Position numbers and translations under genes: made by a program. Of a stretch of DNA of 64,000 nucleotides, positions 1-64,000 are shown in pieces. Every line of letters begins with the position of its first letter. Within the stretch, counting starts at the first letter, position 1. Below the pieces are notes generated by a model that was not told the origin of the DNA, searched no databases, and saw only the letters and a list, made by a program, of their open reading frames with translations. Source of the stretch: Aphrocallistes beatrix (Eukaryota; Porifera; Hexactinellida; Sceptrulophora; Aphrocallistidae); contig OY725505.1 of the NCBI GenBank assembly GCA_963281255.1, positions 2,294,001 through 2,358,000 of the forward strand, given 5' to 3'.

Positions 1-190
1 CATAATATTTTAAAACCAATGTGTAGACTATTTATATTAAGAAATTCGTACTCAGCAAGCATAACCGAGAAAAACAAGGGGTCACTCGATATGGTTTACA
101 CCAAATTTGGAGATAGGAATTTCTACATTTCAGGTTGTTACTAGGGAGGACCCAAATACTTTGCTCAAAATATAGTCAATATATATATAT
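1..190. other. Left edge, no gene seen
   Basis: AT-rich sequence ending in an AT run that borders the first family A element. Nothing coding seen. Confidence 0.4.
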
Positions 191-690
191 ACAAGCGCGC
201 TTCGCTTGCTTGCGCTGCGCGGCTAGCGGACACTTTGCGTCCGCCGGAGGCGCCCTGCGGGCGCCTGTGGTCACCATTGATTAATTATAAGGGAAATGAC
301 ATCACTAAATACGTCTGTCCTACTGTTATAATTGATATCGCACGAGAAATCACCAAAAATATCAGTTTTAAAATTTTAATGAGTAATGATGACGTCATAA
401 CAAAGTGATGAGTCAGCATTTTTTGCTGATAGGTGCATCATATGCGAGACGTGTTAGTATACATATTCTATTAAAATTTCAGCCTTCTATCTCCTATAAT
501 GGCGGAGTTATTCCTGAATAACTTTGTTGCTTAACTTTTAAAAATGTGACAATGACGTCATAATTCCATGATGAGTCGACATTTTCTCTGAGCTCAGAAC
601 TTGCTGGAGCCATAGCCAAAAGACTCCCACATGCCAAAAATTAGCTATCTATGACCGACAGTTTCTTCAATCAATTCGTTACAGATATAT
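191..690 (+). mobile_element. Family A hairpin-headed element, copy 1
   Basis: Head ACAAGCGCGCTTCGC with three GC-rich stems, tail TTCTTCAATCAATTCG then TTACAGATATATA. No coding. Contains TGACGTCA at 390-397 and 553-560 and TGAGTCA at 409-415. Other copies in the window: 13420-13878, 14890-16759, 30489-30890, 48271-48735, 49727-50135, 53247-53722 and 53734-54230. Confidence 0.8.
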
Positions 691-1593
691 ATATAGTATA
701 TATACACATACTAGTATACAAACAAGAATCGAGTTTTAATAGTAAGGATATATATATGGGGAATTCCATGTCAAAAAACCAATAATTTCACCACCATCAA
801 CCGATTGGTCTGAAATTTGCTGTGTGGCAGGGCACTTATATGTCTTTACTTTTGTGAAAATTTCAGATCAATCGGTCATGTGGTTTTTGAGTTATGACGT
901 AACAATTTTTGAATTTTTGCTGTTTGACCAAGGATTTTCACAATGGTAAAATCACCATCCCATTTTAAACTCGAATAACTCGAAAAATATTCATCAAATC
1001 CTTTCATAAATTGCAATACTTATGTTTTTACATATGGAGAATACGAAAAACTTGAGTAAATTAAGTTTTGAGTTCCTTTTCTTTGTGAAAACTGGAACTG
1101 AAACCAACTCCCGAAGCAAACCGGAACTATGACGTAACAAAAATGTATATTTTTGAAACTGTTTTATTTTTGGGTATTTTACTGTTTATATTCATAATTC
1201 ATTGTATAAAAAAATTCATTTGGTTTCCATATGTTCTCTTTGAGTTATTCACATTTTTGTACCTGTAAACGCTTTCTATATATAACTCAAAATTTTATGC
1301 CTTTTGTAAAAATATAAAATTGACCTGACAACTCTCAATTTCTACCATTTTGAAAATGCTTTTATGTCTTCCTCTATAATATCACTCATTCTTACAACAT
1401 TCTGCAATTGATATGTGCATTCGGAATTATAAGTCTGTTGTATATTTGACCACAGACAGACTAAACATAAACAGTGTAATGCTGTTGTTGCTATGTAATA
1501 GGAATGCAATAAATGTCACCAATGAGTTGAAAAGCTAATTTTAGAGGACTAATATTTGCTGAACAATCCGATATTTAGTCCGAACATAGCACT
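691..1593. other. AT-rich stretch without a recognised gene
   Basis: No supported exon in either strand. A degraded repeat is possible; nothing further can be said. Confidence 0.4.
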
Positions 1594-1770
1594 CTGTATA
1601 TAAGGCCTCCCATCTAAATCTCAAAAATGGACCAGGGATGCGGTCGAAGATGGTTGATCAAATACATGATCTGCCAAAAATCATGAACGACGCAGAATAG
1701 AGCTTCGAAATGTATTACCAGCATATATAAATATGACGCCAAAGTATCCATATCCGTTGTTAAAATTTCG
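1594..1770 (+). repeat. Foldback element, left arm running into the assembly gap
   Basis: Matches the left arm of the 1.1-kb foldback elements (TAAGGCCTCC..., ACCAGGGATGCGG..., AGCATATATAAATATG). The right arm is missing: the sequence runs into Ns, as expected if the assembler could not resolve the palindrome. Confidence 0.65.
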
Positions 1771-1970
1771 NNNNNNNNNNNNNNNNNNNNNNNNNNNNNN
1801 NNNNNNNNNNNNNNNNNNNNNNNNNNNNNNNNNNNNNNNNNNNNNNNNNNNNNNNNNNNNNNNNNNNNNNNNNNNNNNNNNNNNNNNNNNNNNNNNNNNN
1901 NNNNNNNNNNNNNNNNNNNNNNNNNNNNNNNNNNNNNNNNNNNNNNNNNNNNNNNNNNNNNNNNNNNNNN
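1771..1970. other. Assembly gap (200 N)
   Basis: Exactly 200 unknown bases, probably a scaffolding placeholder rather than a measured length. Confidence 0.99.
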
Positions 1971-2407
1971 GTTGGAGTTAGGCCCCCACATTTACAAAAA
2001 AAAGAATGAATGCATTAAGCCTATGAGCATGATAATGTATACGTATAAAGATGAATCATGCATCTATTTCTTTGCTACCCTAGTACCCATTAACATCGTC
2101 CTTTGGCACAATACTATATATACATTACAATCAATTTATTATCCCTTTTTGTATATTACATAATGAATTGAAAGGGAGTTGATTGCTTTAGTGCTATCTG
2201 AAATTTGAGTTTACTCATGTTTTTAAGAGCGTTCCAAAATATACTACAAGTTATTTTAATCTACTAGTAGTTCACCTAGATCCTTTGTATTAATCATGAT
2301 CAAACTGCTGTAAATCGGTCATCAGTTGGAATGTCTGCTAAATTTCCCATTATTCTAGCTAATAATACCTGTTGAATACCTTACATTAATTTTTTATTTG
2401 CATTTAG
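1971..2407. other. Sequence before the first paralog exon
   Basis: AT-rich, presumably intron of the plus-strand paralog. No convincing upstream exon. Confidence 0.4.
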
Positions 2408-2497
2408 ATTGCCAGCGTTATATGTCTTAAACATCTCCTCAATTTCTGGAATGTTTTATCCTTTGAAAAAGCTAAAGAAATGGCTCTTAAACGTCAG
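2408..2497 (+). CDS. Paralog exon equivalent to minus-strand exon 19
   Basis: 90 bases, acceptor CATTTAG, donor GTTAGT. Encodes IASVICLKHLLNFWNVLSFE and then KAKEMALKRQ. Confidence 0.82.
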
Positions 2498-5400
2498 GTT
2501 AGTTGTTCATGATATTTACACTTTCATTTAATTTTTTTCTCCTTTTGAAAGATATGCATTGTATTTGTTAGGAAACATCTTGTATATTAAAACGCCTGGA
2601 ATTGATTAAAGAACTGGCAAGTCGTAAAGATATGAAAAGTGGCATGTATGTGTCAAATAATCAAACAAAAGATTAGTTCACACGTTTTTCTCAATAAGAA
2701 GGGTTATTTGTATATTTTCACACCTTTGTGACATATTTTTTACGACTTTTGAAAAAACTGCTAGAGACTTACTTCCAAATGTTGACATGGGGTTTTAGGG
2801 TTGTAGATTTCGAATATCATACTTTCGAATCTATATGAAAAAACCTTTACTTAATTTGTTTACAATAGTTGATAAAGCAAACAAATTTAAAAAATAGACT
2901 AGAGCTAAATATCTTACATTTTATAGAACTCTTCCACTAACCATATTACAAAATTATGTGGCCCCTTAAGGGATTTTAATTGGTACTAAGGGGCACTGGG
3001 ATCCATCACATATTCCTGAGGGGAGGACAATTTCCTCTCATTCCCTATTTTGTTTAAAGTAAATACTTATTTTGGCAACTTCTATGAAAGTATAGTCCAG
3101 CACGGTAATATATACTCCCTCGGATCGAGGTGCCATTTTATCTTCTAAGTTAAGTGGAAATTTTTGTGTATTCTAAATGGAAAACTATCACTCTTTTATA
3201 CAAGTATTTTAGGATCCTTTTGGATATTTGGATGATCTTTTCTTTCAACCGTTGGAGCCATCAGTAGTGCAAGAAATCAGAAAAGGAATAAATAAATATC
3301 ATGTTGAAACTCTTCTTCATCAGCTACATGATTTTATTCAGTTTAAAATGAGGACTATGGAGAATGAAATGCTTGAATACAGGTAGGTATCTATTTTGTT
3401 AAATATGAGGGTACATAATACAAATAAAACAAATTAACTTATATCAAAAGACACTTGTATAGATACGATAGGCTATTTTATTGTTATAGATTCATTTAAT
3501 TTAAACAACTCGAGAGACTGAACTGTTTTGTTCATTTGGATTTGTCCCCACTTGAGCGAAATGCATTTGAGCGAAACCCGTTTGAGCGAACTCATTTGAG
3601 CGAAGTAACAATAGAAGTGTGTTAAGTAAATCTAATACTATTCACATATATTCATTGAGGAAACAAGTTAATTCATCAATCAAACACTACATTTTCTTAC
3701 ATATGGCATCGCGTTATACAACCTCGAAAAATCATTCAGCATTAAGCAATATATTATCTGTAAAAGTAAAAAAGTAAAAGCTGTTTTTAACTACGACTTC
3801 GCTCAAATGAGTTCGCTCAAATGTACTTCGCTCAAGTGGGGAAAGGCCTTAATTTAATGGAATGCTATTTCTATTTCCATCTATATGCAATTGAACATGA
3901 TAATGGTTTCAATCCTTAATGACTTCCTATACACTACTAATTGTATTGGATGGCTATTGAAATGAGTGCTGATGACCCGCCAGCCGTTGTCACTCTCCTG
4001 GACAGAATTTATAAGATAATGACTTGAAATGTTTTTTGAAGGTGCGACTATATATATACAGGCAGCCCCTCGCCGTTTGCGGACTTCTCGTTCGCGGTTT
4101 TAACTATTCGCGGAAAATATTTTGGGTCAAGTTTTGCCCTTCGCGGATAAGTCCCTCGACTATTTTCAGTTTTATTTACCGAATATTTCGATTATGTAAT
4201 TAGTTATGTTAGTTTTCTTATCCTCAAATTAGCACTTATTCTAGCTAATAGCCATAATAGTAATCATGTTTTCCTAATTCAGGACTGACTCAACATATAT
4301 GGCTTAAACTTGAATTTTAATGACCGTAGCTTTATTTGTCCCTTTACTTGAAGAGCATACAGCTTTTATTTATGATATTATAGATGTTACTTAATGAATA
4401 TTCTAAAATACTAAGATCTAACCCCAGGATTTTCGTTAACCTTTAGTCTCGCCCAGAGTTGCACGCGGGCAGTGTGAGCCGAATATAATAATTTGTGTGC
4501 TCCGCCGGCCGGAAATCTTGGCAGAACTCTCCGAGATGACAACCGAGACGATATTTTAATTTGTCACGAGGTAGCAATTAAGGAATACTTACGTAAATGG
4601 AACTTTGTTAGTTTCCACTTATTAGTGTTTTCAGAAACTAACTCCCATAAAAGGATTCCCTTAGTGTCTCTCTATAGTTAGTAACTTACAAAGCGGGCCA
4701 AAAATATTTATGCGGGCTTCTTGCGGGCCGCGGTTACAAATTTCGGCCCGCGTGCAACTCTGGTATCGCCGTCCGCGGATTTGCTGTTCCCGGCAATTCT
4801 CAAGAACATAACCCCCGCGAACAGCAAGGGATTCCTGTAGGATGTAGATTTGTACGTAGCCTAATCAAAATGACGTTAGCATAATATTATAGAGATATCT
4901 ATCTGAAAATTTTATCAATATAATTTTTTCCTATCTCTTATCCGTGAGATATTAGTCTTATTTGGTAATGATAACGCATTCAAATTTGGGACCACATTTA
5001 ATTAAGCGGCCCAATATAAGATTGAACTAGAACTGATATCGGTATTAGAGGTTGATATCTAGCTTTGAAATTGATAAGGACTATCAATGCTAAATAGTTT
5101 TCTATTTACGTATAGTAAGCTTCTCTAATTGTCCACCAGTGGGCAAAGGAATCCGAAATGGACAATTAGAGAATTATGTATGGAAAAGGTGAATAATAAT
5201 AGTTTAAACAAGTGGACATTTAGTGAACTGAGACAATAGAGAGGACTTTGTGTACTTGTATAAGCAAATTAAAATGAAATCACAAAATGCTACGTAATCA
5301 TGCAGGTAGTGCGTACTGATGCAGGAAGTGTGCACGAAAACATTCTGACATGCATTGCAATACAAATCATGAGAATTGAAGGGTTCTTTGATGAGATCGG

Positions 5401-6049
5401 AATACCCTCTCTTAAATTGTGTGATACAAAATGATTAGAGGGTCGGGAGGCTTGTAGGCTTGTAAAGGATCGCCACATTCGATTATATACGCTGCACTAT
5501 AGGCATAGTTAGCATTTCTCGTTTGGGTTGCTGGCAACCTCACCTAATTTGGTGTTTTTGATACTAGAAACACTTAATTACTGGGGTTGCTCCACGCCAC
5601 AACCCTCACCAATCATTTAGCTATGCCTATGCACATCACTACAAGTTAACTTTTACTTACGCAAATGGGTACAGCAGATCCTTTATAAGTGAGGGAGGTC
5701 GAACCGGCGAAAATTATCCCTTCCCAATTATAAAAGTAATAATTATTAAGAGTCAGGTACAGCGTAGATAACCATATTTTTATATAAGAAAAAGATAATT
5801 CATCAATTTTATTCAAAAATGCTTGTTTCGTCTTATAAAGTTTACATAGTCAATAATTTAACGATTCTTAGTTCAACAAATATTTTATTTTTGTGTAGCC
5901 TCAGAAATAGTATACAGATATATACAGAAGACAATGATATAATGTTACCTCAAGGTTTTATAGATTGCTTTCCTGAAACACCTAAAATTTCTCAAACGAT
6001 AGCAGTATGGACTCTATTGACATCATATGAATCTGAATCAAAGAAATAA
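2408..6049 (+). CDS. RNF213-like: Second RNF213-like paralog, last three coding exons
   Basis: Plus-strand gene end facing the minus-strand RNF213-like gene. Three exons (2408-2497, 3213-3382, 5899-6049) splice in frame to 136 residues plus TAA, corresponding to the extreme C-terminal domain of RNF213. Exon lengths and intron phases equal those of minus-strand exons 19-21, while intron lengths differ (715 and 2516 bases here, 2643 and 2596 there). About 61% of residues are identical and all splice sites are canonical. The counterpart of exon 18 was not found in 1-2407; it may lie left of the window or in the assembly gap. It could be a full paralog or a truncated copy, but the intact frames argue against an old pseudogene. 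Confidence 0.82.
2498..3212 (+). other. Paralog intron with family B remnants
   Basis: Around 2580-2900 there are eroded family B segments (AATTGATT, TGGCATGTATGTGTCAAA, and GTTTAC/GTAAACA-like blocks in reverse orientation). Confidence 0.5.
3213..3382 (+). CDS. Paralog exon equivalent to minus-strand exon 20
   Basis: 170 bases, acceptor TTTTAG, donor GTAGGT. Encodes DPFGYLDDLFFQPLEP...HQLHDFIQFKMRTME; the INKYH and LHQLHDFIQFKM blocks are shared with the minus-strand gene. Confidence 0.85.
3546..3841. mobile_element. MITE with CCCCACTTGAGCGAA terminal repeats
   Basis: Inverted ends CCCCACTTGAGCGAA (3546) and TTCGCTCAAGTGGGG (to 3841), with extra TTTGAGCGAA copies just inside each end. No coding. 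No clear target duplication, so the superfamily is unknown. Confidence 0.7.
4059..4837. mobile_element. pogo/Tigger-like MITE with TA duplication
   Basis: Ends CAGGCAGCCCCTCGC and GCAAGGGATTCCTG form inverted repeats, flanked by TA on both sides (4057-4058, 4838-4839). The interior has no transposase and is interrupted by the hAT-type insertion at 4454-4762. Confidence 0.65.
4454..4762. mobile_element. hAT-type MITE nested in the pogo-like MITE
   Basis: Inverted ends CAGAGTTGCACGCGGGC and GCCCGCGTGCAACTCTG. Flanks GTCTCGCC and GTATCGCC form an 8-bp duplication with one mismatch. Confidence 0.7.
4840..5898 (+). other. Rest of the paralog's last intron
   Basis: No exon seen. A small candidate MITE lies at about 5499-5631, with inverted ATAGGCATAG / CTATGCCTAT ends. 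The remainder is unassigned. Confidence 0.4.
5899..6049 (+). CDS. Paralog last coding exon
   Basis: 151 bases after TGTGTAG, ending in TAA at 6047-6049. Encodes SLRNSIQIYTEDNDIM...FPETPKISQTIAVWT. An AATAAA overlaps the stop, so I cannot name the polyadenylation site. Confidence 0.85.
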
Positions 6050-6505
6050 ACATAATTCAATTATTTCTGCTAATTTAATTAAATACTTTTGTTCTATTTT
6101 ATTAGGATTTTTTGGATCAACATTGGGATGCTTTTGTTAGATCCTAATTTTTGCTTTTTAGAATATTACTGCATATGTATTACATTTCTATTTTTAGTGC
6201 AGCTCCGGTAAGGAGATGCTCCTATGGCTTGGACGGCGTACCACTTAGGTCCGTATGTCACGTGCTACTGCAAATATCTAACAGTCCGATTTTTACTAAA
6301 TTATAAGATTTCTTTATGATGTAGATGTGCACTGATGAAATCCCATAATTTCCAGTTTTTAAAATATTACATGTATATTCATATTTTAACACCTCATGCA
6401 TAGCTCAATTTAAAGATAGTGAGATCGCAACAACTAATGTAGAGTATTTCACTATGTAGAATCTGATTAAGCAATTCTATAAATATTTTACGAGTTATTA
6501 ATATA

Positions 6506-7259
6506 CTTAGGGCGTTCATGTTCCAGGCCCAACTTTATAATTCGAAAGGCACTGAAACAATGTATTTTAAATTCTTTTATTGTATTCGTTAGAGGATTAT
6601 CTTTCTACTGTCAATTTGATTTGCTGTGATAATATAATTATTGTGGTTAGCACACACGATTTATACACCCGGTTTACGGTCCTTGTACTCATGGAGTTTT
6701 AGCTTAATATTTGATGTATTTCAGTTCTGAGCAAACTTAGATTAAAACTAATCTCTCCATTGAATTCTGCAAATAAAATAAAATAGAGATTGACTTCTTT
6801 GAACTCTTCTAATTTTAAGCTGGGGAATAATGTGGTTTTTTTGCAATTCACTGACACTTTTGTCCCACTTTTAAGTGGCCAAAAATTGGGAAAAATCCAC
6901 TATAATTAGTATAACATCTTTTTATCACAAAATATTCAACTGAATCTCCCGTTTGCATCTTCTCCATGCCTTCTTGATTATTTTACAATTCAACGATATT
7001 ATTTAATAATTTTGGAATTTTATCCATACAAATTGTTTTCCAGTCTTTTTCAATGGCAAAATTGAAATTTTTTATAAGGACAGTAAACCGGGTCTATAAT
7101 CGTGCGTGCTAACTACAGTAATTATATTAATAACACAGCAACCAACATACCAGTCGAAGCATAATCCTGCAACGAATTCATTAAACGAATGGATAATACT
7201 TTGTCTTTGTTAGCTTTTGACATATAAAGTTGGGCCTGGTACATATTGAACGCCCTAAG
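6506..7259. mobile_element. Nested inverted-repeat element between the two paralogs
   Basis: Outer ends CTTAGGGCGTTCA / TGAACGCCCTAAG, with GGCCCAACTTTA / AAAGTTGGGCC inside them. Inner inverted pair TTAGCACACACGATTTATA near 6648 and TATAATCGTGCGTGCTAA near 7100. No coding. Confidence 0.6.
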
Positions 7260-8515
7260 TAGTATGCACGTATATATACATATTTTTCACATCTTTTAAA
7301 AAGTTCTATTTTAAGCTAAAAGCGAGCTCTCAGCAGCTAATATAGGGAGGTTAATTTTAATATGAAATCTGATTTCGCACTTTTTGTAATAATGTTAAAA
7401 TTTGTTATTAACAAATGTATACTAAATATTTTCACGCATTTAAAAAAATCTTGGTTCAAGCTTGAAGCGAGTTCTCAATAGCTAATATAGGGTATTTCAA
7501 TTTGTAGATTTCAACTTAGAATGCTCTAAAATGAGTATTTCTCGATGTATTTTGATTTTCACATTTCACGTTCCTTCGAGTCACTTACTGGAGCTGCACT
7601 ATCGGTCTGTAGACCGACATTTTATTCATATTTGTTTATTAATATTAAATTACATTATTAAAATATGGTTCTATATGCACATTTCAGATCTGGGGATGTC
7701 TCAACATAAAGCCTTTGCATGTTCGAATATTAGATCCTTGTACTAAGAACTTTAAATTAGAGCATAGCCTACTCAATATAGGGCCTGGTATAAAATGTAT
7801 CATGGATGAAGTAGAGGATGGAATTTTAAATTCTTAAAAATATATATCTGCTTAGCTTTTTTAAGCAGATATATATAAAACAATTGAGGATACGAACTAC
7901 AAAGTTGGCCGTCCCTGTCCGATTATGTAGTTTGTATCCCATAGCTTCGAGGCTACAATTAATTCCCAGTCTTTGGTTAGACATATATTATTGTTCAAGG
8001 CTCTACCTCCTAATCAGTCAAATAGTGCTCCGCTAAGGCAACACTGAATTTCTACATATGGGATTTTATATTCTGATGCATATACGTACGTATATACATA
8101 TTTTATATCTAGATTCCGATTTAGTGCTTGGAATATTGTGATTATTTTATGAGTTTTTATAATATGCATCTCTAAATTTGTTCACATCTTCAATTTTTGT
8201 TTTAAACTTGAAACGAGTTCTAAACAGCTAATATAGAATATTTCAATGTGTAGAATCATAATTTCATTCTTTGGACAAAAAATGTGAATATGTTAGTTTT
8301 CTTAAATTGAGTAGTTCCCGAGTATATGATATACAAGTATTACCATATTCATATCTCACGTGCCAAGTCACTTAGATTTTGATCTCTGAGAGTTCGAGTT
8401 ATCGGATGTTGACCGTATTTATTATAATATGTCCCTATTAATCAATTTAAAGGAGCAAAGTGAGGTAATTAGACTTGTCTACTCCCATCACGTTGAAAAC
8501 CCCTTGACTAATAAC

Positions 8516-8687
8516 CAGGGTTGCAACCGAATAGTTGATTATTCGGTTTAACCAAATTAGATTTGCAAATAGTTGATATTTGGTTTGTAACCAAATATCA
8601 TTATTTGGTATTCGGTTGAGAACCAAATTATTTGGTCTAACCATTATTCGGTCAAATTGTTATTTGGTTGAAGCGGTTTCAACCTTG
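8516..8687. mobile_element. hAT-type MITE with CTAATAAC duplication
   Basis: Ends CAGGGTTGCAACCG and CGGTTTCAACCTTG, flanked by a perfect 8-bp duplication CTAATAAC (8508-8515 and 8688-8695). The interior is AT-rich with repeated ATTTGGTT. Same family as 24292-24589. Confidence 0.85.
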
Positions 8688-8830
8688 CTAATAACACAAT
8701 AAATTATTTCTTAGTTTATTAATCTTACTCATAATTAATAACGGCCTAGCTGTAAAAAATAAAACACTGAGATAAACAAAATAAGAGAAATCAATGTAAA
8801 ATTATTCAAAAATCAAATGATAAAAATTAT

Positions 8831-8981
8831 TTATTTAGTAGATTGAGATTCGTGGATGGTTAGGTGTGTCCAAACTGAGATGGTTTGCGATATCTTTGGT
8901 GAATCAGGGAAGAATTCTGTAAATCCATGAGGAAGCTGGACATCATTATCTTCTGCATAAGCCACAATAGAAGACTTGATG
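8831..8981 (-). CDS. RNF213-like exon 21 (last coding exon)
   Basis: 151 bases after TGTTTAG, ending in TAA. Encodes DIKSSIVAYAEDNDVQ...FFPDSPKISQTISVWTHL and a polar tail. The paralog exon at 5899-6049 has equal length and 29 of 50 residues identical. A TTTATT (AATAAA on the minus strand) near 8716 is a possible polyadenylation signal. Confidence 0.88.
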
Positions 8982-11900
8982 CTAAACAAAATAAAAGTAA
9001 ATTCCAGAATAAAAAGATATAATATAGCAATCGGGTGAAAGAGTGTGCACTATGAGATAAAATCAGAAAGTTTGGCACGTTAGTACTATACAACATATTA
9101 ATCGACTTTAACTATGAGACCACTTGAACTTCTGTAAGGATGAAAATTTTTAGGGGTCAAATATTTGGTTCCTGATAGAAGTCACCGATTTGTAAATTGT
9201 CACGTCACATTCCGATGTTACTATGGTGTTTCCAGGAGCTAAAGTGCTCCCAACGTGACAATGCGACACCTTCAAATTGCTCGAAATTTTTCTCCGCATA
9301 CGCCTGAATGAAACATTGGGCACAATCGCCTACTCCTCAATGGTGTCGCATCTCGGCACGGAGTTTTGAGGTACTATAAATTCCTATTGGAAAATTTTAT
9401 ATGAATCAGAGTGGAATAAGTAAACGTCCGTTAACTATGAATCTATCTGGTGAGAAATCTTTATCCAGGATTACTAAATTGAGACGCAAATCATCATTTG
9501 TGTACTTCTATGTAGTTGTTTTGGACTATTACGTACAATTTTAATTAAGCCTATTGGTTAGCGTACGCCGAAGCTCCAGTTTTAAGCCATGAAAGCCTTT
9601 GCAACAAAAAATATTAAAGAAGTGGATAATTCAGGATTATTAATAGTAAAAAGGAGTATGCGAGTAACGATGATGGATGCTTATGGAACTTGCCCTCCTA
9701 AACAGATTTAGACGTATCTATTCCTCGATTCATACTTGTATAGTATTCCAGTCTGAGTTGATCAAAAGTTAAATATTCGACTGGGTTACATTGCATCGCT
9801 GCATGTTTGGAAACAACCCTACTCATGCGGTCATCTCCAGTCAATATTTAACTTAATGACGACTTTCACTAGTGGGTAACCGAGCTTTGCTACTGCTTGG
9901 TGCAGTGGTAACATCCGCCGTTTCTCTCCAGTTCCAAATTGTTGCCATAATTCTTTTAATCCCAATGCTTGCAGACCAGGTGCATAGTAATGTAGCAGTA
10001 AAGCTGTAGTGTCAGTATCGTTGGAAGGCGCAACAATTTTTTTTCACATTCCTCAAAACGAACTGCCCAATCCACATGCAAATTATTCGAGCATCAGCTT
10101 CCTCAATCCAGCTTGACAGATCAGGGATTTCAACTGAATTTGATGGACGGTGAAGTTTGGCTGGGAGTACTCCATCATTATTACGTAACAACAGAGCTCA
10201 CCAAATACTAACGATATCAAGACTCGAGACAATGTCACTAACTAAGAGCTGTAGACCTTATTTGTTGCTGATGCCCAAAGTGTATCAAGATGTTGAGGGA
10301 TTGGTGTATATTTTAGGATAGCAACGAGATCAATATGTTTGACGTCTGAGCGACGCAAACGCTCCACTTCCATCAGAGAATGTTTAAAATATGAGTCAAG
10401 GATAATATGTAGTAGCTCTGGTTCTTGGCATACATTCATAGTTGATATAATGGTGGTTGTAACTGCATCGCCCAATGTAGCAAATTTTGAGGTATCTGCC
10501 GAATTTTTGACATAAAGTCAAGGATAACATGTGTTCTCAATTGTGATTCTCAGTTCCAGAGATGAGGATTTAAAGATGGCTCAATTTCATCCATCAGCTT
10601 TGACTTTTCCGCATTTTTTGGAAAATCTCCATCAAATAGGAGTGAGATGGTAATTACATCATTGATAATATTTCAGGGAGACTCATATCCCTCTCTTCTG
10701 CTATCTCGATGTTCCTAAGAGCATCGTTAGTTTCTCGAGCTAGCTTTTCCAACGTGTTGGGCTAGGTATATGACTTGTAACAGCTGTTAGTTACGTAATA
10801 TATAAAACGATATGAGGCAGTTGAGGCAGTAAATCGTTTCGAAATTATGTCTTCTCGGATAGAGGCTGCCCGCTTAATTTACTCACGAACATTTTCCGTT
10901 CCAACAAATTTCCCTCCAGCTTTGCAACAAATTATGCATTTTCCAGGTTCATATTCATCATCAGGAGTCCTAGACTTTAGATGAACTCCAGAAAAACTCA
11001 ACTTTGAAGATTCTGCCATTTATCAAATGGGGTAATATTTTGCTATTTGGAACTTTGCAACTAGTGCAGTGGAATGTTATCATTTAGTGAAATAGTATAC
11101 TATCAAGACAGATGGCCTAAGGTAAGACGCAAATATGACATAATAGGAATAATATCTGCACTAACTTGACCTAATAGCAACTAGCATTTTGAAGCTTCCC
11201 AGCTAAAGTCGATTAATGTGTCATATACTACTAACATGCCTAACTTTTTGATTTTATCTCAGTGCACAATTCGGGAAAATTTTGCTGATATTGCTGAACT
11301 ACATTTGCGTAAACGATATTTTCAATTTGACCCAAATAAAAAGCAATAACTACTATCACACAGCTCACTATTAATGAAATTGTAAAACTGAAACAAATAC
11401 TAAATATTCAAAATAAATAAAGCAAATATTTAAAAAACCCCGATTATTTAGAATGTTTTGTATCGATAGCATTAGCATTAAACAGATCAACACAATTTTA
11501 TTAAGAAATTTGTCATTTATACAATAAAAACCGTATAAACAGTATTTCAAACTTTTTACAAAGAGCATACAACTTACTCATATTTAAGCATTGTTTTATC
11601 CATCTTCTTCATTTTGAATTGGATGAAATCGTGAAGTTGATGCAAAAAAGTATCAATGTGATATTTATTTATTCCATTATTGATTTCATCAATCTGTTCC
11701 TGCTCCAATGGTTCAAAGAATTCATTTTCCAAATATGCAAATGGATCCTAGAATTTTAAATAGTTCATTAATTTATTAAACCATAGCAACCAGAAACGCA
11801 TTGTTTCTGATATGGAAAAATATTTGACATTAATTTTATCAAAATTTCCAATAGTGCAGCTCCAGGAAGTGACTCGAAGGAACATGAAATGTGAATATCG

Positions 11901-14900
11901 GAATACTTCATGAAATACTCATTTTAGGGCATTCCAAGTGTGAAATTTGGAATCTACATATCAAAATTCCTTATATTAGTCGTTGAGAGCTCGCTTTTGA
12001 ATTAAATAATAATTTTTTCAAAAGGTGTGAAAATATGTATCTATCAATATGTTAATCCTTACTATTAAAACTCGATTAATGTGTATACGTAGGGCACTCG
12101 AAAAGTTTTGACGTTTGCTATGAAACCATTAATCTAGAAGAAAGATTTATTGCTAATTCGTTTCATTCTGCGGTTATTAGTATACACTGAAAATTTCATT
12201 CATTTATCTTTTATACTTCCAGAAATATTTGACTTGTTAGTCTGCATGGCTTCTAACTTGCTTACATCATCCTCAGATTTCACAAGACGAGATCTTCGTG
12301 CAATGATTTTGATTTTATCCAAAATGAAGAAGACGAGGCAGGAGATCCATGAAACTTTACAGGAACATTTCCCAGATGTTGCTCCTTCCTTGAGTACAGT
12401 TGAGCGATGGTGCAGAGAATTTACTCATGGGAACTTCGTTCTAGAGGATGCTCCTCGTGCAGGGAGGCCGAGTGTTTCCCACAATGAACAAAATGTGGAT
12501 CAAGTACTGGAACTAGTGATCCAGGATTCTCATGTTACATACGCTCAGATAGAGCATGAAACTGGCCTCTCATCGGGGACTATTAATGTCATTATACATA
12601 AAGAACTTTGTCTACGAAAGTTGTGTGCTTGCTGGATCCCCCATTCTTTGACTTTAGAGCAAAAATCGGCCCGAGTTGACTTTTGTAAAATTATGCTCAA
12701 AAGATTTGATAATGGAACTGCAAGGGCTGTTTCTGATATTCTTACAGGGGATGAAACATGGATATACCATTATGATCCGGAAACAAAACAACAATCGAAG
12801 GAGTGGGTGGAAGAAGATGCTCCACCTCCAACAAAAGTACGAAGGGCGAAATCTGTAGGGAAGCAAATGTGGGAAATTTTTTTCAGATCCAGTGGGTTTG
12901 TAGCAGCTGTGGCGCTTGAGGATAGAAAAACAGTTACTGCCGATTGGTACACCACAGTATGCCTCCCCAAAGTCATCACTGAAATAAATTATCAGCGTGA
13001 AAAGGCGGGTGTCAGGGGAATTTTGCTCCATCATGATAACGCATCATCTCACACCGCACTCAGAACTCGCGAGTTTTTGGAAGATTCTGGACTTAGAACA
13101 CTACCCCATCCTCCGTACAGTCCAGACCTAGCCCCTTGCGACTTCTGGCTGTTCCCTACGATTAAGAATGAGTTGCGTGGAAGGAGATTTTCATCGAATG
13201 AGGAGCTGGTGGGGGCACTTTTCAAGGTAATCGAAGCCATACTCAAAGATGAGTGGAAAATGTGTTTTCAGAAGTGGTTTAGTAGAATGAAAAAATGTAT
13301 AGAGTCTCATGGAGAGTATTTTGAAAAAATGCAATATAAATCTTCATACTAACTATTTGATATGTCGGTGAACGTCAAAACTTTTCGAGTGCCCCTCGTA
13401 TATGTGTATATATATATATAAGGCTGATTTTTGGCATGTGGGAGTCTTTTGGCTATGGCTCCAGTAAGTTCTGAGCTCAGACGAAAATGTCGACTCATCA
13501 TGGAATTATGACGTCATTGTCACATTTTTAAAAGTTAAGCAACACAATTTATTCGGGCATAACTCAGCCATTATAGGAGATAGAAGGCTGAAATTTTAAT
13601 AGAATCTGTATACAAACATATTTCACATATGATGCAACTATCATCAAAAATGATGACTCATCACTATGTGATGACGTCATCATTACACATCAACATTTTA
13701 AAAATGACAAATTTGGTGTTTTTTCGAGTGATATCGATTTTAAAACTAAGATGGACATATTTAGAGATGATATATCCCGTTTTATTAACCAATGTCACCT
13801 CCAGGCGACCGAAGGGAGCCTCCGGCGGACACGAAGTGTCCGCTAGCCACGCAACGCAAGCAAGCGAAGCGCGCTTGTAACTCTTAAAATGTTCATATTA
13901 TTACTTTCAAAGTGCGAAAATCGGATCCTACATGGTGAAAAACCCTACATTAGTCATTGAGAACTTATCTTTAAACAAAGCTTTGCAGTGGTGGTGTTAA
14001 AATATGAATATACATGGTGGCTTTTAAGTTATTTCCCAAGCTTCATTAGGTATAAAATTTCTTATACTCAAACAATCTCAGTTATTATGGTCTTTAGAGA
14101 TTGTAATTCAAATATTCTCAATGATTTTAAAAGATTTTTCGTGTCTAAGACCTAGAACTTTGTGGTGAGTTTTGTGAAGAAAATATGTGTCCTGGTGCGC
14201 AGAGAAATTCGAGAATCAGGGCCCACTGCTTTTCAAATTATCTTTCTAGAGCAAGGGTTCTCAACCTTTTACGAACTGCGTATCCCCTGAGGCGAAAGGA
14301 AAAATCCAGGTACCCTCAATTCAAATCTAGTAAGATTCCACTTAAATGTTATATGCATAATTATACACTGAATTCATATAACTGACTAACCTGTCTGTTT
14401 AATGCCAACCTTTTGGCCTTTTCAAAAGAAATGATATTCCAGAATTGGAGAAGATTCTTTAGTTGAACAACTTTAACAATCTATTGATATATAAAAACAT
14501 GAATACTTAGGTCATTTCATTAGTACTGAGCCGTTATCTGTATTCAGAAGTTAGTAGAATTATCTTATTTTCGATTTGTCCGTTGTATAGCTCAGGGGAT
14601 CAGCTTTCGATTTGCCTACAGAATTACCATGATAGGACAATAATTGTGGTGGTTCCTACATCCGATTTAAGTACATCAGTTTAGGACACTGCCTTCAAAC
14701 GTGATTTTTGAGTTTCCTAAGGCTGTATTTCATTTCTAAGCAAATTTAGATTAAAACTGATCCTTCCATTAAATTACACATAAAAAAACAAACATAAATA
14801 TTGATTTATTTGTAGTATTATGGTTTTAGGCTGGGGAATAAATCGTTACTATTAAAACTCGATTAATCTATATGTATATATCTATATCTGTAACGAATTG

Positions 14901-17900
14901 ATTGAAGAAACTGCCGGGCGCAGAAAGCTGATTTTTGGCATGTGGGAGTCTTTTGGCTATGGCTCCAGTAAGTTCTGAGTTCAGAGTAAAATGTCGACTC
15001 ATCATGGAATTATGACGTCATTGTCACATTTTTAAAAGTTAAGCAACACAGTTATTCGGGCATAACTCAGCCATTATAGGAGATAGAAGGCTGAAATTTT
15101 AGTAGAATCTGTATATTAATAAATCTCACAGATGATACACTACATCAAAAAAATGATTACTCATCGTTTGTTATGACGTCATCATTACTCAAATTTTAAA
15201 AATTGATAAATTTGGCGATTTTTCGTGCGATATCGATTATACAGTTTGTCCCATAATTATTGTTACACATAAATTAGATGTCAACCATAAAGTGTTTTAC
15301 CATTACATGTCTCTGCCTCTTTTAATTGCTCCAGCAATTGTTTTTTTATCTATTTAGGACTTATATCAAATTTTATCGGTAATAAAAATTTGATGACGCA
15401 ATTCATTTTTTGAAATTTCGAAATTTCGATAACGTCATCACTTGGTGACCAATCACAATTTCTCTTATCCTCAATATTTATAACTTTTTATGTTGAATAA
15501 TCGTTACGTTCATGTGATTTTAGATACAATGACTCAAGAAGAGAAAAGGAAACAAATAACAACACTTCTGAACAGTGGAATATCATGCATTTCAAAACTT
15601 TCCAAAGATGTTGGGTTGTCTCGGCTCACTGTATACCGTGTGAAAAAACGTTTTGAAGAGAATGGACCTTTGAAACACCAGAAAGGTGCAGGTAGACCGT
15701 CCAATGTTAGGAATAAAATCAGTTATAGCTGCGCACGATATGTTTAGCATGACAAACAGAAGCCAGTTCGTGAAATTGCGTCAGAAATAAGCCAGAAGCG
15801 AGGTTTGGAGGTGTCTATCGGTGCTTGAAAGACATGGGTTATAGTAAGCCTATTGCCAAGTGTGTCCCCATGCTATCTGAAAAAAAGACTCTTTAGGATG
15901 GAATAGGCTAAACAAAATATGAGTAAACACTGGTATCGTGCTGTTTTCAGCGACGAGGCTTCTTTTTGGCTACGAAATGGAAAGTTACGAATGTGGACAA
16001 AGGGTAAGAAAACTTCCATTATACCAACGGTGAAACATTCACCCAAACTTCATATTTGGGCTGCTTTCTCATCGATGGGCAGCTTTCCTTTGTGTGTTTT
16101 CACACGAAACTTGGATGGTCAATTCTTTGTTAAAATACTCAAGTGACATTTACTCCATGGGGATAGTTGGATTCTCATTCCATGGGGATAGTTGGATTCT
16201 CATTCAAGATAATGACCCCAAACACACATCTCGTGTGGCGAAGACATGGATGTGTCAAAATATGAAGAAACATATGATGGATTGGCCCAGTCAAAGTCCA
16301 GATATCAATCCTATTGAGAACTTATTCGCCTGGCTAAAACAGAAGTTATCGAGGAATCGTTTTTCACTTTAGAGGAACTTAAGTCGGAGCTGCTCGAACT
16401 ATGGGAATCTATAACTCCCGAATTCTTAGAACCATATTACAAGTCAATGAAGTGCAGATGCAAGTTAGTCATAGAAAATAATGGGTATAGTATCAATTAT
16501 TGAACAATACCGTTCTGGTAATAAGATTAATGCATTATTACTTCCAAATCTTATGTTAGGTTGGAATTTAAAGGGATTTAGTGAGTGTCTCGAGTGTAAC
16601 AATAATTATGGGACAAACTGTAACAGTAGGACAGACGTATTTAAAGATATTATTTCCCTTATAATTAATTAATGGTGACCACAGGCTCCCGCAGGGCGCC
16701 TCCGGCGGACACAAAGTGTCCGCTAGCCGCGCAGCGCAAGCAAGCGAAGCGCGCTTGTTGTTTATGAAATGGTATACTACCACTTTTGTCCCATTTTTAG
16801 GGTGATAAAATTGGGAAAAAATCCACGTAAAGTTACTTAATTACTTTTTATCACAGGTTATTGCACTGAACACCTCCCGTTTACTTCATCACACATATGT
16901 TCTTAATTATTTGACCTTGTAATGATCTTATTCCACGAATTTTTCAAAAAATTTTTAAGCCATTTTCAATGGGGATTCTTTTGGGTCTTAGAGAAAAAAT
17001 ATAGGATAAAGCACTAAAACTTTAGAAAATAACGCGCATAGGACATTTCTCATAGACACCCTTTTCATCTGATTACAAAGGCGCAACTAGGCTCTGATCC
17101 CTGGTGGCATATTTCTTAACAGGGTAGGTGCGCCCTATACTTTTGTATTATCGGTTGACAAATTCTGGGTGGACACTCACTAAACCAGGCAGGCGCGTGT
17201 CCGCCTAAATCAAAATGACATCTATCATTCTTCAATTAGTCAACTTAGAAGCTAAGATGAAAACAAGAATAAACTAAATAAATCCTCAAAATTTTCTATT
17301 TCGAGGATTTATTTAGTTTATTCTTGTTTTCATCTTTTTTATCACACAGATTTGAAGGAAGATGGGAAAATCGATACACTTCATTAACGGAAGTGGCAAG
17401 GTTAAGATGACAGAAATACCACACTGTCTATTATAAGAGAAACACACTAAAAATGAGATAGTTTATGTTGTTACCTCTTTAACTTTAGAACTATATGTAT
17501 CTTCATAACAAAGTACTTCGGTAATATACTTGAAGAGATTATAATTGGGATTTGCTCCTGCTGAAGCTAAAAATCCAATCACGACATCAATAAGAGATAA
17601 TATTTCTGAAATAGTATCAATAGAATCCAGATTTTCTAGAATAAATTTGACGTCCAATTCATCGATACATTCCTAAATAAACAGAAAAAAATAACATCTC
17701 AAAGTACTAAATAAAAAACAACAACAACAACAAAACTTTAAAATGTAATATCCTGCAGTCATAAATAAATAGTAGTCGCGACGATAAATAATTTAAAGTT
17801 AGGATAAAACCCTTTTTAGCGCGATGAAAAAAATATTGTTGAGAAACAGAAAGAAAATTACAAACTAAATATTTGTTCATTAGACGTATCAAGGTTTTAT

Positions 17901-20900
17901 TAATAATATCCTTCGATGCATTTGGGAATTTTCTATTTATAGTATTAACCCCAAATTTATATGGTTTCCCGTTAAAATGGCTTAAACGGGAATGACGCAA
18001 CGCATTCCTGTGGCAAGCGTGGGTAATTAAGACTTTTGAAGTGTTGCGGTTTGTACAAATCACCAGTGACTACTTTTTCTGTCAAATTTACAAAAAAAAA
18101 TGAAAAAAATCAAGATAGAAAACCTTCACAGACGGGATGGGAGTGAGCTTCCAACTTATCGTAAGGATACACATGTGAAAGGTTATGCTATTGAGTCACT
18201 GACCCCGATTTGAGATTTTTTTTTTTTGCTGACCCATCATGACGTCATCATGATAACGTTAGTATAATACGGTAGAGATATCTATACTAAAACTTCATGA
18301 AATGTTCATTTCTATCCCTCTTACTCGCGAGATATTAAAATATTGTCAGGGGAGGTATTACGGCCTGACATCAACACTCATTTTAAAACTGTACTTGTAC
18401 TACCTACACTATTATATAGGATCCTAGAGAATAGATCCTATATGAAGCATAAGAAGCACATTAAAAATAGTCATTCTTCAGTGAAGTGGTTTCATTAAAT
18501 AGTATAAAAATGTTTACTGGGGAAAGTTATTTGAAATCCAAATGGGGGGGGGGGTCTCAGGAAATTATAATAATCTATTATAAATTAAAATGATTATTTC
18601 AATAAATACAAGCTGAACATTATATACCTATGTCTATAAAATAATTAATCTATATAACTAATATTGTATAGACAGGGAGGGGCAGGTTATCAGAGGGGGA
18701 CGTTTGTCCGAACTTTGATAAATTAGATTTATAACTCAAGAATAGATCGTCCGATATGAATTTTCTTTCTTCGAAATCGCTCAAAATTATTGTGATCAAT
18801 TGAAATAGGAATAAAATATCCAAAATATAATCATTTCAATATAAAAATGCAGAAATTGAAATCTTAAATATATTTACTTACTTGTGTAACGTTTTGTTTC
18901 ACTTTGTTTAGCATTATCGGATCATATGCTTCTCTTTTATATTGAAAAGGTGCGACTTCATATACAATAATGGGAGCCATTCTGATAAATCTTTCTCCGA
19001 ATTCCTCCTCAATATTCTCAAACCTATATGCAATCGTGTTTCCATCGACTAAAGTTAATGGATATTTAACATGTGAAAGAATGAGAGAGAGATAATATTC
19101 TTGAAAATTGATCATGTGTTGATCTTGAATATTAAGTAGATTAAACTTCTGAGCTCTGTAGCTAAAAATAAGTTATAAATTATAGTCTTTTAGGTTATTA
19201 AGTTAAATTTAGCCCAATGTCCAACTTAAATGGTTTCGTAAACCTTTTTTGTACGTGATGCAGAAATGATACATTCATCAGAATTTTCAAACATACTACT
19301 CTACCAGGTCTAAACAGTATACAGAGTCTATAATGTCTGAATACAGGGCAGGGCGTTAAGAAATTGATGCCCTCTTTAAATCTTGAAATATAATTTCTTA
19401 TAGTACAGTAGAATTCGTTTAGAAAGTACTCGGGAAACAACGTACCTCGGCTAAGTACTACGTACTCATTTCTCTGAACAGGAATTCATTTATTATATAG
19501 ATTCTTATGTACAAGTATTATCAACTCGGTTAGTACGTACTTACGGATAGTACGTACTTTTTCCCGCTTCCGGGAGGGGTACGTACTAACCGAGCTCTAC
19601 TGTATTAAGTCTGATAGTTTTGAAAATACTCTCTTTAGAACATCTAATAGTGAAGAGATTATCGAAAATACAATACTAAGACTACTGCATCAGCTTGGAG
19701 GTATACCTTCACTATCTGGACCAAAACTATTTTTGTCTTTTTACAATAAAGCGCCACTGTACCCTCGCCTAAAAGTAATCCAAAAGGAACGCATTCACAA
19801 CTTTTGGACTGAAGATATTTGACCTGCCAACTCTCCGAACCTGAACAACGATAATCCTTGGACAATCATAAAATACACCGTTTATTCATAGCAACGGAAA
19901 ACCTCAACCCCCCCCCCTCCCCCCACGAAAAATTACTAATTTCAGTTATAGAGATCTTTCCCTACACATATTGGCCATACTAATCCCAATTATGGTATTT
20001 CGCATTATAAATGCATCCAGTTAATGTGTAGATTTATTAGTAAGATTATTTAGGGCTTAGCGTTGATTTAGCAATTGAGCTTAGCGGTAGTATGAGGAGG
20101 TCAATTTCTTAACACCCTGTATATTCAGTTTATTAACACCCTGTATATTCAGTTTATTACTTATTTTTTCTACTCACCTTGTTTCTTTCTTTTCGTATTC
20201 GTGTATGAAAGAATTGTGGACGCAGACAAGCAAGTCAATCAGGGAAGATACCAATGAGCTCTCTTTTGAAGATGTAGAAATAAAATAGATCAGCGAAGTT
20301 TTTTTGTTTAAATGTAAAAAATCATCTCTATCAATTGGAATTCTACCATGCTTATACACGTCTTCTCTAGTTTGTTCTAATGCTTCAAATAATGAATTAG
20401 CACATTGATCATATTCATCCATAACTGATTTCTTTTCTAAAAAACAAAACAAAATTTATCAGTACTCGTACTAATTCCACTTTTATGTGTTGCTCCTATG
20501 GTATAGAAAATATCATATCTGTATTCTCATCGATTTATCAACTTGTTATGATACGTTCATTTACATTATTTACTAGATTACACTATCAATAATAACATTT
20601 ACGGGTGAGAGAAAATTGAGACGGGAGGATTGATAAACACTTCATCTGTTTCATAATATTAATCAATAGATCTATCCCACGGTGTAAATGTGTTACGAAA
20701 TTTTTGAAAAAATTGCCATTGCAAACGGTACATATTTTCATTATATAGGGTATTTCTACTAACAGAATCCACATTCTTTTCGATTCCCTGACATCAAAAA
20801 AATTTTTTGATGCAATTTTAAGTACCTGGGGTCGTTAATTTCTGTACAATTTTCGTTATCTGATTTCTCATCATCTATTCATTTTAGATGTAATTAAAGT

Positions 20901-23900
20901 GTTAAATATGTATAGAAGCCATGCATAAACTGTCTATGAATAGTGAAATACTCAATATAATGGTTGATTTCACGAAATCTTTTATTTTTGACCAAAATCG
21001 CCGTTCCGCATCCCACTATCCCCGGACATTATTCACAAAAATTTTCTTCACTCTAAAATGGCGGAAATCATTGTTTACTCGTATTATATGGAAGTTTGTT
21101 TAGAAATAAATATATATAATGTCCGTATATTGTAATTTTCAAATGTTATATATGCTAAATTGTATATTTTTCTTAGTTTCCCTTTTAATGTTTAATTAGT
21201 TGTTAACTGAATTACTGCTATTATTGGAATTAAATATTCTAGTATCATTTTGCGGTTATATTTGTACTAAATATATCTATCCATATTACATACTACTTTA
21301 GGGGTTTATATCCATTTTAGACATAATTTTTTGTAATTTATAAACTTTATCGTTTGTAGCAACACATAAGTAACCTGCTATATTACAAAGGTATATTTTA
21401 CTTGAACATACCTGCAGGAAATGAACTAATCAATTCTTCCAGAGGTGTCTTCTTTGCATATTCTTTATCAATTCTATATCCAAAATCCTTCATTAACATC
21501 TCTCGCAATCTAATTATTTTAGGTAAATGCTTGGTTGCTAGCAAAAGATGATCTTGCTTCATCAATTTATTCTGAATAGGAAATGACTGTCTCAAATCGG
21601 ATGATTGAGAGAGAAAAGCTAGTTTATAATTCTCAATACTAATGAAAGATCGATTTTCCCAAAAAGTTGAATCTGTCTCTGATCTAAAGGATTTGAATTT
21701 AGTCAATAGCTAAGACATCACTGTATGACAGTTTGGGTTGCTAACTGGAATAAAAATAGATGTACACTAGATATATTGGATATAGTGATAGTTTTGTTGG
21801 TTGAGGTGCCCCAGTCGATGACATTCCATACTAATTTTATTGGATATATTAGTGATAATTTGACCAAGAATTCCCTGTCCCCAGCTAGTACTATCACTAT
21901 ATTTAATATATAATATATACTGTAGTTCTATTTCAGTATAAGAAATAGTTTACTTGTCAGCGCCAGTTTCAATTTCATTTGAAAAATTGCGATATTGTAA
22001 TAATTATTTGTAATTACTTGTGTAAGATAAATGAATTTAGATTTACGGTAGGGCCTCTTAACTTTTCTGGTTCGCGTACTCCTTGGACTAAGAGGAAGGT
22101 ATCACGTACCCCTATCGATTTTGGTTGATTTATTTAATGATAATGAATAAAGCAAAGACAGTCAGACATGAATGGCCGTGGCTATCACTCTTTTGGCATG
22201 AGTGGATATTCAGTAAGCAGGAGCGGCTCGATGAGCTGGGGGGACTGGGGTAGTTTAGGGAAACTAATATACCACTCCAATCTACGTTATTCATCTCTTT
22301 ACAGATTTCTGATCTTGTACAGCTTTATGTTAACAACTGAAGCGTCATGTTTCCGGCCATAGGCGTAGCGTCAGTAGGGCAAGGTGGGGCACTTGCCCCA
22401 CCACTTCTTATTAGGAATGGAACGTATATTCAACATCCTCGGTTCCGGATGTGAAGACGGAGCCGAAAATCAGGCGGAGCCCCATGGATGCCAATGCGGA
22501 TGCGGAGCTCCTCCCATTCCTACTTCTTATTCAACCTATTTAATGAGATCTTAGTGAAACTTGTGCGTGAGGGGGAACTTCCCATAGTATGTGCCCCACC
22601 ACTAACTTGGCCCTAGCTACGCCTATGTTTCGGGCAGTACAATATTTTACTGATTCTTAAAAGTTTTTAAGTTAATTTTTTATTTTTTCATTAAAATATT
22701 AAAATGAGCATTCCAGGGCTAATTCTTGCACAAAGAAGTATATCATTATCACAATTAAAATAATTTAATTCTAACCTTGGTTTGTTGAACTTCATATACA
22801 ATTGGGTTTCAGGGTCCTTGGGATCATTTGCCTCTCTCAGAGCTGGTAGAATAATTTGTTCATATAATTTCTGTTCCCAAATTGCTCTATCTTCAACAGT
22901 ATAATTCAACTTAATTGATTCAAATTCAACTATATAATAATAAAAATGAAATGATTAAAATTTTCTGAATTAAAAGTGATGCACATAGTAAATAATAACT
23001 AATATTAACAGGTTTTTTAGATTTTAAGCGTATTAGGAATACGGTATTCCTAAACTAATACAGTTGAACCTGTCTATAATAGGTGTAGATTCCAAATATC
23101 GTATTTTCAATCTCTTATTGATAATTTTTTGTTGATAATATATTCATAAAGTAAACAAATTTGAAATGGATTAGTGAAAATATTAATATTTAGCACCCAT
23201 GGAGCTTCTGAATTTACGTATATTCCCAGGAGGCCGTAGGGCGACTCTGCAAACACGAAAGTGTTCGCTAGCCGCGCTACGTAAGTGCGGAAAGCGCGGT
23301 TATATATATTAAAACGCTATTAGTTTTTTGTTTTTGGATTAGTTTTTTGTTTTGTATTTTGTTTGTCCGAATTGATTGAACAGTTGGCGAGTCATAGAGA
23401 TATGAAAATTGGCATGTAAGTGTCAAATGATGTGTCTATGATTGAGTTCGAAGATCTAAGCAAAATTTTCACACCTCTACAAAAAAAATTTTTCACACTT
23501 ATTCTATATAGTATACATGATTACATATGACTCCGCTTAATTGGGACATTTTGGTCCCGGATTATTTTGACCCGATCTATGCATGGGAACTTCCGTTCCT
23601 GGATACTTGTCCCGATTAACCGCAGTTGACTGTATATGACTTCACTTTCACAATAGAAATCATTGTGCGGCACTACAATATGATGTGTCATTGAAATTAA
23701 GACTTAGGTATCTTAACCTTATTATAGTGTATAGCAAAAAAGGTTATGTGTGGTAGATTTCCACGCCTTTATATATTCACACCTTTTGACGAATTTTGAA
23801 AATTACGCTAGAGACTAGGTTCTAACGGTTAATATGGATTTTTTTAGGTGTGTATATTTCGAATATCGTGTTTTCGAATCTATATGATTAATTATTTGTT

Positions 23901-26900
23901 TATTTTCGTTTAAAATGGTTAGATAAAGTAAACAAATTCTAAAAAAACTTTCAATGGGTTGACCTGGGGTTTTTAAGGTGTACATTCCAAATGTTTTCGA
24001 TCTTATATGGATACCGTATTGCTTCGAATAAGCGCCCGGGCGCTTATTTATTTCATTCACCCTTTAGACCCGGCGCTTATTCAAACCGGCGCTTATTCAG
24101 GGAAATACGGTACTTCTTTTGTTTATAATACATTCATAAAACAAATTATCACGGCAGTATAAATTTCATACAATAGACCAATTTTTGATGCTCCGAAACG
24201 AAATATGGTGCAAATAAAAAGATATTTTTGCACTAAATTGCACAGTTAACGTAATTAATTATGGGCTTAATGAATAAATTTATATTATTACCAGGTTTGA
24301 AACCGAATAGTTGATTATTCGGTTTAACCAAATATTATTTGCAAAAGTTGATATTTGGTTTGTAACCAAATATCATTATTTGGTATTCGGTTGAGAACCA
24401 AATAATTTGGTCAACCGAATAATTGATCAACCAAATAATTTCCATGCTTTCCCAACACAATCACATGTTCTTACATGAAGTGATCCGAACACAAATAAAT
24501 ATAATATATAAACATTTATGCAAAAATATAATCAAGTATTATTTGGTAATTCGGTTAATTGGTATTTGGTTGAAGCGGTTTCAACCTTGATTATTACACA
24601 TCAATTCAATTCAACAAAAAGTAAACAAAATTAGGCAATAAATATTTCAAACTCACTATAATAGTAGACCTTAGGTGAATTAAGAAAATTTCTCAAAATT
24701 AAATGAATACAAAGAAGAGCTTCATCACAATTTTTATTTGTTAGGGTCATTAAATGCGAAATATCTTGAGACAATTGTCGAGAAAAGAAGTCAATATATG
24801 AAGCGTCTCCAATCTTCAAAGTGGAAAGCAAACATGTGAAATCTCCATTATTTCCTGAATTCAATGCTGCGATTAAAAAAGTAGAATGCAAAAGAATTTG
24901 AATGATTACGGCACCAATAGGTGGTGTTTGCCTAAAAGAATAAAATATAACAAGCGCGTTTGAATCGCTTTCGGTGAACTTACACACCTATGTCACAATG
25001 AACAAATACGATTACTTATTATGCATAAATCAGAGATGCTAACTATTTCAAAATTAAACAATAAGGTAACAATGGTGTCATCATCCATAATAGCACTTTC
25101 GAAAATACACACCATATAAGCAGTGGTGTAATGCTCACAATTAAAGTTGGGGAGCGACTGTAAAATAGTATTTTACTCCAAAATGTTGGTAGGACATGAA
25201 CAAATCTATAAGTGTTGTCACAAAATGTTTTGCGATCGCAGTTCATACATAATATTGTGAAAGAACAAGGCAACACAAGAAAATAAAATGGATTTAGAAT
25301 CAATAAAAAAATAATGTAATAATTCGTCAGGGAAAATGTTTAACGCGCTATCTCTTCAAAATTAGTGGAAGAGCGCCAACTAAATATATTAGCACAGATA
25401 AATCTCAACTTAAGCATATCGTAACTATGTCGTAACTAGATCGTAATCACAAACAAACCTGATTGCGATAATTACTTTGACAGAAGAAATTATGCCAACA
25501 TTAAATTAATGAAACACAGTTGAACTGATTGAATATATTTTAAAAGGGGAAATATGGGTCTATTCGTAATCATACTTTTTAAAAATGGATTTCTTCTTAT
25601 AATGCCTTTCCCATAAAGCTAATACAAAACCATATTCATCTATTATCAACTCTAGTTGCATTCTGAATGCTTTTGGAAGAGTTATAGTACAGTCAACTCC
25701 GCTTAATTGGGACATCGGTTAATTGGGACAACCGCTTAATTGGAACAAGTCTCTGGAATGGTTCCCATACATAGAAGCAAATACTAAATTTCATTGGTTA
25801 ATTGGGACCTCCGCTTGATCGGGATAAAATATCCGGGACGAAATTGTCCCGATTAAGCGGAGTCACCTGTATATGAAATTTGATAGTGTATATCATCATT
25901 GTAGGACTTTTCAGCTAAAATTAGTTGTAATCTAATGTCAAATTTAATAAAATTAACTATCTAATATCCAGTTACTGTTACAAAGTTATATCCAATTACA
26001 GATAATATAAGATTTTATAATTAGTTCTAATCCACTTGTTTAAGTCTAATTAATTAGACAAATATCCAGCCCTATCCTGTTTTGAAATTTCTAATTATAG
26101 TTTTCAACTCTAAGGATACTTTTAGAATTCATTATAGGATTACATAATGTCCCTGGGAATTGATCATTAGTCGATCCTCAAAAAAAGGATCTGGATCCAG
26201 ATCCCGATCCTAACTTATAAAAGGATCTTCGATCCGATTACGATCCTAATTTAATAAAAGGATCCTCGATCCGATCACGATCCCCAAAATATCCTTTCAA
26301 TAATAGTCAGAGGACTAATATTGTTAGTACAGCTCCTGGAAGGAGATGCCTTATGGCATGGACGGCGTGCAATATTCGTCCGTCTGCGGCAGCCTGGGGC
26401 ATACTTAGTACTTAAGTTAGTATTCAAACCATAAAACACATTAAAAAATATATTTAATCAACATAAATTTCGACACTTTCACTTCCAACTTGGGGATTAA
26501 AAGAAAAAGGATCGGATCGAACTCAGTAAAAGTTTCGATCCGATCAGGATCCCAATCCTGATCCTAATTTTATCGCGATGATCGCGATCCGGATCTTTCG
26601 ATCATTAATCGAAAGATCCTAATGCCTTAGAATTGACACATTCATAATAACATATTTTTACATTTAATTTTAGTTTTGAACTCAAAGGATGAATTTAGAA
26701 TACGATATAAGTATATAAGATCGAATCCATAGAATACAAACAAGCACATATCAAAATTTTTCTAATACATAAGAATCTAATATATATATTACAATTGCAT
26801 ACAGATAACACGAAACAAATTCGTCAGATGAGACGAACGACACCTTTTCATGAGGTCGTCCCACCTTGAGAAGTCATAAATATTCTCTTCCTCCAACTCT

Positions 26901-29900
26901 AGTGCCTCAGCAACCAACGACATCCATTGAGCGTATCAATACCCCGCTTACCTCTGAAAATAGCTCAACCTTTTCGAGTTTCCGGTAAGCTGTCATCACC
27001 CCATTGGGACCAGAGATGACGCTACACTCCCAAGAGCCAGATGAATTATTCCAAAAATCTACTGACATGGCAGTATCAATATCACTAATAGGAGTAAGAA
27101 AAAGGTTTCAATTTTGCAAACACAAGAGAGCTTTTGTAGGCAATACTAGATTCTGCTCCACAAAAAGAATACTTTCGCCAACATATCAGAGGGGGCATAC
27201 AGACTTTTGGTGACAGGACTTTTCGTGACAAGACATTTCGTGACAAGACTTTTCGTGACAAGATGGGTACACCTATATTCTATAATTGTTGTGGTAAGGC
27301 GAAGTCATGATAATTATATGTGAAGATAAAATACATATTGCACCTACATTATCAGTGTCATATAAATTAGTGAGAAGACAATTGGAAATTTTTAAAGTGC
27401 ATTATTTCTGGGATACAGACTTTTCGTATATCACTTGTATTTTATCTTCACAGATAATTATCATGACTTCGCCTTACCACAACAATTATATAATATAAGT
27501 GTACCCATCTTGTCACGAAATGTCCTTGTCACGAAAAATCTTGTCACGAAATGTTCCTGTCACGAAAAGTCTTGTCACGAAATGTCCGTCACGAAATGTC
27601 TCGTCACGAAAAGTCCTGTCACGAAAAGTCTGTATCCCAATAACAGGAACATCTAAGGCGACTATTGAAAAACCATACAAGGAATCTGTTGCTCATCGAA
27701 AGCTTCAGTATACACCTGAATCTTTCGAACCGTATAGTACCCCCATGACGATGCAAACTTAAGACAACATGATAGTAAATCTTATGAAACTCAAAACAAA
27801 AATGTTTGATGAATTTACCATCTGCAAATCTTGCAAAAAGGGCTCCATGAATATGTACCAATCAAAGTAGAGGGCTGATCTGCTACTTACCTACAACTAA
27901 GGTGTACTCCAGCAAGGTTATTGGAATGTTGAGGGTAAATTCCAAGTAAAAATTCAAGTTATCGATCAACAAATCCGAAAAAGAAATGAACTACTACCGT
28001 AAACTGGGGCGACTTTGGCCCTAAGAGGTGACTTTGTCTCACAATAGCAATTTTAATAAAATATACTCAAACTAATGAATCAATGTAATCACATTGCTAA
28101 TATGTTGAATGAAACTCTCAATATATCCAAACGTATTTAAACCGCAATATTTCTAAGTTTGAGTATATTTTATTAAAATTGCTATTGTGGGACAAATCAC
28201 CTCTTAGATCCAAAGTCGCCACAGTTTACGGTATGGTAATATTTTGGGTGGCAGGCTTTTGGTGTGGGAATTTCCAAACTTTGAACTATATCACGCGACC
28301 TGTTCTCGCAAAACTTATGTTGAAGTTGAAAGGGAACTAATATTTCCAACCTTGTTTCGTGTTGGTATCTGTATTCAATTGTAATATATATATATATATT
28401 AGATTCTTATGTATTAGAAAATTTTGATCTGTGCTTGTTTGTGTTCTATGGATTCGATCTTATATACTCAATCGTATTCTAAAATTATCCTTTGAGTTGA
28501 AAACTAAAATTAGAAAAATTAAATGTCAGGATATTGGATTATGAATGTATCATATTCCCAGGGACATTATGTAATCCTATAATGAATTCTAAAAGTATCC
28601 TTTAGAGTTGTAAACTATAACTAGAAATTTCAAAACAGTATAAGCTGGATATTTGTCTAATTAATTAGACTTAAATTATTGGATTACAATTAATTATAGT
28701 TTAAAATCTTATATTATCTGTAATTGGATATAACATTGTAACAGTAACTGGATATTAGATAGTTAATTGTTTTTAAACTTGAATTATATTACAACTAATT
28801 TTAGTTGAAAAAGTCATAGCATAAACATTCTATTTTTTTCCATAGCAACTGAGGAATATAGACATTGCGATCGCTTTATATATTATACGCATTACGTACA
28901 GTCATGGAAGTGAAAAGAGGCAAAATGATCTTCATATTTCAAGGGGGAATTTCTTCAAACGAAATTTGTAAATTGTTGAAAGCAGATAGTGTTGGTAGGA
29001 AATTAGTATAGCGTGCCATCTATCGATATAAGGAGACTGGAAACTTGAAATACAGACCTGGAAGCGACCGTCGACGTACTACCAGGACCAGGGATCTGCG
29101 ACAAAAGGTAGAGAAAAGAATTGTACATTCCCGACGTTCGATGGGAAAAATGGCAAGAGAGTTCGGAGTAAGCTCTAGAACTCTTTGACGCGTTATACAC
29201 GATAGCCTAGGATTAAAGTCTCTCAAACGAAGGAAAGTTCACATGCTTACAAGGGCTATTAGAGAAAGGCAGCAGCAAAGGTGTCGGCTCCTGTTATTTC
29301 GTGCCGCCCCTTCAGTTGTGAACGTTAGATACTGTTTACAAACGGGGAGCTAATTACAATAGAAGAAGTATCTAATACACAAAACGATAGGATTCTGTCT
29401 ACCAGTGTCCAGCAGTGGTTTCGAGACCAAAAATCGATTTCATTTCTAAAGAAGAATGGCGAGTATTGACTCTTTGAAAGCTTCTTTGAAACGAGAATGG
29501 TTGAAAATCTCCCAGAATTACTTCCGGTGGCGTATCACAATTCCGACCCAGACTCCAAGCTGTAATGTCAAAGAAAGGTGGCTATATTCAATGAGAGCAT
29601 GAAATTTAAAAATAACCGATGTAGTATTATGAAGTTTTATCAGAATCTGAATATATCTGTCTACAATAATCCAAAATTACTATGGGACAGAACTTATGTC
29701 CCACGCTGCAATGCACAAATATGTAGTATCTGAATTATAATAACATGTTCCAGTTTGGCATATTTAATTCAATGTACACTTTTATATGCAGGTTTCAGGA
29801 AGAATATATTATAGTCACTAAGTGGGTGGTTATTTTCCTATTTTTCACTGGTAAGATACCTTATGCAACTCATATGCCTGCAAGCTAGTATTGTTGTAAC

Positions 29901-32900
29901 TACCTTTCAGATTGAAAAATATTCATTAAATCATGATTCTTCAATGTGTATCCAGTTCCCAACATATCTTGAGTTACACAAGTATTGTCGCCAATCAGAT
30001 TGTGATATTTTCCGCCAATCCTATCACCACATTCTGGACAATTGCTCTCAGTCCAAGGTCTTCCGCACTAAAAATAAATAAGCATTAGTACAATATCAAA
30101 GCTGAACTTTACATTTCAAGTAGTTACTACTTCGACATTAAAGTCAAATAGCTAAATTCTCAAAGGGCACTCGCAACCGGGACGGGAGTATGCTTACACG
30201 TTCCATAGATAATGAATCGTCACCCTAGGAATATAGGATTACGCCCTCATCCTGTCAGTGAGGCTTTTCCCATTCTGAACATACCAATAATGTCCACTTC
30301 GATAATTATAAGTATTTGAAATATATTAAAATTGGGTTTACCAGGAATGTGCTGCGTCATTTCTGACTAAAGCCATTTTCTATGGGGGAGCCATACAATT
30401 TTAGGGTTCAAATTATAAAATAGAAATAATCCATCGAACATTGACTATTTATTAGGGACAATGTTAAAGGCTTTCCTGATAATAATATACAAGCGCGCTT
30501 CGCTTGCTTGCGCTGCGCGATTGGCGGACACTTGTATCCGCAGGAGGCGCCCTTTGAGCGCCTAGGCTGACATCTCTAAATACGCCTGTCTAACTGTTAA
30601 AATCGATATCACTCGAAAAATCACAAAATTTGTCCAATTTTTCAATGATGCGTATTATGACATCATAACAGTGATGAGTCATCATTTTTATATCATAGTT
30701 GTATCATATATAAGATATACAAGCGCGCTTCGTTTGGCTTGCACTGCGCACCTAAAAGGCTGAGTTATAGTCGAAAAACTGAAATGACATAATTCCAGAT
30801 GAGTCGACATTTTCGTCTGAGGTCAGAACTTAGTGGAGCCATAGCCAAAAGACCCCCACATGCCAATAATCAGCTTTCTGGGCTTGGTAGTTACTATATA
30901 GTTTTTCTATAATTCTGATTCCATTAACGTTAATTTAACCCCTAATCACTGGAAAGATCGTATAACATTAAATTTCTCTAGATTAATACAAACTACATGT
31001 ATACCAAGGTGTTAAAATGTATTGAATTCAACTTACATCGCCAATAAAGTAGATATGTCCATTTTTACAAGTATACCAATTTCCAGTAATATTATCACGT
31101 ATTTGAGAAAATTCCTTGGCAAAATCAGATCCAGATTCTTCCATTGTTGGGAAATAAGTATTTAGTATTGACTCGGGATTAATGTAAATAAGTGAAATCT
31201 GAAAGAAGATCTTAGGAAATGTTTGGGATATTAAGACATTGCCTAGATTAAAGAGTAGTCTCGCTATTGCTATATCTTCACTTCTAAGAACATCTGTACC
31301 AAGAAAGGTTGTAAAAATTAGGTTTTTCAACATTAGATGTGGATTTGCATCCATATTTGAATCATCAATTTCATCTTCTTCTTTTATCATATGAAAGAAA
31401 GTCTAAACGATTTAGATAAATAACATAATGCAAAACCAGGAAGCTATTTCAATAAAAAAAAGATGCTAGTAATAAAACATTAATTACGTTTAATCACAGT
31501 GTTAGAGCACGGGACCCAACCTAACTGCTTATAATTAAGCAAATTTGGCCATCCAACATTAGAATAATTTTTATCGAAATAGTATCCTATCTCTCAATTA
31601 GAGGGAAATGATCGGATAAAGAGTCATTGGAAATTTCTGAAAAATTCTAAACTTTTCAAATCAACTAGTAATAACCTTGTTTCTACGCGAAATCACACCT
31701 TAATGCCATTTAGAAATAGGGTTAAAACAGCTTAGAAAATCGCTAAAATCGTCCTTAGAATGACCTGTTGCGCAATGATATGATGACTAATCAAATTTTT
31801 ACCAACAAATATACCATGTACTCATGTTTATATATCCTGGTAGTGGTAAACATTCTTAAGGTCTATTCTGCATGGCAACGATTTTAGGTTAATCATGCAT
31901 TATTTCAATCGGCTACTACTTCATCCCTAGTCCATAATGTTCAGTCTACTGTGAGGCATTATTAGAGTAGGCTATGGTATACTTTATTCTTCTTTCGAAA
32001 ATCGAAATCATTTTACTATGTGTACAAACGAGAGCAGACAAAAAATAGTGAAAACATAAATTTAAAATAACCGCAACAAACCTTATCAAGCGATACATCA
32101 TCTGGAGGATTCTGGTAGTGCATATTGAGAGCACAATTAAACATCGATAAAGTAAGGATATTTTTATTAATATTCGACATCTCCTAAAATCATATTAATT
32201 AAAATAAAAAATAGCAGAGCTAATGGCAACAACTATGAAATGGAGAGTTCAGAGTTTTCAAAGTACCAAACCATAATATCCTCTTTCAATTCTCAATGGA
32301 ATGTTGCTAACTTTCAGCGTTGCGATGCAAATGTATTTTACCAATATAGACTGGTATCTTGAAAACCAAAAGGGTTAGACAGTTAAATGTAATCTTATAA
32401 AATATGAAACAACCTACTTCTAATTAAATAATAATACAATTTGTACATTTAAAATCTAAATTCGATTGTTTTAGTTAACGAACAATTTACCAAAATGTAA
32501 CCAATATGATATATTCGTTTTCAAGATACAGCCTCAATTGATGTAGATTTCCATAGCAACGCTGGAAACAACATTTCTTTGAAAATTTCTACATTTTTCA
32601 AATCAACTGCCCCACCTGGTGTTGGTGGAAAATCATATTTAAAAGTGTGCTTAAAACAGGTCAGAAATTTGTCAAAATATGTCTTAAATATAGCTAAATA
32701 CGCAAGAATATGTCTAATCATGCTTTTCCAATAGATATGGATACTTCAATACCATTTTTACAAATGCTGTTAACCTGCGGTTGGCTTGGTGTTTTTTCCA
32801 TTTTTTATTGGAAAATCTAGGTACCTAATTTATGGGACGGGACGAGTCAATATGCCTAATTTACGGGACGGGACGAGTTAAGATGCCTAATTTACGGGAC

Positions 32901-35900
32901 GGGATACCGCCCCGTCCCGTCCCATAAATTAGGTATGCCCTTATAATTGGAATTTTTTCAAAAAATAACACTTCTTAATTATTGAATCAAGAGTTTTTTG
33001 AGTAAACAAAGCCCCCAAAGGGACTTTTTGGAGTTTTTTTGTGAGTGAACTACAAATCTTATAGTAGAAACAATTTGCCTAAGCTAGGAAACGATAAATA
33101 CTCACCAAGGTTTGACACCGATATATCGGAATGGCAAAAAGATAACGGTTATACATCGCTATTTTCAATATTTAAAACCAATATCGCAATAAATATTTAT
33201 ATCAGCAAGTTTTGATATATCGTATCGATATTGGTGATATTTGTCAAACCTTGTACTCACCATTGGTATTTCACTGCTGTGTGGACAGGTTTTAAAAAAT
33301 AAATAAGATTCTTGATAGTCTTTTCCATATATTTGATAAACATCAGGAGATATTACCTAGAAATTGGCATAAGAAAGTAAAGGATCAGTACTCTAATACA
33401 AATGAATTTGAAATTTAATCTTTCCAATGAGTATTAGCACTATCCTTTGGGCTGTACTGCTGACGAACACTTTGTGTTCGCCTGTGACCCCATGAAGTCC
33501 AATATTCAGTAGTTAAATTTCGGGTGCAAATTTACAATAGATTATTATAATACCAAATTCGGGATAAAAACACTATTACAAATAAGAAAAGCCCAGATAA
33601 GATGGGATCTTTGGAGTGTACTTCCACAAAGGGTTTCATCCAGGGGATAGCAGCACGCCTGCAGGTGCATAAATTTAAACCAAAATAGTTCTAGGCGCGA
33701 AAAACTTTCTGAAACTCTAATAACTGTAATATTAAATGCATACTATTAGTACCTTACGATTTTCAATTATGCCTAATAAGTATGATCACGCAATTTGTGA
33801 GTCAATTTTATATCTCTTGGAATAAATGTAATTTTTAAAATTCATCATATAAGTATAGTATATGGAAAAATGAGAAACCAAATATCCTATATTATTACAA
33901 AACATTAGTGCCAAAAAGATCCCCATATATGGATAATTGTCAATAATCAACAAGTGTAGTTGTGAAGAGACATATCAGTGCATGAAAGAAAAATACTAGT
34001 ATATATAGGCATGCAGAAGTGGACAGAGTCGTAGTCCAAATAGGGTACAGCCAAGGTGCGGCTAGGGTGAAGCAAGGATGCAGTAAGGGCGTGGCAAGGG
34101 TGCGTGACAAAATTACCGGGTCGTGGTCTTTGCAGAATTTTACGCCTCTCTACGCAGCTGGCAGTGGACTGTGGTCTTAGTCAACTAGTTGGACACTATC
34201 CCGGATTCGTCCTTTTGCAATGATTGATGTGCACTACTCATAAACTCGTATCGCCGGGGGTGTTGATGTGAATGTTACCGTTCCATCTTTTTACTACTCG
34301 CCATGGGCCCTTAAAGAAGGGAGCAAGGGTGTTAGGTTGACATTCATCTCTCATGACTACCCAATCCTCTAGGGTTATGCCAGACGTTCTGGAACCCTGG
34401 TCGTAATATCTTTTTATTTTCTCCTATGCAATCTCTGTTTGCTGTAACCTTCTCTCGGAGGCTTGCATTGTCGCGCAATAGCCCTTCGAGGTGTCTAAGT
34501 CGTGGTAGTCGTAGATCTAGATCTCGGGAGAAGGGATGGCTATATCAATTCCCGTTTTGAGGCGCGAATCAACCATGACCTCGTTCGGTGAATCCAGTAC
34601 TGGAGTTCGACTGGGCATTGTAGGTGAAGGCTACCTCCTGCAATATTAGGGGCGAAGATGTGAGATTCAAACTTTTCTGCGCCAGTAGACACCTTATCAG
34701 ATTCCCGTAAGGGTTTTCTGTGTTGTTTTCTTTACTTATGTTAGGAATAATTTTTGAGTTTGGGAATTTTTGTCAAAATTTGATTTGAAAGTTATTATGT
34801 TAAGTGGGCTATTTTCTCCAATTTTCCTCAACGCCTTAAACTACCCTTAATTGATGCAGATTCAGATTTTTTATTCATATCAAACATTTTATTAATTTAC
34901 ACTTTCTTAGTGAAAAATAGGTATCCGGGTATTCAAAGTTCGCTACTATACAAAGTATAGTCAGCAAAAATCACACAGGTAAGAGACAATTCCCTAAGCA
35001 ATTTTAAAATTTGCAAAATAGAAAATACTTACTTAAATTAAATATTTAGATACAATTCACAAATTTGGATAAATACCTGATCAGCAGATTGAATACGGTG
35101 TTTGGGAATAATCCATGGAAAATCTTCAATTTGATTAGAATTTAAAAATATATCAAAACCCAAACGTTGATAAACACATCTGTAAAGAAAGTCATGGATT
35201 TCTTGGTGTTGTTCTAACTCAATTAAATTCTTAAAATTTGTGATAAATTCTTTCACCTTGAATTTGGGATCTTTTGAATCTTTAGCCAATATAATATAGC
35301 GGGTAAAGTACATGCAAAGAAAGCGAAATTTAGCAACAGAGCTTAACTGGTTCAAAATGTTTGGGTGATTCAGTGAATTTTGGTCCAGTTGCTTAAGTTG
35401 TTCTTCAGCGTAGGTTAAATGATTTTCCACTGGTATTTCTTCCAGTTTATAAGAGTGAGAATCCTAAAAAATATACATGTAATGTTACCTGAAAAATTAA
35501 ACTTAAAAACATTCGCTTTGTAAATATAATACAAACGTGTTCCGTTTGTTTGAGCTTGTTTAAGGTTGTGCTATGGAAAGCCAATTATAGCATTCAATTA
35601 GTTCAAAAATAAGAAATTATTACGAAAGTAAACTCTTCTACGGTATATTAAAGCATAAATTATTCGAAATAGTCCCCTTTATTATTTACAAGCACGCTTC
35701 GCCTGCTTGCGCTGCGCGGCATGCGGACACTGTGTGTCCGCAGAGTCGCCCTGCGGGCGCCTGGAGTCACTCAATCAAACATATTTTGGAATTTTTTTCC
35801 TTTAAATAAATATTGTAAACAAAGGTCGACGAATAATTTCTCAAATGGATCCGAATATATAATATTCGAAATCTACACCCCTGAAAACCCCAAGTCACCC

Positions 35901-38900
35901 GTTGGAAGCTAGTCTCTAGCATTATTTTCAAAATTCATCAATTGGTGTGAAAATATGTATATAAAGGTGTGAAAATAGGTATATAAAGGTGTGAACATAT
36001 GCAGATAATCTTTTTTATTGCCATACACTATAATACATTTAAGATATCAAACATAAGTTGTGGCTTTGAAGTATTAATAACGATGACGATTTAATTATTG
36101 TAGTCGTACTTGTACAATGATTTCATTTGTGATAGTGTAGCCATTTATTTTGTATAGAAAAGGTGCGAAAAATTGTTTTCCCATTTTTTTTGCAGAGATG
36201 TGAAAATTTCGCTTAGATCTTAGAACTTAATCGTAGTCATATCATTTGACACCTACATGCCAATTTTCACACCTTTATTACTTCAATTCTTCAATCAATT
36301 CGGACAAACACACAAACAAAAAAATCCTAGCATTTTAATATATAAGACAAGCACACTTCGCTTGCTTGCGCTGCGCGGCTTGCGGACACTGCGTGTCCGC
36401 AGAGTCGCCCTGCGGGCGCCTGGAGTCACTCAATCAAACATATTTTGGGATTTTTTCCTTTATATAAATATTTTAAACAAAGGTCAACGAAAAATTTCTC
36501 ATATGGATCCGAAAATATAATATTGGAAATCTACAGCACTAAAAACCCCATGTCAACCGTTGGAAGCTAGTCTCTGGCCTATTTTTGTAATTTGTTTACT
36601 TTATGTATCTATTGTAAACAAAAGTAAACAAATAATTCATCATATCGATCTGAAAATATGATATTCGAAATCTACACCCCTAAAAATCCCATATCAACCG
36701 TTGGAAGCTAGTTTCTAGCATATTTTTGAGATTTGTTTACTTTATGTATCTATTGTAAACAAAAGTAAACAAATTGATCATCAAATTTACTCGAAAATAT
36801 GATATTCAAAATCTACACCCCTGAAAACCCCAAGGCACCCGTTGGAAGCTAGTCTCTAGCATTATTTTCAAAATTCATCAAATGGTGTGAAAATATGTAT
36901 ATAAAGGTGTGAAAATATGCAGATAATCTTTTTTATTGCCATACACTATAATACATTTAAGATATCAAACATAAGTTGTGGCTTTGAAATATTAATAACA
37001 ATGTGACGATCTATTGTAGTCAGGGTTGGCAGGTTTTGTCCACTTGGACAAAACCTAGTGGTTTTAACCAGGTTAAAACCGTCCTGTCCAAAACCTCTTG
37101 GGTGGACAAAACTGGACAAAACTGGACAAAACCTCAAAATTTAATTTAATTCATAAATTCACAGTTATATCGAGGTTTAGTCCAAGTTTAGTCCAGGTTT
37201 TGTCCAAGTGTTGTTCGTGGCTTCCATGATAAATCGAATACAAAATATAGTTATAGTAATAAACAGGAGTTAGCAAGAAAATCCATTCATTGTCCTCACT
37301 CTCTTTCCATCTTAAACTGTTTCGTACCCACTACAATGATTTACAGTTTCCATTAGGTTTTGTCCAGTTTTGTCCGGTTTTAACCGATTAAAACCAGGTT
37401 TTGTCCACTGCCCTGTCCAAAACCTGTTTTGGACGGACAAAACCCAACCCTGAAATTTGTAGTGCGTACAATGGTTTCTATTGTGTTAGTGTAGTCATTT
37501 ATTTTGTATTGAAAAGGTGCGAAAAATTGTTTTCCATTTTTTTTGCAGAGATGTGAAAATTTCGCTTAGGTCTTAGAACTTAATCGTAGGCATATCATTT
37601 GACACCTACATGCAAATTTTCACACCTCTACGACTTCCCAATTCTTCAATCAATTCGGACAAACACACACACAAACAAACAAAAAATCCTAGCATTTTAA
37701 TATATAAGATACAAAGACAGAGTCTTGTAAGTCACTTGGGGATTGTATTTCTGTAATCACATTTGGGTATAGCATGAAGATATTTTTATATCGCCATCCC
37801 TACCTGGACATTGTTATCAAATGTTTCTTGGCCAGTGACTTTTTGATGATATCAAAAAGTCAAAAATCGCATGGAGAGAGGTCTTTGACTTGAAGAGTTT
37901 TGTGTGGATTGGCATTATCATGAAGTAAACGCATCCCTTACAAGCATTTGAAACCCGTTTTTCCGAGCTTATTAGGCCTCGTTTTCTTTCCAATGGTGTC
38001 AAATGGACGCCATTCTGATCATTTCCAGTCCTCATGCACAATTAAATAAATGCAAGTGAAGAAAGGCTCAATAATAGATTTCCTGCAGATTATAATAGAA
38101 ATTATAATTGAATAGAGTATTAACAATCACTCTACGATAGCACGTTCCTGCACAATTGCAAAGTTCAGTACATCTCATCCCTAGCTGCACCTCCTTTTCA
38201 AATAAAAGTTTTCTGGGCTGATTCACCTTTGTGCTTTTACTTGTCCTCTCCTAAACAAGTATCACAAATCTTTCGAGCTGACGAATGTTGTCATGTGATA
38301 AGATGAGCTTTGAGAAAGACTCACAAATGTTTGTGTAACCTCGGAGAAAGCTGTCTAAGTGTCCCATGTACATTCGGGTGGTATCGTATCCAGTAACAGC
38401 ATGAAAAATAGGAGCGCTTTGCCTTCTCTCACCTAGGTTGGTTGAATATCATGAGCAGCTCTTATCCTGTAGTGCTTTATTAAGTATGCAATCCACAGTT
38501 CACTAGATAGTATAATGGGTGGAAGTTGGCAAATCGTAAGGACGACAATATCAGTGCTAACTAACCATGATTAAAAATTTCTTATGGCCATTTTGTGAAC
38601 AATGGAAAGCGTGCAAGATGAGCCTAGAGTCAGATTCTTCATGATCAGAAGGAGCCAGGTCAGGATTTATGCCACAGACATATGACGACACAACATCCAT
38701 GTCTTCTGTGCTGTACAACTCCTTCCCCTCAGTGGATGCTTAAACTTAAATACATTGAACAGGTGCTGATATAGTGAATTACGGATAATACGATCAAATT
38801 TCGACAGTTCCCTGGTATCCGGATTATAGAAGTTCTACTGCCTATATCATTTTTCTTCATTGTTGGAACAAGCAATCTTGATGGCTCTGCTATGTCTGAA

Positions 38901-41900
38901 TTAAACATCAGCACCACTTCTCTACCTTGTGTTTGTACCGTCAAGTCTGGAATTAAACTTTGCAATCTCCCCTCCAGTCGTGTTGTATTGCATTTTCCAG
39001 AGAAACTTGGATCTTGTTCCTTCAACCTGGATTCATAAAGTCTTCCTGAGTCAGACAATTCTAAGACTAGGGTTTTTAATCCCGGGATCCCGGGATCCCG
39101 GCTTGTTTTAGCCCGGGATTCATTTTTCAATCCCGGGATACTGATGATTAATGCAGTTTATATATCACACATGTCTATGTCTATTGGTTTGTAATACAGG
39201 GTTTCCCATAATTGGATGAAATAGTGATTCAATATATATAACACTTTGATTAATATACTATACAAAGTTATGATACTAATAATATGGTCAAATTGAACTT
39301 GCAAGGACCTTTCTGATGTATTATAAAAGTGTTTGTATGTGACTCTTACACTACAAATTTACAAATATCTATATGATGGCTGAGAAAAACGTTTTTCAAA
39401 ATTTTGCAGGTGCACCCATTTGGAAATATTTCAAGCGTTCCCTATGTGGGAAATTAGCTGTGTAATTCATGTAGTAAACAGCTTAAGTGCGAAGGTGGAT
39501 CCACCAAAGGATTGCACATTCATTTAAGAACGATCCACAAAATCGAACTATCTAAACGCACTGATACGAAAGAAACAAGCGCGGAGGTCTCTAACTCTGA
39601 AATGCCCATCTCAAATGCTAATAGGAAACTAGATATCTACATGAACGAAATAGTCACGTTAAATTAAACTACAAGCACGCTTCGCTTGCTTGCGCTGCGC
39701 GGCTTGCGGACACTGCGTGTCCGCAGAGTCGCCCTACGGGCGCCTGGAGTCACTCAATCTAACATATTTTGTAATTTGTTTACTTTATGTATCTATTGTA
39801 AACAAAAGTAAACATTGATCATCAAATATACTCGAAAATATGATATTCGAAATCTACACCCCTGAAAACCCCATGACAACCGTTGAAAGCAAGTTTCTAG
39901 CATATTTTTGAGATTTGTTTACTTTATGTATCTAATGTAAACAAAAGTAAACAAATAATTTATCATATAAATCTGAAAATATGATATTCGAAATCCACAC
40001 CCCTGAAAACCCCATGTCAACCGTTGAAAGCAAGTTTCTAGCATATTTTTGAGATTTGTTTACTTTATGTATCTATTGTAAACAAAAGTAAACAAATAAT
40101 TATCATATAAATCTGAAAATATGATATTCGAAATCTACACCCCTGAAAACCCCATGTCAACCGTTGGAAGCTAGTCTCTAGCATTATTTTCAAAATTCAT
40201 CAAATGGTGTGAAAATATGTATACGTTGGAAGCTAGTCTCTAGCATTATTTTCAAAATTCATCAAATGGTGTGAAAATATGTATATAAAGGTGTGAAAAT
40301 ATGCACATAATCTTTTTTATTGCCATACATTATAATACATTTAAGATAACAAACTTAAGTTGTGGCTTTGAAGTATTAATAACAATGACGATCTATTGTA
40401 GTGTCGTACAATGGTTTCTATTGTGATAGTGTAGAGTCATTTATTTTGTATAGAAAAGGTGCGAAAAATTGTTTTCCATTTTTTTTGCAGAGATGTTAAA
40501 ATTTCGCTTAGATCTTAGAACTTAATCGTAGTCATATCATTTGACACCTACATGCCAATTTTCATACCTCTATGACTTCCCAATTCTTCAATCAATTCGG
40601 ACAAACACATTAAAAAAAAAAAAATCCTAGCATTTTAATATATAAGATATACAAATACTAGCATACCAATTCTTGAAAATTACTAATCCCGGGATTCAGA
40701 ATTTGTCAATCCCGAAATCCCGGGATTGGAATTTTAGACCGGGATTAAAAACCCTATTCGTGACAGAAATCATATATGTAGGAAACAAGCTCAGTCAACA
40801 CTATCTACTGCTTTCTTTTTCTGGTCATCCTCCCTCCGTTCAACATAATGATTCCGAATGGGTTGTTCAGAGAAGTCACATACAGGTGAGATGATACTTT
40901 GTATCTAATGCATGAATGTGATAGAGTTTCCTAAAAGGTTTGTCTTGTAGAATGTTTACATACTCGCGAAAATGTAAATAGCTATTATGGAGATTATAAT
41001 TAGAAAAGTATAAATAAACAAGTACTCTTGTAAATAATTTATTAAAACGAGTTTTAATACTTTATATGAACTCACTTCAATCGAATAAATAATCATTAAG
41101 TAGATATCTTGTAAGAATTTTTTCCCTTCAGTACCAGAACTCTCTTTCGTAAATTGTTCCAAGTATTTAGAAATGCAAGTCATCATAGTTTCTAGCCTAA
41201 AAAGATATTGATAAAATAATATAATAATGAATAAACTTGCTGTAAATTCCTAGATCAGTAGCTAATTAATTTAGGCTATTAAAAAATATACCTCGTTCTC
41301 AATAAAATATGCAAAATAAACATTTTCAAGTGAAATGGAGGAATGTATTCAACATCCAGCTCAACTGTCGATCCATCTGAATGTTGCCCATAAGAAGTTA
41401 CATCAGCCAAGTTTAGAGTAATAAATTTGGTCAAATAAATAACAAGTTTTTCTTGAAAGTCATATTTCAAAACCACTGTAGTAATTACACATCTCAAAAA
41501 TTCTGAAATACAATCTCCCAACTCCACAAGGAAACTATAGAGGATAAAATAAATAGCATAAATTGAACTCAATCATCAAACACTAATCAAACGCTAGGAT
41601 TTTAGCGTGCTTCCTATCAATTATAGTGGATTTATTATTCTATATATGTAACACTAGAATGTATACACCGTTCTAAAATGAGTGCTAGTGTCTGCTCGGC
41701 CGTAATCCCTCCTCTGACAACAGTTTAAAAGATAATGACTTAAATTTTTTGTAATGATCAGACATTATGTGTTAATTTGCACCTAACCCTTCGAATTTTT
41801 ATATAAATATGATACCAAAGTACCCATATATGTTGCTAAAATTTTGATTAGTCATCATATGATTGCGCAATAGGTTTACCTATGACAAATTTAGTGATTT

Positions 41901-44900
41901 TTAGAGGCGGTTTACGGACATTTCTAAGTGTTTTTAATATAAAGTATGTATTCGCATAGAACCGAGCTGTGAATGGGTTGATGCGAAAAATTTGAATTTT
42001 TTCTTGGAATCTGACTACATTACAGCGTTGCTATAGAAACGTATTTCGGTTAGTTGGGCTCATATATAAAAAATAGGGATTCTTGATCCTATTTGATAGC
42101 CAATAGACTACTTCCTATTAAGTGATAATATAATTTGTCTAAATTCAATAGTTTACGAGTTATTTGATGACAATACATTCCGACACTCTATTCTGCGTAG
42201 TTAATGATTTTAAGCAGTTCATGTATTAGTTTTACCATCTTATAGCCCATCCATAGTCCCAAATCCGCAGGTTACTGTTAGGCCCTATATATAGTAGGCT
42301 ATGATTGAAGAAACTACCGATCATATAAAGTTCGATTCATATACAACCGAAGATTTTATCAGTGGCTCGAATATGAATCTCAGACAAAACGTTAACAGAA
42401 CAAATTTCTGTTTGCTGGGCGTACCATTTTATGAGTTAGAAGGTTGGAATTTTAATTCATGGATGTATAAATATTCTTCACACGGTACTTAGACTCCTTT
42501 ATGTAAGGACTGTAGCCGTTCAATCTTAGGTCCTGGAACTTGGGTCCGTCCATTGTGTATTATTGATATCTCAGAATCCGCTCAAGTTAGACATGGGAAA
42601 TGTATTATTGTTAAATAGGAAGTCATATTTTTGGAGTCCCTTGTTCAAGTAGCTTACCTCAACTATGTGTGGAATGTGAGTTATGCGGTTTTCACAGCTG
42701 ATTTTCACACATTTTTATCAATTTTGGTGATATTCTGACCTGTTTTAAAGGGGCCGCTGCATTAGTTCGAATTTGGACAGTTGGCATTAGTTCGACAATA
42801 ATTTCAGACAGTTGGCATTAGTTCGACAGTAATTTCAGACAGTTGGCATTAGTTCGACAGTAATTTCAGACAGTTGGCATTAGTTCGACAGTAATTTCAG
42901 ACAGTTGGCAAATAATCGCAGAAAGGTCTGAAATTACTGTCGAACTAATGCCAACTGTCTGAAATTATTGTCGAACTAATGCCAACTGTCTGAAATTACT
43001 GTCGAACTAATGCCAACTGTCTGAAATTACTGTCGAACTAATGCCAACTGTCTGAAATTACTGTCGAACTAATGCCAACTGTCTGAAATTACTGTCGAAC
43101 TAATGCCAACTGTCTGAAATTATTGTCGAACTAATGCCAACTGTCCAAATTCGAACTAATGCAGGCGCCCCGTTTTAAACAAATTTTAAAGCGGATGGTG
43201 ATACATATTCTTGCTAATTTAGAATATAATACGTACATACAAGTACGCTTCGTGCACTTGCATAGCGAAGCGAGCGAACACTACATGGCCGCAAAGTTGC
43301 TGTGCGGACGCTTGGAGATATCAAATAATTTAGAGACCCCGACACCGCATAATATTGATTATCTTTCACTAATCCATTTCGAAAATGTTTAGTTTATTTC
43401 TCCATTGCAAACAAAAAAACTCACAGATGGGAGTGTGCTTCTAAAATAATTATCTTGAGAATACACATGTGAAAGGTGATTTTATTCAGTCACTGTACCC
43501 AGATTTTACATTTGTTGATTACTCACCATGGCGTTATCATAATGTAAGCATATTTTGTAGATACACCAATAGTGTACCTTTGGTATTAATATGGAACCGG
43601 CCGGACAACAGCATTAATTTTAGAATTGTGCACTTATACTGTACTATTTATATGACCATATATCCTAGTATATGATAGTATAGGAAGCACATAATATAAC
43701 TACTAACCACAGTTTCTAAAAAATACGATACTCAGAATCTACATCCCTAAAACCACAAATTCTCTTAGGTTGCAAAAATATATGTTAGTGTAACGGGTAG
43801 ATGTCCATAGCTAGACATAGGACATAGACATAGTATGAATAATCGAAGATAACCCACATGGAGTGAATACCTGCATAATCAAGTGTTAGTCTTTAGGCTT
43901 AGACTTATTTAGTATTTAGGATAATTCATAGCCTACTATACATAAGGCCTCACAACTGATTGTGGATTTTGGACCAGGGATGCGGAAGAAGACCGTTGAA
44001 CTAATGCATGAGCTGCCTTAAATCATTTACAAAGCACAATAGAGCTTAGGAATATATTATCAGCATATATAAATATGGTGTCAAAGTACCCATATCCATT
44101 GTTAAAAATTTGATTAGTCACCATATGGTTGCGCAATAGGTTATATTTGTGACAAATTTGGTGATTTTCAGAGGCTGTTTAGGGGCACTTCTAAGTGTTT
44201 TTACTGTAAATTTTTTCGCATAGAACTGAGATATGAATGGGTTAATACGAAAATTTTGGATTTTTTTCATGGAATGTTGGTACATTCCAGTGTTGCTATG
44301 GAAACGTGTTTTGGTCAGTTTAGGTCATATCTTGAAAACCACAAGAGCTAGACATTTAAATGTAATTCCATTTGATTGGAACTATACTACTTCCTATTAA
44401 GTGATAATATAATTTCAACCTCTAAATTCAATAGTTTATGAGATAATCGACAAATTATCAAATGTGACCAATATGGTACATTGTCTAATATCTCATAAAC
44501 TATTGAATTTAGAGGTCGAAATTATATTATCACTTAATAGGAAGTAGTATATTCACTATCAAATGGAATTACATTTGAATGTGTAGCCATTGCAGTTTTC
44601 AAGATATAACGCCAACTGACCAAAACACGTTTCCATAGCAACACTGGAATGTACCAACATTCCATGAAAAAATTCCAAAATTTTCGTATTAACCCATTCA
44701 TATCTCAGTTCTATGCGAAAAATTTACAGTAAAAACACTTAGAAGTGCCCCTAAACGGTCTCTGAAAATCACCAAATTTGTCACTAATATAACCTATTGC
44801 GCAACCATATAGGGACTAATCAAATTTTTAACAATGGATATGGGTACTTTGACACCATATTTATATATGCTGATAATATATTCCTAAGCTCTATTGTGCT

Positions 44901-47900
44901 TTGTAAATGATTTAAGGCAGCTCATGCATTAGTTCAACGGTCTTCTTCCGCATCCCTGGTCCAAAATCCACAATCAGTTGTGAGGCCTTATGTATAGTAG
45001 GCTATGAATATTCATTACTTAGTTCACTTATCGTTTGTTCATTAATTATTAGATTTCTGACCCTTTCAATTGTGATCTAGCCTTTGTTTAATAGTCACTA
45101 ATCAAAGCGTAATATTAGTATTCTAGACAGCAACTGAGCAACAGTATATAAAAACTTACTTATTTCCTTCAATTTTGTATTTCTCGCTTGTCTTGGCACT
45201 TGAGTACAGTTTGCAAACAACTCCTACTATATCCAACATAGGATCATCACTAGAAAAGTCTGCTCCTTTTAATAACTAGAAAATAAATAAAAATTTGCAA
45301 TTACTAATATATAGAAGAATTTCAAGAATAAATAAAAAATATCCCTAAATTGCAAATAAACATAAATTTGTTGATAAAAGCATCTAACATAAAACATCAA
45401 TCTTTCTCCACCTTTCTCATGTCGTACAATCTAGAAATCCCACAAAACCCGTGCTGCTAAGTGAATAGTCGAGCAACGTGAGAAATTGGAGCTGTACTGA
45501 AATATCTTCTTGATACTATCTAGCTTGCCAGCGATAACATACTATGTACGTACCCCTAAGTAGCTAGCTTCTGAAATACCCTCTTACCTATTTTTAGTGT
45601 GCTTATGAAGTAGATTCAGAGATGAAACGCTTACAAAAGGGCGGGTTTAGTCGGAATGGTTCTTTTGTAATAGGGAGTAGTTGTTTTGTGGTGGGTTTAG
45701 TATGGAAATACTGATATTTTATTATTAGGGGGAGGGGAAGGATTCGGTTTCTTTGATTCGTGGAAAATATACCACGTAAGATTTTAATTACAGTTTCGAA
45801 GTCAAGGCAATTAAATTCAAAAATTTGGGTCTGCCTCATGGACCTAAAGAAAGTCCTCGCCCACCAAAAGCTATGCATAACGATATTTGTAATCAGAAAA
45901 CTTTCAGCAATTTGAGGGGTCAGTGTTATATTCGCCGCACTTTATCGCCAAGAATATCGCCAGTAACAGCCAAAAGCTACCATCCCTGGAAGTCCATCAT
46001 ATATTTTCCAACTCTGAGATGATATTCCTTGCCAAAAATTAACATTAGCATTAGTCCCTCGATTTGGACCCACCAACCCCTGGCTCAAGGACTAGGACGT
46101 TTTATTTTCAAAATTTGTTGACTACACCATGTATAGTGTCCCAACTTCTGAAATAACCGGCTGGCGCATTTTTTAGGTTACTAACTTCTTTTATAAAGTG
46201 ACCTACTTCTAAAATATCCAGTGAGTGTATTTGTTTTTGTTTTGTTGTTTCAAGTAGAATTTTTTAAAATAATTATTCATGATTAAATGGTCCTTGAACT
46301 TAAATACTTAGCCTACTTATATAGCCTAGCTATTATATAGCCTACAGTATATAAGGCCTCACAGTAACTTACGGATTTGGGACTAGGGATGCGGTAGAAG
46401 ATGGTTGAACTTAAACATGAGTTGCCTTAAATCATTAACAAAGCACAATAGAGCTTAGGAATGTATTACCAGCATATATAAATATGCAGGGTTGGCTAAT
46501 TTAACCCCCCCCCGGGTTAAACCCGGATTTAACCCGGGTTAAACCCGGGCTGGGCAAAACCCCCCTTTGTGGGTTAAACTGGGTTAAAGTGGGTTTTATT
46601 CTAATGTACTTGTAAATCAAGTTAATTTTAGCGATATCAATTGTTTGGATTGAAAATCCTTATACTGCAAGTATTATATTGAGATTCCGTAATGATGTTT
46701 TTAATAAGAACTGATGTACGAACATGGAATTTCTTAAAAGTTACAACAATCTGAAGTGCTTTAAGTAAACAATCAAAATATACTAGTATATAGAGCAGTT
46801 TGTTCATCTTACCTACTCTAATCATAGCAGGTACTACATATATAATGGCAAGTTTTGTTGGTGGCCCAGTGATCCTGTTCAAAGCTTTTTTTCTAAAAGT
46901 AGAAGGTCCAAGGTGAGGCGCATAAATACTTCAATTGAGCGGATATTTTCTAACTTTAGTTTAGTCCAGAACAAACTTCGAAATAGATTAGACTTAGAGA
47001 ACCAGCAAAATTGGTAATCTGTTATCGGGAATTGAGAGGTTCAGTGGAGTTTGAATGGTGATTTGCTTTTCATTTGTTTTAGATTTTCATTAGTGTATTA
47101 GATTTTGATATGCACCTCTTACAATAAATACGCTAATATAATTAATTATATCGTTGAATTTGAAAACAAAGACAATGACTGGGAAAATCCGTTTCTGGAG
47201 AATAAAACCCGTTTTAACCCGGGTTAAACTAATTAAACCCGGATTTTACCCGGGTTTAACCCACTGGGCTGGGCAAAACCTATTTAACCCGGTTTAAATT
47301 CCAACCCTGTAAATATGGTGTCAAAGTACCGACATCCGCTGTTAAAATTTTGATCAGTCACCATATGGTTGCGCAATAGGTTATATTTGTGTCAAATTTC
47401 GGTGATTTTCAGAGGCCGTTTAGGGGCATTTCTAAGTGTTTTTATTAAAAGTTTTTTCTCATAGAACTGAGGTGTTAATGAGTTAATGCGAAAAAGTGGA
47501 TTTTTTTCATAGAATGTTGCTACATTCCAGTGTTGCTATGGAAACGTGTTTTGGTCAGTTGGGGTTATATCTTAAAAACTGCAAAAGTTACACATTCAAA
47601 TGTAGTTCCATTTGATAGCGAATATGCTACTTCAAATTAAGCAATAATATAATTTAGACCTCTAAATTCAATGGTTTACGAGATATTCGACAAATTACCA
47701 AATGTGACCAATATGATACATTGTCGAATATCTCGTAAACCATTGAATTTAGAGGTCGAAATTATATTATTGCTTAATAGGAAGTAGCATATTCGCTATC
47801 AAATGGAACTACATTTGAATGTGTAACTTTTGCAGTTTTTAAGATATAACCCCAACTGACCAAAACACGTTTCCATAGCAACACTGGAATGTAGCAACAT

Positions 47901-50900
47901 TCTATGAAAAAAATCCACTTTTTCGCATTAACTCATTAACACCTCAGTTCTATGAGAAAAAACTTTTAATAAAAACACTTAGAAATGCCCCTAAACGGCC
48001 TCTGAAAATCACCGAAATTTGACACAAATATAACCTATTGCGCAACCATATGGTGACTGATCAAAATTTTAACAACGGATGTCGGTACTTTGACACCATA
48101 TTTATATATGCTGGTAATACATTCCTAAGCTCTATTGTGCTTTGTTAATGATTTAAGGCAACTCATGTTTAAGTTCAACCATCTTCTACCGCATCCCTAG
48201 TCCCAAATCCGCAAGTTACTGTGAGGCCATATATACAGTAGGTTATGATATATCTATATCTATATATCTGTAACGAATTGATTGAAGAAACTGCCAGGCG
48301 CAGAAAGCTGATTTTTGGCATGTGGGAGTCTTTTGGCTATGGCTCCAATAGATTCTGAGCTCAGACGAAAATGTCGACTCATCATGGAATTATGACGTCA
48401 TCGTCAATTTTCGACCATAACTTAGCCATTTTAGGTGATTACAGGCTGAAATTTTAATAGAATGTGTATATTAATATATCTCACATATGATGTAACTATC
48501 ATCAAAAAGAATGACTCATCACTCTGTTATGACGTCACCATTACGCATCAAAATTAAAAAAATTGACAAATTTGGTGATTTTTCGTGCGATATCGATTAT
48601 GACAGTACGACAGACTATTTTGATATGTTACCTACCTTATAATTAATCAATGTGACCACAGGTTCCCAAAGGGCACCTCCAGCGGACACAAAGTGTCCGC
48701 CAGCCGCGCAGCGCATGCAAGCGAAGCGCGCTTGTAGATAAATAATAATGTTGCTAAGAATGATTGGGTAATTTTCATAGCTAGTTGTCTGCTATAGTAG
48801 TATTCAGGTTTCCCAATTTTCTATCCTTTTGAAGTGACCTTCTAGAATACTAATGAATCAAGTAAAGAGTGGCTAAAACTCTATCGTAATTTTGTATTTC
48901 CAAGAACACTTATGCTGCCACCACAACAGATGAGGATTTTCACATTGGGAATTTTCGCCATTTTCTCAAAAGGATTCCAAACCATAGATTTGGATCTAGT
49001 TACCAAAATTCCTTTGACTAATAAATCGGTAGCTTAATCTTATTTATTAGTCGATGTGATTATCAATACTGAAAATTTTTTGAAAATTTAAACTATATCC
49101 ATTCTCTGTAATACTTATGTATACGTATAACTATAGTTGCATTGTATGCTTACTCAGGTAGTTTTACGCCTTGTTCCATTCTCACAAACTTGTTATATCT
49201 TAATAACGGTATAATCGTGTAACATCTGGTTAATTGGCTTCAATTACCCGGTTCCTCTGACTTGAAATACCCGGGTTTTGAATAAGAATAGAAATTTAGG
49301 AACCGGGTAATATCCGGGTATTTGAGACCCGGGTCCCACCTCTAAATTGTACTCATTAGTTCGAATTGATCTTCAAAATAATGTCAATAGTTTGAATATA
49401 TTTTCAATGTACTGTCATTAGTTCAAATACTATATGACCAGCGTATTATTTGTTGCTAACACCGAAGTTAACAACGTACATTTGAGGTACGAATTTCATA
49501 TAATACAATTGTTAAAGCTTTTCCAATTTCTCATATTCTCAGCAGAAAATGCTGCTTTTCCCTCAGTTCTTATACATAGCTCTCCATAATGGCAACCACC
49601 CCCTTCGTTCAGAAATGCCCTTTTCATTCTCAATTTTCTACTATTCTCAGCAGAAAATGCTGCTAACTAACGACTGCATTGAAATTCGAACTAATGCTGC
49701 GTCCACACATATATGTATACGTATATGCAATGAATTTATTGAAGAAACTGCCAGGCACAGAAATCAGAATTTTGGCATGTGGGAGAATTATGATGTCATT
49801 GTCACCTTTTTTATTAGAAATTTCAGTCTTTCGACTATAACTCAGCTATTTTAGGTGATGGAAGGCTGAACTTTTAATATAATGTATATATTAATATATC
49901 TCAAATATGATAAACTTTCATCAAAAATGATGACTCATCACTCTGTTATGACATCATCATTATGCATCAAAAAAAAATTTAATAATTGACAAATTTTGTG
50001 ATTTTTCGAGTGATATCAATTATAACAGTAAGACAGACATATTTAGAGATGTTATCTACTATATTATTAATCAAAGTTCGCCTAGGCGCCCGCACGGCGC
50101 CTCCTGCGGACGCAAAGTGTCCGCCAGCCGCGCAGGGCCATGCCCCACTGGCTAAGCAACACTGTGTTAAGGTATACAAATTAATAGAAATAATTCTATT
50201 AGACTTGCCTTATGAAGTGTGTTGAGTGAATTACTAGTGAATTTTAAACCATTCTTCAGACTGATTTTTGATATAAAAAGATATATAACTAGAATTTCAT
50301 CCCATCTAGATCTAAAAAATAAATAAATAAAATAAATAAATAAGTTCCGAAATTAAATACATTTTTTTAATATCAACTTTTAAATATAGCATTAGGAAAG
50401 GTATTTCCTCATTAAAATTGTCGACACGAAAACATTTGAGAATTCTCACCTTAGATACTACGCCAATGAATTGAATTGAAAATCGTATACTGAGGTGCAC
50501 ATCTACATGTCTCACTGCACTATTCCTGAAAAATTGAATCCCTTAACTGGCTAAACCAGTGTAACTTTTTAAGGAGGTCCAGGGCCGTTTAAAGAATTTA
50601 CCAAGCCTAGAGCAATGCGGGGCCAAATAAAAAAATCCCTATAATTTGATTAAGTCGGTCCAATGATGTCCATGCCACAGAATTAAACTCGGGGCAAATG
50701 CCCCGGATCCACCCCCAAAGGAGTCAAATATCGATCACTTAACTAACAGTTATTTTTGTCACCCATGGAGAATAATTTATATGAATTTATCTTACTGGTA
50801 AATATCTTCATGATATGAATGTTTCACCAAAATAATAGATAAATCTCTGATAAATAGGGGCCATCCCCTCACTTTTCAGAGGTTAATCAAGTTTATACGT

Positions 50901-53900
50901 ATATATGACAGTATTGAAACTTGTTTCGCACAGGAGAAATGCGATTTACAAAATGCTTTAGTTGAACGCATTTTTCCTGCAACCAATACAAATAATACCA
51001 CATGTTTTTGATGAAAATTGAAATATTTAATTTGGAACCCCCCCCCCCCCTTAATTTGAGGGATTCCTCAAATTAGCTGCTAAAATTTGAAAATATGGGA
51101 GGGTCTTCAAGCGAGTCCTTACGATGCCTTCCCTCAAGAGTGAGTGTCCACTGTCCATACTCGATTTCTAATCATACTCAAATTTAATTATGTTTCGCCA
51201 TATAAAGTTGACTTTTTTCTCAAAATGAATTCAACAGAATAGCTATTTGAACTAAGAAAAAGCAATGAAAAAATTGTGATGACAAACGTAAAAGACACTC
51301 ACCGTAGAGACTCTTTGAAAGTATGATAATCCTTAATACAATTAGAACGATCTAAATTGAGACCTTTTATGAATAATTCATTATAGGAACGAATTTCTTG
51401 AGTATATTCATCCGCTATAGCTGGATTAGATACCTTTTTATCTTCATACTTGCAATAGGATATCATTTGTTCCAATGCTAAATGTTCTATACGATAGAGA
51501 TTTCTAAATTTTTTCGGATCGTCTTTCAAACTATATATATCTTTGGAAAGCTTTCTAGAAATCCCACGATTATAAGAGAAAACCATCCGTAGATAAGTAA
51601 AAACCTCTTTTAGCTTGTAATAGGAGAAATGGATTAGAGGTATAGATAGATTAAAATTACTTGGCTTCGTTTCTTCAATATAATCCATTGTATTTCCATC
51701 GCTTTTCTCTTCCAAGAGTTTAAAATAGTTCTGAAAGGTAGCTTCATATACCTAAAAAAAATATGACAGAAAACTGAACATTCTATCTTTTTAGAAAAAA
51801 ATTTCTTGGCCTAAATTTAAGTAAATGTCGGTCGACAAACCGATAGTGCAGTTTCAGGAAGTGATTCGATGGAACATAAAATGTAAATATCGGAATACAT
51901 CTTTTAAGGGCATTCTAAGTTTGAAATTTGGAATCTACATATTAAAATATCCTATATTAGCCGTTGAGAACTTTAATCAAAATATTTTTTTCTTCAAAAG
52001 GTGTCAAAGTATGTATAATAACTTACGTGTATGTATAGTAAGTAACTCATAACATTCACATATTATCAATTTAAGTGCGAAAGTCGGATTCCATATATTA
52101 AAATATCCTATATTAGCCGTTGAGAACTTTTAAATCAAAATATTTTTTTCTTCAAAAGGTGTCAAAGTATGTATAATAACTTACGTGTATGTATAGTAAG
52201 TAACTCATAACATTCACATATTATCAATTTAAGTGCGAAAGTCGGATTCCATATATTAAAATACCCTAGATTAGCCGTTGAGACTCGCTTTTAACTCAAA
52301 ATGAATCATTTAAAAAGGTGTAAAACATGCATATATCATATTTAATAGCTCATAAATATTCACAGTCATAGCCTACTGTATATAAGGCCTCACAATAACT
52401 TTTTTTTGGATTTGGGACTAGGGCAGGGGTTTATCTAGGTGCTCGGTCGGCACTTATAGGTGCCAGCCTGGTATCGTCCGAGGAGCCAAGGTGCTTGCAG
52501 TGTGATTCGATTTTGGTCCAAATTTGCAATCACTCATGGAATTACAAGATAAACCACTGTTTAAGTGCCATATAACTTTTATCACCTCCAAAAAACTGCC
52601 GGAATGGAAAATCCTAGATAAACCCATGGACTAGGGATGCGATAGAAGATGGTTGAACTAATACATGAGCTGCCTTAAATCATTAACAAGCACAATAGAT
52701 AGGAATGTATTACCAGCATATATAAATATGGTGTCAAAGTACCCATATCCGTTGTTAAAATTTAGATTAGTCACGATATGGTTGTGCAATAGGTTATACT
52801 TGTGACAAATTTGGTGATTTTCAGAGGTTGTTTAAGGTCACTTCTACGTAAGTGTTTTACTGTTGCTACATTTTGCTACATTCTAGTAATGCTATTGAAA
52901 CATGTTTTGATCAGTTGGGGTTATATGGGGACGAGTCGTTAGTCCTACTTTCAACACTTGATTATTTCCTACACAAATAATACTAAAATGGGTCTATCCA
53001 TGAAGAGGGTTACTTCTAAACGGTACGAGATACAGCTAATCGGATTCCAGATTCGAATAATACACATTCAAATTAATCACAGGTTAATTTTTATAATTAA
53101 TCATTCATTCCAAACTTTATATAATATCAATCAGTGTCACCTTATGCCACATACATCCATTTTAACCACTATACATGATGGCAATGAATTACCTATGGTG
53201 GCTCAGGCTGATAAGATTGTTCATTGAGTTAAGTAATTTATTAATTACAAGCACGCTTCGCTTGCTTGCGCTGCGCGGCTGGCGGACACTTCGTGTCCGC
53301 CTGGAGGTGACATTGGTTAATTATAAGGGAGATATCATCTCTAAATATGTCCATCTTAGTTTTAAAATCGATATCACTCAAAAAACACCAAATTTGTCAA
53401 TTTGAAAATTTTTGATTAGTAATGATGACGTCATAGCAAAGTGATGAGTCATCATTTTTTGATGATAGTTGCATCATATGTGAGACGTGTTAGTATACAG
53501 ATTCTAATAAAATTTCAGCCTTCTATCTCCCATAATGGTTGAGTTATGCACGAATAACTGTGTTGCTTAACTTTTAAAAATGTGACAATGACGTCATAAT
53601 TCCATGATGAGCCGACATTTTGCTCTGAGCTCAGAACTTACTGGAGCCATAGCCAAAAGACTCCCACATGCCAAAAATCAGCTTTCTACGCCTGGCAGTT
53701 TCTTCAATCAATTCGTTACAGATATATATATATACAAGCGCGCTTCGCTTGCTTGCGCTGCGCGGCTGGCGGACACTTTGTGTCCGCCGGAGGCTCCCTT
53801 CGGTCACCTGCGGTCATCATTGATTAATTATATGGGAGATAGCATCTCTAAATACATCTGCCCTACTGTTATAATCGATATCGCACGAAAAATCACCAAA

Positions 53901-56900
53901 TTTATCAAATTTAAAAATTTTGATGAGTAATGATGACGTCATAACAAAGTGATGTGTCATCATTTTTGATGATAGTTACATGATATGTGAGGTATGTTAG
54001 TATATAGATTCTATTAAGATTTCAGCCTCCTATCTCCTATAATGGCTGGGTTATGCTCGAATAACTCTGTTGCTTAACTTTTAAAAATGTGACAATGACG
54101 TCATAATTCCATGATGAGTCGACATTTTGCTCTGAGCTCAGAAACTTAGTGGAGCCATAGCCAAAAGACCTCCACATGCCAAAAATTAGCTTTCCATGAC
54201 CGGCAGTTTCTTCAATCAATTCGTTACAGATATATATATATATATATACATTAATCGAGTTTTAATACAAGTAGTAAGGATATACGTATACAAACATTAA
54301 TCGAGTTTTAATAGTAAGGATGTTAAACTATGACCATAGCCTACTATACATAAGGCCTGTTGCGTGGAATTCTGAGACGCATAGAATATTTTGAGACACT
54401 AGTGTTATCGAACCATGGATTGCGTAGAATTTTGAGACGCATAGAATACTGAGACTGAGTTCACTAGCTACGTATATAATCTCAATATTATTCATTCATC
54501 CCCAAGATTTCACTTGACCTGATTTTTTGCTTTCATTATGCCACTGTTATTAATATAAAACTTGATTCAGCTCCAAAAGAACCATCAATGAGGGGTGTGG
54601 GCCGGTGATATTCTACATCATAACTAATTATGTCGAATGTATATATCCCAATCATTCGTAATCAATACCCTTACACCTGAAGTGCTGATTGAAATAATGA
54701 CAATATATGTGGCAGCTAATTATTGATGCGGGCAGTGGGGCTGAAACAAGTTTTCAGCGGCCTTATAAAATGTATTTGATGTTATGTGCTTTTCGCCTTA
54801 GAATTATAAATGGATCGTTTGGAGTACGTCCGAACATTTAAATTCTTAAAGCATGGAAAATATCCAGATGGATTTTCCCGTCAACAGAAGTGGAACTTCA
54901 AGAGGAAGTTGACCAGATTTTTCGTATCTGAGTCGGACATACTCTACAAGGTGAGTACGATCTAATACTGTAATTCTGGTATTTACGGTTTATTCAAAGA
55001 TTTTTTAAAAGCGAATAGAAAGTATTCTAAAATATAGCTGCTTGACCGGCTACTGACCTTTATATTTATTAATTTTAATTAATAAATTAATTACCATATT
55101 AAGATATCGTCAGTTAAACACTCAATTATTTTAAGTTCTGAAAAAACTTGACCTGTTTCATGCATAAACATTTCCGAACGAATTTTCGTCTTGGAGTATT
55201 TTATTAAAACATATTTGTATATCGTTTTTAATTGTATTAATTACAGAGAGAGATAATAGATGAACAGGAGAGAGACTTCCAGGTTCCATCCCGTGATGAT
55301 GTCCCGAGTATATTGGAAAAATATCATGACCATCTTTTACATCCTGGAATGAATTCCACTGCCCAATCAATTCAGCAGCGCTATTACTGGATGGGGATGT
55401 ATACAGAGATTGTGAACTACGTGAGTTTGGCATATTATTAATGACGAGTCTTTCACTTTCATTACTAATTAATTAATTAAACAAAATTAATCAACCATTG
55501 TATGCTAGGTAAAAACTTGTGATGCTTGCCAGCAAAATAAAGCTTTGCCACCTCAGCCACAGAAAAAGTTACAGCCGATTCCTCCTCCAGAGAGGCCGTG
55601 GAAGCATATAGGGATTGATCTCGTGTGTGATCTCTCTCCAAGTCCGGATGGTTACAAACACATTCTCGTTACCGTCTGCTACTTGAGCAAGTATGTAGTG
55701 GTGCGACCTCTCAAGACCAAAACCGCCGATGAAGTAACCGCAAATCTGAAAGATATATATCTCGATGTTGGTGTTCCAGATATTATCCAACACGATCAAG
55801 GCAAAGAGTTCACTAGCAATGTAAGCTATGATTTTGCAATCATATATGTAGAAGATAGGATAGTCATATTGTTTTCCGCCCTTTTAGATTTTTCAGCAAT
55901 TTCATCAGAAGTTAGAAGTTGACAACCGCAGTACTCGTGCCTATCACCCGATGGCAAATGGGTTGGTCGAGGCTCATAACAAGATTTTAAAATCGTATGT
56001 GGTAGTATTTCATCCATTTATAAGTTAATCAATTATCATTGTTTAATGATGCATTAAATTCTAGCAAGTTGAACAGGATGACCTTTCAGACTGGGCAACA
56101 TTGGTCTACTCTACTCAAGCCTGCAGTCTTATGCATGAACTCGACTTTTAAGAAGTCTCACTCGTCTACTCCATTTCAGGTCATGTGGGGACGAGAATCT
56201 AAATACGAAAATTTAGTCTCTGATATATCTAAGATCAAAATAGCTCCTGATGAAGACTATCAACTAGAAGAGGCAATTTTATCCGAGACCTTACCAGCAC
56301 AGGAGTGCGAAATGCTAGATACCTTTTCCCCTCCAGAAGACCACCTTGAATCAATTCACTTCCTGAATGAGTCAAGGAACAATACCCGGAAACGTGCAAA
56401 TGTCTTGATTAAATCAGAGCAGCTAAAGCAGAAGAGGCAATATGATAAGAAAGTCAACGAAAAGAGGTATGCTATTTTTATTATTTACACGAACATAGTT
56501 CATATTGATTATTATTTTTAATACATGGTGTAGGTGCAAACTTAAGGAAGGAGACAAAATCCTATTCACCAACATGCCTAAATTAAAACAGATGCCCAAC
56601 ACTAAAAGTCAGGGTAAATTTTTGGGACCTTTTACAGCGTCTAGAATTACTGATAGTCATGCGATCATTTCAAAAGAAGAATTAAATTCCAAAAGAGATA
56701 AGAAAGTACCCATCCATATCACACAACTCTACTACGAACGTCAAGAAATTGATAGTAGACTCTCTAATACGAAATCTACGGAAAAGAGGAAAGTTGATCT
56801 GACATCTGATAGCCGAGAAACCAAAAGAATGAAGCTTTCACAAGTACGTATGTTCAATATTTCACTCAATGCATCATGATATGATTTGCTTATTTGCCCT

Positions 56901-59900
56901 TCTTCTCTAGACCCCACACACTGAATTTGGGTTTACAAGTGAAGTAATTCATAATCATCTCTCGAACCTCAAGGTGATTTGAATAGTTATTTGTTGTAAA
57001 GTAATCATCTCGTGATTTGTTTCATAATAATGCTGACGCCAAACTACTATTTTTTCATCGAAATTCTTGTACCATGTTTATTTAAAATTATCACTAGACA
57101 AAATAATTGTGCAACTGTATGTTGTGAGCTTTTCATGAGAATCATTTTCTCAATCACTAGATTATTCTCAATGACAACTTGAGGAGAGGTACTTTCATGA
57201 CACCCTTACATGAAGATCTACATAGGAAACTGAATAGATTCCACCATTACGTCCCCAATATCCTCATTTTTCAGTTTCTTAAGGACTCGAACGCGGATCA
57301 GTTGGTACTTTTTGAACATTTAGTAATTGCCAATTCTAAAACTTATGATTTAAAATAACATATTGACTTTAGAAGAAAGAAATCAGGGAAACTGTTCTGA
57401 GCTGGACTTCAGATTTATATCCAGAATTAGGAGATATTATGGCTGCTAAATACGCTGAGAAAGTACTTTATGGAGTTGTGAGTTATATTTAATAAATTGT
57501 GTCCAGATAAAATGCATAAAAATAGTCTAATGTATATCAAACTATTCTATGAATTCATATTTTATAAGTGCGCAGTTCGAAACATTCGAATGACTACGTT
57601 TTAAAATTTATATTATAACATTTATACTTTAGGCTATCCAGTATTTGAGTTCCATGCTTTGGGATTCATTCCCTGACAACTCGAAATCCAGAAGCCCCGA
57701 GATCCCTAGCTCCAGTCCTAAAATCCAAGTTCTTTCAGAAGGGTGGCTAAGAGAGAAATGCGATTTATATGGACTCAAATTCGACTCTGTAATTCGGCAA
57801 CCCGGTAACCTCGCAGGCCAACCACTTAGCTGTTATCAACCATGGGAGACCGAGAGCATAGTAGGAGATGGTAACTGTTTGTACAGATGCCTAGCGAAAG
57901 TATTTACTGGCAAAGAAGATAACTATCCTCAAATGCGTAAAATTATATCTCATTTTATCGCCTCTGAAGGAACAACGAAACTCGCCTGGTACTTCAAACA
58001 AAAACAAACAACCCCATGTGACTACCTTCTAAATGAGAATCCCTGTCATCTTAATGGAATTTGGGGAAGCGATGTGGAAATAATGACGGCCTCTTGTATC
58101 TTCAATGTGGATATATATGTAGCGACCAAGAACAATCAAGGAAGCTCGCTTATTCGAGTTGTTAGATGGAACCTGCATAGAGCCACTGACAATCCTGAAG
58201 CAGCCATCTACATCCAAAATTTTAATCTCCATTATGAACCAGTCACCTCAATGATAAACTGCGCCACTCCTTCTTATGGAAACATACCCGGAGATGTTCA
58301 GACTCTTGACTAAATACTAGCTTCTTCACACTTTACTGTACGGACTCGGTGTTTACAAACAAACAATACTATACGGACTACGTGTTTACATATGGACCTA
58401 GTTGGCAACTAGCCAGCCTGATGAGTCTTAGATAGACGAAAGGCCCGTATTTTTTCTGATGATTATAGCATTAATTTAACAAATAACACAACACCTATCT
58501 TCAAGCTAAGAGGAGAACAGTCTGATTTGTAATTAATGGATGCAAAAAGTATTTCGATGTCTCAAAATTATAACGAAGTAGACACTTTACAAGTTAACTT
58601 AACGACAGCACGATTATCTGATTAATTGCAATATATGAGTGTTATGAAATCATGTACTACCGATTGCTAAACTACTAAATAACCAACAATATAATTCCAT
58701 TGTAGTAAATATCTTTATATTCTATTTATTTGGTAAATAAACATTTTTATGTTGGTATATGCATTTTATTTATTTATTATTAAACGTGTTCACGTTCTTC
58801 CAATTATCTTGTAAAGTACACTCTAGGGGAGGGTTTGATTTAGTTATTAGGATAGCCTGTATTAAAATAATTGACACTAAATCTAATAGAAATGTCTCAA
58901 AATTCTACGCTCGCTATTTGCATTATAAATCTAATTGAAATGTCTCAAAATTCTACGCTCGCTATTTGCATTATAAATCTAATTGAAATGTCTCAAAATT
59001 CTACGCTCGCTATTTGCATTATAAATCTAATTGAAATGTCTCAAAATTCTAAGCTCGCTATTTGCATTATAAATCTAATAGAAATGTCTCAAAATTCTAC
59101 GCTCGCTATTTGCATTATAAATCTAATAGAAATGTCTCAAAATTCTACGCTCGCTATTTGCATTATAAATCTAATAGAAATGTCTCAAAATTCTACGTTC
59201 GCTATTTGCATTATAAATCTAATTGAAATGTCTCAAAATTCTACGCTCGCTATTTGCATTATAAATCTAATAGAAATGTCTCAAAATTCTACGCTCGCTA
59301 TTTGCATTATAAATCTAATTGAAATGTCTCAAAATTCTACGTTCGCTATTTGCATTATAAATCTAATAGAAATGTCTCAAAATTCTACGCTCGCTATTTG
59401 CATTATAAATCTAATAGAAATGTCTCAAAATTCTACGCTCGCTATTTGCATTATAAATCTAATTGAAATGTCTCAAAATTCTACGCTCGCTATTTGCATT
59501 ATAAATCTAATTGAAATGTCTCAAAATTCTACGCTCGCTATTTGCATTATAAATCTAATTGAAATGTCTCAAAATTCTACGCTCGCTATTTGCATTATAA
59601 ATCTAATTGAAATGTCTCAAAATTCTACGCTCTCCATAGTTCTATAACACTAGTGTCTCAGAATTCTATGCGTCTCAAAATTCTACGCAATCCATGGTTC
59701 GATAACACTAGTGTCTCAAAATTCTATGCGTCTCAGAATTCCACGCAACAGGCCTCACAACTGATTGTGGATTTTGGACTAGGGATGCGGAGGAAACCGT
59801 TGAACTAATGCATGAGCTGCCTTAAATTATTTACAAAGCACAATAGAGCTTAGGAATATATTATCAGCATATATAAATATGGTGTCAAAGTACCCATATC

Positions 59901-62900
59901 CATTGTTAAAAATTTGATTAGTCACCATATGGTTGCGCAATAGGTTATATTTGTGACAAATTTGGTGATTTTCAGAGGTCGTTTAGGGGCACTTCTAAGT
60001 GTTTTTACTATAAAATTTTTCGCATAGAACTGAGATATGAATGGGTTAATACGAAAAATTTGGAATTTTTTCATGGAATGTTGGTACATTCCAGTGTTGC
60101 TATGGAAACGTGTTTTGGTCAGTTTGGGTCATATCTTGAAAACCACAAGAGCTAGACATTTAAATGTAATTCCATTTGATTGGAAATATACTACTTCCTA
60201 TTAAGTGATAATATAATTTCAACCTCTAAATTCAAAGGTTTATGAGATAATCGACAAATTATCAAATGTGACCAATATGGTACATTGTCGAATATCTCAT
60301 AAACTATTGAATTTAGAGGTCAAAATTATATTATCACTTAATAGGAAGTAGTATATTCGCTATCAAATGGAATTACATTTGAATGTGTAGCCATTGCAGT
60401 TTTCAAGATATAACGCCAACTGACCAAAACACGTTTCCATAGCAACACTAGAATGTACCAACATTCCATAAAAAAAATTCCAAATTTTTCGTATTAACCC
60501 ATTCATATCTCAGTTCTATGCGAAAAATTTACAGTAAAAACACTTAGAAGTGCCCTTAAACGGCCTCTGAAAATCACCAAATTTGTAACAAATATAACCT
60601 ATTTCGCAACCATATGGTGACTAATCAAATTTTTAACAATGGATATGGGTACTTTGACACCATATTTATATATGCTGGTAATACATTCCTAAGCTATATT
60701 GTGCTTTGTTAATGATTTAAGGCAGCTTATGCATTAGTTCAACGGTCTTCCTCCGCATCCCTGGTCCAAAATCCACAATCAGTTGTGAGGCCTTATGTAT
60801 AGTAGGCTATGCTATGACTAATTCGAATGCCTAGATTTTGAATCTGAAATCAGATTTTTCGTATCTCTTTGAATTTGAACGTACGTATTGCCCTACCATA
60901 GCCTACTCTAATAATGCCTCACAGTAAAATAACCAAGGATTCGGTAATAGCCGAATGGATTAATACACGATTAGCCTAAAATCGTTAACCATGAAGAATA
61001 GGCATTAAGAATGTATTACCAGCATATATAAACATGGTATCAAAGTATATACATCCGTTGTCAAAATTTCGATTAGTCATCATATCATTGCGCAATAGGT
61101 CATTTTAGGCACTATTTTGGCAATTTTCTAAGCTGTTTTAAGCCTACTTCTAAATGTTATTTAGGTAGAATTTTTGTGTTGAACTAAGATTAGTACGAGT
61201 TGATTTGAAAAATTTAGTATTTTTTAATGGAATGTTGTTACATTCCTACGTTGCTAGTAAGCATTTTGATCAGTTTGAGCCATATCCTGCAAACTGTAAG
61301 AACTAGGTCTTCAAATCTGAGCGCATTTGATAGGCAATTGGCTGCTTCCTATTAGGTAATAATACAATTTAAACTTCTAAATTAACAGACTACAGAGTTA
61401 TGCGTCAATTTAGTGTTGTTTTGGTCACATTCTTAAAATCAACCCATAACTCAAAACTCGTTGAATTTAGAAGTTCAAGTTGTATCATCACCTAATAAGA
61501 AATAGTCGATTGCCTATCAAACACGATCAAATTTGAAGACCTAGTTACTACAGTTTGCCCGAAATGGCCCAAACTGACCAAAATGCTTTACCATAGCAAC
61601 GCTGGATGGTAACAACATTCCATTGAAAAATTCTAATTTTTCAAATCAACTCTTACTAATCTTGGTTCAACACTAAAATCACACCTTAATACCATTTAGA
61701 AATAGGGTTATAACAGCTTTGAAAATCGCTAAAATTGTCCTTAGAATGACCTGTTGCGCAATGATATGATGACTAATCGAAATTTTTACAACGGATATAT
61801 GTACTTTGATACCATGTTTGTATATGCTGGTAATACATTCTTAATGCCTATTCTGCATGGTTAACGATTTTAGGCTAATCGTGTATTAATCCATTTGGCT
61901 ACTACTTCATCCCTAGTCCATGATTTTCATTCTACTGTGAGGCATTATTAGAGTAGGCTATGGCCCTACATTAAAAAATCTGATTTAGTATTATTTGTAT
62001 GAGAAAGAATGTTGAAATATTTGTTCATGTCATAAGGGCATCTCCCTAAAAAAAACTAGACAGAAATCTTTTAAGGGAAATTCATGATTTATGGGTGAAA
62101 ATTGAAAAATTGTTAGAAAAGCCTACTTTCGGGGGGAATGGGGTTGGAACCTTTTCTACAGTGAAGCCCAACATTAGTCGTTGAGATATTACTTATGTAT
62201 TTCTTAAAAAAAGCTTTATGTACTACATGCAAAATTTGATTAAATCGTTAGATTTCGTAGTATCTATCACGCGTGCGTACATACATACAGGCAGACAGAC
62301 AGACATACATAGAATGCCGTCCATGCCATAACGACATCTCCCTCCAGGACGTACTAAAAAATTTGAGAATCCTGAAGCGTCATATTTGACATGAATAAGT
62401 GATCATTAAAATTTTTTGTCAAATTCAATTGCTATCTAATAGCTCTTACTGTGTCTAAAAACAGCGAACAATAAATCCATGAGGGACGATTGTTGCCTGT
62501 GCTATACGTATATACAATTGGCAAACTATAATTAACTGACCTTGAATTGCTCTTCATCATAAAATGTAATAGACATTTTAATGAAATCTTTTAAATAATA
62601 CTCTAAAAATTCGTCACTTTTTACATCCTTCATTAAAACATCGTTCACTAATTGTCCGATAGGAGAATTGTCAAAAAGGATATTATATCTTTGAAGAGGA
62701 ACAGAATAACCTAAATAGTTCAAAGGAATGATAAAATAATATCAAAATTAATTCAAGTAGAATATTATATAATTTCTAATTGTAAATAACTTAAAATGTC
62801 AAAGCATAGCTTACTGCAGTGGTTCCCAACCTGGGGTCCATGGACCCTTGGTGGTCCACAGAAGATATCAGGGGGTCCACCGGATTTGAATTTTGTATTA

Positions 62901-64000
62901 CGGTTAATAGGAGGGGGTCCACAGAATATAGGAAAATTGATATTGGGGGTCCACAGTGAAAAAATGTTGAAAACCGCTGGCCTACTTGTATATAAGGCCT
63001 CACAGTAAATTGTGGATTTAGGACTAGGGTTGCGGTAGAAGATGGCTGAACTAATACATGAGCTGCCCTAAATCATTAACACAGCACAATAGAGCTTCGG
63101 AGTGTATTACCAGCATATGTAAAGATGGTGTCAAAGTACCCATATCCGTTGTTAAAATTTAGATTTTAACAACGGATATGGGTAGCTCACCATATGGTCA
63201 CCATATGGTTGCGCAATAGGTTATATTTGTGACAAATTTGGTGATTTTCAAAGGTCGTTTCAGGACACTTCTAAGTGCTTTTATTATAAATTTTTCCGCA
63301 TAGAACAGAGATGTGAATGGGTTAATACCAAAAATTTGGATTTTTTTCATGGAATGTTGCTACATTCCATGAACAAATTCCAATTTTTTGGTATTAACCC
63401 ATTCACATCTCAGTTCTATGCAGAAAACTTTACAATAAAAGCACTTAGAAGTGCCCTTAAACGACTTCTGAGAATCACCAAATTTGTCACAAATATAACC
63501 TATCCCCAGACATATGGTGACTAATCTAAATTTTAACAACGATATGGGTACTTTAACACAAAATTTATATATGCTGGTAATACATTCCTATCTATTGTGC
63601 TTTGTTAATGATTTAAGGCAGCTAATGTTTTAGTTCAACCATCCTCTATCGCATCCCTAGTCCCAAATCCGCAAGTTACTGTGAGGCCTTAGAGCAAGTT
63701 AAATTCTACGTAAGATTGAAATGTCAACACAACATGGAATCTCATTTCAAATTTTAATTCTTAGAATATAATAACACATTTTCTAAACATGATACAGTAT
63801 ATCCAGGAAATATTGACGACACAAAACTCACAAACACATATGGATCATTAATTTAATGGTGTAAAAAGACTAGCTAACAAAAATAGTATTAGTTCTCAAA
63901 ACTTTTCAGCCCACCCTTGTATATTAAGCCAATGCCAATGAAGTAAACTTACCATCTTTCAAACAAAAGGTATACCACAATTCAGATACGGTTTTAGAGA
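8831..64000 (-). CDS. RNF213-like: RNF213 (mysterin)-like E3 ubiquitin ligase, C-terminal part, 21 exons
   Basis: Spliced minus-strand gene read from the right edge to a TAA at 8831-8833. The 21 exons, listed separately, join without a frame break: 4257 in-frame bases, 1418 residues plus stop. The family is recognised from the RZ-type zinc finger in exons 11-12 (Cys-x3-His, then GDCGRP, then Cys-x2-Cys and IGG) and from the downstream C-terminal domain ending in an FPxxPxIS...VWT tail. In vertebrates RNF213 is a giant cytosolic AAA+ ATPase and RING/RZ ubiquitin ligase acting in lipid-droplet biology and antimicrobial ubiquitylation, and its RZ finger is needed to ubiquitylate bacterial lipid A. 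The AAA+ units and RING are not here; by order they should lie beyond 64000. Introns run from about 80 bases to 10.8 kb and are full of transposons, yet no exon carries an internal stop, so I infer a functional gene. The family call is firm; function in this host is inference. Confidence 0.88.
8982..9699. other. Intron sequence between the last exon and the decayed transposon
   Basis: May include eroded 3' portions of the decayed element at 9700-11020. No intact frame. Confidence 0.4.
9700..11020 (-). pseudogene. Decayed transposon-like ORF of unclassified metazoan family
   Basis: Minus-strand frames with several stops and frameshifts. Near 11015 a Met-start reads MAESSKLSFSG, then a Cys-x2-Cys knuckle (KCIICCKAGGKF) and, after a stop, AASIREDIISKRF and CYKSYT. 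Near 9860-10030 DTDTTALLLHYYAPGLQALG, ELWQQFGTGEKRRMLPLH and TGDDRMSRVVSKHAAMQCNP appear in order. I recognise this order (CIIC knuckle, YH..CY..YT, DTD, GTG..R.LPLH, LTG.D) from a multicopy uncharacterised ORF in many invertebrate genomes but cannot name its superfamily. Confidence 0.55.
11021..11577. other. Intron sequence downstream of exon 20
   Basis: AT-rich, no supported feature. Confidence 0.35.
11578..11747 (-). CDS. RNF213-like exon 20
   Basis: 170 bases, acceptor TTCTAG, donor GTAAGT. Encodes DPFAYLENEFFEPLEQ...HQLHDFIQFKMKKMD. An in-frame TAA overlaps the donor, so without splicing the protein would stop here. The paralog exon at 3213-3382 has the same length and 35 of 56 residues identical. 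Confidence 0.88.
12088..13398 (+). mobile_element. Complete mariner transposon
   Basis: 1311 bp with 28-bp terminal inverted repeats differing at two positions (left CGTAGGGCACTCGAAAAG, right reverse complement CGAGGGGCACTCGAAAAG), flanked by TA at 12086-12087 and 13399-13400. It carries one uninterrupted transposase and lies in the intron between RNF213-like exons 19 and 20, opposite to the host gene. Confidence 0.93.
12246..13352 (+). CDS. mariner transposase, intact
   Basis: 368 residues from the Met at 12246; the frame is open further upstream, but this start fits the usual family length of about 345-350 residues best. N-terminal helix-turn-helix (KKTRQEIHETL and STVERWCREF), then the linker GRPS, the mariner signature WIPHSLT, and the catalytic triad at Asp169 (TGDETW), Asp264 (HHDNASSHT) and Asp299 (SPDLAPCDFW). 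The last two are separated by 34 residues, the D,D34D hallmark. The enzyme cuts and reinserts the element at TA. No frameshift or stop, so the copy may be young or still active. Expression is unknown. Confidence 0.93.
   Translation: MASNLLTSSSDFTRRDLRAMILILSKMKKTRQEIHETLQEHFPDVAPSLSTVERWCREFTHGNFVLEDAPRAGRPSVSHNEQNVDQVLELVIQDSHVTYAQIEHETGLSSGTINVIIHKELCLRKLCACWIPHSLTLEQKSARVDFCKIMLKRFDNGTARAVSDILTGDETWIYHYDPETKQQSKEWVEEDAPPPTKVRRAKSVGKQMWEIFFRSSGFVAAVALEDRKTVTADWYTTVCLPKVITEINYQREKAGVRGILLHHDNASSHTALRTREFLEDSGLRTLPHPPYSPDLAPCDFWLFPTIKNELRGRRFSSNEELVGALFKVIEAILKDEWKMCFQKWFSRMKKCIESHGEYFEKMQYKSSY
13420..13878 (-). mobile_element. Family A element, copy 2 (reverse)
   Basis: Begins near the tail motif (CTGATTTTTGGCATGTGG) and ends with the reverse GC-rich head (AAGCGAAGCGCGCTTGTA). 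Truncated at the tail side, next to the mariner. Confidence 0.75.
13879..14390. other. Intron 3' of exon 19
   Basis: Old repeats; near 14245 there is a CAAGGGTTCTCAACCTTTT end typical of hAT MITEs, without a detectable partner. Confidence 0.4.
14391..14480 (-). CDS. RNF213-like exon 19
   Basis: 90 bases between ATAG and GTTAGT, 30 codons: IVKVVQLKNLLQFWNIISFE and then KAKRLALNRQ. Found by comparison with the plus-strand paralog exon at 2408-2497, which has the same length and phase and 19 of 30 residues identical. Confidence 0.87.
15242..16620 (+). mobile_element. Tc1-like transposon, defective
   Basis: 1379 bp with perfect 27-bp inverted ends (CAGTTTGTCCCATAATTATT...), TA at 15240-15241 and 16621-16622. 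Nested in family A copy 3. Confidence 0.92.
15529..16480 (+). pseudogene. Tc1-like transposase remnant
   Basis: Pieces in different frames: helix-turn-helix MTQEEKRKQITTLLNSGIS to KGAGRPSNVR; SKHWYRAVFSDEASFWL (first catalytic Asp); ILIQDNDPKHTSRVAKTW (second Asp); SQSPDINPIENLFAWLKQ (third acidic residue). Broken by a TAG near 15747, frameshifts and a 26-base tandem duplication at about 16152-16203 (two GGGGATAGTTGGATTCTCAT copies). It could not make a full enzyme; the perfect ends could still be mobilised in trans. Confidence 0.88.
16760..17253. other. Intron between exons 18 and 19
   Basis: No gene. Includes a stretch near 16780-16990 related to that at 6840-7070 (ACTTTTGTCCCA...TTTTAATGG-like blocks), so an old repeat. 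Confidence 0.4.
17254..17336. repeat. Perfect 34-bp stem hairpin in an intron
   Basis: Arms 17254-17287 and 17303-17336 are exact reverse complements, with a 15-base loop. AT-rich, 138 bases from the donor of exon 18. It could be a tiny MITE or a small-RNA precursor; sequence alone does not decide. Confidence 0.9.
17475..17672 (-). CDS. RNF213-like exon 18
   Basis: 198 bases, phase 0 at both ends, acceptor ATTTAG, donor GTAACA. Encodes ECIDELDVKFILENLDSID...YSSKVKE. I found no plus-strand counterpart of this exon at the left edge. Confidence 0.83.
17673..18881. other. Intron between exons 17 and 18
   Basis: Repeat-derived: 18120-18260 shares wording with 43400-43540 (CACATGTGAAAGGT, TCACTG...GATTT). 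Contains a run of G at about 18546-18554. No exon seen. Confidence 0.45.
18882..19161 (-). CDS. RNF213-like exon 17
   Basis: 280 bases, acceptor TTTTTAG, donor GTAAGT at a codon boundary. Encodes YRAQKFNLLNIQDQHMI...KVKQNVTQ, the segment that leads into the C-terminal helical tail. Confidence 0.85.
19406..19602. mobile_element. TA-flanked MITE
   Basis: Starts CAGTAGAATTCG and ends CGAGCTCTACTG, flanked by TA (19404-19405 and 19603-19604). The interior repeats TACGTACT/AGTACGTA. pogo-like by ends and target site. Confidence 0.65.
19603..20177. other. Rest of intron between exons 16 and 17
   Basis: No gene. Contains a C-rich run (about 19908-19924) and a 24-base near-tandem repeat (ATTCAGTTTATTAACACCCT) at about 20115-20155. 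Confidence 0.45.
20178..20436 (-). CDS. RNF213-like exon 16
   Basis: 259 bases, acceptor TTTTTTAG, donor GTGAGT. Encodes KKSVMDEYDQCANSLFEAL...HEYEKKET plus two bases. The phase matches both neighbours. Confidence 0.85.
20437..21411. other. Intron between exons 15 and 16
   Basis: AT-rich, no supported element or gene. Confidence 0.4.
21412..21709 (-). CDS. RNF213-like exon 15
   Basis: 298 bases, acceptor TCTTAG, donor GTATGT, one base left over. Encodes LLTKFKSFRSETDSTFW... with the well-conserved LLLATKHLPKIIRLREMLM helix, and ends SSFPA. Confidence 0.86.
22358..22627. mobile_element. hAT-type MITE
   Basis: Ends CATAGGCGTAGC and GCTACGCCTATG; flanks TTTCCGGC and TTTCGGGC form an 8-bp duplication with one mismatch. 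The interior has GTGGGGC/GCCCCAC inverted blocks. In the intron between exons 14 and 15; the rest of that intron (21710-22357) is old hAT-like and unassigned sequence. Confidence 0.8.
22730..22929 (-). CDS. RNF213-like exon 14 (probable GC donor)
   Basis: Acceptor TATATAG before 22929. Encodes EFESIKLNYTVEDRAIWEQ...NDILLC. The next exon needs a phase-0 junction; both nearby GT dinucleotides give the wrong phase and an early stop, whereas TTTGT|GCAAGA fits. I therefore infer a GC-AG intron, and the 3' end of this exon is the least certain boundary in the gene. Confidence 0.68.
22930..24291. other. Repeat mosaic in the intron between exons 13 and 14
   Basis: Contains an eroded hairpin head at 23222-23306 (stem CAAACAC/GTGTTCG), reversed family B body text (23350-23480), a pogo-like MITE end at about 23530-23637 (CTCCGCTTAATTGGGAC ... 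GTTGACTG) and a small MITE at about 24010-24116 with AATAAGCGC/GCGCTTATT blocks and TACCGTATT/AATACGGTA ends. Confidence 0.55.
24292..24589. mobile_element. hAT-type MITE with ATTATTAC duplication
   Basis: Ends CAGGTTTGAAACCG and CGGTTTCAACCTTG, perfect 8-bp flanks ATTATTAC (24284-24291, 24590-24597). Same family as 8516-8687, with a longer interior. Confidence 0.85.
24657..24931 (-). CDS. RNF213-like exon 13
   Basis: 275 bases, acceptor TTTTAG, donor GTGAGT, one base left over. Encodes QTPPIGAVIIQILLHSTFLI...LNSPKVYY, matching in order and character the helical segment that follows the RZ finger in RNF213. Confidence 0.87.
25690..25869. mobile_element. pogo-like MITE with TA duplication
   Basis: Starts CAGTCAACTCCGCTTAATTG, ends AAGCGGAGTCACCTG, TA on both sides (25688-25689, 25870-25871). 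The interior repeats TTAATTGGGAC. A related end occurs near 23530-23637. Confidence 0.8.
26160..26640. repeat. GATCC-rich inverted-repeat insertion
   Basis: Dense GGATC/GATCC words at both ends (GATCTGGATCCAGATCCCGA near the left, GATCGCGATCCGGATCTTTC near the right) in the left arm of the long-repeat element. The middle (26330-26400) holds the GGAGATGCC...CATGGACGGCGT repeat also seen near 6210 and, inverted, near 62310. Confidence 0.55.
27195..27638. mobile_element. Foldback MITE with tandem TTTCGTGACAAGA units
   Basis: Starts GCATACAGACTTTT, ends AAAAGTCTGTATCCC. About five forward TTTCGTGACAAGA units on the left, about nine inverted units on the right, and a further inverted pair inside (GTACAC..., TAAGGCGAAGTCATGATAAT). 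A partial internal copy of the end lies near 27414. Confidence 0.75.
27995..28233. mobile_element. Palindromic MITE
   Basis: Ends TACCGTAAACTGGGGCGAC and GTCGCCACAGTTTACGGTA; arms of roughly 85 bases nearly complementary (blocks AATTTTAATAAAATATACTC inverted). No coding. Confidence 0.75.
28905..29690 (+). pseudogene. Decayed Tc1/mariner-type transposase
   Basis: Fragments VKRGKMIFIFQGGISSNEIC, KETGNLKYRPGSDRRRTT and SRRSMGKMAREFGVSSRTL look like the paired helix-turn-helix of a mariner-group transposase, followed by RRKVHMLTRAIRERQQQRC. Several in-frame stops; no catalytic core recovered. Confidence 0.6.
29904..30067 (-). CDS. RNF213-like exon 12, second half of the RZ zinc finger
   Basis: 164 bases after TTTTTAG; donor GTAGTT. 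Starts CGRPWTESNCPECGDRIGG, supplying the remaining Cys ligands, and continues through a conserved Tyr/Thr-rich stretch to NIFQSE plus two bases. The intron cuts the finger exactly between GD and CG. This junction is the strongest family evidence in the window. Confidence 0.93.
30489..30890 (+). mobile_element. Family A element, copy 4, with a second partial head inside
   Basis: Head at 30489 (CAAGCGCGCTTCGCTTGC). At about 30719 a second, truncated head (CAAGCGCGCTTCGTTTGG) begins, giving a head-to-tail pair in which the first tail is missing. Tail text CATAGCCAAAAGACCCCCAC to about 30890. Confidence 0.7.
31037..31402 (-). CDS. RNF213-like exon 11, first half of the RZ zinc finger
   Basis: 366 bases, phase 0 at both ends. 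Begins TFFHMIKEEDE and ends NWYTCKNGHIYFIGD immediately before GTAAGT. The Cys-x3-His of the terminal motif are the first RZ-finger ligands; in vertebrate RNF213 the RZ histidine is required for lipid A ubiquitylation. The preceding text (NPESILNTYFPTMEES) matches the conserved lead-in to the finger. Confidence 0.92.
31560..31975 (-). repeat. Foldback element, single arm
   Basis: Matches the right arm of the foldback at 60897-61962 (CTTCATCCCTAGTCCA, GAGGCATTATTAGAGTAGGC, TATGG). The opposite arm is lost. In the intron between exons 10 and 11. Confidence 0.7.
32082..32183 (-). CDS. RNF213-like exon 10
   Basis: 102 bases, 34 codons (EMSNINKNILTLSMFN...DDVSLDK), phase 0 at both ends, acceptor TTTTAG, donor GTTTGT. 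Confidence 0.8.
32184..33098. other. Intron between exons 9 and 10
   Basis: Mostly foldback-like remnants (32220-32780). At 32815-32945 a unit of the form GCCTAATTTACGGGACGGGA occurs three times and once inverted, ending CCCATAAATTAGG. Confidence 0.5.
33107..33253. mobile_element. hAT-type MITE abutting the exon 9 splice donor
   Basis: Ends AAGGTTTGACA and TGTCAAACCTTG, flanked by a perfect TACTCACC duplication (33099-33106 and 33254-33261). On the minus strand the duplication reads GGTGAGTA: the right copy is the last exon base plus the donor, the left copy a duplicate donor at the far end of the insertion. If the element starts at the preceding C, the duplication is 7 bp. The interior has CGATATA/TATCG blocks. 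Confidence 0.85.
33261..33356 (-). CDS. RNF213-like exon 9
   Basis: 96 bases, 32 codons (VISPDVYQIYG...CPHSSEIPM), acceptor TTCTAG, donor GTGAGT. A hAT-type insertion abuts this donor; its 8-bp target duplication covers the last exon base and the donor. Confidence 0.82.
33357..34000. other. Intron between exons 8 and 9, right part
   Basis: Contains an eroded hairpin head with a perfect CGAACAC-TTT-GTGTTCG stem (33464-33480). The rest is AT-rich and unassigned. Confidence 0.5.
34001..34750. other. GC-richer island of unknown origin
   Basis: Base composition differs visibly from the surroundings (GGTGCGGCTAGGGTGAAGC, TCGCCGGGGGTGTTGATG and similar). No open frame of useful length in any frame. 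Could be a decayed retroelement or a transferred fragment; I do not recognise it. Confidence 0.5.
35077..35463 (-). CDS. RNF213-like exon 8
   Basis: 387 bases, phase 0 at both ends, acceptor TTTTTTAG, donor GTATTT. Encodes 129 residues from DSHSYKLEEIPVENH to PKHRIQSADQ, with the helical ELEQHQEIHDFLYRC stretch. The open frame continues past the donor for about 13 codons, but joining here keeps the phase and the sense of the next exon. Confidence 0.84.
35688..36346 (+). mobile_element. Family B hairpin-headed element, copy 1
   Basis: Head ACAAGCACGCTTCGC with TGCGGACAC/GTGTCCGCA and GCCCTGCGGGCGC stems. The body shows family B wording (GTGTGAAAATATGTATATAA); tail TTCTTCAATCAATTCG, then ACAAACACACAAAC and TCCTAGCATTTTAATATATA. 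Directly followed by copy 2 in the same orientation. Confidence 0.8.
36347..37710 (+). mobile_element. Family B element, copy 2, with tandem body and nested hAT insertion
   Basis: Same head and tail as copy 1. The body holds about three copies of a 125-bp unit with GTTTACTTTATGTATC and GTAAACAAAAGTAAACAAA. Interrupted at 37021-37452. Confidence 0.8.
37021..37452. mobile_element. hAT-type MITE rich in GGTTTTGTCC
   Basis: Ends CAGGGTTGGCAGG and CCCAACCCTG; many GGTTTTGTCC/GGACAAAACC and GGTTTTAACC words on both strands. The target duplication (ATTGTAGT on the left) is imperfect on the right. Confidence 0.75.
37711..38700 (-). pseudogene. Decayed mariner remnant and unassigned sequence
   Basis: On the minus strand near 37820-37945, LLHDNANPHKTLQVKDLSPC is followed by DF and a stop, showing the second catalytic Asp region joined to the third by a deletion. 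Further upstream nothing coherent. Confidence 0.55.
39068..40756. mobile_element. hAT transposon remnant with BED finger trace
   Basis: Ends TAGGGTTTTTAATCCCGG and CCGGGATTAAAAACCCTA, with repeated CCCGGGAT near both ends. At about 39400-39660 (+) a broken BED zinc-finger-like text is visible (WKYF, then KCEGGSTKGLHIHLRTIHKI after a frame change). Family B copy 3 is inserted inside. The target duplication is not clear. Confidence 0.7.
39671..40650 (+). mobile_element. Family B element, copy 3
   Basis: Head ACAAGCACGCTTCGC at 39671, several copies of the 125-bp body unit (39770-40240) and a 63-base internal duplication near 40165-40290 (GTTGGAAGCTAGTCTCTAGC). The tail ends near 40650. Confidence 0.8.
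41076..41196 (-). CDS. RNF213-like exon 7
   Basis: 121 bases, acceptor TTTTAG, donor GTGAGT, ends on a codon boundary. Encodes LETMMTCISKYLEQF...LMIIYSIE. Only a 95-base intron separates it from exon 6. Confidence 0.83.
41292..41534 (-). CDS. RNF213-like exon 6
   Basis: 243 bases, acceptor CTATAG, donor GTATAT. Encodes FLVELGDCISEFLRC...LKMFILHILLRT, a helical repeat-like segment. Two bases (AG) are left over and join the first base of exon 7. Confidence 0.83.
41535..42749. other. Intron between exons 5 and 6: foldback arm and unassigned sequence
   Basis: 41750-42304 matches a single foldback arm ending GTAGGCTATG. The remainder has no supported gene. Confidence 0.55.
42750..43171. mobile_element. 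Foldback element built of inverted 31-bp tandem repeats
   Basis: Ends GGGGC..CTGCATTAGTTCGA and its inverse, flanked by a perfect 8-bp duplication GTTTTAAA (42742-42749, 43172-43179). The left arm has about four forward copies and the right arm about seven inverted copies of a 31-bp unit containing GTTGGCATTAGTTCGACAGT. hAT-like by target size. Confidence 0.85.
43237..43540 (+). mobile_element. Eroded hairpin-head remnant with a third body type
   Basis: Degenerate head ACAAGTACGCTTCGTGCAC followed by GCGAACAC...GCCGC and GCTGTGCGGACGC. The body does not match family A or B. Confidence 0.5.
43927..45006. mobile_element. 1.1-kb foldback element
   Basis: Starts CATAGCCTACTATACATAAG, ends CTTATGTATAGTAGGCTATG. 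The whole element is a near-perfect inverted repeat with arms of about 520 bases meeting near 44460. No coding. No clear target duplication for this copy. Confidence 0.88.
45160..45275 (-). CDS. RNF213-like exon 5
   Basis: 116 bases between TTCTAG and GTAAGT. Encodes LLKGADFSSDDPMLDIVG...KYKIEG plus two bases, which the next exon completes to Asn. Confidence 0.8.
45276..46335. other. Intron between exons 4 and 5, left part
   Basis: Unassigned. Frames at 45603-46022 are open for up to 90 codons on both strands but lack splice sites or recognisable motifs. Confidence 0.4.
46336..48247. mobile_element. Foldback element interrupted by a hAT MITE
   Basis: Left arm from ATAGCCTACAGTATATAAGG and right arm to ATATACAGTAGGTTATG, with a palindrome centre near 47700. 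Without the nested hAT element it is about 1.08 kb, like its relatives. Confidence 0.85.
46487..47309. mobile_element. hAT-type MITE with TAAATATG duplication
   Basis: Ends CAGGGTTGGCTAATTT and AAATTCCAACCCTG, perfect 8-bp flanks TAAATATG (46479-46486, 47310-47317). The uninterrupted foldback copies carry exactly one TAAATATG at this place, confirming the insertion. Ends are rich in GGGTTAAACCCGGG. Confidence 0.92.
48271..48735 (-). mobile_element. Family A element, copy 5 (reverse)
   Basis: Tail TAACGAATTGATTGAAGAAA at 48271, reverse head AAGCGAAGCGCGCTTGT at 48735. Carries TGACGTCA twice. Confidence 0.82.
48736..49726. other. Unassigned intron sequence
   Basis: Includes a CCCGGGT-rich inverted stretch near 49240-49345 (hAT-MITE-like) and text at 49350-49710 resembling the ends of the 31-bp-repeat foldback (ATTAGTTCGAA, TTCGAACTAATGCTGCG). 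Confidence 0.45.
49727..50135 (-). mobile_element. Family A element, copy 6 (reverse, diverged)
   Basis: Tail GCAATGAATTTATTGAAGAA; head stems partly lost (GCGCCTCCTGCGGACGC). The CRE-like sites are mutated here (TGATGTCA, TGACATCA). Confidence 0.7.
50450..50525 (-). CDS. RNF213-like exon 4 (short)
   Basis: 76 bases, TTTCAG acceptor, GTGAGA donor. It was placed because exon 3 leaves two bases and exon 5 starts in phase 0; this exon supplies exactly one base plus 25 codons (NSAVRHVDVHLSIRF...GVVSK) and repairs the frame. Confidence 0.78.
50526..51302. other. Intron between exons 3 and 4
   Basis: No gene. Contains a C run at about 51039-51050 and CCCCGG-type text near 50690-50710. Confidence 0.4.
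51303..51751 (-). CDS. RNF213-like exon 3
   Basis: 449 bases, the longest exon seen. Acceptor TTTAG before 51751, donor GTGAGT after 51303, leaving two bases (CG). Encodes a largely helical, charged segment from VYEATFQNYFKLLEE to DYHTFKESL, with no recognisable motif of its own. Confidence 0.85.
51941..52260. repeat. Tandem duplication, about 157-bp unit
   Basis: The unit starting ATTAAAATATCCTATATTAG recurs at 51941 and 52097, with a third partial start near 52255. The copies are nearly identical, so the duplication is recent. Confidence 0.85.
52371..52930. repeat. Foldback element, left arm only, with small insertion
   Basis: CATAGCCTACTGTATATAAG at 52371. The arm is interrupted at about 52423-52630 by a segment flanked by GGACTAGGG, then continues to about 52930. 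The right arm is lost. Confidence 0.7.
53247..53722 (+). mobile_element. Family A element, copy 7
   Basis: Head ACAAGCACGCTTCGC, tail ends TTCGTTACAGATA. Followed after about 11 bases by copy 8 in the same orientation. Confidence 0.82.
53734..54230 (+). mobile_element. Family A element, copy 8
   Basis: Complete head with CAAGCG/CGCTTG and GGCGGACAC/GTGTCCGCC stems, TGACGTCA at 53934-53941 and again near 54096, and tail TTCTTCAATCAATTCGTTAC. Head-to-tail with copy 7. Confidence 0.85.
54810..54950 (+). CDS. Ginger transposase exon 1
   Basis: 47 codons from the ATG at 54810 (MDRLEYVRTFKFLKHGKYPD...SDILYK), donor GTGAGT. This is the first in-frame ATG after the left end region. The start is inferred; a 5' non-coding exon cannot be excluded. 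Confidence 0.82.
54810..58313 (+). CDS. Ginger transposase: integrase with C-terminal OTU protease domain, nine exons
   Basis: Exons 54810-54950, 55247-55420, 55509-55820, 55888-55994, 56065-56466, 56534-56843, 56911-56973, 57373-57477 and 57633-58313 join in frame (2295 bases, 764 residues). All donors are GT and all acceptors AG. Order: H2C2 zinc-binding region (HxxxH near residues 70-80; CDAC at 109-112), rve integrase core with Asp142 (GIDLV), Asp201 (QHDQGKEF) and Glu237 (NGLVEAHN), that is D,D35E; a GPY/F module (GKFLGPF ... HITQLYYER); then an OTU-type cysteine protease with GDGNC (Cys620) and NLHYEP (His about 738). Integrases of this type cut and join the element ends. OTU enzymes normally remove ubiquitin; its role in transposition is unknown. 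No internal stop, so the copy may be active. Confidence 0.9.
55247..55420 (+). CDS. Ginger transposase exon 2
   Basis: 58 codons with the HDHLLHPG...YYWMGM zinc-binding segment; acceptor TTACAG, donor GTGAGT, phase 0 at both ends. Confidence 0.88.
55509..55820 (+). CDS. Ginger transposase exon 3
   Basis: 104 codons: CDACQQNK closes the zinc site, then the integrase core with the first two catalytic Asp (WKHIGIDLV, IIQHDQGKEF). Donor GTAAGC. Confidence 0.9.
55888..55994 (+). CDS. Ginger transposase exon 4
   Basis: 107 bases; YHPMANGLVEAHN carries the catalytic Glu. Two leftover bases (TC) join the first base of exon 5 to give Ser. Confidence 0.88.
56065..56466 (+). CDS. Ginger transposase exon 5
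   Basis: 402 bases: end of the core (TPFQVMWGR) and a charged helical linker (LKQKRQYDKKVNEK). Donor GTATGC. Confidence 0.88.
56534..56843 (+). CDS. Ginger transposase exon 6
   Basis: 310 bases with EGDKILFTNMPK and GKFLGPFTASRI (GPY/F module), then a basic tail KRKVDLTSD...KRMKLSQ that may be a nuclear-localisation signal. Confidence 0.88.
56911..56973 (+). CDS. Ginger transposase exon 7
   Basis: 63 bases, 21 codons (TPHTEFGFTSEVIHNHLSNL), acceptor TCTCTAG, donor GTGATT. Placed by phase and splice sites. Confidence 0.7.
57373..57477 (+). CDS. Ginger transposase exon 8
   Basis: 105 bases, 35 codons (KKEIRETVLSWTSDLYPELG...), acceptor TTTAG, donor GTGAGT. No known motif. Confidence 0.75.
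57633..58313 (+). CDS. Ginger transposase exon 9 (OTU domain)
   Basis: 681 bases including TAA. VGDGNCLYRCLAKVF is the OTU catalytic Cys loop; HLNGIWGSDVEIMTASCIF and FNLHYEP follow the usual OTU order. Confidence 0.9.
   Translation, partial: AIQYLSSMLWDSFPDNSKSRSPEIPSSSPKIQVLSEGWLREKCDLYGLKFDSVIRQPGNLAGQPLSCYQPWETESIVGDGNCLYRCLAKVFTGKEDNYPQMRKIISHFIASEGTTKLAWYFKQKQTTPCDYLLNENPCHLNGIWGSDVEIMTASCIFNVDIYVATKNNQGSSLIRVVRWNLHRATDNPEAAIYIQNFNLHYEPVTSMINCATPSYGNIPGDVQTLD
58875..59640 (+). repeat. 48-bp minisatellite inside the Ginger right end
   Basis: About 16 near-identical 48-bp units with the core AATGTCTCAAAATTCTACGC and a CTCGCTATTTGCATTATAAA linker. Since 48 is divisible by three, an apparent 258-codon frame runs through; I do not regard it as a gene. 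The core resembles the inverted-end units (GCGTCTCAAAATTCTACGC). Confidence 0.93.
60897..61962. mobile_element. Diverged 1.07-kb foldback element
   Basis: Starts CATAGCCTACTCTAATAATG, ends CATTATTAGAGTAGGCTATG; arms of about 500 bases; perfect 7-bp duplication GCCCTAC (60890-60896, 61963-61969). A sister subfamily of the copy at 43927. Confidence 0.88.
61970..62540. other. Unassigned intron end before exon 2
   Basis: No gene. Contains GTACATACATACAGGCAGACA tandem text near 62277-62310 and an inverted copy of the GGAGATG...GACGGC repeat near 62310-62350. Confidence 0.45.
62541..62710 (-). CDS. RNF213-like exon 2
   Basis: 170 bases, AG acceptor before 62710, GTCAGT donor after 62541, ending on a codon boundary. 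Encodes YSVPLQRYN...DEEQFK, resembling the helical region that follows the RING in vertebrate RNF213. It is followed by the 10.8-kb intron that holds the Ginger transposon. Confidence 0.82.
62805..63690. mobile_element. Foldback element, shortened, with nested hAT MITE
   Basis: Starts CATAGCTTACTG; arms inverted about 63360; the right end stops at GTGAGGCCTT without the final GTAGGCTATG. Shorter arms than other copies. Lies between exons 1 and 2. Confidence 0.8.
62817..62979. mobile_element. hAT-type MITE
   Basis: Ends CAGTGGTTCCCAACC and GTTGAAAACCGCTG; flanks GCTTACTG and GCCTACTT form a degraded 8-bp duplication. Interior GGGGGTCCAC repeated four times. Confidence 0.75.
63691..63952. other. 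Intron end before exon 1
   Basis: No feature seen. Confidence 0.4.
63953..64000 (-). CDS. RNF213-like exon 1 of the window (partial)
   Basis: Cut by the right edge. The visible frame reads SKTVSELWYTFCLKD plus one base, then GTAAGT. The single leftover base joins the two leading bases of the next exon to make Gly. The true exon extends beyond 64000. Confidence 0.75.

Follow-up and report, generated by a model that had tools for sequence, protein, structure and literature searches.

The hexactinellid sponge Aphrocallistes beatrix carries on contig OY725505.1 (GCA_963281255.1) what an earlier note, made from the letters of the DNA, described as a structurally complete and possibly active Ginger transposon with an OTU domain, raising the question of whether this element is indeed complete, whether it moved recently, and what its parts may do. 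Here, the whole stretch of 64,000 nt that was analyzed (positions 2,294,001 to 2,358,000, forward strand) is referred to as the window.

A Ginger1-like transposon inserted into a foldback element

The element is a Ginger1-like DNA transposon of 5,393 bp that spans positions 54358–59750 of the window; its features are collected in table 1. Both ends and the perfect GGCC duplication lie exactly where the earlier note had placed them, as do the D,D35E triad and the OTU Cys/His pair and, together with an open ten-exon gene, the ends and duplication support the description of a Ginger-type element that is structurally complete and has an OTU domain. The proposed nine exons had to be revised, because the gene model has ten exons separated by nine GT-AG introns. 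The coding sequence is free of lesions, as had been stated, but the left inverted repeat contains two extra bases (AT, 54386–54387) compared with a near-identical copy, L011, on contig C8. The extra AT splits the second motif copy of the left inverted repeat, which is unmatched in the window element and matched in L011.

Table 1. Coordinates of the Ginger1-like element and its immediate flanks in the window
Feature	Position	Strand	Remark
Interrupted foldback element, left arm, outer part	54335..54353	+	
Target-site duplication, left	54354..54357	.	GGCC
Terminal inverted repeat, left	54358..54455	+	98 bp, first bases TGTTG
Exon 1	54810..54950	+	ATG at 54810; KYPDG upstream of zinc finger; start aligned in families A, B, D
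Exon 2	55247..55420	+	HHCC zinc finger (Integrase_H2C2, residues 65–117, runs into exon 3)
Exon 3	55509..55820	+	Integrase core, D142 and D201
Exon 4	55888..55994	+	Integrase core, E237 (D,D35E)
Exon 5	56065..56466	+	
Exon 6	56534..56843	+	GPF motif at residue 410
Exon 7	56911..56973	+	
Exon 8	57161..57304	+	
Exon 9	57373..57477	+	
Exon 10	57633..58313	+	OTU protease-like domain (D665, C668, H786) and stop codon
Tandem array	58878..59632	+	48-bp unit, 15.7 units, terminal motif GTCTCAAAATTCTA in each
Terminal inverted repeat, right	59655..59750	-	96 bp, last bases CAACA
Target-site duplication, right	59751..59754	.	GGCC
Interrupted foldback element, remainder	59755..60811	.	Inner left arm, loop and entire right arm

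The insertion point lies 23 bp within a foldback element, which the earlier note had taken as a sign of a datable insertion. We fused both flanks by script and matched the product to uninterrupted foldback copies. Across the junction, the fused flanks are 97.5% identical to the copy at 43927–44250, 96.6% identical to that at 44684–45006, and 95.7% identical to the opposite arm of the interrupted foldback itself (60489–60811). Because uninterrupted copies match across the fused junction, the element is an insertion whose empty site is visible, in agreement with a recent insertion into the foldback. The foldback family has many copies in the window (43927–45006, 47310–48247, 60275–60811, and others) and further copies in the fetched loci, and foldback-family sequence flanks three of the seven subfamily copies compared (window, L011, and L016).

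The earlier note had also considered a transposon with a deubiquitinase-like domain inside a ubiquitin-ligase gene to be an odd juxtaposition. An RZ-type zinc-finger exon is located at 31028–31402 on the minus strand, about 23 kb from the insertion, and just passes the Pfam cut-off (27.7 bits vs. 27.0); by eye, the next frame (29903–30067) resembles the second half of this same exon. RZ fingers are carried by RNF213-type ligases. Four minus-strand frames that are candidates for host-gene exons gave no usable match in PDB. No special explanation is called for when a transposon sits in an intron next to a ligase. Elsewhere in the window, a 404-residue open frame at 12138–13349 (plus strand) with mariner/Mos1-type domains (DDE_3, Transposase_1, and HTH_48) is possibly a further intact transposon, and 200 bases are N, all or most of them at about 1,690–1,990.

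The transposase gene and its relation to Ginger1

The gene model yields an open frame of 812 residues. Pfam searches identified the HHCC finger at residues 65–117 (PF17921, Integrase_H2C2; 2.1e-18), the integrase core at residues 133–230 (rve; 3.5e-11), and the OTU domain at residues 664–781 (PF02338; 7.9e-8), and residues D142, D201, and E237 form the D,D35E triad. The GPF motif at residues 410–412 was recognized by inspection, and KYPDG (residue 17), with F and Y residues after it, is a candidate counterpart of the YPYY motif that precedes the zinc finger in Ginger1. In searches against PDB, residues 1–482 matched PFV integrase (5.2e-24) and Ty3 (5.3e-22), whereas the OTU exon matched OTUD1 at 7.2e-4 only, with weak matches to OTUD5 and to OTU-containing polymerase proteins from certain RNA viruses. 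All 18 aligned OTU exons have D, C, and H, without exception, at the positions of D665, C668, and H786. Eight of the nine intron positions (residues 47, 105, 244, 378, 482, 503, 551, and 586) are each found again in one or more other families, as judged by eye in a comparison that covered all junctions but that at residue 209. In a sister subfamily, F (L037 and L038), the intron donor near residue 379 appears by eye to be GC instead of GT.

The type, Ginger1-like with a ubiquitin-protease-like domain, is already known. Fusion of an OTU domain to a Ginger1 transposase was published in 2010 (Bao, Kapitonov, and Jurka; PMC2836005), and Table 1 of that paper lists the domain for 7 of its 16 Ginger1 families, so that its presence is not the oddity it had been taken for. 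As described in passages of PMC2836005, Ginger1 elements share with the window element a single transposase with an HHCC finger, DDE core, GPY/F motif, and C-terminal OTU (the described trait is a C-terminal OTU or Ulp1, and OTU is present here), inverted repeats of 40–270 bp with TGTNR ends, a 4-bp duplication, and introns in the transposase gene. At 812 residues, the protein is slightly longer than the about 500–800 residues given there. The same passages differ from our element in four respects: the duplication is CCGG/CCGT rather than GNNC, Table 1 gives 0–4 introns rather than nine, copies of the terminal motif form an array on the right side of the present element, and families are small, whereas the present genome has very many. 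For 112 Hydra elements, the duplication was CCGG (75%) or CCGT/ACGG (24%) (Bao et al. 2010, PMC2836005, in part). Because the published CCGG/CCGT feature failed here, we filed the element as a Ginger1-like variant.

Two other classes of element were compared. Ginger2/Tdd elements, as characterized in parts of PMC2836005, similarly have a Gypsy-integrase-like DDE domain, TGTNR ends, a 4-bp duplication, and fixed outer target bases (RTATAY there and AGNNCT here), but Ginger2 lacks GPY/F and uses AT-rich targets, whereas our element has GPF and OTU. A Gypsy LTR retrotransposon was rejected, since the ends are inverted and not direct and Pfam, run on the transposase, found no reverse transcriptase or RNase H domain.

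Copies, age, and selection

Copies were sought in 100.5 Mb of genome sequence in 28 contigs; judged by eye, the mitochondrial contig is read best under the invertebrate code, with AGA as Ser and ATA as Met. L011 (C8:2146511–2155164) is a near-identical copy of the kind that the earlier note had proposed to look for: over about 4,520 bp ahead of the array, 9 substitutions, 4 of them within the coding sequence, and two 2-bp indels separate it from the window copy. Both copies have open frames, and their flanks are different. A third copy, L015 (C8:479643–484648), is intact in every exon and is flanked by a GATC duplication; compared with the window copy, its dS is 0.049 and its dN is 0.013 (24 synonymous and 25 nonsynonymous changes), giving a dN/dS of 0.26. 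For the OTU exon of subfamily F, dN/dS is 0.12–0.13 at a dS of about 1.2; 13 of the 15 OTU-exon comparisons were saturated in dS and gave no ratio. Judged from the sequences, the transposase is under purifying selection.

Among 11 examined coding copies of the window subfamily, these three have neither frameshift nor stop, contradicting the possibility that every copy is broken or old. The view that intact intron-bearing copies are uncommon did not hold: 27 of the best 30 OTU-exon matches are stop-free, as are all of the first 57 DDE-exon matches among the 150 that were scored. The genome searches gave at least 151 OTU-exon matches from 487 candidates (150 scored) and at least 150 DDE-exon matches from 721 candidates, both counts being lower bounds that include partial matches. 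Near-identical copies also exist in other families, for example L047 and L048 (99.7% identical). With the 104-residue DDE exon as query, no relatives on viral contigs were confirmed.

Several loci have histories of their own. L017 and L025 lie on different contigs and have identical flanks and 5' parts, which suggests a duplicated locus rather than transposition. L012 (C1:12351772–12354920) has unequal flanks (GTCC/GGAC), as does L022 (C12:242579–243135; GTAC/GCCC), which has two inverted left ends; both are rearranged or recombined copies. The termini of short elements L063, L082, L083, L084, L086, L089, L095, and L098 share sequence past their first 22 bases (CTTAGAAG type), with the L063/L064 pair only 376 bp apart, and these short elements are probably non-autonomous derivatives.

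We consider the element to be a Ginger1-like cut-and-paste DNA transposon that was recently mobile, with a probability of roughly 85%. That the gene is instead heading toward a host function is highly improbable: purifying selection on the OTU exon would fit such a role, but a host gene is expected to be single copy and without ends, whereas here ends and duplication are intact, young copies are many, and the element sits in a repeat. A less remote alternative, which we rate at somewhat below even odds, is that the window copy is complete yet now silent, having moved recently and then been shut down by the host or disabled by its damaged left repeat. The two additional bases in that repeat are consistent with silencing, as is the state of the fetched subfamily loci with coding pieces, 8 of 10 of which are broken or partial, but the fact that only 9 substitutions in about 4.5 kb separate the window copy from L011 and the selection on the protein argue against it.

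Target-site preference

A feature beyond the earlier note is the target of the recently mobile transposon and its relatives. The terminal 22-base pattern gave 93 matches in the genome and its reversed control none. We scored 84 termini, composed of 74 pattern matches starting with TGTT and ten termini from families A, B, and D. The adjacent four bases are GNNC at 78 termini and otherwise at 6, against a background of 2.9% of window positions; the 84 termini are not independent, because the two ends of one copy were scored separately and the flanks of L017 and L025 are identical. None of the 84 is flanked by CCGG, CCGT, or ACGG. When ends were paired, 16 of 19 duplications were perfect, with mismatches in L016 (one), L012 (two), and L022 (two). 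Base -5 is A at 66 of 84 termini (60 of 76 plus 6 of 8, the latter by reading rows). A 6-bp duplication, AGGCCT, with GTTG..CAAC ends would fit the window copy and most others; it was ruled out by L061/L062, L063/L064, and A1, which have no A at -5 or no T at +5 and still start with TGTT. Since these three matched pairs contradict the 6-bp reading, a 4-bp GNNC duplication fits better. The GNNC preference looks new; neither it nor an array of the terminal motif is reported for Ginger in the portions of the open-licence PMC literature available to us.

A tandem array of the terminal motif

The second feature absent from the earlier note is the array of 48-bp units that lies downstream of the gene, ahead of the right inverted repeat. 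The length of this array differs about five-fold between near-identical copies: 15.7 units in the window and 83.7 in L011, which are 99.8% identical apart from the array. The motif GTCTCAAAATTCTA recurs in both inverted repeats with a spacing of 17 and 41 bp. In the window element, it was counted 19 times on one strand and 2 times on the opposite strand; the corresponding counts for L011 are 88 and 3. Outside the element, the window has no copy of the motif. A homologous array is present in subfamily F (18.5 units in L038), in which the motif reads GTCTGA in 42 of 42 array copies and in the inverted repeats; the base that is G in these 42 copies is C in copies of the window subfamily. No comparable array was seen in families A, B, and D, of each of which one tail was scanned, so that mobility does not generally depend on an array. 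For the sister-family unit, a free satellite was rejected, as this unit matched 58 times in seven places, every one of them beside a Ginger exon or end match; the window-family unit gave 135 counted matches in the genome, 100 of which were listed.

The array could be a passive minisatellite without a role, a motif-bearing subterminal segment amplified by slippage, and we regard this as a real possibility that falls a little short of an even chance. Its unit number changes far faster than the remainder of the element, three main unit variants are mixed in a mosaic that contains repeated blocks, and the scanned tails of families A, B, and D have none, all of which such an origin would explain. 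However, the consensus unit is 80% identical between the window subfamily and F, compared with 58% for both the 3' untranslated stretch and intron 9 (shuffles, 53–54%); the outer 60 bp of the inverted repeat reach 85%. Because the array is homologous in F at a dS of about 1.2, it has outlasted near-saturation of synonymous sites. Moreover, the C-to-G difference of the motif is matched by the inverted repeat of the sister, so that the array has changed in step with the ends, a link that consists of a single concerted base change in two subfamilies. We infer that such persistence and concerted change would be the behavior expected of transposase-binding sites. The reading that we put forward tentatively, at rather less than even confidence, is that the element carries a one-sided, self-expanding array of its own recognition motif that may be under selection, may coevolve with the inverted repeats, and may through its length tune transposition as an enhancer or a sink.

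An array of an element's own end motif that changes this fast looks new. Galileo is reported to have long repeats that carry several transposase-binding sites (PMC3688188), and tandem repeats are reported to grow out of the foldback transposon Tetris (PMC4079207); these are P-superfamily or foldback elements, whereas the array described here is internal, one-sided, and part of a Ginger element.

A possible mechanism and its implications

By homology, the 812-residue spliced protein would fold like a retroviral or Ty3-type integrase, bind the recurring motif of about 15 bp (AGAATTYTGAGAC) within each inverted repeat, cut the TG..CA ends, and insert them with a 4-bp stagger at A-GNNC-T to leave GNNC duplications. 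The mode of Ginger1 excision is given as unknown in Bao et al. (2010, PMC2836005, in part). The OTU domain, with its conserved catalytic residues, probably works as a cysteine protease and strips ubiquitin or a related modifier from its substrates, which might be the transposase itself or chromatin or repair proteins at the insertion; passages of Bao et al. (PMC2836005) propose that OTU and Ulp1 domains act on ubiquitin/SUMO in transposition or repair. The one-sided array would most likely provide extra transposase-binding sites, the number of its units shifting fast through unequal exchange.

Among DNA transposons, Ginger1 elements stand nearest to the integrases of Gypsy and retroviruses. 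With several intact copies that moved recently and a clear palindromic target, the genome offers a ready experimental system in which to study how ends are recognized, how targets are chosen, and what the OTU domain does, the last a question that dates from 2010. It also supplies natural alleles whose main difference is the length of the array (16 vs. 84 motif copies).
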